Origin: Streptomyces sp. NRRL F-5135
GTDB lineage: Bacteria > Actinomycetota > Actinomycetes > Streptomycetales > Streptomycetaceae
DNA length: 64,000 bases
Assembly (NCBI RefSeq): GCF_000719775.1
Contig: NZ_JOHR01000008.1
Span: 62,001-126,000 of the forward strand
Direction of reading: 5' to 3'
Shown: one piece after another, positions 1 through 64,000 of the stretch
Layout of the letters: each line of letters opens with the position of its first letter
Numbering within the stretch: the first letter of the stretch is position 1
The notes under the pieces: generated by a model
What the model was told of the DNA's origin: nothing
The model's database searches: none
Seen by the model: only the letters and a program-made list of their open reading frames with translations
Program-made: the position numbers and the translations under genes

Positions 1-504
1 GGCCTGCCGCGGACCGGCAGGACGGACGTCGTCACCTGGGCGAGGCTCCTCGCCATGACCGAGGAACCGACCGGTGCCGAACTGCGCCCCCCGACCAGGA
101 AACCGGCCGTCCGGCCCGCCGCCGGACCGAAGGCCTCGTCCGATCCCCGGTGCATGACGGGCCGGGTGATGTGCATCAGCAAGAGCAGCGGCACGCTGTC
201 GTGGATGGTGGACGGTTCGGTGATGTCCACCATGGACGTCCGGTTCGGCTCCCAGTACACCCCGACCCGTGAAGGCACCTTCTCGGTCTACTGGAAGTCC
301 CGGGACCACGTCTCGACGCTGTACGACACGGCCATGCCGTACGCGATGTTCTTCAGCGGCGGCCAGGCCGTGCACTACTCGGCGGACTTCGCGGCCCGCG
401 GCTACACGGGAGCCTCGCACGGCTGTGTGAACGTCCGGGACAAACAGAAGATCGCCGCGCTCTTCTCGCAGGTCAGCAACGGCGACAAGGTCGTCATCTA
501 CTAG
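1..504 (+). CDS. L,D-transpeptidase (YkuD family), 5' end outside window
   Basis: The reading frame is open to the left edge of the window, so the N-terminus (probably a signal peptide and a peptidoglycan-binding domain) lies outside. The visible 167 codons begin with a stretch resembling the end of a peptidoglycan-binding domain (DVVTWARLLAM) and continue into a YkuD catalytic domain ending in the hallmark His...SHGCVNV motif. The Cys is the acyl-enzyme nucleophile in this family. These enzymes make 3-3 cross-links in peptidoglycan outside the membrane. An ATG at 55 could start a shorter protein, but the homologous-looking residues before it argue against that. A strong terminator follows at 564-600. 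The family is clear; only the start is unknown. Confidence 0.85.
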   Translation, partial: GLPRTGRTDVVTWARLLAMTEEPTGAELRPPTRKPAVRPAAGPKASSDPRCMTGRVMCISKSSGTLSWMVDGSVMSTMDVRFGSQYTPTREGTFSVYWKSRDHVSTLYDTAMPYAMFFSGGQAVHYSADFAARGYTGASHGCVNVRDKQKIAALFSQVSNGDKVVIY

Positions 505-563
505 CGGGCGAAAGAGAGGGCAGAAGGAGAAGAAGTAAGGACGAGGGGAAGAAGGAAAAGAGG

Positions 564-600
564 GCGCGGGCGGGACCGGGGGAACGTGTCCCGCCCGCGC
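564..600. terminator. Hairpin terminator between convergent genes
   Basis: A 13-bp perfect inverted repeat (564-576 against 588-600) with an 11-nt loop lies after the L,D-transpeptidase stop and before the 3' end of the convergent anti-sigma-like gene. It probably serves both strands. The remaining bases of 505-751 show nothing else. Confidence 0.7.
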
Positions 601-751
601 CAATGCGCCGAGCCGTAGGTACGGGGGGAACCTCCGGCTCTGTGCGCTGCCGATGACCAGTCGGCACTCAGTACTGCGCCGTGGCCGGAAAAAATGTCAC
701 ACCTCGCCGGCCGGCAGGAGAAAACAGCAGGTCAGCGCCGCTCAGGTGCGG

Positions 752-2326
752 CTACGAGGACGATGTCAGGGACGGGGCCGGGACCGGGGCCAGGGCCGGG
801 GACCCGTGCCGGTCGGCGTCGTCGCGCGCACTGTCGTCGCCCGCGCCGTCGTCACCGCCGGAGCGACTCTTGTCCGTGTCCCTGCCGCTGTCCGTGTCCT
901 TGCCGCTGTCCGTGCCGTCGTTCTCGGGCCCGTCCCCCTGGCCGTTGTCGGTACCGGGCGACGTGGGGGAGGTCGTGGGCCCCGGCCCGCCGGACTCGTC
1001 CGGCCCCGGTTCGTACGGCAGGGACGGCGTGCCGGGGGTGGCCGGGCCGGGCGTGCCGCTCGGGTCGTTCTGCCGGCCGCCCTCGCCCCGCAAGGTGTGG
1101 CCGTCGGCGCCGTCCAGCAGCTTGTCGCAGAACCGCGCCGCACCGGCCGGGCCGTCGGCCGCCGACTCCAGTGCGCGCTCACGCTCCGCGTCGATGGCAC
1201 CGCTGACGTAGGCGCGGCAGGCCCGGACCGTCTGGCTGTACCACTGTCCGCTCGTGGGATCGGACGGCGAACCGCTCCAGTCGCTGTGCGGTCCGGCCGG
1301 TCCTATCGCCTCGTTCCCGTTCGCACCGTCCCGGGCGTCACGCCCGTCGTCGCCGTTCCCGTCCGGGGAAGCGGGGGAAGCGGACGAGGCGTCCGGCGAG
1401 GGGCCGGCGGACCGGCCGGGGGTGCCGTCCGGCGGCGCCGGCGATTCCGCGCCGAGCCCGGAGGACTCGGACACGTACGGTCCCGGGGAGGCCTTCGTCG
1501 ACACCGAGTTCCCGGGCAGCGGCGGCTGTTCGCCGCTGACCAGGGAGGGCAGCGCACCCGCGCCCGCCATCACCGCCATACCGCCCAGCGCGCAGCCGGC
1601 CACCGCCGCCGCGAGCCCCCTGCGCACCGGCCGGTCGGACGGCGCCGGCCGAACGGACGCCTCCCGGCCGGTCCGTGCGCGCCGTCCGGTCCCGGGCGCG
1701 AGGACGAGCCGGAGCGTGCCGAGCGGCTTTCCGCCGCCCCCGCCGCTCCCGGCGGCCGCCGCCCTGTCCGCGCATCCGTCCCCGGGCCCGGCCTCGGCCC
1801 CGGCCCCGGTGCGTCCGGCGCGAACCGCGTGTACCGCTTGGCCCGCGTGCCCCCCGTGCACCGCGGCCTCCGTACCGCGGACGCCCTCGGTGTCGGCGCC
1901 CTGCCCGACCGTGCCCACGGCACCGACCGCGCCGATCGCACCGGCCGCACCCGCGGGCAGACCCGGTGTCGTGCGCGCCCAGCGCTTCCTGTCCGCGCGC
2001 GCCGTCGTCTCGTCGTACGCCCGTGCCTCGTACGCCCTCGCCTCGGGCACCCGTGCCTCGGACGCCGCCGCGTACGCGCCATCGCCGTACGCTCGGCCGG
2101 CCGTCCTCCGTGCCCGCCGGAACGCGGCGACGGCCGCCGCCTCGCCCGGTAGTTCCCGGTTGTTCGCGTACGTGATGTCCGCGTCGGCGGCGAGTTCCCG
2201 CAGGGCGGCGTCGAGCCGTACCGTACGGCCGCGCGTCCGGTCGTCCCCGGCCGGCGCCACGGGCTCGCCGCGCAGCAGGCTCTCCGCCGCGTCCTCGTCG
2301 AGCCACGCGTCATGCTCGTCGGCCAT
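752..2326 (-). CDS. Membrane anti-sigma-factor-like protein
   Basis: A 524-residue protein encoded directly behind an ECF sigma factor, with a TGATG stop/start overlap at 2326, so the two are translationally coupled. The N-terminal ~200 residues are cytoplasmic in character and rich in Ala/Arg/Glu. One hydrophobic segment (GLAAAVAGCALGGMAVMAGA) lies near residues 233-253. The remainder is a long Ser/Pro/Gly/Asp-rich extracytoplasmic tail with a short Cys-containing patch (VRACRAYVSGAID ... AARFCDKLLDG). No zinc-binding anti-sigma HxxxCxxC motif is visible. The role as regulator of the neighbouring sigma factor is inferred from gene order and topology only. The low-complexity tail produces long false ORFs on the other strand. 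Confidence 0.7.
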   Translation of the reverse strand: MADEHDAWLDEDAAESLLRGEPVAPAGDDRTRGRTVRLDAALRELAADADITYANNRELPGEAAAVAAFRRARRTAGRAYGDGAYAAASEARVPEARAYEARAYDETTARADRKRWARTTPGLPAGAAGAIGAVGAVGTVGQGADTEGVRGTEAAVHGGHAGQAVHAVRAGRTGAGAEAGPGDGCADRAAAAGSGGGGGKPLGTLRLVLAPGTGRRARTGREASVRPAPSDRPVRRGLAAAVAGCALGGMAVMAGAGALPSLVSGEQPPLPGNSVSTKASPGPYVSESSGLGAESPAPPDGTPGRSAGPSPDASSASPASPDGNGDDGRDARDGANGNEAIGPAGPHSDWSGSPSDPTSGQWYSQTVRACRAYVSGAIDAERERALESAADGPAGAARFCDKLLDGADGHTLRGEGGRQNDPSGTPGPATPGTPSLPYEPGPDESGGPGPTTSPTSPGTDNGQGDGPENDGTDSGKDTDSGRDTDKSRSGGDDGAGDDSARDDADRHGSPALAPVPAPSLTSSS

Positions 2327-3333
2327 CAGATGTCCTTCTGCGCCCGCGCGCGCGAATGCGTCACACCCGCCGGCACCGGCACCGTCGCACTCGGCAGGGC
2401 GCCTCGCGGCGCCGGTACGGCGTCGAGGCCCGCGCCTCCGGCCGGCGCGTAATCGACCGCCGCGCGCCCGGCGGCGCGGGGCACGGGCTGCCGGCGGGCC
2501 CCGGCCCGTTCACGAACGCCATCCGGACCCTCCGGGTCCGCCGGACCGTGGCCTTCCGGCCCCTGTCCTCCGGGCCGCCGTCCCCGTGGGGCCGGCGCGC
2601 CGGCGCGTCCGCCCGGGCGGCCGGTCCGACCGGTCCGACCGTCCTTGTCACCCTCGTCCCCGTCGCCCGTACCGTCCCCCTCGCTCGTACCGTCCTCGCC
2701 GCCGAGGCCACCAGGACCGTCCGGGCCGTCCGGGCCGTCCGTTTCCTCCGCGCTCTCCGTGTTCTCCGCGTCGAGCAGCTCCGCCAGCCGCTTCAGTCCT
2801 CGGTGCGCGGCCGTCCGTACCGCGCCCGGCCGCTTGCCCAGCGTCCTGGCCGCGCTCTTCGCGTCCAGCCCGACCACCACCCGCAGTACGACCGCCTCGG
2901 CCTGGTCCCGGGGCAGCCGGGCGATCAGCCGCATCGTCCGGCCGGTGGCGAGCGCCTCGATGGCCTCGTCCGCGGTGTCGGACGGCGCGGGCTTCCCGGT
3001 CAGCTCCGTCTCGTCCGCGCCCACGGCGGGGCGCCTGCCGCGCATCCTCATGTGGTCCAGCGCCCGGTTTCGGGCTATCCGCGCGGCCCAGCCCCGGAAG
3101 CGGTCCGCGTCCCCGCTGAACCGGTCGAGGTCCCGGGCGATCTGCAGCCAGGTCTCGGACGCCACGTCCTCGGCGTCCGGCTCGCCGACGAGCGTCCGTA
3201 GATAGCCGAGCAGCCGCGGGTGCACGGCGCGGTACACAGTACGGAAGCCGTCCTCGTCCCCGTCCTGTGCCGCGAGCACCGCGGCGGTCAGCTCCGCGTC
3301 GTCCCCCAGCACTCCCACAACCCGTTCTGACAT
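2326..3333 (-). CDS. ECF (sigma-70 family group 4) sigma factor with long C-terminal tail
   Basis: A 335-residue protein starting MSERVVG. Region 2 is recognisable around residues 25-100 (VYRAVHPRLLGYLRTL...DAEDVASETWLQIARDLDRF...FRGWAARIARNRALDHMR). Region 4 lies around 130-185 (LIARLPRDQAEAVVLRVVVGLDAKSAARTLGKRPGAVRTAAHRGLKRLAELL). After residue ~195 there is a ~140-residue Gly/Pro/Asp/Arg-rich tail not found in ordinary ECF factors, which end after region 4 (about 190 residues). It is coupled to the downstream membrane protein and so probably forms a sigma/anti-sigma pair responding to an extracytoplasmic signal. The signal and regulon cannot be read from the sequence. Confidence 0.85.
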   Translation of the reverse strand: MSERVVGVLGDDAELTAAVLAAQDGDEDGFRTVYRAVHPRLLGYLRTLVGEPDAEDVASETWLQIARDLDRFSGDADRFRGWAARIARNRALDHMRMRGRRPAVGADETELTGKPAPSDTADEAIEALATGRTMRLIARLPRDQAEAVVLRVVVGLDAKSAARTLGKRPGAVRTAAHRGLKRLAELLDAENTESAEETDGPDGPDGPGGLGGEDGTSEGDGTGDGDEGDKDGRTGRTGRPGGRAGAPAPRGRRPGGQGPEGHGPADPEGPDGVRERAGARRQPVPRAAGRAAVDYAPAGGAGLDAVPAPRGALPSATVPVPAGVTHSRARAQKDI

Positions 3334-3979
3334 CGCGGCCGGTCCACACCGCGCCACCCCACACGGATGTGCACGCTACGGCCTTCGCGCCCCCTCGTCC
3401 ACAACTTGTACAACATGCAACGACTTACCGACGATATGCGGTGTGACAGAAAACGCAGCCGCGACGCTGTGAGAAGTACGGAGCCGTCACGCGGCTCCAC
3501 GGACGGCGACCGGGGCCTCTCCTGTGGGGGGTGGCGGCCCCGGTCGCTCTCCGCACCGACCCGCGCCGACCCGGCGATACCCAGGGCATGAGGCTTCCGC
3601 ATGACCAACGCGCCCTGACGTCATCGGCCTTGGCCACGCCGGCGCCTCCGCGTCGCTCATTCCCCCCTGGTCCAGCGCGAGGGAATTCCGGGCCGCCGAC
3701 CGTGATGTCACCCGGCCACGGAGACCGGAGACCTCGACGCACGACCCGGCGCAAGCCCGCCGACGCCACCGCGCACCCGGCGTATCCGTCACACTGCGCT
3801 GGGCGGAGGCATCATCCCCGCACCATAGGGGCTTACGGCCTGGGCGAAGACCGGTTCCGGTGGGCCGAGGAGCTCCCGACCTGCGTCGGCCACCCGGTTG
3901 TCGTGCCGCCCCGGGGCCGCGCCGTCCCGGGCCGCGCCACCCCGGCACCGGCCCCAGGTGGCCTCCGCCGTACCTCGCG
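3334..3979. other. Non-coding region upstream of the sigma factor
   Basis: About 650 nt without a convincing gene; the open frames here have no recognisable protein character. It contains a relatively AT-rich patch at 3400-3460, which is the likely sigma-gene promoter zone and includes the 8-bp palindrome TTGTACAA. A perfect 7-bp hairpin lies at 3480-3498. Confidence 0.5.
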
Positions 3980-4660
3980 TCAGCTCCGCGCCCGTGCACG
4001 GCGGGAGACCACGGCCCGCAGCACGCGCTGCCCCTCGGTGGACACGTCCATGGCGCGGCGCACCCCCGGGGCTCCCGCCGTCTCGGCCAGGATCTCCAGG
4101 ACCTTGACCTGGCGGCGCAGTTCGCCGGCGACCAGCGGGCCGATCCCGTCCGTACCCGCCGCGCCGTCCTCCGCGTCCGCCACGACGACGGTGTCCTCCC
4201 GGCAGCGCGCCAGCCGCTCCGCCGCGCCCGCGCTCCCGCCGTCACCGACCGCGTCCAGCCGCTGGTGGAGCTCCAGGGACATGACGGAGCAGGTGTCGGC
4301 CCAGGTGCGCAGCGGCTCCGCCGCCCAGTCCGACGGCGCGGATCCGAGCATCGTCCGTACGAGGACGGCCATGAGGCCCACGTCCGCGGAACCCGGATCC
4401 GCCGTGGCCGCCGGGCCCGCGTCCGCCGTCCCCGCACCGCCGTCCACCGGGTCGCCCACGCTCAGCTCGTCCAGTGCCTCCCTGGACTCCACCAGCCGCG
4501 CCCGCCAGTCCTGCTCCCCGTCCACCACGCCCGTCCACAACGGCCGCAGGACATCGGTCTCCTCGGCGGAGAGCAACGGCAGACAACGGTCGAGGCAGGC
4601 GAGACCGCTCGCGGCCAGACCACGCTCATCCGCTTGTGCGATCAGCTTCACCAGACTCAT
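3980..4660 (-). CDS. Conserved-looking hypothetical protein
   Basis: A 226-residue leftward protein beginning MSLVKLIAQADERG. It is acidic and mostly helical in character, with no signal peptide, membrane segment or known motif. The N-terminal ~50 residues (LAASGLACLDRCLPLLS, then VLRPLWTGVVDGEQDW) and the C-terminal half (PLVAGELRRQVKVLEILAETAG) look like genuine folded sequence, separated by a Gly/Ala/Asp-rich linker. Codon usage fits this frame rather than the long overlapping plus-strand frames. I do not recognise the family. It sits alone, with non-coding DNA on both sides. Confidence 0.65.
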   Translation of the reverse strand: MSLVKLIAQADERGLAASGLACLDRCLPLLSAEETDVLRPLWTGVVDGEQDWRARLVESREALDELSVGDPVDGGAGTADAGPAATADPGSADVGLMAVLVRTMLGSAPSDWAAEPLRTWADTCSVMSLELHQRLDAVGDGGSAGAAERLARCREDTVVVADAEDGAAGTDGIGPLVAGELRRQVKVLEILAETAGAPGVRRAMDVSTEGQRVLRAVVSRRARARS

Positions 4661-4917
4661 GGACGACGTCTCCCGTCACTGTCACGAACGCGGCAGCGGT
4701 CAGCACGGAAGTGCCGACGGCCCTCCGGACGGAGTGGCCTCGGCACTGAGCACCCGCTGAGCACGCACTGCCCCCTACTGCGCCGCACGGACGGAATTCG
4801 TCACTCCGAAAATCGCCCGCTGATCCCGGAAAGGTGCCGTACACCCGGAATTCGCCCGCAGCACACCGCCCGCCCGGTTCCGCCGGCCCGGAGCCCGGGT
4901 AGGCGGAGGCCCGGGCC

Positions 4918-5050
4918 GCCCGCCTGCCCGGGCCCCGCCGGCCCCGGCCCCGCCTGCCCGGGCCCCGCCTGCCCCGGCCCCGCCTGCCCGGGCCCCGCCG
5001 GCCCCGGCCCGAGCCTGCCCGGACCCCGCCGGTCCGGGCTCCACCAGCCC
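4918..5050. repeat. C-rich imperfect tandem repeat behind the GH20 gene
   Basis: A run of imperfect repeats built from GCCTGCCC, GGGCCCCGCC and GGCCCCGGCCCC blocks, directly 3' of the GH20 stop codon. It generates a spurious Gly/Ala repeat in one minus frame. It may act in termination or may simply be an unstable GC tract. The rest of 4661-5067 shows no gene. Confidence 0.6.
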
Positions 5051-5067
5051 AGACCCCGCCTCCGCGT

Positions 5068-6675
5068 TCAGCCGCCCACCTTCACCGCCAGCGCCTTGAA
5101 CGACGTCCAGCTCCGCGTCGGCTTCCGCGCGTCCCACAGCTTCTGCGACGTCGCGGCCAGCGGCAGCCGGATGCCCGCGGCCACCTGGTCCTGCGTCTGC
5201 GCGTTCGGGAAGTCGCCCCAGATCGCGAAGACCCCGCCGGCGATCTGCTTCGAGTACTTCGCGGGCACGGGGGTCGTCCCGCGCAGCACCAACGGTGTCC
5301 ACTGCTCGTAGATCCGCTGCCCGGTGGGGTAGGTGAAGTTGTTCGGCTGGCCGAGCACGTAGTAGAGGTACTCGTCGTTGTAGTTCACGACGGTGCGCCC
5401 CTGGCTCAGATACGCCACCGGCTCCCGGGCCCCGATCTCCTTGCCGGTCCAGTACGCCACCTGGAGGTTCGGGTCGGCCTTCACGATGCCGTCCTTGTAG
5501 ATGCCGTCGTTCCAGACGCGCAGCTCCCGGCCGTACGGGCGCATCGTCGCGGCCCGGTCGTTCGTCCAGCCGGTCGTCAGGTCCGCCACCGTGGCGCCGG
5601 ATCCGTACTTCTTGACCGCCGCCCGCGCGAGGTTCGGGTACGTCGCCTCGGGGTTCGAGGCCATCAGCGCCTGGTACTCGTCCGCGCCAAGGTGCCAGTA
5701 CGGCCCCGGGAACAGCCCCGCGTACTCGCGCAGCAGGTCGTCGATCAGCCGGGCGGACGCCGGCTGGGAGATGTCGATGGCGCCCTTCGCGATCGCGCCG
5801 TTCGCCTTCCGCAGCTTGAGCGAGGGGTTCGGGGCGAGGACGGCACCGAGGTGGCCCGGGTTGTCGATCTCCGGGACGACGTTGATGTGCAGTTGCTTCG
5901 CCAGCGCCAGGATCTCCCGGACCTGCGCCTTGGTGAGGTGCTGGGCGGAGACGATCTCGGGGTGGCTGGTGGACTCGATGCGGAAGCCCTGGTCGTCGGA
6001 GAAGTGCAGGCCGAGCTGGTTGAGCTTGAGGTCGGCCATCTCGCGCAGCCGGTCCTCCAGCCAGCCCTGGGTGTAGAACTTGCGTGCGATGTCGACCATC
6101 AGTCCGCGCTGGGCGCGCGCGGGGGCGTCCTTGACGACGCCCTCGGGCATCACCCCGTCCGCCCGTATCGCCTGCTTGAGCGTGCGGGTGCCGTAGAAGA
6201 CGCCCGCCTCGTCCGCCCCGGTGATCCGCACCTGGCCGCCGCTGACGTCCATGGTGTACGACTCGGCGCCGCCGCCCCCGCTCGCCAGGGCAAGCTCCAC
6301 GTCGCCGGCGCCCGCCGCGGCCGTGCCGCGATAGGGGATCTTCAGCTCCTGGGCGATCAGTCTGCCCTCGTCGGCGAGGCCCCGGCCCGCGTCGCCGCCG
6401 GCTATGACGACCCCGGTGCTGTTCCCCGCCGGCCGCCAGCCGGGGCCGCGGGCCGCCTCGTGGGTCTGCACGGCGGGCACCGTGCGCGGCGCGGTCGAGA
6501 GCGGGTACGAACGGGTCGGCGAGGGTGACGCGACCGACGTCTTCGCCGCGGACGGGGAGCGGTTGTCCTGGGACGAGTCGCCGCCCCCGGAACCGCAGGC
6601 GGTGAGGGCCAGGGCGGCAGTCACCGCGAGGACCGCCTCGGCGGCCCTGGTACTGCCCCGGGATGTACGTATCAC
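5068..6675 (-). CDS. Beta-N-acetylhexosaminidase, GH20, lipoprotein
   Basis: A 535-residue protein with a GTG start at 6675, chosen because a strong GGAGGAGG ribosome site lies just upstream and because it gives a proper lipoprotein signal: basic start, hydrophobic stretch, then LTAC-G with Cys at about residue 27. The open frame extends further upstream but that part is not protein-like. An N-terminal GH20b-type domain is followed by the GH20 barrel, with RGLMVDIARKFY, HFSDDQGFR, PEIDNPGH and the catalytic HLGADE pair (Asp/Glu near 332-333). Such enzymes remove terminal beta-GlcNAc/GalNAc from chitin- or cell-wall-derived glycans at the cell surface. The gene appears monocistronic. Confidence 0.9.
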   Translation of the reverse strand: MIRTSRGSTRAAEAVLAVTAALALTACGSGGGDSSQDNRSPSAAKTSVASPSPTRSYPLSTAPRTVPAVQTHEAARGPGWRPAGNSTGVVIAGGDAGRGLADEGRLIAQELKIPYRGTAAAGAGDVELALASGGGGAESYTMDVSGGQVRITGADEAGVFYGTRTLKQAIRADGVMPEGVVKDAPARAQRGLMVDIARKFYTQGWLEDRLREMADLKLNQLGLHFSDDQGFRIESTSHPEIVSAQHLTKAQVREILALAKQLHINVVPEIDNPGHLGAVLAPNPSLKLRKANGAIAKGAIDISQPASARLIDDLLREYAGLFPGPYWHLGADEYQALMASNPEATYPNLARAAVKKYGSGATVADLTTGWTNDRAATMRPYGRELRVWNDGIYKDGIVKADPNLQVAYWTGKEIGAREPVAYLSQGRTVVNYNDEYLYYVLGQPNNFTYPTGQRIYEQWTPLVLRGTTPVPAKYSKQIAGGVFAIWGDFPNAQTQDQVAAGIRLPLAATSQKLWDARKPTRSWTSFKALAVKVGG

Positions 6676-7167
6676 TTGAGCAACCTCCTCCGTGCGGCGG
6701 AGCGCGGCCGTGCGCGGGGCACGACAGGACCCGGCGGGCCCCGGGATCCCGACGGATCCCGGACCCCGGCGGGACCCGGACTCCCGCGGGACCCGTGAGC
6801 CGCGTGGCCCGCCCACTGTTGTCCGTGGACCGCCGCCGCTTCCGGCGACCGCTGCCCCTTCCGGCGGCAGCCGCCACGCGTACTTAGGGTGAAGGTCGCA
6901 CGCCCGCGTCCACCACGCGTGGCGAAACCCCACCGTTCGGGTGAAATTCGCGCATCCGTCGGACCCGCCTTCCGGGCCCGTCGATAGCGTTACGGCGCAT
7001 CCACCGCTTCCCTCTCACCCGCTTCCGCCGTCCCCGCGCATCTGCCGCCGATCTTTCATCGCACCTGTTGTCGATCTTTGACTCTCGCACACACAACCTC
7101 CACGCCCCACAGGCCGTCTCAACTCGAGGCAGCCCACCGCCGTCCCGTCGTGTTCGAGGAGCCCACG

Positions 7168-7818
7168 GTGTCCCGCGCACCCCATGCCCGCCGTCCGCAC
7201 AGCCGTCCGAGCGATCCCGCGTCGAGCGGACGTTCGAACGACCCCTGTGATCCGCACGCCTGCGACCCGCACACCGGCGCCCCGCACGCCTGCGGCCTGG
7301 ACCGCTTCAACACGGCCCCGCGCGCCGCCGTCGAAGCCGCGCTGCTCACCTGCTGCGGCAGCCGCCGCTGGGCCCGGCGGGTCGCCGACCACCGCCCGTA
7401 CCCCGGCCTGGACGCCCTGCTCGCCGCCGCCGACGAGGCCAGCTACGACCTCTCGCCCGCCGAGATCTCCGACGCCCTCGCCGGAGAGCCGTCCCCGGTC
7501 GCGCCGGCCGGCGCCCCGCCCGCCGCCCGCACGGCCCTGACCGCCGCGCACGCCGCGTACGAGAGCAACTTCGGCCACGCCTTCGTGATCAGCCTCGACG
7601 GCCGCCGCCCCGAGGAGTACCTGGACCACGTCCTCGCGGGCATCCACGCACGGCTCTCCCACGACCCCGACCACGAACGGGCCGTCGCCGCCGACGAACT
7701 CCGCCGGGTCGCCCGCGCCCGCATCGTGCACCTGCTCTCGCACCCCCAGGGGCACAGAGCGGCCAAGAAGCCAACCAAAACGCGGAAACCAGCCAGAAAC
7801 CAGGCCAAAAACGCCTGA
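7168..7818 (+). CDS. OHCU decarboxylase-like protein (ureide pathway)
   Basis: A 216-residue protein. GTG at 7168 is preferred because GAGGAG precedes it by seven bases; upstream in-frame codons are not protein-like. After a ~45-residue Pro/His/Cys-rich leader, the domain runs GLDRFNTAPRAAVEAALLTCCGSRRWARRV...HRPYPGLDALLAAADEASYDLS...AAYESNFGHAFVISLDGRRPEEYLDHVLAGIHARLSHD. This matches the all-helical 2-oxo-4-hydroxy-4-carboxy-5-ureidoimidazoline decarboxylase family of urate breakdown. The usual HPRIG element is replaced by HRPYPG, so the catalytic assignment is less certain. No other urate genes are nearby. The tail is Lys-rich. Confidence 0.7.
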   Translation: MSRAPHARRPHSRPSDPASSGRSNDPCDPHACDPHTGAPHACGLDRFNTAPRAAVEAALLTCCGSRRWARRVADHRPYPGLDALLAAADEASYDLSPAEISDALAGEPSPVAPAGAPPAARTALTAAHAAYESNFGHAFVISLDGRRPEEYLDHVLAGIHARLSHDPDHERAVAADELRRVARARIVHLLSHPQGHRAAKKPTKTRKPARNQAKNA

Positions 7819-8055
7819 AACAAACCAGCCACGGCGGAGCTGGGCATTCCACCCGCCCGAGTAGCCCGTCCGTGGCCGTATGACTGCCTGTTCGATCACA
7901 CCGGAGGCCCCCCGGCGTGAGGAGCCGCCACGTCGTCGCTACGATGTCCAGGGCCGGTGGACCGTACCCGGCCGGGCGCGACCGACACCACTGTGCTTTG
8001 TTGAGTAGAAGATGGCGGCCGGCTCCCCTAGATCCCGCTCCCGGAGGGTATTTCC
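7819..8055. promoter_or_regulatory. Leader and promoter region of the sdh operon
   Basis: About 240 nt between the ureide gene and sdhC. It must carry the sdh promoter. The leader before the GTG of sdhC has a GGAGGG ribosome site at about 8043. I cannot identify a specific regulator site here with confidence. Confidence 0.5.
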
Positions 8056-8436
8056 GTGCCGGCTGGAACGCTGTACCGCGGCCGGGAAGGAATGTGGTCC
8101 TGGGTGGCTCACCGAGTCACCGGCGTCCTCATTTTCTTCTTCCTGTTCGTCCACGTGCTGGACACCGCTCTCGTCCGTGTCTCTCCCGAGGCCTATGACG
8201 ACGTCGTGGCCACCTACAAGACACCGGTCGTCGCGCTGCTGGAGTACGGCCTCGTGGCCGCCATCCTCTTCCACGCGCTCAACGGCCTCCGCGTCATCGC
8301 GGTGGACTTCTGGTCCAAGGGCCCTCGCTACCAGAAGCAGATGCTCTGGGGCGCCGTGGGCGTCTGGATCGTCCTCATGGTGGGCGCCCTCTACCCCGTG
8401 CTCGGCCATGCCGTACGCGACGTATTCGGGAGCTGA
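8056..8436 (+). CDS. sdhC: Succinate dehydrogenase cytochrome b556 subunit
   Basis: A 126-residue integral membrane protein with GTG start, GGAGGG upstream, and three membrane helices (VTGVLIFFFLFVHVLDTALV; VVALLEYGLVAAILFHALNGLRV; LWGAVGVWIVLMVGALYPVL). The helix-I SWVAHRVTGV motif and the conserved His in FHALNGLRV (haem ligand region) are typical of SdhC. It anchors complex II and takes part in quinone reduction. It is first in a four-gene operon with sdhD, sdhA and sdhB. Confidence 0.95.
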   Translation: MPAGTLYRGREGMWSWVAHRVTGVLIFFFLFVHVLDTALVRVSPEAYDDVVATYKTPVVALLEYGLVAAILFHALNGLRVIAVDFWSKGPRYQKQMLWGAVGVWIVLMVGALYPVLGHAVRDVFGS

Positions 8437-8442
8437 GTCCGC

Positions 8443-8958
8443 ATGTCTGCCAACAACACCGTCGCCGACAGCTCCGCAGGGACCGCCGGGTCCGGCGGGT
8501 CCACGGTCGGCACCGTCGAGGGCGTGAGCCCGTACGACGTGGACAACCCGGCGCCCGTCATCGAGCCGCCCCGCAAGCGGACCGCCAAGACGCCCAAGTC
8601 CACCCGCGGCAACTTCGAGATGGCCGCGTGGCTGTTCATGCGGCTCTCCGGCGTCGTCCTGGTCGTCCTCGTCATCGGCCACCTGCTCATCCAGCTGGTG
8701 CTGGACGGCGGCGTGTCCAAGATCGGCTTCGCCTTCGTGGCCGGCCGCTGGGCCTCCCCGTTCTGGCAGGTCTGGGACCTGCTGATGCTGTGGCTGGCGA
8801 TGCTGCACGGGGCCAACGGCCTCCGCACGATCATCAATGACTACGCGGAGCGCCCGAACACGCGCCTGTGGCTCAAGGGCCTGCTGTACACCGCCACGGT
8901 GTTCACCATCCTTCTCGGCTCGCTGGTGATCTTCACCTTCGACCCGAACATCCGCTAA
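8443..8958 (+). CDS. sdhD: Succinate dehydrogenase membrane anchor subunit
   Basis: A 171-residue protein six bases after sdhC. A ~55-residue Ser/Thr/Gly-rich cytoplasmic leader precedes three membrane helices (AAWLFMRLSGVVLVVLVIGHLLIQLVL; FWQVWDLLMLWLAMLHGANGLRTI; GLLYTATVFTILLGSLVIFTF). The RLSGVVLV...GHL and HGANGLRTI motifs are the conserved anchor-subunit haem/quinone motifs. It works with SdhC to tether SdhAB to the membrane. Confidence 0.95.
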   Translation: MSANNTVADSSAGTAGSGGSTVGTVEGVSPYDVDNPAPVIEPPRKRTAKTPKSTRGNFEMAAWLFMRLSGVVLVVLVIGHLLIQLVLDGGVSKIGFAFVAGRWASPFWQVWDLLMLWLAMLHGANGLRTIINDYAERPNTRLWLKGLLYTATVFTILLGSLVIFTFDPNIR

Positions 8959-8978
8959 AGCCGGGGCTGACGAGACTG

Positions 8979-10733
8979 ATGAAGATCCACAAGTACGACA
9001 CCGTCATCGTCGGCGCCGGCGGCGCCGGCATGCGCGCGGCCATCGAGGCGACCAAGCGCAGCCGTACCGCCGTGCTGACGAAGCTCTACCCCACCCGGTC
9101 CCACACGGGCGCCGCGCAGGGCGGCATGGCCGCCGCGCTCGCGAACGTGGAGGAGGACAACTGGGAGTGGCACACCTTCGACACGGTCAAGGGCGGTGAC
9201 TACCTGGTCGACCAGGACGCCGCCGAGATCCTGGCGAAGGAGGCCATCGACGCGGTCCTCGACCTGGAGAAGATGGGCCTGCCGTTCAACCGGACCCCGA
9301 ACGGCACCATCGACCAGCGCCGCTTCGGCGGCCACTCCCGCAACCACGGCGAGGCGCCGGTCCGCCGGTCCTGCTACGCCGCGGACCGCACGGGCCACAT
9401 GATCCTCCAGACGCTGTACCAGAACTGCGTCAAGGAGGGCGTGGAGTTCTTCAACGAGTTCTACGTCCTGGACCAGCTGATCACCGAGGTCGACGGCGTC
9501 AAGAAGTCGGCCGGCGTGGTCGCCTACGAGCTGGCCACCGGCGAGATCCACATCTTCCAGGCGAAGGCCGTGATCTACGCCTCCGGCGGCACCGGCAAGT
9601 TCTTCAAGGTGACCTCCAACGCCCACACCCTGACCGGTGACGGCCAGGCCGCCTGCTACCGGCGCGGCCTGCCGCTGGAGGACATGGAGTTCTTCCAGTT
9701 CCACCCGACGGGCATCTGGCGCATGGGCATCCTGCTCACGGAGGGCGCCCGCGGCGAGGGCGGCATCCTGCGCAACAAGGACGGCGAGCGCTTCATGGAG
9801 AAGTACGCGCCCGTCATGAAGGACCTCGCCTCGCGCGACGTCGTCTCCCGCTCCATCTACACGGAGATCCGCGAGGGCCGCGGCTGCGGCCCCGAGGGCG
9901 ACCACGTCTACCTGGACCTCACCCACCTGCCGCCGGAGCAGCTGGACGCCAAGCTGCCCGACATCACCGAGTTCGCGCGGACCTACCTGGGCATCGAGCC
10001 GTACACGGACCCGATCCCGATCCAGCCGACCGCGCACTACGCGATGGGCGGCATCCCGACCAACGTGGAGGGCGAGGTCCTCGCCGACAACACGACGGTC
10101 GTCCCGGGCCTGTACGCGGCGGGCGAGGTCGCCTGCGTCTCCGTGCACGGCGCCAACCGGCTGGGCACCAACTCGCTGCTCGACATCAACGTCTTCGGCC
10201 GCCGCTCCGGCATCGCCGCCGCCGAGTACGCCGCGAAGAACGACTTCGTCGAGCTCCCCGAGAACCCGGCCGAGCTGGTCGAGGCCCAGGTCGAGCGGTT
10301 GCGCGCGGCCACGGGCAAGGAGCGCGTGGCGACGCTGCGCCAGGAGCTCCAGGAGACCATGGACGCCAACGTGATGGTGTTCCGTACGGAGCAGACGATC
10401 AAGACGGCCGTCGAGAAGATCGGCGAGCTGCGCGAGCGCTACCTGAACGTGTCCATCCAGGACAAGGGCAAGCGGTTCAACACGGACCTGCTGGAGGCCG
10501 TCGAGCTGGGCAACCTGCTCGACCTGGCCGAGGTCATGGCCGTCTCCGCACTGGCCCGCAAGGAGTCCCGCGGCGGTCACTACCGCGAGGACTTCCCCAA
10601 CCGCGACGACGTGAACTTCATGCGCCACACCATGGCGTACCGCGAGGTCGGCGACGACGGCACCGAGTCCATCCGTCTCGACTACAAGCCGGTCGTCCAG
10701 ACCCGCTACCAGCCGATGGAGCGTAAGTACTGA
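8979..10733 (+). CDS. sdhA: Succinate dehydrogenase flavoprotein subunit
   Basis: A 584-residue protein starting MKIHKYDTVIVGAGGAG, whose Rossmann FAD motif lies at residues 8-17. The covalent-FAD histidine is in RSHTGAAQGG (His42). Substrate and active-site motifs include RRFGGHSRNHGEAPVRR, HPTGIW and HYAMGGI. The C-terminal FAD-binding part has HGANRLGTNSLLD. Length and order are normal. It oxidises succinate to fumarate on the cytoplasmic face and passes electrons to SdhB. It overlaps sdhB by TGATG. Confidence 0.97.
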   Translation: MKIHKYDTVIVGAGGAGMRAAIEATKRSRTAVLTKLYPTRSHTGAAQGGMAAALANVEEDNWEWHTFDTVKGGDYLVDQDAAEILAKEAIDAVLDLEKMGLPFNRTPNGTIDQRRFGGHSRNHGEAPVRRSCYAADRTGHMILQTLYQNCVKEGVEFFNEFYVLDQLITEVDGVKKSAGVVAYELATGEIHIFQAKAVIYASGGTGKFFKVTSNAHTLTGDGQAACYRRGLPLEDMEFFQFHPTGIWRMGILLTEGARGEGGILRNKDGERFMEKYAPVMKDLASRDVVSRSIYTEIREGRGCGPEGDHVYLDLTHLPPEQLDAKLPDITEFARTYLGIEPYTDPIPIQPTAHYAMGGIPTNVEGEVLADNTTVVPGLYAAGEVACVSVHGANRLGTNSLLDINVFGRRSGIAAAEYAAKNDFVELPENPAELVEAQVERLRAATGKERVATLRQELQETMDANVMVFRTEQTIKTAVEKIGELRERYLNVSIQDKGKRFNTDLLEAVELGNLLDLAEVMAVSALARKESRGGHYREDFPNRDDVNFMRHTMAYREVGDDGTESIRLDYKPVVQTRYQPMERKY

Positions 10734-11497
10734 TGGCTACCCCGACCATGGACAAGGCCGAGGCGGAGGCCGCTGCCGCCGCCTCCCCGTACATCACGGT
10801 CACCTTCCGGATCCGCCGCTTCAACCCCGAGGTCTCCGACGAGGTCCAGTGGCAGGACTTCCCGATCGAGATCGACCCCAAGGAGCGCGTGCTCGACGGC
10901 CTCCACAAGATCAAGTGGGACGTCGACGGGTCGCTCACCTTCCGGCGCTCCTGCGCGCACGGCATCTGCGGCTCGGACGCCATGCGCATCAACGGCCGCA
11001 ACCGGCTGGCGTGCAAGACCCTGATCAAGGACATCAACCCCGAGAAGCCCATCACGGTCGAGCCCATCAAGGGGCTCACGGTCCTCAAGGACCTGGTCGT
11101 GGACATGGAGCCGTTCTTCCAGGCGTACCGGGACGTGATGCCCTTCCTGGTCACCAGCGGCAACGAGCCGACGCGCGAGCGCCTGCAGAGCGCCGAGGAC
11201 CGCGAGCGGTTCGACGACACCACCAAGTGCATCCTGTGCGCCGCGTGCACGTCGTCCTGCCCGGTGTTCTGGAACGACGGCCAGTACTTCGGCCCGGCCG
11301 CAATCGTGAACGCCCACCGCTTCATCTTCGACTCGCGCGACGAGGCCGGGGAGCAGCGGCTGGAGATCCTCAACGACAAGGACGGCGTGTGGCGTTGCCG
11401 TACGACGTTCAACTGCACGGACGCCTGCCCGCGCGGTATCGAGGTCACGAAGGCGATCCAGGAAGTCAAGCGCGCGCTCATCACGCGCCGCTTCTGA
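10733..11497 (+). CDS. sdhB: Succinate dehydrogenase iron-sulphur subunit
   Basis: A 254-residue protein. The [2Fe-2S] ferredoxin-like domain has SCAHGICGSDAM...ACK, with Cys74, Cys79, an Asp (82) in the position where a fourth Cys sits in some homologues (as in E. coli SdhB), and Cys94. The C-terminal domain has CILCAACTSSCP and CTDACPRGIEV for the [4Fe-4S] and [3Fe-4S] clusters. It carries electrons from SdhA to quinone. It is the last gene of the operon and is followed by two hairpins. Confidence 0.97.
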   Translation: MATPTMDKAEAEAAAAASPYITVTFRIRRFNPEVSDEVQWQDFPIEIDPKERVLDGLHKIKWDVDGSLTFRRSCAHGICGSDAMRINGRNRLACKTLIKDINPEKPITVEPIKGLTVLKDLVVDMEPFFQAYRDVMPFLVTSGNEPTRERLQSAEDRERFDDTTKCILCAACTSSCPVFWNDGQYFGPAAIVNAHRFIFDSRDEAGEQRLEILNDKDGVWRCRTTFNCTDACPRGIEVTKAIQEVKRALITRRF

Positions 11498-11509
11498 CGT
11501 CACGGGCCT

Positions 11510-11597
11510 GCCGGGTCACCCGCGTGACCCGGCGCTGTCCGTGGGGCCCGCTTCCGTACGGCGTGGATTGTGTGAACGCCCGTACAGAAGCGGGCCC
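11510..11597 (+). terminator. Double hairpin terminator of the sdh operon
   Basis: A 10-bp perfect hairpin (11510-11519 with 11524-11533, loop CCGC) is followed by an 11-bp hairpin (GGGCCCGCTTC at 11544-11554 with its complement at 11587-11597) and then TTCG. Both lie just after the sdhB stop. Confidence 0.8.
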
Positions 11598-11683
11598 TTC
11601 GTATGCCAGGATCGACGCATACGTTACGAGCCCTGTTCAGCCGGTGAAGCGGCGGGCGGGGCAGCCGGGAAGCGGGGAGAGAC

Positions 11684-12295
11684 ATGAGCGAGCCGAATCC
11701 GAACGCGGACGGGGAGTACAAGTGGGGACCGCCGCAGCCGCCGGGCGGCTCGCCGGTGCCTCCGCCGCCGTCCGGCCCTCCCACGCCCGGGGCGCCGGAG
11801 TACGACTTCCCCAACCCCACCGTGGTCGACGGCGGCCAGTTCGGCGCGACGCAGGGGTACGGCTACCCGCAGCCGGGCACGCCGGGATACGGCTACCCGC
11901 AGTCGGCCGCCCCGGTCCCCGTGCCGATCGGCGGCCTCGCGGGCGGCGGGGCACCGCTGCTGTCGATCGGTGACATCACGGTCGTGAACGACTCGATCGT
12001 CACGCCCTCGGGCACGCTCCCGCTGCGGGGCGCCGTGTGGAACGCGACGGACATGTCGCGCACGGAGGAGAAGATCCCGACGCACGCCATCGTCCTGGCC
12101 GTCGTCTTCTTCCTGTTCTGCCTGTTGGGCCTGCTCTTCCTGCTGATGAAGGAGAAGACCACGACCGGCTTCGTCCAGGTCACGGTCACCAGCGGCGGCA
12201 AGCACCACGCGACGATGGTCCCGGCGACCCACCCGGGGGCGTTCCAGATGGTGATGGGGCAGATCTCCCACGCCCGCTCGCTGAGCAGCATGTGA
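11684..12295 (+). CDS. Single-pass membrane protein of unknown function
   Basis: A 203-residue protein. The first ~95 residues are Pro/Gly/Tyr-rich and low in complexity, with GYGYPQPGTPGYGYPQ-type repeats. A compact region follows (LLSIGDITVVNDSIVTPSGTLPLRGAVWNATDMSRTEEKIPTHAIVLAVVFFLFCLLGLLFLLMKEK) with one strong membrane segment near 135-157, then a short domain (GFVQVTVTSGGKHHATMVPATH...QMVMGQISHARSL). The GAGAGA before the ATG supports the start. Proteins with this layout are common downstream of sdh in Streptomyces, but I know of no established function. Confidence 0.75.
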   Translation: MSEPNPNADGEYKWGPPQPPGGSPVPPPPSGPPTPGAPEYDFPNPTVVDGGQFGATQGYGYPQPGTPGYGYPQSAAPVPVPIGGLAGGGAPLLSIGDITVVNDSIVTPSGTLPLRGAVWNATDMSRTEEKIPTHAIVLAVVFFLFCLLGLLFLLMKEKTTTGFVQVTVTSGGKHHATMVPATHPGAFQMVMGQISHARSLSSM

Positions 12296-12484
12296 CGCCG
12301 AGCAGCGTGTGACGCCGAGCGTGATGTGACGGCGTGTGGCGTGTGGCGGTACGGGGCCGGGTTCAGCCGTCCCGGGCCCGTGGGATGTCACATCTCCTCG
12401 CCGGGCTCCGTCGCAACGGTGACGGGATGAACGGAGCATCGGCCACCGACGGCCGCTGACCGCCCGCTGACCGAGGAGACCGTG

Positions 12485-12940
12485 ATGGAAGCCCGGATGG
12501 AGAACCCCGCCAAGGTCCTTCCCGACGCCGTACCGCCCGTACTCGCCCTGCTCGATGTCGCCCGGCGGGGCGGCGTACCGGAGGCGACGCTGGAACTGGT
12601 CCACCTGCGGGCCAGCCAGATCAACGGGTGCGGCTACTGCGTGGACAGCGGCGTACGCGGCGCCAAGAAGAACGGCGAGACCGACGAGCGGCTGCACGCG
12701 GTGGCCGCCTGGCGGGAGGCTCCGTACTTCACCGAGGCGGAACGTGCCGCGCTGGCCCTGTCCGAGGCCGCCACCCGGCTCTCGGACCGCCCGGACCCGG
12801 TGCCGGACGAGATCTGGAACGAGGCCGCGGCACACTTCGACGAGAAGCAGCTCGCGTCGCTGCTCCTGATGATCGGTGCGACGAACCTGTTCAACCGGCT
12901 CAACGTGGCGACCAAGCAGCCGGCGGGCGCCGGCTGGTGA
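12485..12940 (+). CDS. AhpD-like carboxymuconolactone decarboxylase-family protein
   Basis: A 151-residue protein with a GAGGAG site six bases before ATG 12485 (a GTG three bases earlier is possible). The core (LELVHLRASQINGCGYCVDSGVRGAKKNGETDERLHAVAAWREAPYFTEAERAALALSEAATRL) is the AhpD/CMD fold, with the redox CGYC pair and a following Val-Asp in place of the more usual Asp-Met-His. Members are thiol peroxidases or related redox proteins of the cytoplasm. A second paralogue lies at 44386-44958, divergent from a MocR regulator; this copy has no adjacent regulator. Confidence 0.85.
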   Translation: MEARMENPAKVLPDAVPPVLALLDVARRGGVPEATLELVHLRASQINGCGYCVDSGVRGAKKNGETDERLHAVAAWREAPYFTEAERAALALSEAATRLSDRPDPVPDEIWNEAAAHFDEKQLASLLLMIGATNLFNRLNVATKQPAGAGW

Positions 12941-13105
12941 CCGGTCGCCGGGGACGGGTGGCGCGGCGATCCGCCGCCGCCCGCCCCCGGCGGCGCTGCC
13001 CCCGCAGGCCCCCGCCCCGCCTGCCTTCCCCTGCCGGTTCTCCCGGCCTCTCCCGGTCCTCCCCCGGCGTGCCGTCATCGGCAACCGGCCTCTCCCGCAC
13101 CTTAC

Positions 13106-13163
13106 TTGAACACGTTCAAAAACAGGTCTACAGTCAACGACATGAGCTTTTGAACGTGTTCAA
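13106..13163 (+). promoter_or_regulatory. Sigma-70-like promoter bracketed by twin TTGAAC-N2-GTTCAA operators
   Basis: Two 14-bp palindromes, TTGAACACGTTCAA at 13106-13119 and its reverse complement TTGAACGTGTTCAA at 13150-13163, lie 44 bp apart centre to centre. TTGAAC at 13106-13111 also serves as a -35 hexamer, with TACAGT at 13129-13134 as the -10 after a 17-bp spacer. One operator therefore covers the -35 and the other the early transcribed region, the classic repressor arrangement. The likely ligand-responsive repressor is the TetR protein encoded third in the same operon; this is inference. Confidence 0.75.
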
Positions 13164-13199
13164 AGGTGCGTTCAGAGGCGCGTTCGAAGGAGTGTGGGG

Positions 13200-13640
13200 A
13201 TGGACCTCACTGTTGTCGCGTACGTGGCCTACCTGTTGATCAGCGTGACGCTGACCGTGTGGGTGGCCCGGACGCTGAGCAAGAACGGGCGCGTGTTCCT
13301 GTCCGACGTGCTCCAGGGGAACGAGAAGCTCGCGGACGCCGTCAACCACCTGCTGGTGGTGGGCTTCTACCTCGTGAACCTCGGTTTCGTGGCGCTCTAC
13401 CTGAAGAACTCCGACGGCGTCGCGGACGCCCGCGAGCTGGTCGAGGCGATCTCCGTGAAGGTCGGTGTCGTCCTGCTGGTTCTCGGGGTGATGCACCTCG
13501 GCAACGTCTACGTCCTCAACAAGTTCCGGCGCCGGGGGATCATGGAGCGTGAGCAGCAGCCGCCGGTGCCGCCGCAGGGCTGGACGGCGACCGCGGACAA
13601 GGGCGCGGGCCCGTTCGGCACCCCGGCGACCGGGGTGTGA
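13200..13640 (+). CDS. Integral membrane protein, first gene of a TetR-linked operon
   Basis: A 146-residue protein with GAAGGAG seven bases before ATG 13200. Three membrane segments are visible (VVAYVAYLLISVTLTVWVA; NHLLVVGFYLVNLGFVALYL; VGVVLLVLGVMHLGNVYVL), with a basic cytoplasmic stretch NKFRRRG after the last. There is no known catalytic motif. It is driven by the promoter with twin TTGAAC/GTTCAA palindromes and is followed after six bases by a DCC thiol oxidoreductase and then the split TetR gene. Confidence 0.8.
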   Translation: MDLTVVAYVAYLLISVTLTVWVARTLSKNGRVFLSDVLQGNEKLADAVNHLLVVGFYLVNLGFVALYLKNSDGVADARELVEAISVKVGVVLLVLGVMHLGNVYVLNKFRRRGIMEREQQPPVPPQGWTATADKGAGPFGTPATGV

Positions 13641-13646
13641 GCGGCC

Positions 13647-14204
13647 ATGACCGATCCGACGCCCGTACCGGGCCCCCGGCCGGGACCCGCGCGCATCCCG
13701 GCGGGCCTGATGCCCGCCGTACGGTACGGACACGACCCCGCGCCGGCCGCCCGTCGGCCCGCACCCTCCGGCTCCGGCAACCGCCGCTCGCCGCACCGTC
13801 CGGCGTACCGGCGGTCCGTACGACGGCTCACCGTGCTCTACGACGCCCAGTGCTCGCTCTGTGTCCACCTGCGGCACTGGCTCTCCCGCCAGCCCCAGCT
13901 CGTCCCGCTCGACCTGGTGCCCGCGGCCTCCCAGGAGGCGCGGCGGCGGTTCCCGGACCTCGATCACGGCGCCACCCTCGGCGAGATCACGGTCGTCGGT
14001 GACGGCGGCCAGGTCTACCGGTCCACGAACGCCTTCATCGTGTGCCTGTGGGCGCTGGCCGGGCACCGGCCGAAGGCCAACTGGCTCGCGACTCCGGCCG
14101 GTGCGCCCTTCGCGCGGGTCACGATGCTGGCCGCCGCGAAGTACCGGGAGCTGACGGCGGCGCCCTGCGACGGAGCGTGCGAGGCTCCCACGCCGGGAGA
14201 TTAG
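13647..14204 (+). CDS. DCC-family (DUF393) thiol-disulphide oxidoreductase-like protein
   Basis: A 185-residue protein. A ~60-residue Pro/Arg-rich leader precedes a thioredoxin-like DUF393 domain starting LTVLYDAQCSLCVHLRHWL. The D-x-x-C-x-x-C signature defines the family, and YRSTNAFIVCLWALAGHRP matches its middle part. A C-terminal CDGAC pair is extra. It may work with the membrane protein just upstream in thiol redox or transport of a small compound; this is inference from the operon only. Confidence 0.8.
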   Translation: MTDPTPVPGPRPGPARIPAGLMPAVRYGHDPAPAARRPAPSGSGNRRSPHRPAYRRSVRRLTVLYDAQCSLCVHLRHWLSRQPQLVPLDLVPAASQEARRRFPDLDHGATLGEITVVGDGGQVYRSTNAFIVCLWALAGHRPKANWLATPAGAPFARVTMLAAAKYRELTAAPCDGACEAPTPGD

Positions 14205-14506
14205 GCTCAGGGACCGTGAAGGACGAGAACTCCGAGCCCCGGGTGGCGGCGGCGGGCGCCGACGGGCCGCCTACCGCCGCCCCCTGGGGCCCAGCCGCCC
14301 CGGACTCGCCCGCGGCCCGGGAGGCCCGGGAGACCGGCAGGGTCCGGGGCTCCCGGGCCTCCCGGATGCCCAAGAGCGAGCAGACCCGCACACTCATCCT
14401 GGAAACCGCGCTGCGCCTGTTCCAGGAGCGCGGTTACGACCGGACGACGATGCGGGCCATCGCCCAGGAGGCCGGGGTCTCGGTCGGGAACGCGTACTAC
14501 TACTTC

Positions 14507-14537
14507 TCGTCCAAGGAGGAGATTCTGAGTTCTAGTA
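14507..14537. other. attL junction
   Basis: Chromosomal CTCGTCC is followed by AAGGA (14513-14517) and then element DNA ending in TCTAGTA at 14531-14537. In the circular form TCTAGTA pairs with TACTAGA at 27959-27965. The two arms are symmetrical about the AA of AAGGA, which is therefore the probable crossover dinucleotide. Confidence 0.8.
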
Positions 14538-14614
14538 TGACCTTGGTCACATGTCCTACCTGTCACGGCAGGGGCAAGATCCCCGCCTCAGACGCCCCTG
14601 AACAGGGAAAATGA
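14537..14614 (+). CDS. 25-residue zinc-knuckle peptide at the att site
   Basis: ATG 14537 opens a 25-codon frame, MTLVTCPTCHGRGKIPASDA..., with a perfect DnaJ-type CxxCxGxG knuckle. It begins at the arm of attP and is in frame with the truncated TetR, so in the integrated state it is also the C-terminus of a chimera. No clear ribosome site precedes the ATG. Function is unknown. Its position at the att site next to the integrase promoter makes a role in recombination or in sensing integration conceivable, but this is speculation. Confidence 0.5.
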   Translation: MTLVTCPTCHGRGKIPASDAPEQGK

Positions 14615-14660
14615 CCTCTGATACTGGGCCAAGCGGGCTGCTCCACCACGCACGAAAACC

Positions 14661-14808
14661 CCCCGCCTGCGACCTTGGCAGGCGGGGACTGAGGGTCACA
14701 TACCTGACGGCCCATCAGGCCCCGCCCATGCGCCGGAAGTGACGCACGGACGGGGCCTGTTTCCGTTCCGGCCGCTCGGCCTTACCAAGTGACTCACGGC
14801 CGGAACGG
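14661..14808. terminator. Three hairpins at the left end of the element
   Basis: A 10-bp hairpin at 14661-14687 (loop GACCTTG) has T residues on the minus side and would stop leftward transcripts. A 9-bp hairpin pairs 14716-14724 with 14751-14759. A 12-bp hairpin pairs 14763-14774 with 14797-14808 and is followed by GGCTTTTG on the plus side, which would stop rightward read-through from the TetR remnant. Together they insulate the element from the host operon. Confidence 0.7.
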
Positions 14809-14844
14809 GCTTTTGCGCCTGCCATGTAGGGCTAGGCTCGCCCT

Positions 14845-15156
14845 ATGGCTGAGCCTTTCGTGAACGCCGATGAGGTTGATCACCCGGCGTGTGGCATCTG
14901 TCCCTCGAAGCGACTTCCCCGGTCGGCATTCGTGGTCTATGACCGGCCGAACAGAGATGCGCCTTTCAACCCCGAAGACGGATACCGCTACGCGTCCGAC
15001 GGGACACCGGCTTGCGTTCATCCCCATAAATTAGGGATTGAACCGGACCGAATTGCGCCTCCGCCGGAATCGGTGGAACCGGGGAAGGCGAAATCGGTTC
15101 CAACTAAGCGGCGGTGGTGGCAAGCGGGATGGAAACCTTCTTCCCGCGCTCAGTGA
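14845..15156 (+). CDS. Hypothetical element protein, 103 aa
   Basis: MAEPFVNADEVDHPACGICPSKRLPRSAFVVYDRPNRD... The N-terminal half contains CGICPSKRLP and a later Cys/His (TPACVHPHK), suggesting a small metal-binding domain. The C-terminal half is Lys/Pro/Trp-rich (KRRWWQAGWKPSSR). TAGGCT lies ten bases before the ATG, so it may be leaderless. Its last 53 bases overlap the end of the convergent gene 15104-15700. Family not recognised. Confidence 0.6.
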   Translation: MAEPFVNADEVDHPACGICPSKRLPRSAFVVYDRPNRDAPFNPEDGYRYASDGTPACVHPHKLGIEPDRIAPPPESVEPGKAKSVPTKRRWWQAGWKPSSRAQ

Positions 15157-15700
15157 CACCGATTCCGGCGTACACCTGATCCAGCACCTTGCGGCGGCGT
15201 TCGGTCTCTTCGCGCCCGATCCAGAACCGGGGGTTGAGGTCGCCGAACGCCGCCTTGTAGACCTGGTGCGTGTAGTCGCCGTGGTCCCACGTGCCGCCAC
15301 CCGCGCCTTCCTCCATGTCCGTCATGTGCACGAACTGGATCCCCTGACGCTGCTGCATCCGGCACAACAGCGTGAACTGCGCCATTAATGCGTGCGACAT
15401 GGTGTCCACGGGGACGGGAACCGGGAGCTCGGCGGCCTTCTCGTCGCCATTCGTGAGATCGTAGACGGCCGACTTGATGGCCATCGTCCGAATGGTTTCC
15501 TTGAAGAGCGCCGGGGCATCTCCGATTGCGTCGTAGTCCACGACAATCGGATACCCGTAGAAGTCATCCCAGTCGGACGAGTACTTTGCGCACGTGTCCC
15601 ACAGCCGCTCGAACTCCGGGTCGTTTTCTATGGCTGCGTGGATTTCGCGCGCTCGCTCCGCCACCTTTTCGGGCGCTGGGCGAGAAATGGTTGCTGTCAC
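15104..15700 (-). CDS. Hypothetical element/phage-type protein, 198 aa
   Basis: GTG start at 15700 with a GAGAGGAGAG ribosome site. Soluble, with helical N-terminal part (KVAERAREIHAAIENDPEFERLWDTCAKYSSDWDDFYGYPIVVDYDAI) and a later VDTMSHALMAQFTLLCRMQQRQGIQFVHMTDMEEGAGGGTWDHGDYTHQVYKAAFGDLNPRFWIGREE. The sequence is well conserved in character and uses normal codons, but I do not recognise a family. It follows the 58-residue ORF at 15717-15893 and shares its transcript. Confidence 0.7.
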   Translation of the reverse strand: MTATISRPAPEKVAERAREIHAAIENDPEFERLWDTCAKYSSDWDDFYGYPIVVDYDAIGDAPALFKETIRTMAIKSAVYDLTNGDEKAAELPVPVPVDTMSHALMAQFTLLCRMQQRQGIQFVHMTDMEEGAGGGTWDHGDYTHQVYKAAFGDLNPRFWIGREETERRRKVLDQVYAGIGVTERGKKVSIPLATTAA

Positions 15701-15716
15701 CTTTGCTCTCTCCTCT

Positions 15717-15893
15717 TCATGACCGCTTGTACTTGTCAGCCAGTTTGGCGGCCGAGTCCTCCGCTACTTGCTGACCGAGTGCCTGAATGCTGGGGCCGTT
15801 GTCCGGGTTACTGGCCACACTCGCCCCCGCCCCGAGATTGCCGACGACGTCGAAGAACTCGTCATCGGACATTTCTTCGGCTCGATTTACCAT
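15717..15893 (-). CDS. Small hypothetical protein, 58 aa
   Basis: ATG 15893 is preceded by AAAGGAAAG. The product starts MVNRAEEMSDDEFFDVVGNL and ends AAKLADKYKRS; it is acidic and helical with no metal or membrane motif. Its stop is 16 bases upstream of the next gene, which points to one leftward transcript with 15104-15700. Function unknown. Confidence 0.6.
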   Translation of the reverse strand: MVNRAEEMSDDEFFDVVGNLGAGASVASNPDNGPSIQALGQQVAEDSAAKLADKYKRS

Positions 15894-15934
15894 TGCGCCT
15901 TTCCTTTGGTTGACCGCCCATGAGGGGGCGGAGT

Positions 15935-16024
15935 GTCCCTGTCCGGACTCGAACCGGAGTCTTCCGGGGGTTGCGCATTGTGAATCGACCTACCCGGGGC
16001 TCTGCCTGACTTAGCTACAGGGAC
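15935..16024 (-). tRNA. tRNA-like gene with expanded anticodon arm (90 nt)
   Basis: Read on the minus strand, the acceptor stem is GTCCCTG/CAGGGAC (7 of 7 pairs) with TA at positions 8-9. The D-arm has A14, G18G19 and A21 (three pairs plus an A-G). The variable loop is AAGAC, and the T-arm is TCCGG-TTCGAGT-CCGGA (5 of 5). The outer anticodon stem pairs CCGGG with CCCGG, but encloses 24 bases instead of 7. These can fold further (GGT/ACC plus CG/CG with bulges) to present TTCACAA, a canonical loop with anticodon CAC (Val). No CCA is encoded. It could be an active odd tRNA, a tRNA mimic, or a decaying gene with a 17-base insertion. Confidence 0.65.
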
Positions 16025-16030
16025 GCGCGG

Positions 16031-16135
16031 TTACACGACAGCAAGAATGAACATCGTGACAGCTGCAACCACACCGCCGGTGATGGTCAGGCAGCCAAGG
16101 GCGAAAATTGCCTGCGCTACTCGCGTCTGGTTCAT
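16031..16135 (-). CDS. 34-residue membrane peptide
   Basis: ATG 16135, with GAGGAAG eight bases upstream, encodes MNQTRVAQAIFALGCLTITG and continues as a hydrophobic helix to the C-terminus (GVVAAVTMFILAVV). It is a single-span peptide between the tRNA-like gene and the next leftward cluster. Function unknown; small membrane peptides are common in conjugative elements. Confidence 0.55.
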   Translation of the reverse strand: MNQTRVAQAIFALGCLTITGGVVAAVTMFILAVV

Positions 16136-16154
16136 CGATCTTCCTCGATTGGCA

Positions 16155-16225
16155 CCCCACCCCCTACCGGGATTCCGAATAGCTATGGGGGAGCCGAATT
16201 CGGGCTACGACCGGTAGGGGGCGGG
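16155..16225. repeat. Long inverted repeat upstream of the membrane peptide
   Basis: ACCCCCTACCGG at 16159-16170 and CCGGTAGGGGGC at 16211-16222 form a long stem, flanked by further C/G runs, around a 40-nt loop. It lies just after the stop of the leftward gene 16230-16391 and may terminate that transcript, or form a structured site. Confidence 0.55.
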
Positions 16226-16229
16226 AGTT

Positions 16230-16391
16230 TTAGGGTTTCAGGGACAGAACGAGCCCGGCGGCGGCAAGCACCCAAGCGGTGAGAATGATGGACCACCAGA
16301 CATACCAAGGGATCACAATGCGCTGTCGGGCTCGGTGCGTGTTCACCTGAACCGCAGTAGCGGATGAACGCCGTTTGAGCATTGAGGGCAT
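16230..16391 (-). CDS. Small membrane protein, 53 aa
   Basis: ATG 16391 is seven bases after GGGAG, inside the 3' end of the zinc-finger gene. The product has a basic N-terminus (MLKRRSSATAVQVNTHRARQ) and one membrane helix (IPWYVWWSIILTAWVLAAAG). The open frame extends further upstream but in that part the zinc-finger frame is clearly the coding one. Translationally coupled to its neighbour; function unknown. Confidence 0.6.
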   Translation of the reverse strand: MPSMLKRRSSATAVQVNTHRARQRIVIPWYVWWSIILTAWVLAAAGLVLSLKP

Positions 16392-16531
16392 GGAACTACT
16401 CCCGTGTGATCGCATTCGAAGCACCCCGCGAATCCGGCGCAATAGGGACACCAAACCGTGGTCTTCCCGATGCACGTTCCGCAGTATTGAGCGGGAGGGT
16501 GCGTGTCGCGCTGTTCCTTTTTTCCGGCCAT
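16343..16531 (-). CDS. Small protein with four CxxC motifs (DnaJ-like zinc domain)
   Basis: A 62-residue protein from ATG 16531 (a GTG at 16549 is possible). It has CGTC, CPYC, CFEC and CPQC at about residues 17, 28, 37 and 48, each followed by a Gly- or His-containing spacer. This is the spacing of the (CxxCxGxG)x4 zinc domain of DnaJ, here without a J domain or substrate domain. It is the middle gene of a leftward cluster of tiny proteins. A protein-holding or nucleic-acid role is possible; not shown. Confidence 0.65.
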   Translation of the reverse strand: MAGKKEQRDTHPPAQYCGTCIGKTTVWCPYCAGFAGCFECDHTGVVPCPQCSNGVHPLLRFR

Positions 16532-16551
16532 GTTTTCCCACGTATTCACTT

Positions 16552-16710
16552 TCAGGACCGGCAATTACGAAGCTCGTCGTCGTATTCGCTCGCCCTTTTT
16601 ATGTTGCCCTTTTCAAGTGCCTCTTTACGTTGCTTGGTCAGTGCCGCGCAGACTCCGCATCGCGCCCGGTGAGCGGGCTTCGACGTCGGCGCGGATGCGG
16701 GGGCGGTCAA
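16552..16710 (-). CDS. Small Cys-containing protein, 52 aa, TTG start
   Basis: The frame from TTG 16710 reads LTAPASAPTSKPAHRARCGV then CAALTKQRKEALEKGNIKRA and ends DELRNCRS. A CxxC pair and a C-terminal Cys suggest another metal-binding mini-protein. The only well-placed ribosome site (GGGAG) serves a 10-codon frame starting GTG 16744 and stopping one base before this TTG, so translation is probably by re-initiation; a frameshift in the genome is the alternative. First gene of the leftward cluster. Confidence 0.5.
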   Translation of the reverse strand: MTAPASAPTSKPAHRARCGVCAALTKQRKEALEKGNIKRASEYDDELRNCRS

Positions 16711-16808
16711 CTCAACCCCGGGTAGCTGTACTGCTGTTCGTCACCGGAACTCCCTTGCGTCACACCTTGCGTTGCGGTCCGACCACCATGGAGGCCCATC
16801 AACAGAAT

Positions 16809-16826
16809 GTGCAAGGGAACTTGCAC
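16809..16826. promoter_or_regulatory. Palindromic operator GTGCAAG-N4-CTTGCAC
   Basis: A perfect 7-4-7 palindrome lies in the divergent interval between the leftward mini-gene cluster and the XRE gene. Related half-sites (CCTTGCG twice near 16753-16774) lie beside it. It is probably bound by the adjacent XRE regulator; inference from position. Confidence 0.6.
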
Positions 16827-16955
16827 TGAACCACCCACCGGGCGGGAAGTGGCACATGCCAACTCCGACGCATGGGTTGGTGTGGCGGACGGTTGCCATG
16901 GCACAGTGCGCACATCACCATGAGAGACGGTCAGTTCAGCCAGGAAGGCGGGACC

Positions 16956-17828
16956 ATGGCACAACCTCACAGGCCGACGGCACGTCGCATCGCGCTGGGT
17001 CACGAGCTGCGGGAGCTGCGTAGGGCGGCAGGAATAAGCCTCTTGGACGCGGTGCGCGGGCTTCCGTTCAGTGACACGAAACTCCAGCGAGTTGAAACCG
17101 GGCTCCAAGACCTTCGGAGTGCCGGTGACTTGCGTAGGCTTCTTGATCGGTACGGCGTCACCGATGAAGACGAAGTTGAGAAGCTTGTAGCAACTCAACG
17201 GGAAGCGTCGAGCCAAGAATGGTGGACGCCGGTTGTGTCGAGCATGAATCCAGGCATGCCGAGATTCCTTGGAATTGAGGCGGCAGCCCAGGAAATCCGC
17301 GCGTACCATCCGACCCTTGTTCTGGGACTCTTGCAGACTGAGGCGTACGCGCGCACTCAACACGAAAGCGCAAAGCTCATCGATGAGACGACGAGTGAGT
17401 TTGTGGACCAGAGTGTAAGAGTGAGGATGAAAAGAAAGGAGTCTGTGACGCGCAACGAGTCTCCGTTGAGGCTTTGGGCGATTCTTTACGAACCAGCCCT
17501 TCGCCACATCGTCGGAGACACCGAATTGATGCGCGAACAGTACGACGAGATTTCCAAGCTGGCCGCGCTCGACAACGTGACCGTTCAGGTACTCCCTCAA
17601 TCCATGCGCGGGTACTTGTTCGAGCACAATTTCAGCATCATGATTCTCGGCGAAACCATGCCGACAACGATCCAGGTGGATACCGCGTTTGGTACCTCAT
17701 CGATCAGTGACAAGCGCCGGGAAGTCGGCCGGTTTTCACGTCAGTTCGAGGCGTTGTCACGTTCGGCTTTGCCACCCGAGGACACTCCGAAAATCATGCA
17801 CCAACTATCCCGAGAGATCACGGAATGA
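16956..17828 (+). CDS. XRE-family regulator with DUF5753-type C-terminal domain
   Basis: A 290-residue protein. ATG 16956 (GGAAGGCGGG upstream) gives MAQPHRPTARRIALGHELRE; the open frame extends further but is not protein-like. Residues ~8-65 form the HTH (LGHELRELRRAAGISLLDAVRGLPFSDTKLQRVETG). The rest matches the ligand/effector domain typical of Streptomyces XRE proteins (EIRAYHPTLVLGLLQTEAYAR, then VQVLPQS and FSIMILGETMPTTIQVDTAFG). It overlaps the DUF397 gene by ATGA. Such pairs regulate development or resemble toxin-antitoxin partners. Here the pair may control the leftward mini-gene cluster. Confidence 0.88.
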   Translation: MAQPHRPTARRIALGHELRELRRAAGISLLDAVRGLPFSDTKLQRVETGLQDLRSAGDLRRLLDRYGVTDEDEVEKLVATQREASSQEWWTPVVSSMNPGMPRFLGIEAAAQEIRAYHPTLVLGLLQTEAYARTQHESAKLIDETTSEFVDQSVRVRMKRKESVTRNESPLRLWAILYEPALRHIVGDTELMREQYDEISKLAALDNVTVQVLPQSMRGYLFEHNFSIMILGETMPTTIQVDTAFGTSSISDKRREVGRFSRQFEALSRSALPPEDTPKIMHQLSREITE

Positions 17829-18058
17829 ACACCAACGCACGTACCCAAGCAGTCCAAAACCTCACCGACGCGGATTGGTTCAAGTCCTCATACAGCGGCA
17901 ACGGCACGAACTGTGTTGAGGTCGCTACCGGCATTCCCACTGTCGTGCCCGTTCGTGACTCGAAGGACACTCAGGGCCCGGCGCTCGTCTTCGAGCTGTC
18001 GGCCTTCGCGGCCTTTGTCAGCGCGGTCAGGGACCACCGGTTCGACAGCGCCAACTGA
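17825..18058 (+). CDS. DUF397 protein, partner of the XRE regulator
   Basis: A 77-residue protein with the family signature: WFKSSYSGNGTNCVEVA near the N-terminus, VPVRDSKDTQGPALVF in the middle, and FAAFVSAVRD at the end. It starts within the stop of the XRE gene (ATGA overlap) and is followed by a terminator. DUF397 proteins are nearly always encoded next to XRE/DUF5753 regulators in actinomycetes and are thought to bind them. Confidence 0.9.
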   Translation: MNTNARTQAVQNLTDADWFKSSYSGNGTNCVEVATGIPTVVPVRDSKDTQGPALVFELSAFAAFVSAVRDHRFDSAN

Positions 18059-18083
18059 TCCGCTCCGGTCTGCGAGCAACCTC

Positions 18084-18120
18084 GGCCCCGCCTCTCCGTC
18101 ACGGGAGGGCGGGGCCTTCT
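18084..18120 (+). terminator. Terminator after the XRE/DUF397 pair
   Basis: A 9-bp GC stem (18084-18092 with 18108-18116) with extra inner pairs is followed by TTCT. It ends the two-gene transcript. The remaining ~280 nt to 18397 show no gene; GAAAGG at 18386-18391 serves the next start. Confidence 0.8.
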
Positions 18121-18397
18121 GCTACGCCCCGTAAGGCTGCGTGGCTGAGCCGGCACTCTAGAGCCGGGAAGAAACGGACATCTCTCACGTCAAGAGGTAC
18201 ACGGAGCGTGAGGGGCCGAGCCTAGGTCTGCCGAGCCGCGCTGGTGTCACGCCCTCTTGGCGCGCTACCCGTTTCGGCGTTTGCGGATTCCCACTTGACG
18301 TTTGCTATCGCGAACATGCATGGTCGTAACTCGTAAGGACGTCCGACGGGCTGACGTGTGGCCTGCGGTCGTCGTGATTCGAGTCGAAAGGCTGTGC

Positions 18398-18769
18398 ATG
18401 CACAAGATCCGTAGAAGGGTGGGCGTCGCTGCGGCGGCCGTTGCGGCGACGCTCGTTCCGCTGACAGTGGCCGGTGAAGCGTCCGCCATGCCCGCTCCGA
18501 TAGGGGGTGGCTCCGCGTCCGATTCGGCCTCGGTGATCACCTCGGGCATGAACCGGACGGTCACTGTCGATGGGCTGAGGCTGCGTTCCGAGCCCGGATA
18601 CCACGGGTGGGTCAAGGGTCTGCTCTACAAGGGCGACCGCGTTTACCTCCGCGAAGTGTTCCATCCCGACTTCGAGCGTGACTGGGTCGGCGTCGTCGTG
18701 GTCGACACGAGGGGCGGCCTCCCGATGGAAACGCGCGGCTTCGTCCACACCAGCTACCTCACGTACTAG
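18398..18769 (+). CDS. Secreted SH3-like protein, element cargo
   Basis: A 123-residue protein from ATG 18398 (GAAAGG six bases upstream). The Sec signal is MHKIRRRVGVAAAAVAATLV then PLTVAGEASA. The mature part contains NRTVTVDGLRLRSEP then VKGLLYKGDRVYLREV and ends RGFVHTSYLTY, which is the N-x-R-S/x-P...G..V.....W..V......GWV layout of bacterial SH3 domains. It lies 50 bp before a second gene of the same design, so the two are probably co-transcribed. Bacterial SH3 domains usually bind cell-wall peptides, which would suit a surface or immunity role. Confidence 0.7.
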   Translation: MHKIRRRVGVAAAAVAATLVPLTVAGEASAMPAPIGGGSASDSASVITSGMNRTVTVDGLRLRSEPGYHGWVKGLLYKGDRVYLREVFHPDFERDWVGVVVVDTRGGLPMETRGFVHTSYLTY

Positions 18770-18827
18770 CTCACCCCCCTTCTCTGCGTCCCGCTGGGGA
18801 CACGAACAAGCAAAGGAAGACATGTCC

Positions 18828-19172
18828 ATGACATCTCGTGCTGTCGCCATTCTGGGGCTGACGGCCGTTCTTGCGGGGACCGGTGCGGCCACCGCTACGG
18901 CGGCACAGGCGGCTGCCAGCATCGACAACCGGTGCTACATCACCGCGTCGGCGGCCAACATCCGGTCAAAGCCCACGATCAACTCGACAGCGGTGGGCGT
19001 CGCTTACAAGGGGTGGTCGTGCACGGTGCGCGACTACAAGTACCCGGGTGGAGTGCAGTGGGCGAAGGTGACGTTCCCGCGTTCCGGCGTGACCGGTTGG
19101 GTTCGTGATGACCTGATCCACACTCCGGGCGAGAACACACCGATCTGCCTGCCCGGCACCTGCAACGACTGA
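18828..19172 (+). CDS. Second secreted SH3-like protein, element cargo
   Basis: A 114-residue protein; ATG 18828 is nine bases after AAGGAA (ATG 18822 is also possible). The signal peptide is MTSRAVAILGLTAVLAGTGA followed by ATATAAQAA. The mature protein has CYITASAANIRSKPTINSTA then GVAYKGWSCTVRDYKY and VTGWVRDDLI, a clear SH3b repeat (N-x-R-S-K-P, and GWV near the end). Four Cys residues could form two disulphides. It sits in tandem with the preceding secreted SH3-like gene; neither belongs to the known replication or transfer set of such elements. Confidence 0.75.
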   Translation: MTSRAVAILGLTAVLAGTGAATATAAQAAASIDNRCYITASAANIRSKPTINSTAVGVAYKGWSCTVRDYKYPGGVQWAKVTFPRSGVTGWVRDDLIHTPGENTPICLPGTCND

Positions 19173-19220
19173 CGCGCCGTCGGGTACCGACGCCCTGGTT
19201 GTCGACCGGTCGCCAGAGCA

Positions 19221-19253
19221 GCCCCCGTTCCTGAGTGAGGCAGGAGCGGGGGC
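19221..19253 (+). terminator. Terminator after the secreted SH3 pair
   Basis: A 13-bp stem with one G-T pair (19221-19233 with 19241-19253) and a 7-nt loop follows the stop of the second secreted protein. Confidence 0.8.
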
Positions 19254-19425
19254 CGCTTGCTGCCCTGGGGCAGCGAGACGAATTCTGTCCCGGGGGTGGC
19301 GCGACACGCAAGATCGGGTTTACTTACTGTTTGCTCTGGGTCACGGATCGCATTTAGGTTCGACCAGACCTCGTATCGGGGGCGGGGGAACTACCGTGAA
19401 CGTCCGGCTGACGGGGTGAAGGTGA

Positions 19426-19668
19426 ATGGAGTACAGGGAGTGGGAATGGGACGGGGACCTGTTTTGGGTCGGCGGTGCCGACTACCTGAGCGAGTGGCGG
19501 GAAGCGCGAGGCGCTGCGGCTGAGATCAACGATGTGTTGGCGGCGGCTGGCCTCACGATGCGGGCGGTAGCCAGTACCGATGATGAGGGTCGGGCAGTGG
19601 TGCGTCTGCGCGGTACGCCGCTCAGCGTGCGGAAGGTCGCCCGGACCCTGCGGGACGGTCAGAGATGA
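19426..19668 (+). CDS. Hypothetical element protein, 80 aa
   Basis: ATG 19426 is preceded by GAAGGTGA. The product (MEYREWEWDGDLFWVGGADY, then LSEWREARGAAAEINDVLAA, ending LSVRKVARTLRDGQR) is a small soluble alpha/beta-looking protein rich in Trp and acidic residues at the start. Family not recognised. The 390 bases to the next gene at 20061 contain no convincing frame. Confidence 0.6.
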   Translation: MEYREWEWDGDLFWVGGADYLSEWREARGAAAEINDVLAAAGLTMRAVASTDDEGRAVVRLRGTPLSVRKVARTLRDGQR

Positions 19669-20060
19669 CCTGCTGAGAAACGGGGCGCCCACACCTCGGG
19701 AAGCCTGGCGGTTCAGCCCATCGGCGGGGTTGGCTTGAGACTCCGGATGGCTTTGCCGGCTCACTTGGGAATCCGGCCTCACCAGGGGTTTCGTGTAGGC
19801 GGGGGCGGGGTCCGGAGGAGCCCCCGACTTGCCTCCGCGCGGCGCGGAGCGCCACACGGTGCCGACACGACGCGGGCACGGCGGCGCACCTGGACGCGGC
19901 GGTGTCAGTGCGCGAGTGCGGACCTGGCGCGGACTGCCGGATCGGCCCGGAGGGGCGATGTCCCTCCCACTTACCTGTGTCCGACTAACCTCGCGCCCCC
20001 TGGCGTTGGGGTGGGGCGGCGTTCACCATGGAACGGATACGAGAGAGGGAGGGAAGCGAC

Positions 20061-20246
20061 ATGGCACGTCGTAAGACTGTGGGCCGTGTGCTGCGGACTC
20101 AGGGACGCGGGAAGGTCTCGGTAGAAGAGGACGCGCGCGGACATCAGTGGGTGACCTGCTCCGGTTGCCGGGCTGACGAGTACGCGCCCGGCCCGGGGCC
20201 TGCGGCTGCTCGTCAGCGTCAGCACGCGCACACCTGCACCCGCTGA
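20061..20246 (+). CDS. Small Cys/His-rich protein, 61 aa
   Basis: ATG 20061 with GGGAAG upstream encodes MARRKTVGRVLRTQGRGKVS and continues VEEDARGHQWVTCSGCRADE to a C-terminus ending HAHTCTR. CSGC plus the terminal His-x-x-Cys could form one zinc site. The basic N-terminus suggests nucleic-acid binding. A frame open to 20028 adds eleven Arg/Glu residues but lacks a good ribosome site. Confidence 0.55.
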   Translation: MARRKTVGRVLRTQGRGKVSVEEDARGHQWVTCSGCRADEYAPGPGPAAARQRQHAHTCTR

Positions 20247-20299
20247 CCGATAGCCGGTGATGCCCCCGCTGGCCGTGTGACGGTCTGTCGTCTACGGCT

Positions 20300-20397
20300 C
20301 CGGCGCGCGATCGGGCATCGAGGACGGCGGGCGTCTCGGCCGAGACCGGCCGTAGGCCGCAGCTCGGCCGAGGGCGCCCGACCGTCCGGCGCGCCGG
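20300..20397. repeat. Nested ~98-bp inverted repeat
   Basis: CCGGCGCGC (20300-20308) pairs with GCGCGCCGG (20389-20397), and inside it GTCTCGGCCGAG (20333-20344) pairs with the CTCGGCCGAG at 20363-20372, giving one large branched stem. It sits between convergent genes ending at 20246 and 20439. It may be a bidirectional terminator or, since the element has a rolling-circle Rep, a single-strand origin. Confidence 0.6.
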
Positions 20398-20438
20398 AAC
20401 GGCGCGCCTCTTGAGTAAGTAGAGAGAAGTTAGACCGA

Positions 20439-21209
20439 TCAGGACCGGCGCTTGGCGGGCGCCTTCTGCGGGGTGATCGGGTAGGCCAAGGTGGCCTGTG
20501 TAGCGCTGATACAGAACTCTTCGAGCATGAGCGGATGCCCGTCGGCGTCGGCGGTGACTCGATAGGTAATCAACACCGGTTCGCTGCCAGCCAGTTGAAG
20601 CGTCGCGCGTTCGTCGGGCATCGGCGCGCGCGCGGTGACGTGCTCGGTCCAGTTGAGTGGACCTGCGGCGTCGGTGAGAGCGTCGTAGAGAGCCGTTGGG
20701 CAGGCGTCTGGGCTCTTGGCCAATGGTGGGCAGGAGTCGGCAACGTCGAAGGGAATCACGGTGCGGTGCGCGGCGCGCACCCCGGTATCCCGATCGGTCA
20801 GAACTCGCTCCGCCACGAACACGGCTTCCTCGTCGCGCTCCAACAGTCGTGCCGCCACTCCTGTGGTGTGTCCTCGCGTGACAGCGGCGTACTCGGCTTC
20901 GACTCCTTCCCACCCGAGACCGTGACGCGTGCCGCGTCGGGTGATGGCTCGGCTGATATCCAGGCTCGGCATCGTGATCTTGCGCACGAGGGTTCCTACT
21001 CCTTGCCTGACTTCAACGAGTCCCCTGGTCCGTAGCTCTGCCATCGCGCTGCGGATGGTCGGCCGTGAGATCTGGTAGCGCTCCATGAGCCGCGCTTCGG
21101 ACGGCAGGGCGTCACCCGGCTGGTACTCACCATTCGCGATCGCGTCCGTCAACTGGTCGGCTACCTGCACATAGAGGCCACGGGTTCGAGTGAGGCGGTG
21201 GTCTGACAT
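20439..21209 (-). CDS. GntR/HutC-family regulator (KorSA-like)
   Basis: A 256-residue protein. ATG 21209 is chosen because AAGGAG lies six bases upstream; the open frame extends to 21437 without protein character. Residues ~8-78 form the GntR winged helix (YVQVADQLTDAIANGEYQPGDALPSEARLMERYQISRPTIRSAMAELRTRGLVEVRQGVGTLV), and ~95-245 form the UTRA effector domain. It is divergent from the transfer module, as korSA is in pSAM2. The likely role is to repress the replication/transfer operon in the integrated state. Confidence 0.88.
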   Translation of the reverse strand: MSDHRLTRTRGLYVQVADQLTDAIANGEYQPGDALPSEARLMERYQISRPTIRSAMAELRTRGLVEVRQGVGTLVRKITMPSLDISRAITRRGTRHGLGWEGVEAEYAAVTRGHTTGVAARLLERDEEAVFVAERVLTDRDTGVRAAHRTVIPFDVADSCPPLAKSPDACPTALYDALTDAAGPLNWTEHVTARAPMPDERATLQLAGSEPVLITYRVTADADGHPLMLEEFCISATQATLAYPITPQKAPAKRRS

Positions 21210-21397
21210 GTCCATCTCCTTCTGCGGGCGGTGGCCCGGCTCGCTGTCGGTGCCGTGTGGTAGGGACGTCAGCCCTGCACTCGTCAGCATAAGTCCTGGA
21301 CATCTCCGCGACCATGACGCATGATCGAACACCCGTAAGGACGAGTCGCAATTGCAAATCCGCGGTTCGTTAGTCGAGTGAGAGGTTGTGCAGATCA
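21210..21397. promoter_or_regulatory. Divergent promoter region: KorSA-like gene / transfer operon
   Basis: The ~190-bp interval holds both starts. It contains short palindromes (GTCCTGGAC near 21294, GCAATTGC near 21350) that could be operators of the GntR regulator. I cannot decide which is bound. Confidence 0.45.
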
Positions 21398-21778
21398 GTG
21401 CAGACGATTCCCGTAGATGTGGCCCGGCTCGGGTCACTGATGGTGGTGGTCCCTCCGGAGCCGCGCGTGAATCCGGAGACAGGAGAGATCCGCAAGGATC
21501 GGGACGGCAATGACGTGTACGTGGTCGGCGTCTCGGTGCGGCAGCGTCAGAACCGTCGCGCGGATGTGATCGAGGTTGCGGTTCCGGGTGAGCCTGCGGG
21601 CCTGACTGAGGGCATGCGCGTGCATGTGAACGACCTGGTGGCGGTGTCCTGGGAGATAGGCGACCGGCATGGGACCTCGTTCCGCGCGTCCGGCGTGGTG
21701 CCTGCTGGCCCGGTGGCGGCTCCTGCGCCGTCGGGTGGCTCGTCGTCGCGCGGCAAGTCGGCGGGCGGTGACCAGTGA
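21398..21778 (+). CDS. SCO3933-family element regulatory protein
   Basis: A 126-residue protein starting VQTIPVDVARLGSLMVVVPP (GTG 21398). The central beta-rich part contains NPETGEIRKDRDGNDVYVVG then GLTEGMRVHVNDLVAVSWEI, as in the SCO3933-type proteins that open the transfer operon of many actinomycete elements. The C-terminus is Ser/Gly/Pro-rich. It overlaps the next gene (TGATG). Its biochemical role is not established; a regulatory or single-strand-DNA-handling role has been proposed for the context only. Confidence 0.75.
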   Translation: MQTIPVDVARLGSLMVVVPPEPRVNPETGEIRKDRDGNDVYVVGVSVRQRQNRRADVIEVAVPGEPAGLTEGMRVHVNDLVAVSWEIGDRHGTSFRASGVVPAGPVAAPAPSGGSSSRGKSAGGDQ

Positions 21779-21981
21779 TGACCGAGCCTGACTGGGACTG
21801 GAACGCCTATTACGACAAGATCACGAGTCTTGCGACAACGGCCTTCATCCTCGACACGTATGACATGTCGCCCAGCACGCGAACGATCACTCTTGAGCGT
21901 CTGGAGCGGGACACGACCGAAGCGGCGCACATAGCCGCGTTCCTCGCGGCCCGTAGCCGTGAGGGGGTCGAGCCGAAGTGA
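21778..21981 (+). CDS. Small hypothetical protein, 67 aa
   Basis: ATG 21778 overlaps the stop of the preceding gene. MTEPDWDWNAYYDKITSLATTAF is followed by LERLERDTTEAAHIAAFLAARSR. It is acidic and helical with no metal or membrane motif. Proteins of this size occur at this place in other element transfer operons. Function unknown. Confidence 0.6.
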   Translation: MTEPDWDWNAYYDKITSLATTAFILDTYDMSPSTRTITLERLERDTTEAAHIAAFLAARSREGVEPK

Positions 21982-22193
21982 GCGATCAGTACAAGGCTCA
22001 AGCTCGGGACCTCTCCCGCGATCTCCAGGTGTTGTCAGGATGCGGGGCGGTGCTCCGGGGCCTGTATGACGCGTCCGCTGACGACATTGATGCGTTGCTG
22101 AGGCTGGCGCAGAAGCATGGTTCGTGGGCGTCGCGCCGGGCTGAATGGCTGCTGGATGAGCGCCGGAAGCGTCGTCCGCGAGGTGGTTCCTGA
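21978..22193 (+). CDS. Small hypothetical protein, 71 aa
   Basis: GTG 21978 overlaps the previous stop (GTGA), and its own stop overlaps the TraB-like ATPase start (TGATG). MSDQYKAQARDLSRDLQVLS begins a helical protein ending in a basic DERRKRRPRGGS. Its tight coupling on both sides argues that it is real and part of the transfer machinery. Function unknown. Confidence 0.65.
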   Translation: MSDQYKAQARDLSRDLQVLSGCGAVLRGLYDASADDIDALLRLAQKHGSWASRRAEWLLDERRKRRPRGGS

Positions 22194-23527
22194 TGCCGTG
22201 GGAACTGGTGATCTGGATCATCTCTGTGGTTCTGCTGCTGGCGCTCATGACGCAAGGCTGGTGGCAGTCGCGGGTGCCGTTGTGGAAGCGACAGGCCCGC
22301 GACACGCCGTGGCGCTGGTACCTGGTCGGGTTCCCGGCCACGGTTGCCCGGATGCGGTGGACCTGGCGCAAGCTCACTCAGAACCGCGATCTTGCGGTGA
22401 CGCGTCGGCCTCGGTACACGGTGATCGGCCGGGACACGATGGTGCGGGGAACGGCGGTGCGTCCGCTCCCGCCTCGCCTCGGGGTCCCGCGTCCGACTCC
22501 GGTCGGCCTGACCGTTCGCGTGCATCTGCACCCGGGCCAGACACCCGCTGCGTTCATCGCGTCGGCGGATGCCTTCGCGCATGCCTGGCGCGTGCATGAG
22601 GTGCGGGTGATCTCCGTCAAGCGCGGACAGGTCCTGATCACTGCGACCGCTACCAACCCGTTGATCGAATCCGCGACATGGCGGCGGGTGCCTGCTCCGC
22701 GTCTGCTCGCTGCCGTGGTCGGCCGTACCGGTGACAGCGGCGGCGTGTGGGTGATCGACTTCCGGAGCGTGCCGCACTGGCTGATCACGGGTGCGACTCA
22801 GTCGGGTAAGTCCACGCTGCTAGCTGCGCTCGTGACCGAACTCGGCGCACAGGACGTCGCGTTGGTCGGCGTGGACTGCAAAGGCGGCTTGGAACTGGGT
22901 GTGTTCGAGCGTCGACTGTCGGCGCTGGCCACGACACGTGCTGAGGCAATCACGGTTCTGTCGGCCCTCGTAAGTGAGGTTGAGGACCGGATGGCGGCAT
23001 GTCGCGCGGCGGGGGTGCGCTCCGTCTGGCAGCTGCCGGAGGATGAGCGGCGGGTGCCCGTGGTCCTGGTGGTGGATGAGGTCTCAGAGCTGTACCTGAC
23101 CGACGGATCCGCCGCATCCAGGAAGGAAGCGGCCGAGTGTTCGACGCTCCTCCTGCGGCTGGCACAGCTTGGCGCGGCGCTCGGCGTGCACGTGGTCGTC
23201 GCGGCCCAGAGGTTCGGCTCCGAACTCGGCTCCGGCGTTACCGCGCTGCGGGCACAACTCGGCGGCCGGATCTGCCACCGCGTCCACGACGAGACAACCG
23301 CTGAAATGACGCTCGGGGACCTGAGCCCGGATGCGGTGATCGTCGCGCAAGCCATCGGTGAACACGAGCAAGGCGTGGCGGTGACGACGGTCGGCGGCTC
23401 CTGGCTGCGGGTCCGATCCCGCTTGCTGTCCCCCGATCAGGCACGGCAGTACGCGGAACGCCAGGCACACCTCACTCCCAAGCTGCCCGCGCTCGCACGG
23501 GCCATGGGTGAGGGCGGGGGCTCATGA
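22193..23527 (+). CDS. FtsK/SpoIIIE-type DNA translocase for conjugal transfer (TraB/TraSA-like)
   Basis: A 444-residue protein. The N-terminal membrane segment (LVIWIISVVLLLALMTQGWW) is followed by a linker and an FtsK ATPase core with Walker A GATQSGKS (200-207) and Walker B VLVVDE (291-296), then the sensor region VVVAAQRFGSELGSG and GGRICHRVHDETTAEMTLGD. Actinomycete TraB proteins move double-stranded plasmid DNA between hyphae as hexamers recognising short repeats (clt). Candidate repeats lie a few hundred bases downstream. The next gene overlaps by four bases. Confidence 0.9.
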   Translation: MPWELVIWIISVVLLLALMTQGWWQSRVPLWKRQARDTPWRWYLVGFPATVARMRWTWRKLTQNRDLAVTRRPRYTVIGRDTMVRGTAVRPLPPRLGVPRPTPVGLTVRVHLHPGQTPAAFIASADAFAHAWRVHEVRVISVKRGQVLITATATNPLIESATWRRVPAPRLLAAVVGRTGDSGGVWVIDFRSVPHWLITGATQSGKSTLLAALVTELGAQDVALVGVDCKGGLELGVFERRLSALATTRAEAITVLSALVSEVEDRMAACRAAGVRSVWQLPEDERRVPVVLVVDEVSELYLTDGSAASRKEAAECSTLLLRLAQLGAALGVHVVVAAQRFGSELGSGVTALRAQLGGRICHRVHDETTAEMTLGDLSPDAVIVAQAIGEHEQGVAVTTVGGSWLRVRSRLLSPDQARQYAERQAHLTPKLPALARAMGEGGGS

Positions 23528-23715
23528 ACGAAGCAACCGCAATCGCGCTGGCGCTCGTGTTCGGCCTGGCAACCACTCTCCTGGTCCGCTCACGAGAGGT
23601 CACGTGGTGGTCGGCGCTGCTGATCTTCCTCTGTGGCTTCTATACCGGCCAGACAGGTGCGTTCTTCATGATCTCCGAAACCGTCAACTGGGTTCTCTCC
23701 CGCGTCACCGCGTAG
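23524..23715 (+). CDS. Spd-like small membrane protein
   Basis: A 63-residue protein (ATGA overlap with the translocase gene) with two membrane helices: AIALALVFGLATTLLV and WWSALLIFLCGFYTGQTGAFF. Its position directly after traB is that of the spread (spd) genes that help plasmids move along the recipient mycelium. Assignment by position and topology only. Confidence 0.7.
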   Translation: MNEATAIALALVFGLATTLLVRSREVTWWSALLIFLCGFYTGQTGAFFMISETVNWVLSRVTA

Positions 23716-23718
23716 CCG

Positions 23719-23877
23719 GACCGAACCCTACGAGGTGATCTCGATGCCTCATCGATACGTCCGCTGCCCGTACTGCGGACGCGTCCGGCTCCGTACCAGG
23801 GGCGGACGTCTCAGGCGTTGTCGCTGCTGTCGCGACCCGCGTCGACCGAACCACTGACCTGACCTGCCGACCGAACC
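23719..23877 (+). repeat. Three direct repeats GACCGAACC (candidate clt)
   Basis: GACCGAACC occurs at 23719-23727, 23844-23852 and 23869-23877, just downstream of the TraB-like gene and upstream of rep; the last two are 25 bp apart. TraB proteins of Streptomyces bind 8-bp direct repeats such as GACCCGGA at clt, so these are a reasonable candidate for the transfer locus. Confidence 0.5.
23744..23857 (+). CDS. 37-residue zinc-ribbon peptide
   Basis: ATG 23744 with GAGGTG nine bases upstream encodes MPHRYVRCPYCGRVRLRTRG and ends CRCCRDPRRPNH. CPYC and CRCC form a complete four-Cys zinc site in a very basic peptide, suggesting nucleic-acid binding. It lies between the Spd-like gene and rep. Confidence 0.65.
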   Translation: MPHRYVRCPYCGRVRLRTRGGRLRRCRCCRDPRRPNH

Positions 23878-23898
23878 AACCCCAAAGGAGCACACCCC

Positions 23899-23991
23899 TT
23901 GTTCACCACGTCGGCCCATCACTCGACGGCAGTGCTCGCCACTGCCCCTCACGAAAGGTCTCCGCCCTCGCGTGCACACTCGCACCGCTGA
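23899..23991 (+). CDS. Possible 30-codon leader peptide overlapping rep
   Basis: A TTG codon preceded by AAAGGAG opens a 30-codon frame (LFTTSAHHSTAVLATAPHER...) that stops at 23989-23991, 17 bases inside rep. The rep GTG (23972) has a poorer ribosome site, so translation of this leader may deliver ribosomes to rep. It could also be fortuitous. Confidence 0.35.
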   Translation: MFTTSAHHSTAVLATAPHERSPPSRAHSHR

Positions 23992-25420
23992 GGCGCGGCG
24001 CTCCCTCCTTGCCCGGGTGGAGCGACCGCGCCTCGGTCTTTCCGAAACCGAACGTGACCTCATCCGCCTTGTTGCTGAGCCCGGATTCAACCGCTGGCTA
24101 GAACAGATCCGCGCTACCGGCGGATGCGCTCACCCCATCTATCTGTCCGGCCACACCACCACCCTCGATGCGACAACCGGCGCCGTACTCCGCCACTACA
24201 CCACCACGAACGAGCCCGGTGGCCGACTGGCCGTGCGATGCCGCAACCGCCGAGAGACACAATGCGGTCCCTGCTCCCGCCTCCACTCGGGCGACACCTT
24301 CCAACTCGTCCGCGCTGGCCTGGTCGGCGGGAAGAACGTGGCCGACACCGTACAGCGCCACCCCCGGCTGTTCGTCACGCTCACCGCTCCCTCGTTCGGC
24401 GCTGTCCACCGCAACGCCGACGGCGGCCCGTGTCGGCCTCGCCGTGACAGGGGCGTCTGCGAGCACGGTCGGCCCGTCGGCTGCGGACTCGTCCACGCCC
24501 CGGACGCCTCCATAGTCGGCCAACCCCTGTGCCCGGACTGCTACGACTACCCCGCGCACGTCCTGTGGCACGCGACCGCGGGAGAACTGTGGAACCGGAC
24601 CACCCGGCAGATCAGGCGGCATCTGGCAGGGGTAGCCGGCACACCCCAGAGCCGCATTGGTGATCACCTCCGGCTCTCCTACGCGAAGGTTGCCGAGTAC
24701 CAGCGACGCGGCGCGGTGCACTTCCATGCCGTGATCCGGATCGACGGCCCCGACGGCCCCGACACATCCCCGTCCTCCTGGGCCACCACTGACGTACTCG
24801 CTGACGCCGTGCGCTCCGCCGCTGCCTCCGTGCACGTCACACTGCCCTACGTCGGCGGGCTCGGCGAACACACCGCGCGGTGGGGCGTGCAACTCGACGT
24901 ACACCCCATCCGCCAGGGGTTCACCGACGGCGGCCCGGTCACCGATCAGGCCGTAGCCGCGTACGTCGCCAAGTACGTCTCAAAGAGCGTGAGCGACGCT
25001 GCGGGCGGCATCGACTACCCGGTCCGCTCCCGTGCCGACATCGACCTGATAGCCGTCTCCGACCACGTACGCACGCTCATGCTCACCTGCTGGCGCCTCG
25101 GTGACGTACCCGAACTCGACGGCCTACGGCTACGGCCCTGGGCCCACACCCTCGGCTACCGGGGCCACGTACTCACCAAGAGCCGCCGCTACTCCACCAC
25201 CTATACGGCACTCCGGGCGGCCCGTGCCGACCACAACACCCAAGAGGTCGACCTGGCACACGATCCCGACACCGAGACAGTCACTGAGGCCGAATGGCGA
25301 TACGTCGGAAGCGGCCACACACCCGCAGAAGCAGAAATCGCTAGGGGGGTTGCCCAAGACATCGACCAACTTCGCTCAGCACTGGCCACTCTAGGCACGG
25401 CTGGCGGCCTCAATGCCTGA
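23972..25420 (+). CDS. Rolling-circle replication initiator (RepSA-like)
   Basis: A 482-residue protein. Motif II HUH is AVHFHAV (His250, His252). The catalytic Tyr motif III is YVAKYVSKS (Tyr331/Tyr335). Cys pairs in the first half (CRNRRETQCGPC and CPDC) suggest zinc sites typical of the actinomycete Rep family. It nicks the double-strand origin and starts replication of the excised element. The 3' end overlaps the directionality-factor gene by eight bases, so excision factor and Rep are probably co-expressed, as Xis and Rep are in pSAM2. Confidence 0.9.
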   Translation: MHTRTAEARRSLLARVERPRLGLSETERDLIRLVAEPGFNRWLEQIRATGGCAHPIYLSGHTTTLDATTGAVLRHYTTTNEPGGRLAVRCRNRRETQCGPCSRLHSGDTFQLVRAGLVGGKNVADTVQRHPRLFVTLTAPSFGAVHRNADGGPCRPRRDRGVCEHGRPVGCGLVHAPDASIVGQPLCPDCYDYPAHVLWHATAGELWNRTTRQIRRHLAGVAGTPQSRIGDHLRLSYAKVAEYQRRGAVHFHAVIRIDGPDGPDTSPSSWATTDVLADAVRSAAASVHVTLPYVGGLGEHTARWGVQLDVHPIRQGFTDGGPVTDQAVAAYVAKYVSKSVSDAAGGIDYPVRSRADIDLIAVSDHVRTLMLTCWRLGDVPELDGLRLRPWAHTLGYRGHVLTKSRRYSTTYTALRAARADHNTQEVDLAHDPDTETVTEAEWRYVGSGHTPAEAEIARGVAQDIDQLRSALATLGTAGGLNA

Positions 25421-26003
25421 CACAATCGCCGGATTTCTCCATTCCAACCGGCTGGTCAACGGTCGCCCTGACGCGCTCCGCACTTGGCGGATCACCACTG
25501 GCCAGTTCGCGGTGGCAACTGCGGCATCAGACCTGTTGGGCGGCGAAGTAAGGAAACTGCCCAATGGAGATTTTGAAATCATCACAAAAGCGTCTACCAT
25601 TCACGTTTTCATAATCGGGGAGTACGTTTCCATAGAGATGAAAAAATGGCATCAGTCGAAATTGGTGCACCATTGCGACGGCTACACACTGCTGCAAGCC
25701 GGGAGCTCATACGGAAAACCGTGCGGGTGCCCAAACTCGATAACAGAAATCCGGGAGAAGGCCAAAAATGGCACGGGGCCACAACCAAACGTAATCATAT
25801 ATCTAAAATTCTCCACGGCGGACGCCTTGGGATTCTTCCGCCTAAACTCCACCTCTTGGAAAATACTGGAGCTTGCCCGCGAGATCAAAAAAGGGGGCGC
25901 GGAATACGAACTAACTCTCACCAAAAGAAAGATCAACACAGACGGGGGGCGAACCCTGCTGTACTTTGAACCTGAGCTTCGGGGAAACCATTCAGTTAAT
26001 TAA
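25413..26003 (+). CDS. Recombination directionality factor (Gp3-like family)
   Basis: A 196-residue protein in lower-GC sequence. The pattern LRTWRITTGQFAVATAASDL, then LLGGEVRKLPNGDFEIIT, then HCDGYTLLQ with GKPCGCP, and finally FFRLNSTSWKILELA matches the Gp3-like proteins that switch large serine integrases from integration to excision. Cys88, Cys104 and Cys106 remain of the usual Cys cluster. It overlaps the end of rep and converges on the integrase, the expected partner. Family recognised by pattern, not by search. Confidence 0.75.
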   Translation: MPDTIAGFLHSNRLVNGRPDALRTWRITTGQFAVATAASDLLGGEVRKLPNGDFEIITKASTIHVFIIGEYVSIEMKKWHQSKLVHHCDGYTLLQAGSSYGKPCGCPNSITEIREKAKNGTGPQPNVIIYLKFSTADALGFFRLNSTSWKILELAREIKKGGAEYELTLTKRKINTDGGRTLLYFEPELRGNHSVN

Positions 26004-26083
26004 AAACACTACAGGCCGCATCCCGACACTGTAGAGCGCTAGGTCCAAGCGCGATACGTCTCCGTAAACGGTTCGGTCGACCC

Positions 26084-26117
26084 ATGCCCCGGCAGTCGCA
26101 ACCGCCGGGGCATTTCG
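26084..26117. terminator. Terminator between the directionality factor and integrase genes
   Basis: ATGCCCCGGC (26084-26093) pairs perfectly with GCCGGGGCAT (26104-26113), with a 10-nt loop and TTCG after it. It lies between the two convergent stops and can serve both. Confidence 0.85.
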
Positions 26118-26127
26118 GGTTTCGAGG

Positions 26128-27948
26128 TCAAGCTGATACTTCTACCTTTCCACCAGTCCAGTCAATTTCCACTCGATCCTCTACCGGCACGTGATTCCCC
26201 TTGAATCCGACGGGTGCGACCCGTATTTCGTCAACCATCGTCAGAAGGAAAGAGCGACGGGTGACTTGATCCCACTCTTTCCAGGGGCTGTTAGGACCTA
26301 TGGGATCTTCCCCAGCTTCGAACCACTCGCTAGGAAGGGACACGCTTTCGCTCTCCTTTTCGCTCAATTCCTCAAGAGTCTTCATGAGCCTGGATTCACT
26401 GGCCACAAGTCGCCGGTTACTGTCTCGGTAAATCTTCTCCATCGTGGGACCCTTGTAATCTCCGGCTTCTCGGTCGGCGGCCAGCGTGGTCAATGCCCCA
26501 CGGATCTGTTCAAGCTCTTGTTCTGCCGCACTCTTCTGCTGCCGCAACTCTTCGGTCTCGTTTTGCCGGGCGAATCGCTCGGCCACTCGCGCCAAGACCT
26601 TAGCGTCTTCCGGTTTTTCGATATCAAGGGCCCGGAGTCGCCTAAACGCCATCTCGGGAATCAGCTTGTCAATCTGGCTCGCAGTGATCCCCATACTGTG
26701 CCTCCCCGCTCCCTTCGGCCCGCCCGGACCTATATTGCAGGTGTAGAACGGGTAGCGGTTTTTCCCGCTGCCAGGGTTCGTCTGCATGGGGCGACCACAT
26801 ACGCCGCACCGAACAAGCTTTAGCCGAGTAAAGAGGGCTACTGGCTCCTTTACCCCCTTCTCCTTTCGACTGTGAGGAATATTGGCCTTGCTTCCCTGCG
26901 TGAGCTGCAATTCCCACCACTCGGCACGGGTAATAATCCCTTCGTGCAGCGAAAGCAGGTTTCCATCAGGTCCGTACAAAATCGCCTGCGAGCCGGAAAT
27001 AGGGCGGCGGCGCTTTTTCCCGTCAGTATCTTTCTGTATGCGAGTGAAAGCCTCGACGGAATAGCCAGCAAGGCGGGGATCACGGAGAATTGAACGCACG
27101 GTCGCCACAAGCCAATATTTACCACCGGTGGGTGTCGGTATCGCCATCTCGGTCAACGTGACGGCGATATCACGCAAATCCATTTTCAACACCATCGCCC
27201 ACCTCACCATAGCCCTTACGACAGGCATCTTTTCTGGATCGGGCACTAGTTTGTTGACTGCCACACCATCGACTACGGCGCGTACGACCATCAATCCATA
27301 TGGGGCACGACCTGTAACATGCCCGCCACGCTTACGCGCTTGCGCATGTGCACCGGTAATGAACGCCGACTTCTGTTCTGACTCCTGCTGGGCGAGTGCT
27401 GCTGTGAGGCCAAGAATTGCTTGGCCAACGGGATTGCTCGGGTCGGTGTCCAGCCATGGCTCCGTTATGGAAACCAGTCGCGTCCCATGCTTGGAGAATT
27501 CGTCAAGGGTGGTGAGTACATCCAACGCGCCCTTGCGAGACAACCGCGAAAGCGCAAAAACAATCACCACATCGATTTTCCCTGCGCGCACCTTTGCCAT
27601 AAGCGCGTCGTAAGCGAAACGCTGCACGTCGTCAGACCAGCCTGACTTACCGATGTCGGCATAGACGTCATCGGGGCTGACGTGCCATGCACTGTGTGCA
27701 GGCGACTGAATGTGATGCAGCGCGGCGTCAAGCTGCGCACGAGGGGATGCCTCTGAACGCTGCTCCTGGCTTTCTCCGCTTCCCGAGTTCTTGGGCTGCT
27801 TGCTCTGCCTGATGAGGATGCCGACACGCACAGAGTCCATACCGGGCTTACGCGGGGCCGGTAGAGCGGCTTTCATAGCGTCGACGATGATGTCTCGCCA
27901 CTCTGACGGGTAGTGAACTTCCTCTGTTTGCACCTTGTTTGCTGCCAT
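26128..27948 (-). CDS. int: Large serine recombinase (site-specific integrase)
   Basis: A 606-residue protein. The catalytic domain (residues ~40-190) has RVGILIRQSK with nucleophile Ser49, DVVIVFALSRLSRKG with Arg135/Arg138, and TAALAQQESEQKS of helix E. The recombinase domain (~210-350) includes GRAPYGLMV, and the zinc ribbon has CGVC (381-384) with FYTC (404). A coiled-coil (ELRQQKSAAEQELEQIRGAL) lies near 465-490. ATG 27948 adds ~38 residues before the catalytic domain; Met37 (27840) is an alternative start, and neither has a clear ribosome site. The 5' end is 34 bp from the crossover, so its promoter overlaps attP/attR. Confidence 0.95.
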   Translation of the reverse strand: MAANKVQTEEVHYPSEWRDIIVDAMKAALPAPRKPGMDSVRVGILIRQSKQPKNSGSGESQEQRSEASPRAQLDAALHHIQSPAHSAWHVSPDDVYADIGKSGWSDDVQRFAYDALMAKVRAGKIDVVIVFALSRLSRKGALDVLTTLDEFSKHGTRLVSITEPWLDTDPSNPVGQAILGLTAALAQQESEQKSAFITGAHAQARKRGGHVTGRAPYGLMVVRAVVDGVAVNKLVPDPEKMPVVRAMVRWAMVLKMDLRDIAVTLTEMAIPTPTGGKYWLVATVRSILRDPRLAGYSVEAFTRIQKDTDGKKRRRPISGSQAILYGPDGNLLSLHEGIITRAEWWELQLTQGSKANIPHSRKEKGVKEPVALFTRLKLVRCGVCGRPMQTNPGSGKNRYPFYTCNIGPGGPKGAGRHSMGITASQIDKLIPEMAFRRLRALDIEKPEDAKVLARVAERFARQNETEELRQQKSAAEQELEQIRGALTTLAADREAGDYKGPTMEKIYRDSNRRLVASESRLMKTLEELSEKESESVSLPSEWFEAGEDPIGPNSPWKEWDQVTRRSFLLTMVDEIRVAPVGFKGNHVPVEDRVEIDWTGGKVEVSA

Positions 27949-27958
27949 AGATCGACCG

Positions 27959-27993
27959 TACTAGACATAGGTGGCTGCTCTAAGGAACACCTG
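27959..27993. other. attR junction
   Basis: TACTAGA (27959-27965) is followed by the core AAGGA (27982-27986) and then chromosomal ACACCTGG, which continues the TetR frame. In reconstructed attP, TACTAGA and TCTAGTA are equidistant from the AA of the core. Confidence 0.8.
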
Positions 27994-28551
27994 GTCCAGG
28001 GCTTCTACGACCGGATCGGCACCGAGCACCGGGCGGCGGCCCGGGAGGTGCTGGACCGGGAGACCGATCTGGAGGCGCGCATGGCGGGCGTGCTGACGAT
28101 CTGGCTCGACGTCGCGGCGCCGTACCACGAGTTCGCCGCGCAGTTCTTCAAGAACGCGGCCGACCCCGACAGCCCGCTCAGCCCCTTCTCCCCCGAGTCG
28201 GCGGGGGCGCGGGATGCGGCCGTCGCGCTCCAGCGGGAGGTGCTGGCCGGGTCCCGGGCGAAGGTTCCGGACGAACTGGCCGACGCCCTGCCCGAGTTGA
28301 TGTGGCTGGCCCACATGGGGCTCGTCCTGTACTGGGTCTTCGACCGCTCGGAGGGCAGCGAGCGCACCCGCCGGCTCGCGGAGCGCGGCTCGCGGCTGAC
28401 CGCCCGGGGAGTGGCGTTCGCGCGCTTCCGGGTGCTGCGACCGCTCGTACGCGAGGTGCACGAGCTGTTCGCGGAGTTCCTGCCGGGCATGGCGGAGGTG
28501 GCCGCTTCCCGGAAGGCGCCGGCCGCCGGAACCGCGACGCCACGGGACTGA
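27982..28551 (+). pseudogene. TetR regulator, 3' fragment
   Basis: Starting at the core, the frame reads KEHLVQGFYDRIGTEHRAAA and runs to the natural stop at 28551 (PAAGTATPRD), giving ~189 codons of the TetR ligand-binding and dimerisation part. An open frame with a start inside the integrase 5' region (27913) could in principle express it without a DNA-binding domain, but no ribosome site supports this. Excision of the element would rejoin it exactly to the 5' fragment at 14216-14513. Confidence 0.88.
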
Positions 28552-28593
28552 CGGACGCGGCGTGCGAGCCGGAGCCCCGGGCCCGAAGCGGCG

Positions 28594-29490
28594 TCAGCTT
28601 CGCGCGCGCTGGGTGACCGCGATGCAGCCGAGGACGATCAGGGCCGCGACGGGGGCGAGGGGGGAGAGCGGCTCCCCCAGCAGCAGGACCGACCACACGA
28701 GGGTGAGCAGCGGCTGGGCGAGCTGGATCTGGCTCGCCCTGGGCACCCCGATGGCGGCCATGCCGCGGTACCACGCGACGAACCCGCCGAACGAGGAGAC
28801 GGCCGCCAGGTAGGCCATGCCGACGACCGCCCGGCCCGTCACGTGCACCGGCTCCTCGGGCAGGGCCGCCGCCGCGACCAGGGCGGACACCGGGAGAGCG
28901 GCGACCACTCCCCAGGCGATGACCTGCCAGCCGGGCATGTGGGAGGCGAGTCTGCCGCCCTGGGCGTACCCGGCGGCGCACACCAGCAGGGCGCCGAAGA
29001 GGTACAGGTCCCCCAGGGCCGGCAGGCCGTGGCTCTGCTGGAGCGTGAAGGCGACCACGGTGAGGGCGCCGAAGCCGGCGGCCGCCCAGAACGCGCGCGA
29101 CGGGCGCCGGCCGGTCAGGACGGACGAGACGGCGGCGGTGGCCAGCGGCAGGATCCCGATGACGACGGCGGAGTGCGCGCTGGTGGACGTCTGGAGGGCG
29201 AGCGCGGTCAGCAGCGGAAAGCCGATGGAGCAGCCGCCGGCCACCGTGAGCAGCCCCGGCCAGTGCTCCCGGCCGGGCAGCGGGACCCGGGCCCCGTACA
29301 GGCAGGCCGCGGCGAGCAGGCCCGCCAGCAGGCCCCGCACGCCGGTCACCGTCCACGGGCCGAGTCCGTCCAGGGCCCATACGGTCGCCGGGAAGCTGAA
29401 CGAGAAGCACACCACGCCGAGCGCGGCCAGGGGAGTACCGCTGCGGACCGCTATCGCGGAGGCGGGAGTAGCGCTATCTTCTACTGTCAT
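28594..29490 (-). CDS. EamA-family (DMT superfamily) exporter
   Basis: A 298-residue protein with about ten hydrophobic helices in two EamA repeats; the first begins ALGVVCFSFSFPATVWALDG, and the second has SSFGGFVAWYRGMAAIGVPRA and LVWSVLLLGEPLSPL. DMT proteins export amino acids or related metabolites. The ATG at 29490 is shared base-for-base with the divergent MocR start inside a 22-bp palindrome. The MocR protein therefore very likely controls it. Substrate unknown, perhaps an amino acid or amine sensed through PLP. Confidence 0.88.
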   Translation of the reverse strand: MTVEDSATPASAIAVRSGTPLAALGVVCFSFSFPATVWALDGLGPWTVTGVRGLLAGLLAAACLYGARVPLPGREHWPGLLTVAGGCSIGFPLLTALALQTSTSAHSAVVIGILPLATAAVSSVLTGRRPSRAFWAAAGFGALTVVAFTLQQSHGLPALGDLYLFGALLVCAAGYAQGGRLASHMPGWQVIAWGVVAALPVSALVAAAALPEEPVHVTGRAVVGMAYLAAVSSFGGFVAWYRGMAAIGVPRASQIQLAQPLLTLVWSVLLLGEPLSPLAPVAALIVLGCIAVTQRARS

Positions 29491-29502
29491 GAATGACAGT
29501 AG
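29481..29502. promoter_or_regulatory. 22-bp palindrome over both divergent start codons
   Basis: CTACTGTCAT and ATGACAGTAG (29481-29490 and 29493-29502) form a perfect 10-2-10 palindrome that contains both start codons (CAT/ATG overlap at 29488-29491). TATCTT at 29475-29480 suits a -10 for a leaderless rightward mRNA. A bound MocR dimer would block both genes. Confidence 0.8.
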
Positions 29503-30964
29503 CAGTGTGGCGCGTCTGGCCACGACCTTGCGAAAGGAGCTGGACCGCTACTCGGACGGTGAGAAGCTCCCGTCCAGCAGGGAGTTGGTGACGCGGTACC
29601 AGGTCAGCCCGGTGACGGTCTCCCGGGCCATCGCCACCCTCGCCGCCGAAGGGCTCGTGGCCTCCCGCCCCGGCACCGGTGTCTTCAAGGCCACCGCCCG
29701 GCGCGTCGCGGGCGGTCTCGGCGACGTCTCCTGGCAGGAGGTGGCGCTGAGCGCGGACCCGCCGCACGCCGCCCTCGACACGGGCCCGCGCGGCGTGGAC
29801 GCCGCCGGGGTGCTGGCCACCCTCGCCACCCTGCCGCCCGAGGTCATCGACCTCAACGGCGGCTACCTGCACGCGTCGATCCGGCCGGAGCGCGCCCTGG
29901 CCGGCGCCCTGGCCCGGGCCGGCCGCAGGCCCGGCACCTGGTCCCGGCCCCCGGCGGAGGGCCTGGCCGAGCTACGGGGCTGGTTCGCCCGCGACATCGG
30001 CGGGCCGGCCGGCTCGCTCGACGCCTCGGACGTCCTGATCACCGCCGGCGGCCAGAGCGCGCTCACCACCGCCCTGCGGGCCGTGGCCTCGCCCGGCTCC
30101 CCCGTCCTGGTCGAGTCCCCCACGTACCCCGGCGCGCTCGCCGTGGCCCGCGCCGCCGGGCTGCGGCCCGTCCCCGTACCGGTCGACGCCGACGGGGTAC
30201 GCACCGACCTGCTGGCCGAGGCGTTCGAGGCCACCCGGGCCCGGGTGTTCGTCTGCCAGCCGCTGTTCCACAACCCGACCGGCGCCGTCCTGTCCCCGCG
30301 GCGGCGCACCGCCGTGCTCGACATCGCCCGGGCGGCGGGCGCCTTCGTCGTCGAGGACGACTTCGCCCGCCACCTGGTGCACGCGGACTCCCCGCCCCTG
30401 CCGCTCCCGCTGGCCGCCGACGATCCGCACGGCGTCGTCGTCCATGTGCGCTCGCTGACCAAAGCGGCGTCCCCCAGCCTGCGGATCGCGGCCCTGACCG
30501 CCCGCGGTCCGGTGCAGGGGCGGCTGCGCGCGATCCAGGCCGTCGACAGTTTCTTCGTCCCCCGCCCGCTCCAGGAGACCGCCCTCGAACTGGTCGGCTC
30601 CCCCGCCTGGGCCCGCCATCTGCGGGCGCTCGCCGGCACGCTGCACGAGCGCCGGACCACGCTGCTCACCGCGGTGGGCGGTGCCCTGCCCGCCCTCCTG
30701 CCGCCCCGGCCGCCCCGCGGCGGATGCCACCTGTGGCTGCGGCTGCCCGACGGCACCGATGAGCGCGCCGTCACCACGACCGCCCTGCGCCACGGCGTGG
30801 CGGTCACCGCCGGCGGCCCCTACTTCACCGCCGAAGCACCCGCCCCTCACCTGCGGCTGAGCTACATCAGCACGCCGGGCACCACCCAGCTGGCGGAAGG
30901 GGTGATCCGGCTCCGCCGGGCTCTCGCCGAGAACGGCGCGCCGCCGGCGGACCGTCAGCGGTGA
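29489..30964 (+). CDS. MocR-type regulator: GntR HTH fused to PLP aminotransferase fold
   Basis: A 491-residue protein starting at ATG 29489. The GntR HTH (ATTLRKELDRYSDGEKLPSSRELVTRYQVSPVTVSRAIATLAAEGLVASRPGTGVF) fills residues ~10-68. The rest is an aminotransferase class I domain with SPTYPGAL, FVCQPLFHNPTG and the PLP lysine in RSLTKAASPSLRIA (about Lys325). MocR proteins use PLP to sense amino-containing ligands rather than catalyse. It is divergent from the EamA exporter and shares its start-codon palindrome. Confidence 0.92.
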   Translation: MNDSSSVARLATTLRKELDRYSDGEKLPSSRELVTRYQVSPVTVSRAIATLAAEGLVASRPGTGVFKATARRVAGGLGDVSWQEVALSADPPHAALDTGPRGVDAAGVLATLATLPPEVIDLNGGYLHASIRPERALAGALARAGRRPGTWSRPPAEGLAELRGWFARDIGGPAGSLDASDVLITAGGQSALTTALRAVASPGSPVLVESPTYPGALAVARAAGLRPVPVPVDADGVRTDLLAEAFEATRARVFVCQPLFHNPTGAVLSPRRRTAVLDIARAAGAFVVEDDFARHLVHADSPPLPLPLAADDPHGVVVHVRSLTKAASPSLRIAALTARGPVQGRLRAIQAVDSFFVPRPLQETALELVGSPAWARHLRALAGTLHERRTTLLTAVGGALPALLPPRPPRGGCHLWLRLPDGTDERAVTTTALRHGVAVTAGGPYFTAEAPAPHLRLSYISTPGTTQLAEGVIRLRRALAENGAPPADRQR

Positions 30965-31075
30965 CGGCGCCCAGAGCCTGGCCGGCGCCCACGGCCGCCG
31001 GATGCCCGTCCCGTCCGACGGGTACCGCGCGCCCGTCGCCCGCCGGGCCGGGCGCGGGGTCCGGCCCGGCTCCTG

Positions 31076-32701
31076 TCATGCCTGACGCGACGCCAGCTGG
31101 ACGATGGTGATGTCGGAGGGCGCGCCGACCCGTACGGGCGGGCCCCAGGCACCGGCGCCCCGGGACACGTACAGCTGGGTGTCGCCGTAACGTTCCAGCC
31201 CGGCGACGGTGGGGTTGGCCAGGCCCGCGAGGAGGCTGCCGGGCCACAGCTGGCCGCCGTGGGTGTGGCCGGAGAGCTGGAGGTCCACGCCGTGCTCCAC
31301 GGCGTCGTCGATCACGACGGGCTGGTGCGCGAGGAGGACGGAGGCACGGCCGCGGTCGCGGTCGCCGAGCGCCTTCGCGAAGTCCGGTCCCGCGCCCTCG
31401 CTCTCGCCGGCGACGTCGTTGACCCCGGCGAGGTCGAAGCCCGCGATCTCGACGCGCTCGTTCTCCAGGGGACGCATCCCCAGTTCGCGTACGTGGTCGA
31501 CCCAGGCGTCCGCGCCGGAGAAGTACTCGTGGTTGCCGGTGACGAAGAAGGCGCCGTGCGGTGCCTCCAGCCCGGCGAGCGGCTCGGCGGCCGGCCCCAG
31601 GTCCTGGACGGTGCCGTCCACCAGGTCCCCGACGACCGCGATCAGGTCGGGCCGGGCGGAGTTGATGGTGTCGACGATGCGCAGGGTGTGGGCGCGGCCG
31701 AGGGTCGGGCCGAGGTGGATGTCGCTGACGACGGCGATACGGAACCCGTGCGCGGCCCGGGGCAGCTTGGCGAGGGGTACGGTGACGCGCTTGAGGCGCG
31801 GGCCGCGCAGGACGCCGTAGGTGCCGTAGCCGACGGTCCCGAGCGCCGCCGCGGCGGCGGCGCCGCCGACGACCCGGGAGACGAAGAGCCGGCGCGACGG
31901 CCGGGCGACCGCGGCGGAGGCACCGGCCGGCTCGGGTACGGGTGCGGAGCCCGTCGTTGCCGAGCCCGTCGTTGCCGAGCCCGTCGTGACACCGCCCGTC
32001 TGCGCGGACCCCGATGGGGAGGCCGGTGCGGATGCGGCGGTGGGGGTCAGTGTGGCGGCGCCGGCCGGTGCGGAAGGCCCGGTGCCACCGTCCGGCGCGG
32101 CGGGCGCGAGCGTCGCCGCCGCGCCCGCCGTGTCCGTCACGCTCGCCATGCCGGCGGCCTGGGCGTCGGCCTTTCCGGCGCCGGGGACCGGGGTGCCCGC
32201 CGCGGCCGGACCCGCCGCGGCCGCGCCGGCCGGGACCGTGCCCGACGGGGCGTCGCTCGCGCTGTCGTCGCCGTCGGCGCCCGTCCCGCCGCTCGCTGCC
32301 CTGGCCCGGGCACCGGCGTCGGCGGACACCGGCCGGCCCGGCGTCCCGGCCGTGCCCGTGCCCGCGCCCGCGCGGGCGTCGCGGCGGGCCAGCGCACGGC
32401 GCAGGAACGGGCGTACGACCTCGCCCACCGCGAGCGCCAGCAGCAGGTACAGCAGCGTCGCCAGCCACAGGTGCCCCGGCCAGGCGAGCACCTGCTGCAC
32501 CCAGAAGGGCGCACCGGACCGCCCGGAGGTCAGCGCCCCCACGGCCAGTAACGGCAGCACGACGAGCGCCGCCGTACCAAGCCTCCGGGCGGCCGAGCCC
32601 GGCGCCGTGGTGTCGTGCACCAGGCGTCTCCACAGGTACCAGTGCGCTCCGACGAGCAGCGCGATGACCACCAGCACCGTCAAAATGACCACGACGACCA
32701 C
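31076..32701 (-). CDS. Membrane-anchored metallophosphoesterase (YkuE-like)
   Basis: A 541-residue protein. Three N-terminal membrane helices lie within residues 1-110 (VVVVILTVLVVIALLVGAHW; LGTAALVVLPLLAVGAL; LWLATLLYLLLALAVGEVV). They are followed by a ~160-residue Ala/Thr/Pro/Ser linker and another hydrophobic stretch after RRLFVSRVVG that resembles a Tat-like segment. The catalytic domain has the complete metal motif set: VSDIHLGP, GDLVDG, GNHEY and GHTHGGQ. It is probably an extracytoplasmic or membrane-associated phosphodiesterase/phosphatase; the YkuE group has been linked to lipids, but the substrate is not evident. Confidence 0.88.
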   Translation of the reverse strand: MVVVVILTVLVVIALLVGAHWYLWRRLVHDTTAPGSAARRLGTAALVVLPLLAVGALTSGRSGAPFWVQQVLAWPGHLWLATLLYLLLALAVGEVVRPFLRRALARRDARAGAGTGTAGTPGRPVSADAGARARAASGGTGADGDDSASDAPSGTVPAGAAAAGPAAAGTPVPGAGKADAQAAGMASVTDTAGAAATLAPAAPDGGTGPSAPAGAATLTPTAASAPASPSGSAQTGGVTTGSATTGSATTGSAPVPEPAGASAAVARPSRRLFVSRVVGGAAAAAALGTVGYGTYGVLRGPRLKRVTVPLAKLPRAAHGFRIAVVSDIHLGPTLGRAHTLRIVDTINSARPDLIAVVGDLVDGTVQDLGPAAEPLAGLEAPHGAFFVTGNHEYFSGADAWVDHVRELGMRPLENERVEIAGFDLAGVNDVAGESEGAGPDFAKALGDRDRGRASVLLAHQPVVIDDAVEHGVDLQLSGHTHGGQLWPGSLLAGLANPTVAGLERYGDTQLYVSRGAGAWGPPVRVGAPSDITIVQLASRQA

Positions 32702-32749
32702 GTACAGGCCCCTCTTCCCGTCGCTACCACTGCACCGCGTCCGCCGCCG

Positions 32750-32995
32750 CTACCGCTGTTCCCGCCGCAGGGCGCGCACACCTCGGAACCCGATCACTCC
32801 GATGACCGTCCCGAGAAGGAAGGACACGATGGCGAGCAGCAGGTGGACCCAGAAGTACCCGGTGGGGTCACCGGCGTCGTCGAACGCGAGTCCACTCCCG
32901 TCCTGCCACAGGTTCTTGACGAAAGTGATCCAGATGAACCAGCTCCAGACCCCGAAGACGAGCAGGAACCAGGACACGGGGCGGCTGAGCTTCAT
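32750..32995 (-). CDS. Small integral membrane protein (SCO4848-like)
   Basis: An 81-residue protein with two helices (PVSWFLLVFGVWSWFIWITF; FWVHLLLAIVSFLLGTVIGV) and a basic C-terminus (GFRGVRALRREQR). It resembles the S. coelicolor protein SCO4848 as I recall it, whose gene contains the phiBT1 attachment site; the corresponding sequence is present here at about 32905-32960. It lies between a metallophosphoesterase and a D-Ala-D-Ala carboxypeptidase. Function unknown. Confidence 0.8.
   Translation of the reverse strand: MKLSRPVSWFLLVFGVWSWFIWITFVKNLWQDGSGLAFDDAGDPTGYFWVHLLLAIVSFLLGTVIGVIGFRGVRALRREQR
32905..32960. other. phiBT1 attB-like sequence
   Basis: Within the SCO4848-like gene the strand reads CACAGGTTCTTGACGAAAGT followed by GATCCAGATGAACCAGCTCC and then AGACCCCGAAGACG. 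From memory this is nearly the published phiBT1 attB, differing at a few positions. It appears unoccupied here. Identification is from recall and should be checked by alignment. Confidence 0.65.
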
Positions 32996-33167
32996 GGGTT
33001 CAGTATCGCCGTCTCTTTCAGGGGATCGGCAGCGGGGGCGGCATCGGCCGGGCACGGACCCCGTGACCGGCCCCGGACCGGCACCGGGGCCGGTGGCCGC
33101 CGCCTCGTCCGCGTCGTCCGTTCGGGCGATGTCGGCGCCGGTCTCCGCCCCCTGTAACTTCTCGGTC

Positions 33168-34520
33168 GTGCCCGCTCTCAAGAAGACCGCTCTCACGGTC
33201 ACCGCCGCCGCATTGCTTCCTCTTCTGACCGCGACGCCGTCCGTCGCGGTCAGCGCGACGCCCACGCCGGGTCCGAAGCAGCCCCGGCCGCCCGCCTCGA
33301 TGTCCACGGTCGGCGGCGCCAGGCTCGGCACGGCGGGCACCCAGGTGGACCTCGGGGCCGGGGCCCCGGTCCTGCCGAAGCAGCTGAGCGGCCGGGCCTG
33401 GATCGTCGCGGACGCCGAGTCGGGCGAGGTACTGGCCGCGCACAACGCGCACTGGCGGCTGCCGCCCGCCTCCACCCTCAAGATGCTCTTCGCGGACACC
33501 CTGCTGCCCAGGTGGCCCAGGGAGAAGGAGTACAAGGTGGCCCCCGCCGACCTCCAGGGCATGGGCGAGGGCAGCAGCCTGGTCGGGGTCAAGGAGAACC
33601 TCCCGTACTCCGTCCACGACCTCTGGATGGGCGTCTTCCTGCGCTCCGGCAACGACGCGGTGCACGCGCTGGCCGCGATGAACGGCGGCGTGCCCAAGAC
33701 CGTCAAGGAGATGCAGGCCCACGCGAACGAACTCCAGGCTCTCGACACGCACGTGGTCTCACCGGACGGCTACGACGCGGAGGGCCAGGTCTCCAGCGCG
33801 TACGACCTGACCCTGATCGCCCGCTCCGGCCTGCAGAAGAAGGACTTCCGGGAGTACTGCGCGACGCCTTCCGCGAAGTTCCCCGGCGAGTACGTGAAGC
33901 CGAAGAAGAACAAGAAGGACGAGAAGGACGAGAAGGACGAGAAGACCGGAACCGATCAGGCCGACGCGGACCAGCAGGGCGCCGGGAGCGAGCAGGAGGG
34001 GGCCGTCCCGCGCAAGCGCGAGATGTTCGAGATCCAGAACACCAACCGGCTGCTGACCGGTGCCGACGGCGTCAGCCAGTACCGGGGCATCGCGGGGGTC
34101 AAGAACGGCAACACCACGCACGCGGGCGCGACCTTCACCGGGGTCGCGGAGCGCGACGGCAGGGTGCTGCTGGTGACGGTCATGAACCCGTCGTCCGGCG
34201 AGGCCCACGCGGTCTACCAGGAGTCGGCTCGGCTGCTGGACTGGGGCTTCGCCGCCGCCGGGAAGGTCAAGCCGGTGGGCACGCTGGTGCCGCCGAAGTC
34301 GGCGGAGACGAACCCGTCGTCGGCGCCGACCGCGGCCGGCGCCGACTCGGCCGGATCCACCGGGGGCCAGGTCGCCGCCGCGCACAACGGCGGTTCGGGC
34401 GGCATGGGGATCGCCCTCGCCCTCGCGGGCGCCGCGCTGATCGTGCTCTCGGGCGCGGTGTTCCTGGTCAACCGCCGCCACCCGCTCCCGGACATGGTCC
34501 GCCGCCGGCCCCGCTCGTAG
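33168..34520 (+). CDS. D-alanyl-D-alanine carboxypeptidase (serine penicillin-binding protein)
   Basis: A 450-residue protein with GTG start at 33168 (ATG 33129 is also possible). Signal peptide PALKKTALTVTAAALLPLLT. Active-site motifs are STLK (Ser102/Lys105) and SGN (160-162), plus K-N-G (312-314) where KTG is usual. A Lys/Glu/Asp insertion (KPKKNKKDEKDEKDEKTG and more) near residues 244-280 is unusual. A C-terminal membrane helix (IALALAGAALIVLSGAVFLV) with a basic end anchors it outside the membrane. It trims pentapeptide stems of peptidoglycan. A YihY-type membrane protein is convergent downstream. Confidence 0.9.
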   Translation: MPALKKTALTVTAAALLPLLTATPSVAVSATPTPGPKQPRPPASMSTVGGARLGTAGTQVDLGAGAPVLPKQLSGRAWIVADAESGEVLAAHNAHWRLPPASTLKMLFADTLLPRWPREKEYKVAPADLQGMGEGSSLVGVKENLPYSVHDLWMGVFLRSGNDAVHALAAMNGGVPKTVKEMQAHANELQALDTHVVSPDGYDAEGQVSSAYDLTLIARSGLQKKDFREYCATPSAKFPGEYVKPKKNKKDEKDEKDEKTGTDQADADQQGAGSEQEGAVPRKREMFEIQNTNRLLTGADGVSQYRGIAGVKNGNTTHAGATFTGVAERDGRVLLVTVMNPSSGEAHAVYQESARLLDWGFAAAGKVKPVGTLVPPKSAETNPSSAPTAAGADSAGSTGGQVAAAHNGGSGGMGIALALAGAALIVLSGAVFLVNRRHPLPDMVRRRPRS

Positions 34521-34557
34521 CGCCGCCGGTCACGGTCCCCGCTCGTAGCGCCGCCGG

Positions 34558-35529
34558 TCACGCCCCGCCGGCCCGGGTGGCTCCGCCGGGTTCGACGGTC
34601 CTGGCCGGGCCCGTACCTTTCGGTCCGGGTCCGGGCGGTTCCTCCGCCGTCCCCGTCGCCTGCCCCGCTTCCTCTTCCCCCTTGCCGCGCGTCGCCGTCC
34701 ACGCCGCGCAGAAGAGCAGCAGCTTCGCGGTGAAGTTGATCCACAGCAGCAGCGCCACGGGTACCCCGAAGGCGCCGTACATGCTCTTCGTCGCCACGCC
34801 CCTCATGTAGCCGCCGAGCAGCAGTTTCAGCAGCTCGAACCCGATGGCGCCGACCAGCGCGGCCACGACGAGCCGGCGGCGCGGCGGACGGACGCGGGGC
34901 AGCAGCGTCAGGACGTACAGCAGCAGCAGGAAATCGGCCAGTACGCCCACCGCGAGAGCCGCCGCCGAGAGCAGCGCGCCGCCCGCCCCGTGCTCGGGAA
35001 CGCCCAGCAGGCGGGCGGTCCGGCCGACGGCCGTGGAGGCGAGGGCCGACGCTCCGAACGAGATGAGCCCCGCCGCGCCGAGCCCCACCAGGACCGCGCC
35101 GTCCTTGGCCTTGAGCAGGACCGGGTTGCCCTCGTCCTTCTCCTCCGTCTCCCAGACGGCCCGCAGGCACTCCCGCATCGAGCCGATCCAGCCGATGCCG
35201 GTGAGGAGCAGCAGCGCGCCCGCCACCACCCCGACCGTGCCCGCGTTGGCGACGAGGCCGTGGATGTCGAGCTGGCCGGAGATCCCCGGCACCTGCTTGG
35301 CGATGGCGTTCTGGAGCCGGTCCAGCTGATCGGGACTCAGCAGCGCGGCCCCGATCGCCGCCGCCACGGTGATCAGCGGGAAGAGCGCGATGAAGCTGAT
35401 GAACGTGATGGCGGCGGCCAGCCGGGTCCAGTGGACCCGGTCCAGCCTCTCGTACGAGCGCCAGGCGTGTGTCCGCATCAGCCGGACGACGAACGGGCCG
35501 ATGACGGGGAGTTTTTTCAGCCAGTCCAT
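34558..35529 (-). CDS. YihY/BrkB-family membrane protein
   Basis: A 323-residue protein starting MDWLKKLPVIGPFVVRLMRT at ATG 35529. About six membrane helices, with the family features DRVHWTRLAAAITFISFIALFPLI, GVVAGALLLLTGIGWIGSMREC and FGVPVALLLWINFTAKLLLF. The C-terminal ~35 residues are Pro/Gly/Glu-rich. The family was once annotated as RNase BN and is now thought to be transporters of unknown substrate. It is the neighbour of the carboxypeptidase gene and convergent with it. Confidence 0.9.
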   Translation of the reverse strand: MDWLKKLPVIGPFVVRLMRTHAWRSYERLDRVHWTRLAAAITFISFIALFPLITVAAAIGAALLSPDQLDRLQNAIAKQVPGISGQLDIHGLVANAGTVGVVAGALLLLTGIGWIGSMRECLRAVWETEEKDEGNPVLLKAKDGAVLVGLGAAGLISFGASALASTAVGRTARLLGVPEHGAGGALLSAAALAVGVLADFLLLLYVLTLLPRVRPPRRRLVVAALVGAIGFELLKLLLGGYMRGVATKSMYGAFGVPVALLLWINFTAKLLLFCAAWTATRGKGEEEAGQATGTAEEPPGPGPKGTGPARTVEPGGATRAGGA

Positions 35530-35678
35530 GCTGAGGTGCCTACCCCGGGAACACGGTTCCAGCCGGTCGCCGGCCACCCATTCATACGAGCACCGCATCG
35601 AAGGCCGCAAAGAATGATCTATGGGGCGATACGGTCACGGCATCACCCGTACCGACGGCACCCGCAAGGAGCGACCCC

Positions 35679-36473
35679 ATGCGACTGCGACCCGCGACGA
35701 AGGACACCTCCGGCCCTCCGCGCTCCCTCCTCGTCCTCGGCGGCACGTCCGAGATCGGGCTGGCGACCGCGCGCCGGCTGATCGTCCGCCGTACGCGTAC
35801 GGTCCGGCTGGCGGGCCGCCCCTCCCCCGCCCTGGAGAGCGCCGCCGACGGACTGCGCGCCCTGGGCGCGGACGTCCGTACGGTCGCCTTCGACGCCCTG
35901 GACCCCGCCTCGCACGCGGCGGCGCTCGGCAAGGTCTTCGCGGACGGTCCCGTCGACATGGTGCTGCTGGCCTTCGGGATCCCCGGCGACCAGGCGCACG
36001 ACGAGGCCGATCCGCTCGCGGCCGTACGCGTCGCGCAGACGAACTACACCGGCGCGGTCTCGGCCGCGCTGGTGTCCGCCGCGGCACTCCAGGCCCAGGG
36101 GCACGGCTCGCTGGTGGTGCTCTCGTCGGTGGCCGGCGAGCGGGCCCGCCGCGAGGACTTCATCTACGGTTCGAGCAAGGCGGGGCTCGACACGTTCACC
36201 CAGGGGCTCGGGGACGCCATGGAGGGTACGGGGGTCCACGTCATGGTCGTCAGGCCCGGTGCCGTGCGGTCGCGCTCGCCGCGCGCCACGGTGGCCGGCC
36301 GCCCGTACGGGCCGGTGCCGGTGCCGGAGACCACCCCCGAAGCGGTGGCCGCGGCGATCGAACTGGGCCTGCGGCGGCGCTCGGAGACGGTGTGGGTGCC
36401 CGGTGCGCTGCGGCTGGTGATGTCGGCGCTGCGCCATCTGCCGCGCCCGCTCTACCGTCGGCTGCTCGTCTGA
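35679..36473 (+). CDS. Short-chain dehydrogenase (DprE2-like)
   Basis: A 264-residue protein, AAGGAG eight bases before ATG. The N-terminal nucleotide motif is LLVLGGTSEIGLATARRL, the active site is SSVAG...YGSSKAG (Ser, Tyr, Lys present), and MVVRPGAVRSR follows. The GGTSEIG variant and overall layout resemble DprE2 (decaprenylphosphoryl-ribose 2'-keto reductase) and its relatives, which work on polyprenyl-phospho-sugars for the envelope. No dprE1 is adjacent, so the substrate is uncertain. Confidence 0.85.
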   Translation: MRLRPATKDTSGPPRSLLVLGGTSEIGLATARRLIVRRTRTVRLAGRPSPALESAADGLRALGADVRTVAFDALDPASHAAALGKVFADGPVDMVLLAFGIPGDQAHDEADPLAAVRVAQTNYTGAVSAALVSAAALQAQGHGSLVVLSSVAGERARREDFIYGSSKAGLDTFTQGLGDAMEGTGVHVMVVRPGAVRSRSPRATVAGRPYGPVPVPETTPEAVAAAIELGLRRRSETVWVPGALRLVMSALRHLPRPLYRRLLV

Positions 36474-36533
36474 TCCCCGGGGCGGGCGGCGCGGCCGCCG
36501 ACCGGCCGTCGCCGCCGGAGCCGGGCCCGTCCG

Positions 36534-37124
36534 TCAGGGGCGCAACGAGGTGGGCCGGTCGGCGGGGAGGCTCTGGCAGGGGACCCCTGTGGTCTCCCCG
36601 CCGCCCCCGAACGCGTACTCGTGCAACTTGCGCCAGACGCCGTCCGCGCCCTGCTCGTACAGGGCGAAGGACGTGCAGCTCCACTCCGCCGCGTAGTCGG
36701 CCAGCTCCTCGTACGCCCGGTCCATGGCCTCCTCGGCGATGCCGTGCGCCACCGTGACGTGCGGGTGGTACGGGAACAGGAGCTCGCGCTGAAGCGGGCC
36801 GGACGAGTCCCTGACCCGCTCCTGCAGCCAGGCGCAGGCGGAGCCGCCCTCGACGACCTGGATGTAGACGACCGGGGAGAGCGGCCGGAACGTACCGGTG
36901 CCGGAGAGCCGCATCGGGAAGGGCCGCCCGGCCGACGCCACCTCGGCGAGGTGGGCCTCGACGGCGGGCAGCGCGGAGGCGTCGACCTCGGTGGGCGGCA
37001 GCAGCGTGACATGGGTGGGGATGCCGTGCGCGGCGGAATCCCCGAAGCCCGTACGCCACTCCTGGATCAGGCTGCCGTACGGCTCCGGGACCGCGATCGA
37101 AACGCCGAGCGTTACGGTCCCCAC
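36534..37124 (-). CDS. 2'-5' RNA ligase-superfamily (2H phosphoesterase-like) protein
   Basis: A 196-residue protein; GTG 37124 is chosen because GAGGA lies upstream and MGTVTLGVSIAVPEPYGSLI then begins a proper fold. Two His-x-Thr motifs, HVTLLPP and HVTVAHG, are the paired catalytic motifs of 2H phosphoesterases such as LigT. The C-terminal region ends in CQSLPADRPTSLRP. A cyclic phosphodiesterase/RNA-end-processing role is likely from the family. It stands alone, upstream of trpS on the same strand map but separated from it by ~240 nt. Confidence 0.85.
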   Translation of the reverse strand: MGTVTLGVSIAVPEPYGSLIQEWRTGFGDSAAHGIPTHVTLLPPTEVDASALPAVEAHLAEVASAGRPFPMRLSGTGTFRPLSPVVYIQVVEGGSACAWLQERVRDSSGPLQRELLFPYHPHVTVAHGIAEEAMDRAYEELADYAAEWSCTSFALYEQGADGVWRKLHEYAFGGGGETTGVPCQSLPADRPTSLRP

Positions 37125-37359
37125 ATCGGGCTCCTCGGGTGATGTGTCGGATGGGTGGACGGGCCGGGTGGCCGTAGGGAAGTCGTCGGGGGCTGTCGGG
37201 GCGACGGGTCGGCGGCGGGTGGTCGGTCGGTCCGTGGTTTCGGCCGGTCCACGGTTCCGTCGGTCCGCGGTCGGCCGGTCCGCGGTTCCGGCGTGTACGG
37301 GGCGGCGGTGACGCGTCCGGTGCCGTACCGCTCGACGCGGGACCGCCCCGCCCGCGCCG

Positions 37360-38672
<1,313 letters not shown>

Positions 38673-39980
38673 ATGTCGCCGACCACCCCCGCCTCTCCCG
38701 CCTCGCCCACCTCGTCCGCGGCGTCCGCGGCGTCCCCGAAGCCCACGGCGGCCTCGGCGCCCTCGGCGCCCTCGGCGTCCCTGACGGCGCGCGCGATCGC
38801 CTCGGCGGAGGCCCACAGCGCCCATAACTACCACCCGCTGCCCGTGGTCGTCGCCTCGGCGAAGGGCGCGTGGATGACCGATGTGGAGGGGCGGCGCTTC
38901 CTCGACATGCTCGCCGGATACTCGGCGCTCAATTTCGGCCATGGCAACAGGCGGCTGATCGAGGCCGCCAAGGCACAGCTGGAGCGGGTGACGCTCACCT
39001 CCCGGGCGTTCCACCATGACCGGTTCGCCGAGTTCTGCGCGCGGCTGGCCGAGTTGTGCGGCATGGAGATGGTGCTGCCGATGAACACGGGCGCCGAGGC
39101 GGTCGAGACGGCGGTCAAGACGGCCAGGAAGTGGGGGTACCGGGTCAAGGGCGTGCCGGACGGCATGGCGAAGATCGTGGTCGCGGGCAACAACTTCCAC
39201 GGCCGTACGACCACGATCGTCAGCTTCTCCACGGACGCGGAGGCACGCCACGACTTCGGCCCGTACACCCCCGGCTTCGAGATCGTCCCGTACGGGGACC
39301 TCACGGCGCTGGACGCGGCGATGACCGAGAACACCGTGGCCGTCCTGCTGGAGCCGATCCAGGGCGAGGCCGGGGTGCTGGTCCCGCCGGCCGGCTACCT
39401 CGCCGGGGTGCGGGAGCTGACCCGGCAGCGGAACGTGCTCTTCGTCGTGGACGAGATCCAGTCGGGCCTCGGCCGCACGGGGCGGACGTTCGCCTGCGAG
39501 CACGAGGGCGTGGTGCCGGACGTGTACGTCCTCGGCAAGGCGCTGGGTGGCGGAATCGTGCCGGTGTCCGCGGTGGTCTCCTCGGCGGAGGTGCTCGGGG
39601 TCTTCCGGCCCGGCGAGCACGGTTCGACGTTCGGCGGGAACCCGCTGGCCTGCGCGGTGGCGCTGGAGGTGATCGCCATGCTGCGCACGGGCGAGTTCCA
39701 GCAGCGCGCGGCGGAGCTGGGCGACCACCTCCACCAGGAGCTGGGGCTGCTGCTGGGCGGCGGAGGCGTGACAGCGGTACGGGGCCGGGGGCTGTGGGCC
39801 GGGGTGGACATCGCGCCGGCCCACGGGAGCGGCCGGGACGTCTCGGAGCGGCTGATGGAGCGAGGGGTGCTGGTGAAGGACACGCACGGCGCCACGATCC
39901 GGATCGCGCCGCCGCTGGTGATCGGCAAGGAGGACCTGGACTGGGGGCTCGATCAGCTGCGGACGGTGCTCGCGGGGTGA
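38673..39980 (+). CDS. rocD: Ornithine aminotransferase
   Basis: A 435-residue class III PLP aminotransferase from ATG 38673 (GGAG eight bases upstream). A ~35-residue Ser/Ala/Pro/Thr-rich leader precedes the fold. Key motifs are YSALNFGHGNRRLIEA, AEAVETAVKTARKW, NNFHGRTTTIVSFS, VVDEIQSGLGRTGR and the PLP lysine in YVLGKALGGG (Lys289), followed by HGSTFGGNPLA. It converts ornithine and 2-oxoglutarate to glutamate semialdehyde and glutamate in arginine breakdown. The length excess is due to the leader. Confidence 0.9.
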   Translation: MSPTTPASPASPTSSAASAASPKPTAASAPSAPSASLTARAIASAEAHSAHNYHPLPVVVASAKGAWMTDVEGRRFLDMLAGYSALNFGHGNRRLIEAAKAQLERVTLTSRAFHHDRFAEFCARLAELCGMEMVLPMNTGAEAVETAVKTARKWGYRVKGVPDGMAKIVVAGNNFHGRTTTIVSFSTDAEARHDFGPYTPGFEIVPYGDLTALDAAMTENTVAVLLEPIQGEAGVLVPPAGYLAGVRELTRQRNVLFVVDEIQSGLGRTGRTFACEHEGVVPDVYVLGKALGGGIVPVSAVVSSAEVLGVFRPGEHGSTFGGNPLACAVALEVIAMLRTGEFQQRAAELGDHLHQELGLLLGGGGVTAVRGRGLWAGVDIAPAHGSGRDVSERLMERGVLVKDTHGATIRIAPPLVIGKEDLDWGLDQLRTVLAG

Positions 39981-40166
39981 GTGCGGTGCGCCGCCGGCGG
40001 GGTGGGGCCGGGAGCGATCGGAAGGCGGGACCGGCGGGCGCCCGCGGGAGCCCCGGCGGCGGTCGGGGCGACCGGGGGCCGGCTCCCCGGCTGCTCCCGG
40101 CCGTCTTCGGCCGCCGTTGGCCGCTTTCGGCCGACCCGCCCGGGCCGGGCCACCGCCTCGGAGGAT

Positions 40167-41354
40167 TCAGCCCGGGATCACATGCGGGACGAAGCGGGCG
40201 TACCCGTCCGTGATCAGCCCGGCCGACTCCCGGATGCCGAGCCCCGCCGCCTCGCCGTCGACCACCCACGCGCCGAGCACCACACGGTTCCCGTCGACGT
40301 CGGGCAACGGGGCCAGTTGCTGGTAGCAGCAGACCTCGTCGTCCCGTACGACCGGGGGCGCTCCCGGCTCGTGGACGGTGACGCCGGCGCCCTCGCGGCC
40401 GAGCAGCGGTTTGGCGACGTAACCGGTGTGCTCGGCCAGTTCGCGGGGGCCGTCGAGGTAGGCGGGGAGCAGGTTGGGATGGCCGGGGTTCAGCTCCCAG
40501 AGGATCGCCAGCAGCGCCTTGTTGGACAGGAGCATCTTCCAGGCGGGCTCGATCCAGCAGGTGGTGCCCGTGCCGCCGCCGTTGTCCAGCGTGTCCAGGA
40601 CGTACGGGCCGAACCGGTCGGTCGCCAGCCACTCCCACGGGTAGAGCTTGAAGCAGCTGCGGATGAAGCGCAGCCGGTCGTCGACGAAGCGGCCGGCCAG
40701 CCGGTCCCAGCCGACCTGCTCGACGGAGAGCGCCGCCGTCTCCAGACCGGCCTGTTCGGCGGTCTCGCGCAGGTACGCGACGGTCATCAGGTCCTCGCCC
40801 AGCTCGTCCCCGTCGGAGTGCGCGAAGTGCACGGGCCCCGGCGGGAGCAGCGGAGCCTGCCGTTCCCAGGCGGCGACGAGGCGTTCGTGGAGGGAGTTCC
40901 ACTGGTCGGCGCCGGGGAACCGGTCCTCCATCCAGAACCACTGCGCGCTCGCCGCCTCGACCAGCGAGGTCGGGGTGTCCGCGTTGTACTCCAGCATCGT
41001 GGCCGGGCCCACGCCGTCGTACCGCAGGTCGAACCGGCCGTATATCGAGGGCAGTTCGCGGCGGCGGCGCCAGGACTCGGCTATCAGGTCCACCAGGCGC
41101 GGATCGGTGATGCCGAGGTCGGCGAACCGGTCGTGCGCCACGATGTGCGCGGCGGCGTCCAGGCACAGGGCGTGCAGCTCCGCCACGACGTCCTCGAGCG
41201 CTTCGACCTCGGGCAGGGTGAAGGAGTAGTAGGCGCTCTCGTCCCAGTACGGCCGCAGCGAGCCGTCCGGGTAACGGGTCAGCGGATAGATGACGCCCTG
41301 CTCCTCGACGGTCTGCTGCCAGCCGGGGCGGGGTTCGATGGTGTGACGTTTCAT
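40167..41354 (-). CDS. YgiC-like ATP-grasp ligase (glutathionylspermidine synthase family)
   Basis: A 395-residue protein. Motifs of the glutathionylspermidine-synthase C-terminal domain are clear: FDLRYDGVGPATMLEYNADTPTSL (Mg/ATP-binding), FAHSDGDELGEDLMTVAYLR, TTCWIEPAWKMLLSNKALLA and VAKPLLGREGAGVTV. Homologues YgiC and YjfC of E. coli lack the amidase domain and their substrate is unresolved. It is encoded 75 bp behind a small anchored protein ending in a GGFG motif, the same pairing as ygiB-ygiC, so the partner is a plausible substrate. Confidence 0.9.
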   Translation of the reverse strand: MKRHTIEPRPGWQQTVEEQGVIYPLTRYPDGSLRPYWDESAYYSFTLPEVEALEDVVAELHALCLDAAAHIVAHDRFADLGITDPRLVDLIAESWRRRRELPSIYGRFDLRYDGVGPATMLEYNADTPTSLVEAASAQWFWMEDRFPGADQWNSLHERLVAAWERQAPLLPPGPVHFAHSDGDELGEDLMTVAYLRETAEQAGLETAALSVEQVGWDRLAGRFVDDRLRFIRSCFKLYPWEWLATDRFGPYVLDTLDNGGGTGTTCWIEPAWKMLLSNKALLAILWELNPGHPNLLPAYLDGPRELAEHTGYVAKPLLGREGAGVTVHEPGAPPVVRDDEVCCYQQLAPLPDVDGNRVVLGAWVVDGEAAGLGIRESAGLITDGYARFVPHVIPG

Positions 41355-41429
41355 CAGCGCGTTGTCAGGTTGTCGTTCGGCGGTATCGGCGGCGTCCTGC
41401 TGTTTCCTGTGCGTGCGTGCGGCGGTCCG

Positions 41430-41816
41430 TCAGCCGCCGCCCGAGCCGGAGCAGCCGAAACCGCCGCGATCGACGGCCGACTTGTCGAAACTGCCGCCCT
41501 CGACCTTGCCGTTGCTGCTCTTGCCGCCGTAGTAGTACGAGCCGCCGCCGCTGCCACCGCTGCCACCGCTCCGGCACGCGGAGCTCGGCAGGGTCTCCCG
41601 GGTGGTCCGGTCGGCGCAGCGCTTGTCGGGTTCGGAGCCGCAGGACGTGATCGTCACCGCCAGCACCCCCATGCTGCCGAGCACGACCGTGCTCGACCTC
41701 AGCTTCCGCTTGCGCGGTTGTTTGTCCGCCTGATCGCGGGTTCGCTCGCTCGCCCGCCCGCTCGGCTGATCACTGATCCGCTCGCCGGTCCGTTCGCTCA
41801 TCTGGCGCGCTGTCAT
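41430..41816 (-). CDS. YgiB-like (DUF1190-type) anchored protein with GGFG C-terminus
   Basis: A 128-residue protein (ATG 41816; 41837 also open). A ~35-residue Arg/Gln/Ser-rich cytoplasmic start precedes a hydrophobic segment with a possible lipobox (STVVLGSMGVLAVTITSC-G). The mature part has CADRTTRETLPSSACRSGG, Gly/Ser/Tyr repeats (GGSGGGSYYYGG), and ends VDRGGFGCSGSGGG. The terminal GGFG element is the hallmark of YgiB proteins. It lies upstream of the YgiC-like ATP-grasp ligase in the same orientation and is probably its partner. Confidence 0.75.
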   Translation of the reverse strand: MTARQMSERTGERISDQPSGRASERTRDQADKQPRKRKLRSSTVVLGSMGVLAVTITSCGSEPDKRCADRTTRETLPSSACRSGGSGGSGGGSYYYGGKSSNGKVEGGSFDKSAVDRGGFGCSGSGGG

Positions 41817-41897
41817 GCTTCGCCACCCCCGTGACATTTTCGAACAGCTTCTCGTTCGTGCCCGCCCACAGTAGACGCCCGCACCGTCACACGAAAA

Positions 41898-41928
41898 CGC
41901 CCAGGGGCGGACGAGCCGCCCCTGGGCG
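41898..41928 (-). terminator. Terminator of the VOC gene
   Basis: A perfect 13-bp stem (41898-41910 with 41916-41928) with loop ACGAG and a T-run on the minus strand (CGTTTTCGT) lies downstream of the VOC gene. Confidence 0.88.
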
Positions 41929-41977
41929 CGGTGCTGTTACCCGCCGGGGGTCCTTCCGCGTGCTACGCGCGGTGCGC

Positions 41978-42373
41978 TCAGCTCTTGTCCTCGCCGCTGC
42001 CGTACGGGCGGGTGAGCGCTTCCAGCGCGTGCCCCACCGGATCGAGGAAGTAGACGCCGCGTCCGCCGTCGTTGTGGTTGATCTCGCCTGGGCGCTGCTG
42101 GTACGGATCGGCCCAGAACGTCAGCTCGGCGTCCTGGATCCGCTGGAAGATGCCGTCGAACTCGGCCTCGGTGACGAGGAACGCGTAGTGCTGGGGAACG
42201 ATCGAGCCCTCGGGGACGGTCGCGAAGTCGAGCGTGACCCCGTTGCTCAGCTCGACGGGGACGAACGGGCCCCACTCCTCTCCGGCCTCGAGGCCGAAGA
42301 CATGGGCCAGGAAATCGGCGGACTCCCGGTTGTTCCTGGAGTGGACGATGGTGTGGTTCAACTGGACTGACAC
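41978..42373 (-). CDS. VOC (glyoxalase/bleomycin-resistance fold) protein
   Basis: A 131-residue protein; GTG 42373 with GGAGG nine bases upstream gives MSVQLNHTIVHSRNNRESAD. The two beta-alpha-beta-beta-beta modules are recognisable (DFLAHVFGLEAGEEWGPFVPVELSNGVTLDF, and AFLVTEAEFDGIFQRIQDAE ... GGRGVYFLDPVGHALEALTRPY). Potential metal ligands are His8, His77-region and Glu near the end. The family includes lyases, dioxygenases and drug-binding proteins; the substrate cannot be told. Monocistronic, with its own terminator. Confidence 0.85.
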   Translation of the reverse strand: MSVQLNHTIVHSRNNRESADFLAHVFGLEAGEEWGPFVPVELSNGVTLDFATVPEGSIVPQHYAFLVTEAEFDGIFQRIQDAELTFWADPYQQRPGEINHNDGGRGVYFLDPVGHALEALTRPYGSGEDKS

Positions 42374-42625
42374 GGTGAAATGCCTCCACTGGGCACTCTC
42401 ACGGGCCACCTCCATGCCTCACCCGGACGGTGACCGGCACGCGATGCCCTGTTGATGATCGTACGAGGCATGGCGCCGCGCGTCACGACGGAAGCGGAAA
42501 CGCGGGGCCGATCGGAGGCCGTCGGAAGCCATCGGGACAGACGAGGCCGGACGGGGCAGGCGGGGCAGGCGGGGCGGTCAGGGCCCGTCGGCCGCGCCCG
42601 GGGCATCCGGTGGATCCGGCGACCG

Positions 42626-44338
42626 TCACGGCAGCGCCCGGCACAGCGCGTCCAGCGCGCCCGACCACGCGCTGTCCGGCGGGGTCGCGTAGCCGACGAC
42701 CAGCGCGTCCGGGCCGGGCGGCGCGGCAGGGTGCCGGAAGGCGGCCAGCCCCTCCACCGCCAGGCCCTGCCAGGCCGCCGCCTCCACCACGGCGCGCTCG
42801 GTACCGGACGGAAGTTCGACGACGGCGTGCAGCCCGGCCGCGATCCCCGTCACCCCGTTCTCCGGCGCCCGCTCGGCCAGCGCCTCGACCAGTTGGTCGC
42901 GGCGGCGCCGGTAGCGCTGCCGCATCGCGCGGACATGGCGGTCGTACGCGCCGGACACCAGGAACTCCGCGAGCGTGAGCTGGTCCAGGGCGCTGGAGGC
43001 CCAGTGCGTCGCCGCCTTGGCCGCCGTGACCTCCGCCACCAGCCCCTCCGGCAGCACCATCCAGGCCAGCCGCAGGCCCGGCGCCAGCGCCTTGCTGGCC
43101 GTGCCCAGGTAGACCACCCGGTCGGGGTCGAGTCCTTGCAGGGCCCCCACCGGCTGCCGGTCGTAGCGGAACTCCCCGTCGTAGTCGTCCTCCAGGATCA
43201 GGCCGCCCGTCCGCCGGGCCCAGTCGACGGCCGCCGCCCGGCGGTCGGGGTGGAGGGCGGCGCCGGTGGGGAACTGGTGGGCGGGCGTCATCAGGACCGC
43301 GCCGACGCCGCGCACCCCGGCCCCCCGTGCCCCGGGTCCCGCCCCGTCGGCCGCCTCGCCCGTCCCGTCGGCCGCCCACGCCGCGTCACCGGTGCCCGCG
43401 ACCGAACCCTCGGCGGTCGTGGCCGTACGCGTCAGCCCCGCCAGTTCCCCGGTCCGGGCGCCCCTGTCGTCCACCGTCAGCACCCGGGTCCGCAGGCCCG
43501 CGCCGCGCAGCAGGTCCCGGTGGAAGCCGAGACCGTACGACTCGACGGCGACCTCCCGCAGCCGCCGCGCCCTGAGCACGCCGCCCAGCAGCGTCAGGGC
43601 GTGGACGAAGCCGCCGCAGACGACGATGCGCTCGGGCACCGCGTACACCCCGCGGGCACGGGCCAGGTAGTCCGCGAGGGCGGTACGCAGTTCGATCCGG
43701 CCGGACGCGTCGCTGAAGCCGAGGGCCTCGTGCGGCGCGGCGGTCAGCGCGCGACGGGCCGCCGCGAGCCACTGGGTCCGGGGAAATCCGGACAGGTCGG
43801 GCGAGCCGGGCAGCAGGCTGTACGCGGGCCGGCGGCGGGTGGGCCGGGTGCGGGGCGCGGCGGGCGCGGGCCGGCGCGGCGCGGACCGCCGCGCCACCCG
43901 GGTGCCGGAACCCTGCCGGGCGGTGAGCCAGCCCTCGGCGACGAGTTCGGCGTACGCGTCGGCCACGGTGTTACGGGCGATGCCCAGGTCGGCGGCCAGC
44001 GAGCGGGAGGAGGGCAGCCGGGTGCCGGGCACGAGGCGGCCCGTACGGACGGCGTCGCGCAGGGCGTCCATGATTCCCGCGCGGAGTCCGACATGCCCGG
44101 CGGGGGAGCCGGAACGCGTGCCGGGGGCGCCGCCCGCCGGGGCGAGGGCGGAGCGCAGTTCGAGGTGCAGGTCGGCGCCGAAGGTGCTCCGGGGTTCGGC
44201 GGGACGTTCGGTGGCGCCTTTTCCGGCCCGTCCGGTGGCGCCTTTTCCCGCACGTTCCGCGGGGCCTTTTCCCGCACGTTCGGCGGGGCGGGCACCGCCG
44301 TGGGCGCCCGCCGGGGGATTGGCCCGGGAATCCGTCAC
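42626..44338 (-). CDS. MocR-type regulator: GntR HTH fused to PLP aminotransferase fold
   Basis: A 570-residue protein with GTG start. An N-terminal Ala/Gly/Arg/Lys repeat tract (AERAGKG-type units) precedes the GntR HTH (GLRAGIMDALRDAVRTGRLVPGTRLPSSRSLAADLGIARNTVADAYAELVAEGWLTARQGSGTRV). The aminotransferase-like domain has LEDDYDGEFRYDRQPVGALQ and the PLP lysine in VYLGTASKALAPGLRL. It is divergent from an AhpD-like gene, a common actinomycete pairing, and probably represses it by binding between them. A Gly/Ala insertion interrupts the middle of the domain. Confidence 0.92.
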   Translation of the reverse strand: MTDSRANPPAGAHGGARPAERAGKGPAERAGKGATGRAGKGATERPAEPRSTFGADLHLELRSALAPAGGAPGTRSGSPAGHVGLRAGIMDALRDAVRTGRLVPGTRLPSSRSLAADLGIARNTVADAYAELVAEGWLTARQGSGTRVARRSAPRRPAPAAPRTRPTRRRPAYSLLPGSPDLSGFPRTQWLAAARRALTAAPHEALGFSDASGRIELRTALADYLARARGVYAVPERIVVCGGFVHALTLLGGVLRARRLREVAVESYGLGFHRDLLRGAGLRTRVLTVDDRGARTGELAGLTRTATTAEGSVAGTGDAAWAADGTGEAADGAGPGARGAGVRGVGAVLMTPAHQFPTGAALHPDRRAAAVDWARRTGGLILEDDYDGEFRYDRQPVGALQGLDPDRVVYLGTASKALAPGLRLAWMVLPEGLVAEVTAAKAATHWASSALDQLTLAEFLVSGAYDRHVRAMRQRYRRRRDQLVEALAERAPENGVTGIAAGLHAVVELPSGTERAVVEAAAWQGLAVEGLAAFRHPAAPPGPDALVVGYATPPDSAWSGALDALCRALP

Positions 44339-44385
44339 AGAAGTGGACCATACCGCTGCGCCACCGTCGGTCTAGCGTCTTCGGT
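44339..44385. promoter_or_regulatory. MocR / AhpD divergent operator-promoter
   Basis: The short interval contains TGGACC (44344-44349) and GGTCTA (44369-44374), near-inverted copies of the type of half-site seen in MocR operators. TAGCGT at 44373-44378 suits a -10 for a leaderless AhpD mRNA. The two genes therefore share one control region. Confidence 0.55.
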
Positions 44386-44958
44386 ATGACGACGACAGCG
44401 AACACGACCGGAACCGGCACGGCGGAAGCCAAGGCGGCTCACGCGGCCCACGCCGCCCACGCGGCCGGGACGACCAATGGATACGCCCCCGAGCACACCC
44501 AGCGCATGGACCTGGCCAAGCTCGCCCCCGAGGTCTACAAGGCGATGGTCCGACTGGACGCGGCGGCCCGGCAGGGTGTCGATCCCACGGTGCTCGAACT
44601 GGTCAAGATCCGTTCCTCGCAGCTCAACCACTGCGCGTTCTGCCTGGACATGCACACCAAGGACGCACTGGCGGCGGGCGAGTCGGTGGAGCGGATCGTC
44701 CAGCTCAGCGCGTGGGAGGAGTCGCGGCACTTCTACACGCCGAAGGAGATCGCGGCGATCGAGCTGGCCGAGGCGATCACCGTCCTGACGGACGGCTTCG
44801 TCCCGGACGAGGTGTACGCGAGGGCGGCGGAGCACTTCGAGGAGACCGAGCTGGCGCACCTGATCGCGGCGATCACGGTGATCAACGGATGGAACCGGTT
44901 CGCCGTGTCGACCCGGAAGGTCCCGGGCCACTACACCCCGGGCCAGTACAAGAACTGA
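44386..44958 (+). CDS. AhpD-like carboxymuconolactone decarboxylase-family protein
   Basis: A 190-residue protein. After a Thr/Ala/His-rich ~40-residue leader, the core reads RMDLAKLAPEVYKAMVRLDA, then LELVKIRSSQLNHCAFCLDMHTKDAL with the redox CxxC and the LDMH proton-relay motif intact, then AWEESRHFYTPKEIAAIELAEAITVL. This is the typical AhpD-type alkylhydroperoxidase fold. It is probably induced when the divergent MocR regulator releases its operator. A paralogue is at 12485-12940. Confidence 0.9.
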   Translation: MTTTANTTGTGTAEAKAAHAAHAAHAAGTTNGYAPEHTQRMDLAKLAPEVYKAMVRLDAAARQGVDPTVLELVKIRSSQLNHCAFCLDMHTKDALAAGESVERIVQLSAWEESRHFYTPKEIAAIELAEAITVLTDGFVPDEVYARAAEHFEETELAHLIAAITVINGWNRFAVSTRKVPGHYTPGQYKN

Positions 44959-45173
44959 CCGCTGCCGGCCCCGCCCACGGCGCGGGTCCGTCGGCCCGGG
45001 TCCGGACTCCGGCGCGCCGGGGCTCGGCACGGGTTCGGACCCCGGCGCGGGCCCGTACCCCCGACGCGGGCCGTACGTCACAAGACCGGCCACACGCCGT
45101 CGAAACACCGAACTCCCTCCCCGCCACGCGTGCAGGATGGTGCCACGCATCCTCACGGGGAGGGCACACGCAG

Positions 45174-46193
45174 ATGGGTTTACGTATCCGATTCTCCCCG
45201 GCCGATCTCGGCCGGGTCACCGTGGCCGAGCGGCCGGATCCCCTCTGGGAGGTGCTGCTGGCCGCCCACGTACTGCAGACGCACGACGGTCCGCTGGTGT
45301 TCGGCGTCTGGCGCCGGGCCGCCAGAGCCCGGCTGGACGCGCCGATGCGCCGGCTGCTCGCCGTGACCCCCGCCCGGGGGTACTCGCCGGACTTCCTCAC
45401 CCCCGCCGAGTCGGCCGAGGGCGTCGAGGCGGGCCTGGAGGCCGTACGCCGGGTACCGCGCACGCGGTTACGGCGGGAGCTGGACGCGCTGCCGCCCGAG
45501 CGCCGCGAACTGCCCTGGCTCCGGGCGCTGGCCGAAGGGCGGGCCCGCCCGCTGTGCGACCTCGCGGACGCCATCGCCGCGTTCCGGCTGGCCCTCCTCG
45601 CGCCGTACTGGCCCGCCGTCGAACGGCATCTGGCGGCCGACCGGTCGCAGCGGGCCACCGTCGTCCTCCGCGGCGGGGTGGACCAGCTCCTGGCCACCCT
45701 GCACCCGTCGGTCCAGTGGCGGTCTCCCGTCCTGTGCCTGAACCACGGCTCCTTCGACCGTGACCTCCACCTGGACGGACGGGGGCTGCTGCTCCTCCCC
45801 TCCTTCTTCTGCTGGGAGCACCCCACCGTCCTCCGGGATCCGGACCTGTCGCCGGTGCTCGTCTATCCCGTCACCCACGACCCCCGCTGGGCCGTGCCCC
45901 CGGCGGAGGGCGCTCGGCGCGAGGTGGCCGCGCTGATCGGCCGCACGCGCGCGGCGGTCCTGGAAGCCACCGCGGACGGACGGTGTACGACCGAGCTGGC
46001 CCGGCGGGTGCGCACGTCTCCCGCGTCGGCGAGCGAACACCTGAAGGTCCTGCGCGAGACGGGGCTGATCACCACCCGCAGGGACGGCACGGCCGCCCTC
46101 CACGCCCTCAGCCCGCTGGGCCGGGCCCTGCTCGAAGGCGTGCCCTCCGAGCCGCCGCGTCCCTCCGCGCGCCCCCCGCTCCGGCCCGCCTGA
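45174..46193 (+). CDS. ArsR-type winged-helix regulator with large N-terminal domain
   Basis: A 339-residue protein, GGGGAGGG upstream of ATG 45174. Residues 1-245 form an uncharacterised domain common in Streptomyces (MGLRIRFSPADLGRVTVAERPDPLWEVLLA...GRGLLLLPSFFCWEHPTVL). The C-terminal ~80 residues are an ArsR HTH (TRAAVLEATADGRCTTELARRVRTSPASASEHLKVLRETGLITTRRDGTAALHALSPLGRALL). No metal-binding ELCV(C/G)D motif is seen, so it is probably not a metal sensor. Target unknown. Confidence 0.85.
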   Translation: MGLRIRFSPADLGRVTVAERPDPLWEVLLAAHVLQTHDGPLVFGVWRRAARARLDAPMRRLLAVTPARGYSPDFLTPAESAEGVEAGLEAVRRVPRTRLRRELDALPPERRELPWLRALAEGRARPLCDLADAIAAFRLALLAPYWPAVERHLAADRSQRATVVLRGGVDQLLATLHPSVQWRSPVLCLNHGSFDRDLHLDGRGLLLLPSFFCWEHPTVLRDPDLSPVLVYPVTHDPRWAVPPAEGARREVAALIGRTRAAVLEATADGRCTTELARRVRTSPASASEHLKVLRETGLITTRRDGTAALHALSPLGRALLEGVPSEPPRPSARPPLRPA

Positions 46194-46325
46194 CCGGCTG
46201 GTCCGCCTGACCTGCCTGTTTCGCCTGACACCGAAAACGTTGTCCCGTCACGTCCGGCAGGCCGATGCTGGCGTCACAGACGGCGGAGGCGAGGAAGGCC
46301 GCCGCCGGCGGACCTTGGGGGAACC

Positions 46326-46805
46326 ATGAATCTCGCACCACGCAAAGTCCTGGCGGCGGCCGCCGCCGCGGTGGCCCTGGTGGCCGGGCAGGCCGCGGTG
46401 ACCACGGCGGCGGCCGCTCCCGCGCAGAAGTCCCCGCTCCAGCAGCGGATCGACAGCTACGTGGCGGAGCACCCGGAATCCCGGCAGATCGGCACCGACA
46501 AGGTGAAGATCCCGGGCGGCACGCTGACCGTCCCGGCGCCGGGCAGCACGCCGCCCAGCACCAACGCCATCAGCTGCGGCAGCGGCTGGCTGTGCATCCA
46601 GGACGGCCGCGGCTACCGCTACGACTACTACACCTGCGGCTACTACAGCTTCTCGGGCATCGGCGACGGTGTCTTCAACAACAACCAGACCAGCGGCACC
46701 CGGGCCCGGTTCTACAACTCCGACGGAAGCGAGCGCTGGTCGCACGTCGCCAAGGGCTCCGGCACGGCGTCGTGGACCCCTGTCTTCGGCGTCCGGCCCT
46801 GCTGA
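46326..46805 (+). CDS. Secreted peptidase inhibitor-like protein (I36 family)
   Basis: A 159-residue protein. Sec signal MNLAPRKVLAAAAAAVALVA ending near TAAAAPA. After an ~55-residue pro-segment, the mature domain has CGSGWLCIQDGRGY, YDYYTCGYYSFSGIGDGVFNNNQTSGTRARFYN and a C-terminal Cys (FGVRPC). The SGWLC and D-x-x-Y patterns, Gly/Tyr richness and paired Cys residues are those of the Streptomyces metalloprotease-inhibitor (SMPI, crystallin-like) family I36. It is exported and likely protects against proteases. A strong hairpin follows. Confidence 0.82.
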   Translation: MNLAPRKVLAAAAAAVALVAGQAAVTTAAAAPAQKSPLQQRIDSYVAEHPESRQIGTDKVKIPGGTLTVPAPGSTPPSTNAISCGSGWLCIQDGRGYRYDYYTCGYYSFSGIGDGVFNNNQTSGTRARFYNSDGSERWSHVAKGSGTASWTPVFGVRPC

Positions 46806-46894
46806 CCCGCCGGACGGGGGACGGCGGGTGACGGACGCTCGCTCCGGCGGGCGACCGGAACCTCGGCCACGAGGGCGCTCCGGCGAAGCAGGGG

Positions 46895-46944
46895 CCGCAG
46901 GCCGGCGGTACGGCACGCACGCACGCCGTACCGCCGGCCTGCGG
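46895..46944. terminator. 20-bp palindrome terminator (left repeat of the island)
   Basis: CCGCAGGCCGGCGGTACGGC (46895-46914) pairs perfectly with its complement at 46925-46944 around a 10-nt loop. It lies between the secreted inhibitor and the convergent antitoxin gene. A near copy is at 54276-54322, and the two bracket the accessory island. Confidence 0.85.
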
Positions 46945-46963
46945 CAGCCTGACGAAGGGACGG

Positions 46964-47350
46964 TCACGCCGCCGGCGAACGGCCGCCGGAGGGAGACGAC
47001 CGGGGCTCCGCCCCCTCGTGCGTCCGCTCGGAGCCGTGCGCGGTGAAGACGAACGCCGAGCTGTCACCGTCCAGATCGATGGTCAGCGACGCGTCGAGCG
47101 CCTTGGCCAGGCGGGTGAGCAGGGGCAGGGTCGGTACGGAGTCCCCGCCTTCGATGGTCGAGATCTGCGGCTGGGTCATCCCGGCGCGTCGGGCCAGCTC
47201 CGCCTGCGACAGGCCGATTTCGGCGCGCCGGTCGAAGACCGCCTGCCCGAGCGCGAACGCGTATCCGGCCTCGGTGTAGGCGGGGGACTCCTCGACGGTC
47301 TCACCCAGCAGCCGCCTGGTCCGACGGGTCTTCCACTGCGCGTGATTCAC
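46964..47350 (-). CDS. XRE-family antitoxin (HigA-like), orphaned
   Basis: A 128-residue protein with GTG start overlapping the stop of a toxin remnant (GTGA). The HTH is AVFDRRAEIGLSQAELARRAGMTQPQISTIEGGDSVPTLPLLTRLAKALDASLTIDLD (residues ~35-95), as in HigA antitoxins. An N-terminal arm and an extended Ser/Gly/Pro tail are present. The upstream toxin gene is broken, so the antitoxin now stands alone at the edge of the island. Confidence 0.85.
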   Translation of the reverse strand: MNHAQWKTRRTRRLLGETVEESPAYTEAGYAFALGQAVFDRRAEIGLSQAELARRAGMTQPQISTIEGGDSVPTLPLLTRLAKALDASLTIDLDGDSSAFVFTAHGSERTHEGAEPRSSPSGGRSPAA

Positions 47351-47519
47351 AGCCGCTCCTCCTCGATCCGGTCGTACGTGTGCTCAGCTGGGCCATGCTC
47401 CGTCTCGCACACCTTCTGTGCCTGCTGGGCACGCTCAACCTCAACGGTCTCGCGCTGTCTGGCTCTTGCGGATCACCGTCAGCAACACGATGCGCCGCTG
47501 GGGAGCGAGCCAGTAGGCT
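47347..47519 (-). pseudogene. HigB/RelE-type toxin remnant, truncated and frameshifted
   Basis: Minus-strand translation gives AYWLAPQRRIVLLTVIRKSQ and then, in a frame one base away, ETVEVERAQQAQKVCETEHGPAEHTYDR followed by EEERL and a stop at 47347. These are the two halves of the C-terminal part of a HigB-type toxin, with one extra base near 47460. The N-terminal half is missing: similarity ends at about 47520, where the glycosyltransferase gene starts. It was probably destroyed when the sugar cluster arrived. Confidence 0.75.
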
Positions 47520-47526
47520 GCGCGGA

Positions 47527-48705
47527 GTGAACGAATCCTCCCGTCCGCCGAGTATCTTCCGTCTCATCGTCACGGGGGGAGGTACTGGCGGTCACACCTA
47601 CCCCGCGCTCACTGCGGTCCGGGCGTTGCAGGCCCGGCTGGCGGCCGACGGCCGGGCGCTCGACGTCCTCTGGATCGGCACGCCTGACGGGCTGGAGGCC
47701 CGTGTCGCCCCGGCCGAGGGCATCGCCTTCACGACGGTGGTGACGGGCAAGATCCGGCGGTCCGCGAACCCGCTCAAGATGATCAGCCCCGCGAACGTGC
47801 GAGACATGGCGCGTGTGCCGCTCGGTGTCGCCCAGGCCCGCAAGATCGTGAGGGACTTCCGGCCGGATGTCGTCCTCGCGACGGGCGGGTACGTCGCCGT
47901 CCCGGCCGGGCTCGCTGCCCGCATGTGCAAGCGCCCGCTGGTGCTGCACGAACAGACCGTGCGGCTCGGTCTGGCGAACCGGAAGCTCGCTGGGGCTGCG
48001 GCACGGATCGCCGTGTCGTCGGAGTCGACGCTCCCACTCCTCGCAGAGGCCGTTCGGCCTGCGGCCGTCGTCACCGGGAACCCGGTACGGCCGGAGATCC
48101 TGGCCGGGCACGCCGAGAAGGCGATCGCTGCCCTCGGGCTGGCCGGCTTCGACCGGCGGCTCCCGACGCTGTACGTCACCGGCGGCGCGCAGGGCGCGCA
48201 GCAGATCAACAACGTGATCCGGGACGCGCTCCCGTGGCTGGTGGAGCGCGCGAATGTAGTGCACCAGTGCGGGCCGGCGAACGTCGAGGACCTGCGTGCG
48301 AGCGCGTCGGCGCTCCCGCCGTCCCTTGCAGGGCGGTACTACCTCACTGGGTTCGTCGGCCCGGAGCTACCCGACGTCCTGGCGCTCGCCGACGTCGTGG
48401 TCTCCCGCAGTGGCGCCGGCACTCTCGCGGAGCTCACCGCCCTTGGCAAGCCGGCCGTATTCGTGCCGCTGGCCTCCTCTGCGGGGAACGAGCAGGCACA
48501 CAACGCCCAGCACCTCGAGGACGCCGGCGCCGCCATCGCGCTCACCGGTGAGGTCACCGCAGACCGGTTGCAGAACGCCCTTGAGCCGCTCCTCACCGAC
48601 CCGGCGCGGCGCAAGGGTATGGCGGAGGCGGCCCGGGCACACGGACGTCCGGACGCGGCGGACAGGCTCGTGGACGTGCTCCTGTCCGCCGCGTCCGGCG
48701 GCTGA
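47527..48705 (+). CDS. MurG-like glycosyltransferase (GT28/GT-B)
   Basis: A 392-residue protein with GTG start. The N-terminal acceptor domain has VTGGGTGGHTYPALTAVRAL and the C-terminal donor domain has YVTGGAQGAQQINNVIRDAL, HQCG, and SRSGAGTLAELTALGKPAVFVP, the MurG motifs for a nucleotide-sugar donor. It keeps the H-E-Q element (LVLHEQTVRLGLANRKLA). As the window lacks other dcw genes, this is a specialised paralogue. It converges with the phosphatase gene (16-bp gap), whose operon makes the likely amino-sugar donor. Acceptor unknown; a lipid-phosphate or a secondary metabolite is possible. Confidence 0.85.
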   Translation: MNESSRPPSIFRLIVTGGGTGGHTYPALTAVRALQARLAADGRALDVLWIGTPDGLEARVAPAEGIAFTTVVTGKIRRSANPLKMISPANVRDMARVPLGVAQARKIVRDFRPDVVLATGGYVAVPAGLAARMCKRPLVLHEQTVRLGLANRKLAGAAARIAVSSESTLPLLAEAVRPAAVVTGNPVRPEILAGHAEKAIAALGLAGFDRRLPTLYVTGGAQGAQQINNVIRDALPWLVERANVVHQCGPANVEDLRASASALPPSLAGRYYLTGFVGPELPDVLALADVVVSRSGAGTLAELTALGKPAVFVPLASSAGNEQAHNAQHLEDAGAAIALTGEVTADRLQNALEPLLTDPARRKGMAEAARAHGRPDAADRLVDVLLSAASGG

Positions 48706-48721
48706 CCGGCCGGGTCCGTGT

Positions 48722-49156
48722 CTACGGAAGGTGCCGCGGGGCACCGTCCTGGATGAGGCGGACGACGTCGGCGAACGCGGCCGGTTCTCCGCCCCAGGGG
48801 TCGGGGACGTCCCGGTCTGCGAGGTAGAGGCCGAGCTTCGGCGCCGCTTTCTCGTCGGCGAGCGCGCGGAGCGCGGTGACGTTGCCGGTATCCATCGCGA
48901 GGACGATGTCCGCCCACCCCAGCAGGTCGCGGGTGATGTGCACGCCGCGGTGCACGCTGAGGTCGTAGCCGGCCTCCGCCGCGGCGGTCACCATGTGCGC
49001 GTGCGCGGGATGCCCCACCCACTTGTCCCGGACACCGGCCGACCGGACCTCGACGGCTGGGCCGCCGAGCTCCGCGAGGACGAGCGCGGCGAGCGGTGAG
49101 CGGCAGTGGTTCCCGAGGCACACGGTGAGGATGCGCCGCGGCCGGGCGGCGCTCAC
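48722..49156 (-). CDS. Low-molecular-weight protein-tyrosine-phosphatase-like enzyme
   Basis: A 144-residue protein; GTG 49156 overlaps the aminotransferase stop (GTGA). The P-loop is VCLGNHCRSP (nucleophile Cys13, Arg19) and the general acid is in DVPDPWGG (Asp119), so the catalytic set is complete. Such enzymes act on phosphotyrosine or, in sugar clusters, may dephosphorylate a sugar-phosphate or regulate a kinase. It is the last gene of the RmlB/ATP-grasp/DegT operon and ends 16 bp from the convergent glycosyltransferase. Confidence 0.88.
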   Translation of the reverse strand: MSAARPRRILTVCLGNHCRSPLAALVLAELGGPAVEVRSAGVRDKWVGHPAHAHMVTAAAEAGYDLSVHRGVHITRDLLGWADIVLAMDTGNVTALRALADEKAAPKLGLYLADRDVPDPWGGEPAAFADVVRLIQDGAPRHLP

Positions 49157-50295
49157 CGGCCGCCCCCGACGAGAACACGCCGGAGTTCGCCGGCGGCGTG
49201 CTCGGCGTCCGTCAGCGTGAGGTGCTGGTGGAACGGGAGCGTCATGATCTCCCGGCCCAAGCGCTCGGTAACCGGCAGCGGCCGGTGCCAGGCGGCGAAG
49301 GCCGGTTGGGTGTGGTTGGGCGGGTAGTGCACGCCGACGCCGATGCCGCGGTTTCGGAGTTCGTGGAACACTCGGTCGCGGCGGCCGTCGAGGACGCGGA
49401 CGGCACACATCGGTGGGACCGTGCGGTCTACGTCGGCGTCGACCAGGTCGACGCCGACGATTCCGTCGAGGGCGGTGGCGTAGCCGCGCCATAGCGCGCG
49501 GCGCCGGGTCTCTGTCTCTGTGAAGTGGTCGAGTTGCACGAGGCCCACGGCGGCGTTCAGCGGCGACATCTGCGCACGCATACCAAACCCGCCGACGGTG
49601 TACGTCGTTGTCTCCGCGCGCCGGGCCGCAGGCTCCACGATGCCGAGGCCGCGGAGACGTCGGCAGGTGTCGGCCTCCAGCGGTGTTCGGGGGACAACCG
49701 CGCCGCCGAGCCCGCACGTGAGGTTCTTGATCGGCCCGAAGGAGAAGCACGTCACCACTCCGGTCGTGCCGACCCGACGCTGTCCCTGCCGTGAGCCGAA
49801 CGCCTGGGCGGCGTCCTCGACCACGGTCACGCCCTGCTCATCGAGCGCTGGCCGGGCCGAGGTGAGGTCGACGGCCCGGCCGCCGTAGAGAACCGGCATG
49901 ACCGCCCGGGTGTCCGGCGTGAGCGCGGCCAGGATTTGGGCGGCCTCGACGCACCCGGTGCCATGGTTGACTTCGACGAACCGCGGCCGGGCCCCAGTCG
50001 CGATGATCGCTTGCACGGTCGCGCAGAACGTGAAGGACGGCACGATCACCTCATGCCCGGGGCCGATCCCGGCGGCGAGCAGACCGACGTGGAGGGCGGC
50101 TGTGCCGGAGGCGACCGCGACGACGTCCGGAACGCCGAGGAAGGCCGCGATGCGCTGCTCGAACTCGTCCGTGATCGGGCCGTGGTTGTACTGGCCGGAG
50201 CGTAACGCGGAGGCGATAGCGGCCTCCTCACCGCCGTAGAGGTACGGGCGGGCGTTCCGCGCAAGGTCCGGGGATGGGGATGCGGTGCGGCTCAT
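49153..50295 (-). CDS. DegT/DnrJ/EryC1/StrS-family sugar aminotransferase
   Basis: A 380-residue PLP enzyme. It has SGQYNHGPITDEFEQRIAAFLG, VASGTAALHVGLLAAGIGPG, VIVPSFTFCATVQAI, VVEDAAQAFGS (Asp161) and the PLP lysine in CFSFGPIKNLTCGLGG (Lys190), followed by GVHYPPNH near the end. The family installs an amino group on NDP-keto-sugars. The RmlB-like gene at the head of the operon would supply a dTDP-4-keto-6-deoxyglucose substrate, so a 3- or 4-amino-dideoxy sugar is the expected product. Coupled on both sides by overlapping start/stop codons. Confidence 0.9.
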   Translation of the reverse strand: MSRTASPSPDLARNARPYLYGGEEAAIASALRSGQYNHGPITDEFEQRIAAFLGVPDVVAVASGTAALHVGLLAAGIGPGHEVIVPSFTFCATVQAIIATGARPRFVEVNHGTGCVEAAQILAALTPDTRAVMPVLYGGRAVDLTSARPALDEQGVTVVEDAAQAFGSRQGQRRVGTTGVVTCFSFGPIKNLTCGLGGAVVPRTPLEADTCRRLRGLGIVEPAARRAETTTYTVGGFGMRAQMSPLNAAVGLVQLDHFTETETRRRALWRGYATALDGIVGVDLVDADVDRTVPPMCAVRVLDGRRDRVFHELRNRGIGVGVHYPPNHTQPAFAAWHRPLPVTERLGREIMTLPFHQHLTLTDAEHAAGELRRVLVGGGR

Positions 50296-51260
50296 CGCGG
50301 CGTCCCTTCGCTGGTGGCCAGCGTCTCGACGTACTTCGTGAGGGTGACATCCGGCTTGTAAGTGAGCTGGTCATGGTCGACGTCCTGGCGGAAGAGGCCG
50401 CGGAGGTACTGCCCGACGTAGTCCGCGCCGGCCGCGGCAGAGGCGGGGAATCCTCCGCCGACCCTGGCATTGGTCTCGGTGATGACGACGCGGTCCGGGC
50501 CCTGCTCGTCACGGATGAAGCCCTGCACGCAGCACGCCCCGGTGACACCCGTCGCGGTGAGTGTCGCTCGGACGCACTCGGCGGCCTGGGCGTCGGTGAA
50601 CGTGCGGGAGACAACGGCGAGCCCGCCCTTGACCAGGAGCCGGTATCGGAGGATCACGGACGCCTGGCCGGCACGGTCAACGAGGCAGTCCGCAGTGAAC
50701 TCCCGCCCGTGGATGTACTCCTGCGCGATCGGCTCTGGTACGAGCTCGCACAGTACCCGGGCCTGGTCCCGCGTCCGGCACACATGCACGCCCTTGGTGC
50801 CCTGTCCGTATCGGGGTTTGACGACGAGAGGGCCGTCCGGGGCACGGTCGAGTTCATCCGGGAGGATGGTGCGCGGCGTCGGTACTCCGTGTTCGGCGAG
50901 CACGGCGGCGAACCGGGCCTTGTCGCCGCACGCCGTGACTGCATCCCGGGTCGGGAGCCAGGTGGTGACGCCGAGGTCGGCCAGCGGCCGACGGAGGGTG
51001 ACCAGGCTCGGGAGTTCCCACTCGACAGTGGAGAGGATGCCGTGCGGGCGGGTCTCCGCACACAGCCGGAGCAGAGCCGCGCGGTACGTGGGGTCCGCCG
51101 CTGGTGGGAGGACGTGCGCGGTGACCTCCGGGAGGAGGAGCCCGGCCGCGTGCGGGTCCGCGTCGGCCGCGAGAACATTACAGCCGAGCCTCTGGAGGGA
51201 CCGGGCGAGGTCGAAGCCGGGAGCGCCGCCGACGCCGGTCACGAGGATGCGCTTGGGCAT
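50292..51260 (-). CDS. ATP-grasp ligase (carbamoyl-phosphate-synthase-like)
   Basis: A 322-residue protein. An N-terminal pre-ATP-grasp Rossmann domain (ILVTGVGGAPGFDLARSLQRLG) is followed by the ATP-grasp core: CGDKARFAAVLAEHGVPTPR, LVVKPRYGQGTKGVHVCR, AQEYIHGREFTADCLVD and a metal site in ITETNARVGGGFPASAAAGAD. These enzymes form amide or similar bonds using an acyl-phosphate. In the middle of a sugar aminotransferase operon it may acylate the new amino group with an amino acid or carboxylate; this is inference. It starts six bases after the RmlB-like stop and overlaps the DegT gene. Confidence 0.88.
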   Translation of the reverse strand: MPKRILVTGVGGAPGFDLARSLQRLGCNVLAADADPHAAGLLLPEVTAHVLPPAADPTYRAALLRLCAETRPHGILSTVEWELPSLVTLRRPLADLGVTTWLPTRDAVTACGDKARFAAVLAEHGVPTPRTILPDELDRAPDGPLVVKPRYGQGTKGVHVCRTRDQARVLCELVPEPIAQEYIHGREFTADCLVDRAGQASVILRYRLLVKGGLAVVSRTFTDAQAAECVRATLTATGVTGACCVQGFIRDEQGPDRVVITETNARVGGGFPASAAAGADYVGQYLRGLFRQDVDHDQLTYKPDVTLTKYVETLATSEGTPR

Positions 51261-51266
51261 CGCCGG

Positions 51267-52289
51267 TCACCGCCCTGCTGGAGTGGCGGGCACGGCGCGC
51301 CGCGCGGGCGGAGGCGCAGCCTGCGGGTTCCGCATCAGCGGCGCCCACCGGTCGGGGTTGCGGCGGTACCAGTCGACGGCCTCGGCCAGGCCGTCTTCCA
51401 AGTCCCGCTCAGGCCGGTACCCGAGTTGGGCGGATGCCTTTGAACAGTCGATCGAGTACCGCAGGTCGTTCGCCGGCCGGTCGGGGACGTAGGTCACCGC
51501 CTCCCAGGTGGCGCCGTAGATGCGCAGCAGGTACTCGGTGAGTTCCTGGCCGGTAAGGTCCGTGCCGCCGCCGAGGTTGTAGACCTCTCCGGGGGTGCCG
51601 CTGCGGAGGGCGGCCTCGATGCCGGCGCAGTTGTCTTCGACGTGGAGCCAGTTTCTGACGTGCTCGCCCCGGCCGTGGAGGGTGACCGGCTGCCCGCGCA
51701 GAAGCTGGGTGACGAACAGAGGGATGATCTTCTCGGGGTGCTGGTACGGGCCGTAGTTGTTCGAGGAGCGGGTCACACACACCGGCACCCCGTACGTCTG
51801 CCAGTACGAGAGGGCAATGAGGTCGCTCGCGGCCTTCGACGCGGCGTAGGGGACGGAGGGGCGGAGCGGGGAGTCCTCGGTGGCCGTGCCTTCCAGGAGC
51901 GGGCCGTAGACCTCGTCTGTCGAGACGTGCACGAACCTTTGCACCTCGTGCCGCGTCGCGGCGTCCAGGAGGGTCTGCGTGCCGCGGACGTTCGTCTCCA
52001 GGAACGCGGCGGCTGCGAAGAACGAGCGGTCGACGTGGGACTCCGCAGCGAAGTGCACGACCGCCGTGTGCTTGTCCATCAGACTGTCCACGAGTTCGGC
52101 ATCGAGGATGTTGCCGTGGACGAACGTGAGCTTCGGGCTGAGGAACGCCGTCCCCAAGTTCTCGATGTGGCCGGCGTAGGTGAGAGCGTCGACCACGGTC
52201 ACGGTCGCGACGTCGTCCGCGGCCAGGATGCGCTTGACGAAGTGCGAGCCGATGAAGCCCGCCCCACCGGTCACGAGCACGTGTTCCAT
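51267..52289 (-). CDS. dTDP-glucose 4,6-dehydratase-like enzyme (RmlB family)
   Basis: A 340-residue extended SDR. ATG 52289 (GGGAGG seven bases upstream) gives MEHVLVTGGAGFIGSHFVKR. NAD motif TGGAGFIG at 7-14; catalytic STDEVYG with Thr124-Asp125-Glu126, the dehydratase triad; Tyr148/Lys152 in YAASK; RSSNNYGPYQHPEKIIPLF and RNWLHVEDN also match RmlB closely. The C-terminal ~25 residues are Pro/Ala/Arg-rich. It should produce a 4-keto-6-deoxy NDP-sugar for the DegT enzyme. No nucleotidyltransferase is present, so dTDP-glucose would come from housekeeping metabolism. Confidence 0.92.
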   Translation of the reverse strand: MEHVLVTGGAGFIGSHFVKRILAADDVATVTVVDALTYAGHIENLGTAFLSPKLTFVHGNILDAELVDSLMDKHTAVVHFAAESHVDRSFFAAAAFLETNVRGTQTLLDAATRHEVQRFVHVSTDEVYGPLLEGTATEDSPLRPSVPYAASKAASDLIALSYWQTYGVPVCVTRSSNNYGPYQHPEKIIPLFVTQLLRGQPVTLHGRGEHVRNWLHVEDNCAGIEAALRSGTPGEVYNLGGGTDLTGQELTEYLLRIYGATWEAVTYVPDRPANDLRYSIDCSKASAQLGYRPERDLEDGLAEAVDWYRRNPDRWAPLMRNPQAAPPPARRAVPATPAGR

Positions 52290-52418
52290 GCATGCCTCCC
52301 TGGCAGGAAGGAGATGGCCCGGCATAGCCGCGGCCGTCTGGAGTCACCCGGCCGAGCGGCCGGTCGCTTTCACCATGCGGGACTCGGATGAGGGCCGGGA
52401 GGTATCTCCCGCTGGTCC

Positions 52419-52451
52419 GCACACGGCGTGCGTGGCACGCACATCGTGTGC
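52419..52451. promoter_or_regulatory. 33-bp symmetrical operator between the sugar operon and its XRE regulator
   Basis: GTGCGTG-G-CACGCAC (52428-52442) is a perfect palindrome, and around the same centre (52435) lie GCACAC (52419-52424) and GTGTGC (52446-52451). The double-symmetry site is in the divergent interval between the RmlB-like start (52289) and the XRE start (52520), as expected for an operator controlling one or both. Confidence 0.72.
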
Positions 52452-52519
52452 ATCCGTACGCCCTCCCGGCGTCGGGAGGTTGGCGCTACCGTCGTCCCTC
52501 CCACCCGTAGGAGGTACCT

Positions 52520-53803
52520 ATGGAGGGCGTCAAATCAGCGCGTGAGATCGGGGCTGAGCTGCGCGGGGCCCGGGCCCGTGCCGGCCTTACACAGAGACAG
52601 GTCGGGAGCGCGGTCGGCTACTCGGCTTCGGCCGTCTCGCGGATCGAGGCCGGCAAATTGCGGCTTGAGCATGACCGGCTGTTGGCGTTCGCGTCGTTCC
52701 TGCACATCGCACCCGACAGGCTGGCGGGGACTCCTGTGCCTGTCAGTGCCGTGCTCGGTACGGTGGAGCACCCAGCGGATGAGGAGAATGCGGTGCGTCG
52801 TAGGAACCTGTTCACTGGGTCGCTGGCGATCGGAGTCACGGCAGCGCTCGGAAGCCCGCAAACCACTGTCGCCGCTGGCCTGGCCCACTCCGGGAGGCTG
52901 GAGGACGCACTGCTTTCGGGGTTGCCACGGTGCAAGTCCGCGCCAACCACGGCTGCTGTCAAGTCTGCGGTCACGCGCGCACGCGCAGCTCTGGAAGCCG
53001 GTGCTTACCAGGAACTGGATGCGGGTCTTCCTCAGCACCTCGCGCTCGCCACCGCCGCAGTCCGCGAGGGGCATGGCACGGAGGGGTTGTCCGCGTTGTA
53101 CTCCATCGCGGCGCGAGTAGCGATCAAGGCGGGTGATGACCATCTGTTGATCGTGGCGGCCGACCGAGCGGTGCAGGCTGCACGTGACGGCGGCCATTCC
53201 CTGGCCCTTGCCGAGGCACACCGGATGGTCTCCAGTGGGTATCGTCGCGCAGGCCGTTATGACCGGGCGGCTCAGGTAGCAGTCCGGGCGGCTGATGAAC
53301 TCGCGAGTGCACGGGACGTTCCTGCCGGAGCGCGGGCGTCAGCTCAAGGCCAATTGCTGGCCACGGCAGCCTATACAGCGGCAAAGGGCGCGGACCGAAG
53401 CGGCGCCATGGAACTGCTGGCGCGGGCGGACGCTGTGGCTGGCCGGAGTGCTGATGAACAGACGGCCGGCGGCTGGTTCGGTCCCCGACAGGTGATCTTG
53501 CACGAGGTGTCCGTGCATCAGGTGCTCAGCGCTCCTGACAAAGCCGTGGCGGCTGCGCGGCGGGTCGACCCGCGGGGACTGCCGCTCGAACGTGTGGCCC
53601 GACTGGGGCTCGATGTAGCCCGGGCCTACAGCGACTGGGGGCGTCCGGAGGCGTGTTTGCGGGCATTGCTCTCGGTAGAGCGTGTGGTGCCGCAGGAGGT
53701 GCGGCGGCCGGGGACGCGTGCGTTGACGGCGGGTTTGCTGTTCGGGCCGCATGTGCCGGGGCTTCGCGAGTTCGCCGCTCGCACCGGAGCGCTTCTCATT
53801 TGA
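52520..53803 (+). CDS. XRE-family regulator with TPR-like C-terminal domain
   Basis: A 427-residue protein, TAGGAGG six bases before ATG 52520. The HTH (AREIGAELRGARARAGLTQRQVGSAVGYSASAVSRIEAGKLRLE) occupies residues 6-50. The remainder is helical-repeat-like (ALYSIAARVAIKAGDDHLLIVAADRAVQAARDGG, YRRAGRYDRAAQVAVRAADELA), as in large Streptomyces XRE/TPR regulators that bind a peptide or small ligand. It is divergent from the sugar operon and probably controls it through the 33-bp symmetrical operator. Confidence 0.88.
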   Translation: MEGVKSAREIGAELRGARARAGLTQRQVGSAVGYSASAVSRIEAGKLRLEHDRLLAFASFLHIAPDRLAGTPVPVSAVLGTVEHPADEENAVRRRNLFTGSLAIGVTAALGSPQTTVAAGLAHSGRLEDALLSGLPRCKSAPTTAAVKSAVTRARAALEAGAYQELDAGLPQHLALATAAVREGHGTEGLSALYSIAARVAIKAGDDHLLIVAADRAVQAARDGGHSLALAEAHRMVSSGYRRAGRYDRAAQVAVRAADELASARDVPAGARASAQGQLLATAAYTAAKGADRSGAMELLARADAVAGRSADEQTAGGWFGPRQVILHEVSVHQVLSAPDKAVAAARRVDPRGLPLERVARLGLDVARAYSDWGRPEACLRALLSVERVVPQEVRRPGTRALTAGLLFGPHVPGLREFAARTGALLI

Positions 53804-54126
53804 CGTGTTTCATGCTCGTCCGGCTGGCGCTCCCTTCTGGTCCGTGCGGGTGTACACACGGAAGCGAACACCGCGCTTCTCGGCAACACCGCTGCGAACC
53901 TCCTCTGACGGTATGGGCGAGCCCCCACCGTCGATGGGGGCCCGGGTCCAGCCCCGCCGATGACGCGCCGTGGCCCCGCCGTAGGGGGTGCTCCGGCAGG
54001 GCCACGGTTCCGGGGGCAGCGGAACGGGAGGCACCGCAGAACGGGGGGAATGCGGCCTTCGCCGCCCGCCGGGGTTGTGACGGTACGCCCGCTGGTGACT
54101 GGTGTCACCAGCCGTGCGGCGACTTG
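53804..54126. other. Non-coding stretch with hairpins at the right end of the island
   Basis: No convincing gene. A 7-bp hairpin GCCCCCA/TGGGGGC lies at 53922-53942 and a larger one pairs GCCGTGGCCC near 53968 with GGGCCACGG near 54000; either may end the XRE transcript. Overlapping Arg/Pro-rich frames are artefacts. Confidence 0.5.
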
Positions 54127-54306
54127 TCACATGGCATCCCGGGGGATATCACGGCCCCAGCGCCGGACGCCGGTGCCGTCCGGGGCGTAGACGGACCGGC
54201 CTCCAGGATTGGCGCACGGGTCGTCGGTCGGGGTGAGGTCGGCGCGGTCGGCGGTCAGGGTGCCGGCGAAGTAAGGGGCCGCAGCCGGCGGTACGGCACG
54301 AGTCAC
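54127..54306 (-). pseudogene. Possible gene remnant, 59 codons
   Basis: A minus frame reads PYFAGTLTADRADLTPTDDP then CANPGGRSVYAPDGTGVRRW and ends GRDIPRDAM. Codon use is typical of coding sequence, but it begins inside the palindrome at 54284-54320 and shows no start signal. It may be debris left at the island edge. Low certainty. Confidence 0.3.
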
Positions 54307-54322
54307 GCCGTACCGCCGGCCG
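54276..54322. terminator. Palindrome terminator (right repeat of the island)
   Basis: GCCGGCGGTACGGC (54284-54297) pairs with GCCGTACCGCCGGC (54307-54320) around a 9-nt loop, after the substrate-binding-protein gene. With its left flank (CCGGCGAAG, then AGGGGCCGCAG) it is nearly identical to the palindrome at 46880-46944. Confidence 0.8.
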
Positions 54323-54370
54323 TGCGAGCCACCGCCGGGAACCGGTTCCGGCCCCGGCCCCGGGGCGCCG

Positions 54371-55396
54371 TCACTTCCGCTTCGGCAGCCACTTCTGCCA
54401 CACCGGCCTGTTCTCCTTCGCCCACGCCGCCGCCGCGTCGTCCGGTGACATCTTCCGCTCCGCGATCATCAGCGCGACCTCGTTCTGCTCCTCCGTCGTC
54501 CACCGGAAGTTCTTCATCAGCGCGGCCGCCGCCCCGCCCTGCCTCGCGAAGTCCGCGTTGAGGAACTTCTCCAGCGGCGTGTGCGGATACGCGCACGCGA
54601 CCTTCCGCGCGTCGGCGTCGCAGCCCTCCTTGTACGGCGGGAGCCGGACCTCCGTCATCGGGACCTTCTCGAACAGCCACTGGGGCTTGTACCAGTAGGT
54701 CAGGAAGGGCTTCTTCTCCTTCGCGAACTGCTCGATCTGCGTGATCTGCGCCGCCTCGGAGCCCGCGAAGACGACCTGGTAGTCCAGGTTCAGGTTGCTG
54801 ACCAGCGCCTTGTCGTTCGTGACGTACGACGGCGAACCGTCCAGCAGCTGGCCCTTGCCGCCGCTCTCCGGGGTGCGGAACCGGTCGGCGTACTTGTTGA
54901 GGTTGCGCCAGTCGGTGACGTCCGGGTGCTGCTTCGCGAAGTACGTCGGGACGAACCATCCGATGTGGCCGGTGACGCCGAGGCCGCCGCCGGAGGCGAT
55001 CGTCTTCTTGTCGTCGACGTACCGCTTCTCCTGCTCCGGATGGCCCCAGTCCTCCAGGATCGCGTCCACCCGGCCCTGGCTGAGGGCGTCCCACGCGGGG
55101 ACCTCGTCGATCTGGACGGTGTCCACGTGGTAGCCCAGCTCGTGTTCGAGCAGGTACTTCACGACGGCGACGTTCGCCTGCGCGCCCACCCAGGACTGGA
55201 CGGCGAGCGTGACGGACTTCGCCCCCTGGGCGTTGGCGTACGGCGACGCCTGCTTGGTCATGTCGGCCGCGCCGCAGCCCGTGACCGCGACCAGGGCGCA
55301 CGCGGAGGCGAGCGCGGCTGCGCCACGGGCGCGGGTACGGGTACGGGCGCGGGCAAGGGCTCGCGTGCGGGTACGGGTGTGAGGTGGACGAGCCAT
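54371..55396 (-). CDS. Glycine betaine/choline ABC transporter substrate-binding lipoprotein
   Basis: A 341-residue protein. The signal region is long and Arg/Thr-repetitive (RTRTRALARARTRTRARG), then hydrophobic with lipobox VAVTGC-G. The mature part is an OpuAC/ProX-type binding protein: VTLAVQSWVGAQANVAVVKY, DAILEDWGHPEQEKRYVDDK, LTYWYKPQWLFEKVPMTEVR with several aromatic residues for a trimethylammonium cage. It starts one base after the permease stop and completes the transport operon. Confidence 0.9.
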   Translation of the reverse strand: MARPPHTRTRTRALARARTRTRARGAAALASACALVAVTGCGAADMTKQASPYANAQGAKSVTLAVQSWVGAQANVAVVKYLLEHELGYHVDTVQIDEVPAWDALSQGRVDAILEDWGHPEQEKRYVDDKKTIASGGGLGVTGHIGWFVPTYFAKQHPDVTDWRNLNKYADRFRTPESGGKGQLLDGSPSYVTNDKALVSNLNLDYQVVFAGSEAAQITQIEQFAKEKKPFLTYWYKPQWLFEKVPMTEVRLPPYKEGCDADARKVACAYPHTPLEKFLNADFARQGGAAAALMKNFRWTTEEQNEVALMIAERKMSPDDAAAAWAKENRPVWQKWLPKRK

Positions 55397-55397
55397 G

Positions 55398-57509
55398 TCA
55401 GGCCCCCTTCCGGTCGGCGCCCGCGCGTTCCGTGGGCTGGCTGACCCGGTCGAGCAGCAGGCCGAGGCAGACGATCGCCGCGCCCGCGACCAGCCCCGTC
55501 GCCAGATCGCCCTGGGCCAGGCCGAAGACGACGGAGTAGCCGAGCGCCCCGCCGCCGACCAGGCCGCCGATGATGACGACGGCGAGGACCAGCACGACGC
55601 CCTGGTTGACGGCCAGGCGCAGGGCCGGGCCCGCGAGCGGGAGCTGGACCTGGCGCAGCTGCTGGCCGCCGGTCGCCCCCAGCGAGCGCGCCGACTCCAG
55701 CGCGGACGCGTCGACCTCGCGCAGCCCCTGGGTGGTGATGCGGACGACCGCGGGCAGCGCGTAGACCACCGCCGCCGCGACCGCCGGCGCCCGGCCCACC
55801 CCGAACAGGGCGACCACCGGGATCAGGTAGACGAACTGCGGGAGCGTCTGGAAGACGTCGAGCACGGGCCGCAACAGCGCCTCCACCCGGCGGCTGCGGG
55901 CCGCCGCGACGCCCGTGGCGAAGCCGATGACCAGGGTGACCACGACGGCGGCCAGCACCTGGGACAGCGTGTCCAGCGACGGGTTCCACACCCCGAGCAC
56001 CCCGGTCAGGGCCAGGGCGAGGACGGCGGTGAGCGCGGTCCGCCAGGTGCCGATCGCCAGCGCGAGAGCGGCCACGACCAGCAGCAGGGCCCACCAGGGC
56101 AGCCCCTGGAGGCCGCCGCGCAGCGGGTCCAGGACCCAGGTGGTGAAGCGGCCGGCCCAGTCCGCGGTGCCGCCGACGACGGGCACGCCCGAGTAGAGGT
56201 GGGCGGTCATCCAGTCGACGGCGCCGTTGACGGGCTCGGCGATGGCGACGGTCCAGGAGCCGGGCCAGTTCAGCCGGCCGGCGAGGCGTCCGGCGAGCGC
56301 GACGGCGACGGCCGCGACGGCGACGAGCACCCAGCCGGTCCGCCCCGGCCCCACCCACGCCCCGCGGAGCCGGCCACCGGCGTCACCGCCCGTACCGGAC
56401 GGGGACGTACCGGACGGGGACGTACCGGACGCGGCCGGGCCCGATCCTGAGCCGGCCGCGGCCGTCACCCGGTCCAGCACCACGGCCAGCAGCACGATCG
56501 GCAGCCCGGCGGCCAATGCCGCGCCCACGTCGACCGAGGCCAGCGCCTGGTAGACGCGGTCGCCGAGGCCGCCCGCGCCGATGACGGAGGCGATCACGGC
56601 CATGGAGAGCGCCATCATGATCGTCTGGTTGAGGCCGAGGAGCAGCTGCGTGCGGGCGAGCGGCAGCCGCGCGCTCAGCAGCCGCTGCCGCGCCGTCGTG
56701 CCGAGCGAGGTCACGGCCTCCATGACCCCGCGGTCCGCCTCGCGCAGGCCGAGCGCGGTGAGCCGGGCCATCGGCGGGGCCGCGTAGACGACGGTGGCGA
56801 GGACGGCCGCCGGGACGCCGATGCCGAAGATCAGCACCACCGGCAGCAGGTACGCGAACGCGGGCAGCACCTGCATGGTGTCGAGCACGGGCCGCAGCGC
56901 GCGGTACAGCCGGTCGGAGAGCCCTGCGGCGAGGCCGAGCAGCGCGCCGAGCACGACGGAGACGACGACCGCGACGACCATCAGGGCCAGCGTCTGCATC
57001 GTCGGCACCCACATGCCGAGCAGCCCGCAGACGGCGATCGAGGCCACCGCGGTGAGGGCGAGCCGTACGCCCGCCACCCGCCAGGCGATCAGCCCGGCCG
57101 CGGCGGTGACACCGGCCCAGCCCGCGCCGAGCAGGACCAGGTACACGGCGCGCACGCAGAGCACCACGGCGTTGCTGATGTGCCCGAAGAAGTAGAGGAA
57201 GAGGGGGTGACTGTCGCGGTTGTCGATGATCCAGTCGCTGGCGCCGCCGAGGGGACCGGACAGATCGACGGTCAGGGCGTCCGGCCAGGCGGTGCCGGGC
57301 CAGAGCGTGAGCGCCGGCGGGACGAGCACGGCGGCGAAGACGGCGAAGGGCAGGAGCCTGGTGAGCGCGTGGGCGCGCAGGGCGGAGGCGAGCCGGCCGC
57401 GGGGAGCGGGCCCGGCGCCGGTGGCGGCCGGGGTCGCGGCGGTGCTCGCGGTCGGAGTCGAGGTCGGGGGCGGAGTCGAGGTCGGGGTCGAGGTCGGGGC
57501 GTGGGCCAT
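55398..57509 (-). CDS. Glycine betaine ABC transporter permease, two permease domains fused
   Basis: A 703-residue protein with a TGATG overlap to the ATPase gene. Two complete ProW-type permease units occur in one chain: the first with [27 protein letters not shown] and [15 protein letters not shown], the second with [27 protein letters not shown] and [15 protein letters not shown]. They are joined by a Ser/Gly/Thr linker around residue 365. The EAA-like loops contact the ATPase. Most ProU systems use a homodimer of a single-domain permease, so this is a natural fused version. The N-terminus is a Thr/Ser/Pro repeat. Confidence 0.92.
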
Positions 57510-58837
57510 CAACGCACCGCCCGGTCGGACCCCGCCCGCGCCCCGGCGGGTCCGTCGGGCTCGCCGGTCTCATCCGGTCCGCCGGTCTCATCCGGTCCGC
57601 CGGACACATCGAATCCGCCGGAGGCACCGGCCGCGCCCGACTCGTCCGGTCCGTCGATCGCGCCCGACTCGTCCGGTCCGTCGGACGCGTCGCGCTCGCT
57701 CGGCGTTCCCGCCACCACGTCCAGCAGGCACTCCCGGTCCACGACCCCGAGCAGCCTGCCCTCGTCGACCACCCGGGCCACCGGCTCACCGGTGCGGGCC
57801 ACGGCCTCGATCGCCGCGGCCACCGTCGCGCCCGGGGCGAGCGAGGGGCCCCGGTCGCTCTCGCCCGGTTCCACCCGGCGCATGGCGGAGCGGACGCTGA
57901 TGACCTGTTCGCGCGGCACGTCGCGGACGAAGTCCCGTACGTACGCGTCCGCGGGCCGGCCCACGATCTCCTCCGGCGTGCCCAGCTGCACGATCCGGCC
58001 GTCCCGCATCAGCGCGATCCGGTCGCCCAGGCGCAGCGCCTCGTTCAGGTCGTGCGTGATGAAGACCATCGTGCGGTGCTCCTCGCGGTGCAGCCGCACG
58101 ACCTCCTCCTGCATGTCACGCCGGATCAGCGGGTCGAGCGCGCTGAACGGCTCGTCGAACAGCAGCACCTCCGGGTCGACCGCCAGCGCCCGCGCCAGCC
58201 CGACGCGCTGCTGCTGGCCGCCCGACAGCTGCCCGGGCCGACGCGACTCCAGCCCGTCCAGGCCGACCTTGGCGACCATCTCGGCGGCCCGCTCACGGCG
58301 CTCGGCGCGGCCCATCCCCTGGACCTCCAGGCCGTAGGCGACGTTGTCGAGGACCGTGCGGTGCGGCAACAGGCCGAAGTGCTGGAAGACCATGGCCGCC
58401 CGGTGCCGGCGCAGCTCGCGCAGCCGGGTCCGGTCCATCGAGAGGACGTCCTCGCCGTCGATGAGGATCTCCCCGGCCGTCGGCTCGATGAGCCGGGTCA
58501 GGCAGCGTACGAGGGTGGACTTCCCGGAGCCTGACAGGCCCATCACGACGAAGACCTCGCCCTTGCGGACGTCGAAGGACACATCGCGGACGGCGGCGGT
58601 GCAGCCGGTGCGGGCGCGCAGGCCGGCCGGGGAGAGCCCGGCCAGTCCGGGGTCGCCCGGGACGCGCTCCGCCTTGGGCCCGAAGACCTTCCACACGTTG
58701 CGCACGCCGAACACCGGCGGGCGGGTCGACACTTCCGCCTCGGTGCCCGGCGGGGCGAGGGCCCGCGTGCTCCGCTCGTCCTCGGTCCGTCCCGTCCGCC
58801 CCGTACCGTCCTTGCCCGCTTCGTTCAGAACGCTCAT
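57509..58837 (-). CDS. Glycine betaine ABC transporter ATPase (ProV/OpuAA-like)
   Basis: A 442-residue protein. Walker A is [10 protein letters not shown] (~99-108), signature LSGGQQQR (204-211), Walker B LLFDEP (225-230), Q-loop [10 protein letters not shown]. The C-terminal part is CBS-like ([10 protein letters not shown]...[32 protein letters not shown]), which in OpuA senses ionic strength. The last ~60 residues are tandem [12 protein letters not shown] repeats. It is coupled to the GMC gene before it (ATGA) and to the permease after it. Confidence 0.93.
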
Positions 58838-60573
58838 CGGATCCGCGCCTCCTGGTCCGTGCCCGTGTCGGTGCCTGTGTCGCTGTCCGTGCCTGTATCG
58901 CCGTCCGTGCCCGTATCGCCGTCCGTACCTGTGTCGGTCCGGGTGTCGTCGCCCGTGGCGCTCTTGAGGAGGTCCGCGCACTTCTCGCCGACCATCAGCA
59001 CGCCGATCATCGGGTTCACCGCCGGCATGGTCGGGAAGACGGACGCGTCCGCGACGCGAATGCCGTCCAGGCCGCGGATCCTCAAGTCGGGCGACACGAC
59101 GGCCTGTTCGTCGCCCGCCGCGCCCATGCGGCAGGTCCCCGCCGGGTGGTAGACGGTGTGCGCGACCTTGCGCGCGTACTCGCTCAGCTCCTCGTCCGAG
59201 GTGACCTCGGGCCCGGGGCAGACCTCGCGGGCGAGCCAGTTCGCCAGCGGCTCGGCGGCGGCGACCTGCCGCGCGATCCGGATGCCGTCCACGAGCGTCC
59301 GGCCGTCGTAGTCGTCCTCGTCGGTGAAGTAACGGAAGTCCAGGGCCGGCTTGGCCTCGGGGTCCGCGCTCGTCAGGTGGAGGCGGCCCCGGCTGCGCGG
59401 CTTGGGGATGTTCGGCGTCATCGACACACCGTGCGCGGGGCGTTCGTACCCCAGCCGCTCCGGGTTGTCGGTGAAGGGGATCTGGTAGAAGTGGAACATC
59501 AGGTCCGGCCCCTCGGCCGCCGGGTCGCGCCGGACGAACAGGCCGGCGTCCGAGTCCATCGCCGAGTTCTCGGGGATCGGCCCGTTCGTCTCCCAGACGA
59601 TGACCGACTCGGGATGGTCCAGCAGGTTCTCGCCGACGCCCGGCAGGTCGTGCACGACCGGGATGCCGAGCCGTTCCAGGTCCGCGCGGGGCCCGATGCC
59701 CGAGTGCAGCAGCAGCCGCGGGGTGTCCACCGCGCCCGCGCAGACGAGGACCTCGCGGCGGGCCCGGACCAGCCGCTCGGTGCCGTCCGCGGCGCGGACG
59801 CGCACGCCCGTGGCGCGCGTGCCGTCGAACTCCAGCCGGTACGCCCAGGTCTCCAGCGCGATGTGCAGATTCGGCCGGTCCAGGAAGGGGTGGAGGTAGG
59901 CGACCGAGGCGGAGGAACGCTTGTTGTTCTCCGGGTGGTACGCCAGGTCGAAGAAGCCGACGCCCTCGTGGAAGGGCTTCTTGTTGAACCCTTCGACGCG
60001 CGGGACGCCGAGCGCGCTGCGCGCCGCGTCGACGAAGTCGCGGGCGATGGCGTTGCGGTCGGCCTCGTCCACCGGTACGACGTTGTTGCGCAGCCGGGCG
60101 AAGTACGGGTCCATGGCGGCGGCGTCCCAGCCCTCGGCCCCGGCGGCCGCCCACTCGTCCCAGTCGGACGGCAGCGGCTTGAACGCGATGAGCGTGTTGT
60201 GGGAGGAGCAGCCGCCCAGCACCCGGGCGCGGCTGTGCCGGATGTGCGAGTTGCCGCGTGGCTGCTCGGTGGTGGGGTAGTCGTAGTCCAGCTCACCACC
60301 CAGCAGGCCCATCCAGCGCCGCAGGGTCAGCACGTCGGGACGGTCGACGTCGGAAGGGCCGCCTTCGATGACGGCGACGCTGACGTCCGGGTCCTCGGTG
60401 AGGCGGGAGGCGATCACCGAGCCGGCCGTGCCGCCGCCGACGACGACATAGTCGTAGCTGTCCCGGCTGCCCCGGCTGTCCCGGCCGTCCGGACCTGCCT
60501 GGCCGTCCTGACTCTCCTGGCCGTCCTGGCTCTCCTGCTCGGCCACGGGTCGCATGGGTGGCATGGGTGGCAT
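58834..60573 (-). CDS. betA: GMC-family choline dehydrogenase-like oxidoreductase
   Basis: A 579-residue protein from ATG 60573 (GAGGAG eleven bases upstream; Met codons at 60564 and 60555 are alternatives). FAD motif [19 protein letters not shown] at ~40-58; [32 protein letters not shown] (GMC signature); catalytic [13 protein letters not shown] and [17 protein letters not shown]. It should oxidise choline to betaine aldehyde, the substrate of the aldehyde dehydrogenase encoded upstream. The N-terminus has SQDGQ repeats and the C-terminus Thr/Asp/Gly repeats ([16 protein letters not shown]) outside the fold. Confidence 0.88.
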
Positions 60574-60776
60574 GGGTGGTGTGGCTCCTCTTCTGGAGGC
60601 TGGTGCGGGGCGGGGTGAGCGGTTGTGCCGTCCGGGTCGCCGGCGGCGCGGGCGCACTGGTGAGCGCTACGGGTCACCGCGACAGAGCACCGCTACGGGG
60701 CACCGCCGGGCGCGGGCGGAGCGCTCCCGCCCCGGGCGCCCGGCGGCACCGCTCCGGGGGGGGTTCACCGGCATGC

Positions 60777-60830
60777 GCGCCGACGGGCGGTGCCGGGCCG
60801 GGGGTGGGACCCGGCACCGCCCGTCGGCGC
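60777..60830 (-). terminator. 21-bp hairpin after the betaine aldehyde dehydrogenase gene
   Basis: A perfect 21-bp stem (60777-60797 with 60810-60830) lies nine bases after the aldehyde dehydrogenase stop. It separates that gene from the GMC/transport operon, which therefore may have its own promoter in 60574-60776, or be reached by partial read-through. Confidence 0.85.
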
Positions 60831-60838
60831 ACGGGTGG

Positions 60839-62341
60839 TCAGCCCGCGAACCAGCGCACCGGGCGCGGTTCGAGGTTCTGGTAGATGTGCTTGGACTCGC
60901 GGTACTCGGCCAGCCCGGCGGGGCCCAGCTCCCGGCCGATGCCGGACTTGCCGAAGCCGCCCCACTCCGCCTGCGGGAGGTAGGGGTGGAAGTCGTTGAT
61001 CCATACGGTGCCGTGCCGCAGCCGCCCGGCCACGCGCCGCGCGCGCCCCGGGTCGGCGCTCCACACGCCGCCCGCGAGCCCGTACTCGGTGTCGTTGGCG
61101 AGGGCGACGGCCTCGTCCTCCGTACGGAACGTCTCGACGGTCAGGACCGGCCCGAAGACCTCCTCCCGCACGACCCGCATCTCCCGGTGGCACTGGTCGA
61201 GGACCGTCGGCTCGTAGAAGTAGCCGGCCGCGGGCCGGACGTCGGAGGCCTCGGGGCGCCTGCCGCCGCAGCGCAGCACCGCGCCCTCGGCGAGCGCCGA
61301 GGCCACGTACTCCTCGGTCCGCGCCAGCTGCCGCTCCGAGACGAGCGGGCCGCACTCGACGCCGTCCTCGGTGCCCCGGCCGAGCCGGACGCGCGCCGCG
61401 CGGCGGGCCAGTTCGGCGACGAAGCGCTCGCGCACGGACTCCTCGACGATCAGCCGGGAACCGGCGGAGCAGACCTGGCCGCTGTGGATGAAGGCGGCGT
61501 TGAGGGCCTGGTCGACGGCGGTGTCGAAGCCCTCGTCGGTGGCGCAGGCGTCGGCGAAGACGACGTTCGGGTTCTTGCCGCCGAGTTCGAGGGCGACCTT
61601 CTTCACGCCCGGCGCGGCGGCCTCCATCACCTTCGTACCGCTGACGAGCCCACCGGTGAACGAGACGAGGTCGACGTCCGGATGGGCGGACATCCGGGCG
61701 CCCACGGTGGCGCCCTCGCCGGTCACGAGGTTGGCCACGCCGGGCGGCAGGCCGGCCTCGGCGAGCAGGTCGATCAGGTCGACCGTGGAGAGCGGGGTGA
61801 TCTCGCTCGGCTTGATCACAAAAGTATTGCCCGCGGCCAGGGCCGGGGCGATCTTCCAACTCGCTTGGAGAAGCGGGTAGTTCCATGGGGTGATCAGGGC
61901 GCAGACCCCGACGGGCTCATGGACGACCACGCTGTGGACGGTGTCGGAGCCCGCGTCCACCACCCGGCCGCCGCTCTCGTTCATCACGAGGTCCGCGAAG
62001 TAGCGGAAGGCGTCGGCGACACAGTCGACGTCGACGCGCCCCTCCTCCAGCGTCTTGCCGGAGTCCCGGGATTCCAGCAGCGCTATCTTCTCGCGGTTGC
62101 GGACCAGCAGTTCGGCGGTCCGGCGCAGCAGCCCGGCCCGCTCCGCCACGGGGGTACGCGGCCAGGGCCCGTGGTCGAAGGCCGTACGCGCGGCGGCGAT
62201 CGCGGCGTCGGCGTCCTCGGCCCCGCCCTCGGACACGACGGCCAGGACCGTGACGTCCGCGGGGTCGAGAATGTCTCGTGTGGCACCAGAGGCGGCTTTT
62301 CGCCACTTTCCGTCCACGTGGATCGTCTGTTGTGCCGACAC
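60839..62341 (-). CDS. betB: Betaine aldehyde dehydrogenase
   Basis: A 500-residue ALDH with GTG start. Active-site elements are all present: TPWNYPL (Asn154), IKPSE, FTGG, ELGGKNPNVV (Glu252), SGQVCSAGSR with nucleophile Cys291, and EEVFGPVL. Normal family length. It oxidises betaine aldehyde to glycine betaine with NAD(P), giving the osmoprotectant. Encoded upstream of the choline dehydrogenase and glycine betaine transporter on the same strand. Confidence 0.92.
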   Translation of the reverse strand: MSAQQTIHVDGKWRKAASGATRDILDPADVTVLAVVSEGGAEDADAAIAAARTAFDHGPWPRTPVAERAGLLRRTAELLVRNREKIALLESRDSGKTLEEGRVDVDCVADAFRYFADLVMNESGGRVVDAGSDTVHSVVVHEPVGVCALITPWNYPLLQASWKIAPALAAGNTFVIKPSEITPLSTVDLIDLLAEAGLPPGVANLVTGEGATVGARMSAHPDVDLVSFTGGLVSGTKVMEAAAPGVKKVALELGGKNPNVVFADACATDEGFDTAVDQALNAAFIHSGQVCSAGSRLIVEESVRERFVAELARRAARVRLGRGTEDGVECGPLVSERQLARTEEYVASALAEGAVLRCGGRRPEASDVRPAAGYFYEPTVLDQCHREMRVVREEVFGPVLTVETFRTEDEAVALANDTEYGLAGGVWSADPGRARRVAGRLRHGTVWINDFHPYLPQAEWGGFGKSGIGRELGPAGLAEYRESKHIYQNLEPRPVRWFAG

Positions 62342-62518
62342 GTCGCGTCTTTGCCTTCCATTCCGGAACGTTGCTCACCAGCACTGACTGGCGATTGCGG
62401 CGCCTGCCCCGGAGGGGAGGAAGCATGCGCTTCCGGTGGCCGAAAGTGCTGGGGGTCACGCGCAACTGGTACAGAACGGGCACGGCGGCCCGCCGCCGGA
62501 CGGCGCCGAGCGTGTGAC

Positions 62519-62604
62519 GGAGTGCGCGTGGCGGAGTGCGTGGCGGAGTGCGTGGCGGAGTGCGTGGCGGAGTGCGTGGCGGAGTGCGTGGCGGAGTGCG
62601 TGGC
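62519..62604. repeat. 12-bp tandem repeat (six perfect copies)
   Basis: GGAGTGCGTGGC is repeated six times exactly from 62533 to 62604, preceded by a 14-bp variant at 62519-62532. It lies in the non-coding interval between the aldehyde dehydrogenase promoter side and the mdh terminator. The number of copies is probably variable between strains. Confidence 0.9.
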
Positions 62605-62689
62605 GGGTACGCGCGGGGCGCTTCCCGAGCGTCGACGGACGCGTACCGGGCACTCCCCGACGCACGAAAAGGCGCCGGGCATACGAAAA

Positions 62690-62724
62690 GCCCCGGCCGG
62701 CCGCTTCACGCGGCGAGCCGGGGC
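62690..62724 (-). terminator. Terminator of mdh
   Basis: On the minus strand GCCCCGGCTCGCCGC and a near-complement form a GC stem followed by TTTTCG, about 75 bases after the mdh stop. A second hairpin (GCTCCCGGTCG/CGACCGGGAGT) lies at 62746-62774, nearer the stop. Confidence 0.75.
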
Positions 62725-62797
62725 CCTGGCCCTCGTGCGGGGTCGCTCCCGGTCGGCCCGGAGCGACCGGGAGTGATCCGTACCGACCGAAACCGAC

Positions 62798-63886
<1,089 letters not shown>

Positions 63887-64000
63887 TCAGGCTATCCGAA
63901 CCGTCCCCGCCCGAACCGCTGCCCCCTTGTGGCGCGGCTCACGAGGAACGGCGCTCACGGGGTGGCCGTGACACTCGGAGGGCCGGCTCGCGGGGCGGGC

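Follow-up and report, generated by a model that had tools for sequence, protein, structure and literature searches.

The window, by which we mean the whole stretch of 64,000 nucleotides of Streptomyces sp. NRRL F-5135 that was analysed, carries a compact six-gene set (Table 1). The sequence-only reading of this DNA had described it as an operon of an RmlB-like dehydratase, an ATP-grasp ligase, a DegT aminotransferase and a low-molecular-weight phosphatase (LMWP) that faces a MurG-like glycosyltransferase and is divergent from an XRE/TPR regulator. ORF, Pfam and TIGRFAM checks located all six genes and found their motifs intact. The sugar genes were said to overlap or to lie within six bases of each other, and this was borne out by a 6-base spacing between the RmlB-like and ATP-grasp genes and by 4-base overlaps at the ATP-grasp/DegT and DegT/LMWP junctions. 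The MurG-like and LMWP genes converge with their stop codons 16 bases apart, and the RmlB start at 52289 has GGGAGG immediately upstream.

Table 1. Features of the six-gene cassette, in positions of the window
Feature	Position	Strand	Details
MurG-like GT28 glycosyltransferase	47527-48705	+	392 aa; extra copy; PF03033, PF04101
LMW phosphatase (LMWP)	48722-49156	-	144 aa; PF01451 / LMWPc E 8.7e-24
DegT/DnrJ/EryC1/StrS sugar aminotransferase	49153-50295	-	380 aa; PF01041 E 4e-91
ATP-grasp ligase	50292-51260	-	322 aa; ATP-grasp_3 E 1.7e-12; predicted amide-forming
RmlB-like NDP-glucose 4,6-dehydratase	51267-52325	-	TIGR01181; likelier start 52289
Divergent promoter region	52326-52519	no strand	candidate operator half-site GCACACGGCGTGC, weak
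XRE-type HTH regulator	52520-53803	+	427 aa; PF13560 E 2.8e-13

The RmlB-like protein scores 383.4 on TIGR01181 against a cut-off of 365.1 and thus qualifies as an NDP-glucose 4,6-dehydratase. Its closest structure is 1r66 (E 7e-110), which we take to be DesIV, and STDEVYG and YxxxK, presumably the motifs of this family, are visible in it. The aminotransferase surely belongs to the DegT family and yet scores under the PseC, ArnB-type, WecE and DesI cut-offs, so that it is not assigned to a sugar 4-aminotransferase equivalog; it is related to 2oga and ArnB, and its SFGPIKNLTCG stretch is presumably the PLP lysine site. In the ATP-grasp protein E262 and N264 are invariant across an alignment of 53. 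The structure model of this protein (pLDDT 94.6) is nearest to 2pn1 and also matches biotin carboxylases, with 3vot, an L-amino acid ligase, in 17th place; the best family match is PRK12767, yet the score is under all five PRK12767 cut-offs. The LMWP, which is absent from some cassettes, shows CxGNxCRS and DP, which we take to be its motifs. By families and motifs these enzymes fit an acylated 4-amino-4,6-dideoxyhexose, so the earlier proposal of an amino-dideoxy sugar that is then acylated is plausible. We infer that the RmlB-like enzyme would yield NDP-4-keto-6-deoxyglucose, that DegT would aminate the keto sugar, probably at C4, that the ATP-grasp ligase would join a carboxylate, likely an amino acid, onto the sugar amine, and that the phosphatase may strip phosphate off an intermediate or the product.

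The XRE protein would control the divergent operon, and in most comparisons its gene changes faster than the others. The HTH part of its description as an XRE/TPR regulator stood, and the C-terminal TPR part was unsupported because Pfam gave HTH domains alone. By tblastn a match to it lies divergent from RmlB in eight full or partial cassette loci (L025-L029, L031, L033 and L054), and in other cassette loci a divergent reading frame occupies its place; no XRE match was seen in L030 and L050. The half-site GCACACGGCGTGC in the promoter region is common to the window and L027 and is a weak candidate operator. An inverted-repeat operator was rejected: the best repeat in the window was equalled in 168 of 500 shuffles, and the support for an operator comes down to the half-site shared with L027.

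The RmlB-like, ATP-grasp, DegT and MurG-like genes occur together at 17 loci outside the window's genome (L025-L030, L043, L044, L047-L054 and L056; L046 is excluded as a second copy of L026), with LMWP in 15 of the 17. That the genes might not be conserved together, a prospect raised with the original proposal, was tested in this way and did not prove to be so. Two of these loci are on plasmids; the cassette plasmids are those of Nocardia asteroides and Streptomyces sp. NBC_01343, and a variant is on a plasmid of Streptomyces sp. 769. A different ATP-grasp fills the slot of the usual one in L095, L097 and L178. The MurG-like gene belongs to the unit common to the window and L027, and in L030 and L050 it is co-directional with the operon, at the operon end. 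Near-related loci aside, no additional border gene recurs in a fixed position over 60 loci; candidate border genes were rejected because the other recurrent clusters were scattered or limited to L025/L028/L092, L052/L056 or L111/L130/L131. Thus the set stands alone, in support of the earlier reading. On pSVL1 a 53% relative lies within a larger sugar cluster. The 40-46% ATP-grasp relatives L032, L057, L058 and L061 have surroundings unrelated to the cassette, and the more distant ones, L186-L188, have no further cassette gene within 3.9 kb. Neither the literature searched nor the family names gave a described pathway or cluster for the set, which agrees with the statement that it could not be placed in a known pathway. 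It is a conserved small mobile Streptomyces cassette that seems equipped to produce an acylated amino sugar.

The MurG-like protein just misses the TIGR01133 murG cut-off (247.9 vs 250.25 bits), and a relative in genome G382, whose neighbours are in frame, scores 250.4 bits. Outside the cassette, the window's genome has a murG that passes the family cut-off (G000:C7:109566-110615) and encodes a protein 33% identical to the MurG-like one, which is 33-34% identical to four murG copies; a murG above the cut-off was found elsewhere in the genome in 20 of the 20 MurG-like carriers searched. The motifs GGTGGH, GGYV, HEQ, GNPVR, GA.T..E and EQ..NA, whose roles we take to concern lipid I and UDP-GlcNAc, are present in nearly all of 68 MurG-like copies, and 76 positions are invariant. 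The window's protein has A221, G298 and K308 where the four housekeeping MurGs compared have S, M and L. The structure models were built on 53 and 33 sequences; that of the MurG-like protein has a pLDDT of 84.3 and its top six PDB matches are all MurG, with 1f0k (E 3e-24) matching far better than the TDP-sugar transferase CalG1 (3e-14). The donor-site glutamate was dropped as proof of a UDP donor because Kcn28, the kitacinnamycin glycosyltransferase, shares it.

We surveyed a sample of 392 genomes of the same genus, scoring the best few candidates per genome. The cassette DegT is present in 14 genomes, and 57 genomes have the MurG-like gene, with 61 places in all. Next to 13 of the 14 DegT genes the MurG-like gene is intact; at the remaining locus (G415, L055) MurG is reduced to a 151-aa piece and RmlB is broken. 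Thirteen of the 61 places have the sugar set and 48 lack it; 14 of the 48 have DegT, LMWP or ATP-grasp pieces beside MurG, and at 34 none were found. Wide flanks covered 60 of the 61 places and L091, one of the 34, was viewed to 1.5 kb, the adjoining genes were called by a codon-score script, and a 51-aa LMWP-like piece 2 kb off in L113 was excluded from the remnant count. The LMWP is whole at two remnant places, L099 and L124, and also at L182 and L183, which have no adjacent MurG. L025 and L092 are one chromosomal site with the sugar genes present in the one and absent in the other, and MurG is retained in both. On the MurG tree, which is biased toward cassette-bearing loci because L025-L033 were fetched by ATP-grasp, a single gain implies 15-29 losses of the sugar set. 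The MurG-anchored survey is biased to cases that retain MurG and, through its E-value limit, to whole genes; surveys anchored on DegT or on LMWP are in line with it, and short remnants in MurG-less genomes would escape them. Thus the MurG-like duplicate is kept where the operon is lost, and the operon is not retained where the duplicate is missing, the partial cases or exceptions being L055 (both broken), L182/L183, and L167-L170, where MurG is decaying and is shortened or broken (4 of the 61 places).

The retained copies are under purifying selection. Among pairs with dS of 0.05-1.0 the median dN/dS is 0.19 without the set (859 pairs) and 0.16 with it (131 pairs), and the top ratio is 0.97 in pairs without the set, 0.81 in mixed pairs and 0.31 in pairs with it; these pairs, like the 68-copy alignment, are not independent of kinship. 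The identity and dN/dS sets omit seven MurG pieces under 340 aa (L055, L167-L170, L176 and L177) as well as L171-L175; L171-L177 belong to a different group. No alignment column separates cassette from set-less copies among the 68. MurG distances correlate with those of ATP-grasp and LMWP at r 0.54 and 0.51, and the latter two with each other at 0.95. Since the MurG-like protein is kept, is under purifying selection and shows no separating column, these comparisons indicate that its donor is probably available independently of the operon. Because many strains lost the sugar genes and yet retain the extra MurG, the pattern suggests that this protein protects the cell and does not finish the sugar product.

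The earlier proposal has the MurG-like protein attach the acylated amino sugar to a molecule of the host, for instance a polyprenyl phosphate or a wall polymer, and lipid I would be another such acceptor. The GT28 fold, the constant linkage, the correlated distances, the co-directional gene in L030 and L050 and the sugar cluster of pSVL1 all accord with this. We do not favour it and consider it unlikely, because at 48 of the 61 places a gene with no separating column is kept under purifying selection where there is no donor pathway and because MurG structures match so much better than that of CalG1. The asymmetric loss, together with the XRE switch and the small, mobile, plasmid-borne form of the cassette, would also suit an addiction or defence module in which the operon product harms the host, the switch restrains it and the MurG-like protein is the antidote. 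This seems very improbable, because in a PADLOC search for a known anti-phage system just the regulator matched, weakly and through its HTH, because the relatives in phages and viruses are distant and because a four-enzyme pathway is, in our judgement, unusual for such a module. Phage origin was likewise rejected: PHROGs matches were to general enzyme and regulator families, with none for MurG, MurG matches in 24 phage records were all below 60% identity, and viral contigs contained two ATP-grasp relatives at 24-29%.

The part of Zhang et al. (2021, PMC8092295) used here describes MglA of Kitasatospora viridifaciens as a demonstrated lipid II synthase, a distant MurG homologue that replaces MurG, and reports MurG-like genes in 38% of Streptomyces/Kitasatospora strains. 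By analogy, the window's protein could be of use by itself, as an alternative lipid II synthase for times of stress, with the sugar operon an easily lost accessory supplying an altered sugar or signal. Set-less copies are indeed common and conserved, and MurG tracks the ATP-grasp and LMWP distances less than those two track each other. We regard this account as somewhat unlikely, as it leaves unexplained the intact MurG-like gene beside 13 of 13 intact operons in the survey and its place within the unit shared by the window and L027.

The explanation that we favour, tentatively and at a little under even confidence, is that the lipid II step is the target of a minimal sugar-amide made by the operon and that the MurG-like protein is a resistant spare target. 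The product would disturb the synthesis of lipid II or the substrates for it, and the MurG-like protein would be a tolerant alternative lipid II synthase; such an enzyme would be indispensable as long as the operon is active and could later survive as an orphan. A broader version, which we hold as rather doubtful, is that mobile minimal operons make sugar-amides that block MurG or its lipid-linked substrate, that MurG-like proteins are insensitive replacements, that orphans across Streptomyces mark past exposure and that the ATP-grasp-swapped cassettes of L095, L097 and pSGZL yield variant products.

Several observations count against a spare target. The cassette has no exporter gene, and an orphan may bring an advantage that has nothing to do with any product, as seems to hold for MglA. 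The whole LMWP genes at L099, L124, L182 and L183, the decay of MurG at L167-L170 and the 53% relative inside the larger pSVL1 cluster belong here too, as does the co-directional MurG-like gene of L030 and L050, an arrangement expected of a tailoring transferase.

The part of a review used here (PMC9544107) names as MurG inhibitors the steroid-like murgocil, 'Monomycin', vancomycin derivatives and transition-state analogues; none of these is useful as a drug. The spare-target explanation, if true, would make Streptomyces a further source of compounds against the MurG step, with the tolerant enzyme as a marker, and would account for some of the occurrence of MurG-like genes across Streptomycetaceae.

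Among known systems, the cassette ATP-grasp best matches the carbamoyl-phosphate-synthase-like PRK12767 family and 2pn1, below the family cut-offs. The cassette is like the DesIV/DegT dTDP-amino sugar pathways in that its RmlB-like enzyme is closest to 1r66 and its DegT is related to 2oga and ArnB, but it has no ketoisomerase, methyltransferase or aglycone gene and has an ATP-grasp ligase instead. The Bacillus ntdCAB/kabCAB kanosamine operons, as given in the part of PMC8788734 used here, are also minimal amino-sugar operons with a sugar aminotransferase and a phosphatase, but they start from glucose-6-phosphate via a dehydrogenase and are described there without a 4,6-dehydratase, an ATP-grasp ligase or a MurG copy. 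Like MglA, in what was used of PMC8092295, the window's protein is an extra GT28 protein with both MurG domains (PF03033 and PF04101), a second copy besides murG and patchy in Streptomycetaceae, and identity to housekeeping MurG is 31% for MglA and 33-34% for the window's protein. MglA (BOQ63_RS12640) is about 350 aa by its coordinates against 392 aa; the likeness is one of domains and identity, and unlike the cassette the main text of that paper has no mention of dTDP, an aminotransferase or ATP-grasp. Compared with ARTS-type self-resistance by target duplication, as far as our sources describe it, the cassette has no scaffold-building genes and its product and target are ones that we infer; the likeness is that a divergent second copy of an essential gene is linked to a biosynthetic operon, with orphans elsewhere.

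The six genes that the sequence-only reading had assigned to one sugar set are all intact in the window. They include a tight operon in the order RmlB-like, ATP-grasp, DegT and low-molecular-weight phosphatase (LMWP), with spacings of 6, -4 and -4 bases; as proposed, the MurG-like gene is convergent on it and the XRE gene is divergent. The translations contain STDEVYG and YxxxK (RmlB), ExN (ATP-grasp), the likely PLP lysine (DegT) and CxGNxCRS (LMWP), motifs which we take to be catalytic. The genome is 8.0 Mb, and its nearest relatives point to Streptomyces. The short stretch upstream of the neighbouring HTH_3 antitoxin-like gene may be a remnant of a toxin gene.

Features in the window and their positions
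Feature	Positions	Strand	Remark
Sugar set, six intact genes	47527-53803		
HTH_3 antitoxin-like gene	46964-47530	-	Immediately before the MurG-like start

When the ATP-grasp protein was used as query, 14 of 392 same-genus genomes matched (E <= 1e-50), 12 of them inside a cassette, which in one genome, G415, is broken; in G047 and G223 the match (46% identity) lies outside any cassette. Among the ten named loci matched in genome_contigs, L025-L029 are complete, as is a cassette on a Streptomyces NBC_01343 plasmid; the genes are conserved together. L030 is without LMWP; L031 is truncated by a contig end, its ATP-grasp visible as two overlapping pieces; L033 is without DegT and has only partial ATP-grasp and LMWP; L032 holds a 46% ATP-grasp relative only; and L034, from Corynebacterium, is a partial match of 30%. 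An ATP-grasp alignment search of a class-wide sample of 296 genomes gave five at E <= 1e-50, namely the window's own genome, G415 and three from other genera, in whose short loci no further cassette gene was found.

The set is mobile. Plasmid NZ_CP089213 of Nocardia asteroides carries the cassette without LMWP, with integrase and relaxase genes adjoining, and plasmid pSGZL of Streptomyces sp. 769 carries a longer ATP-grasp with a piece of LMWP. Since the 85% homology between the window and L027 is confined to the cassette, beginning at the end of XRE and stopping about 16 bases short of the MurG start, and the flanks are unrelated, the set moves as a unit. Among the five enzyme genes, distances are correlated (Mantel r 0.51 to 0.95, p 0.001 each), most tightly for ATP-grasp, DegT and LMWP and most loosely for MurG; pairwise identity, averaged across 16 to 20 cassettes, is 75% (MurG), 70% (RmlB), 63% (DegT), 60% (ATP-grasp) and 59% (LMWP).

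At three loci (L095, L097, L178) the cassette slot holds a different, longer ATP-grasp (372-410 aa as read), which is Ddl/PurT-like at L097 and L178, where an LMWP piece of 19-55 aa persists. Around the 46% relatives at L032 and L057, four of five scanned neighbours had no Pfam match and one was weakly CAAX-protease-like; this is another unnamed ATP-grasp locus.

Loss from the cassette is asymmetric. The MurG-like query matched 57 of the 392 genomes at 61 places (E <= 1e-90) and the DegT query 14 genomes (E <= 1e-85), these being the 12 with cassette-matched ATP-grasp plus G014 (L095) and G382 (L097) with the different ATP-grasp. In 13 of the 14 an intact MurG-like gene adjoins the set; the exception is G415, which has a broken RmlB and a MurG-like piece of 151 aa. 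LMWP matched 18 genomes (E <= 1e-18), all but G415 and G202 also in the MurG-like list (16/18). When the neighbourhood of each of the 61 MurG places was inspected (wide flanks for 60, 1.5 kb for L091), the set was found at 13, remnants at 14 and no trace at 34 (L091 to 1.5 kb). The remnants (L093, L099, L102, L103, L109, L110, L118, L120-L122, L124, L127, L164, L169) are DegT, LMWP or ATP-grasp pieces that adjoin the MurG stop and agree with the cassette in order and strand, with best E-values from 3e-83 (L099) to 3e-5 (L164). MurG itself reads uninterrupted over at least 340 aa in 57 of the 61 places and is shortened or broken at four (L167-L170). LMWP is whole at L099 and L124, MurG places without the full set; at L182 (G102), with a 55-aa DegT piece, no adjoining MurG and a MurG-like gene elsewhere in the genome; and at L183 (G202), in whose genome no MurG-like gene was found. 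Six MurG-like loci (L102, L104, L109, L110, L120, L129) lie <0.5 Mb from a large-contig end; on linear chromosomes accessory genes are often near the ends.

L025 and L092 have both flanks in common and 89% DNA identity in the MurG-like stretch; one of the two carries the sugar genes, and in the other they were not found. The MurG of L120, which has pieces, differs from that of the complete L044 by dN 0.002 and dS 0.027, and therefore loss of the sugar genes there is recent. In a phylogeny of 68 MurG-like proteins, set-bearing and set-less loci are intermixed almost at random (17 Fitch changes; shuffled mean 18.1, lowest 14). If the set was gained once, the resolved tree requires 29 losses; the minimum is 25 at support 0.7 and 15 at support 0.9. 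The alternative is that the set was gained repeatedly next to a resident MurG-like gene; against this, the remnants demonstrate that loss occurs.

The copies without the set are under selection: pairs lacking it have a median dN/dS of 0.19 (859 pairs), against 0.18 in mixed pairs (710) and 0.16 in pairs that have it (131). All 68 proteins share 76 invariant positions, and no alignment column distinguishes set-bearing from set-less copies. Since selection is similar and no column separates the classes, the MurG-like enzyme probably keeps one function whether or not the operon is present. It is an extra copy in the searched carriers because murG over the TIGR01133 cut-off was also present in all 24 genomes searched, 20 of them carriers. 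The top six structure matches of its predicted fold (pLDDT 84.3) are MurG crystal structures. Compared with four housekeeping MurGs its motifs are kept, but three residues in or close to C-terminal-half motifs differ: A instead of S at 221, G instead of M at 298 and K instead of L at 308. These changes would be compatible with a shift in inhibitor sensitivity or in donor.

RmlB and DegT enzymes together yield an NDP-amino-dideoxyhexose, with the amine at C4 if no isomerase acts, and ATP-grasp ligases couple a carboxylate to an amine via an acyl phosphate. The near folds of the ATP-grasp enzyme include the L-amino acid ligase 3vot. We propose that the RmlB-like and DegT enzymes would make such a sugar, that the ATP-grasp enzyme would add a carboxylate to its amine, that the product may reach or mimic the lipid I/UDP-GlcNAc step, and that the MurG-like enzyme, as a spare target, may withstand it. 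We count as counter-evidence that MurG runs in the operon direction at L030 and L050, that LMWP is whole at L099, L124, L182 and L183, and that related MurG-like genes stand next to other biosynthetic genes. The sequence-only reading gave the MurG-like enzyme the sugar transfer step, but this would call for a donor that most MurG-like carriers cannot make via this route. The related MurG-like genes next to other biosynthetic genes (L111, pSVL1) are compatible with sharing of either a spare target or a transferase.

At L111 the neighbours are a B12 radical SAM protein, distantly KedN5-like, and a protein weakly similar to clavaminate synthase, each scoring below cut-off; relatives of the two occur at L131, and a relative of the former at L130. 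At all three, MurG-like (66-70%) is immediately downstream of the B12-binding radical SAM gene; this is another small operon carrying a MurG copy, at L111 and L131 with the clavaminate-synthase-like gene as well. L180 (pSVL1, Streptomyces vietnamensis) has a MurG-like gene (53%) inside a sugar cluster (radical SAM, SPASM, UDP-galactopyranose mutase, WbqC, DegT, NTP transferase, NUDIX), and at L181 (Nonomuraea gerenzanensis) one (52-54%) immediately follows an FGE-sulfatase-domain gene. L171-L175 form another group of accessory MurGs, 30-35% to the window's MurG-like protein, with an SDR gene 34-37% like RmlB adjoining MurG at all five; this could be the MglA group.

The main weakness of the spare-target reading is that orphans would likewise be retained for an MglA-like stress role. 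Such a role leaves unexplained why no intact operon in the survey is without an intact MurG-like gene. The sequence-only reading could not assign the set to a known pathway, and a search of openly licensed PubMed Central papers found no description of the cassette. In several actinobacterial orders, murG-like genes adjoin glycopeptide-resistance genes, according to the passages on them in PMC8698665, where their contribution is called unknown. The main text of Zhang et al. 2021 (PMC8092295) has no match for dTDP, aminotransferase or ATP-grasp; the paper reports that 38% of Streptomyces and Kitasatospora strains carry MurG-like genes, which fall into many similarity groups, and shows that MglA, a distant MurG homologue, substitutes for MurG.
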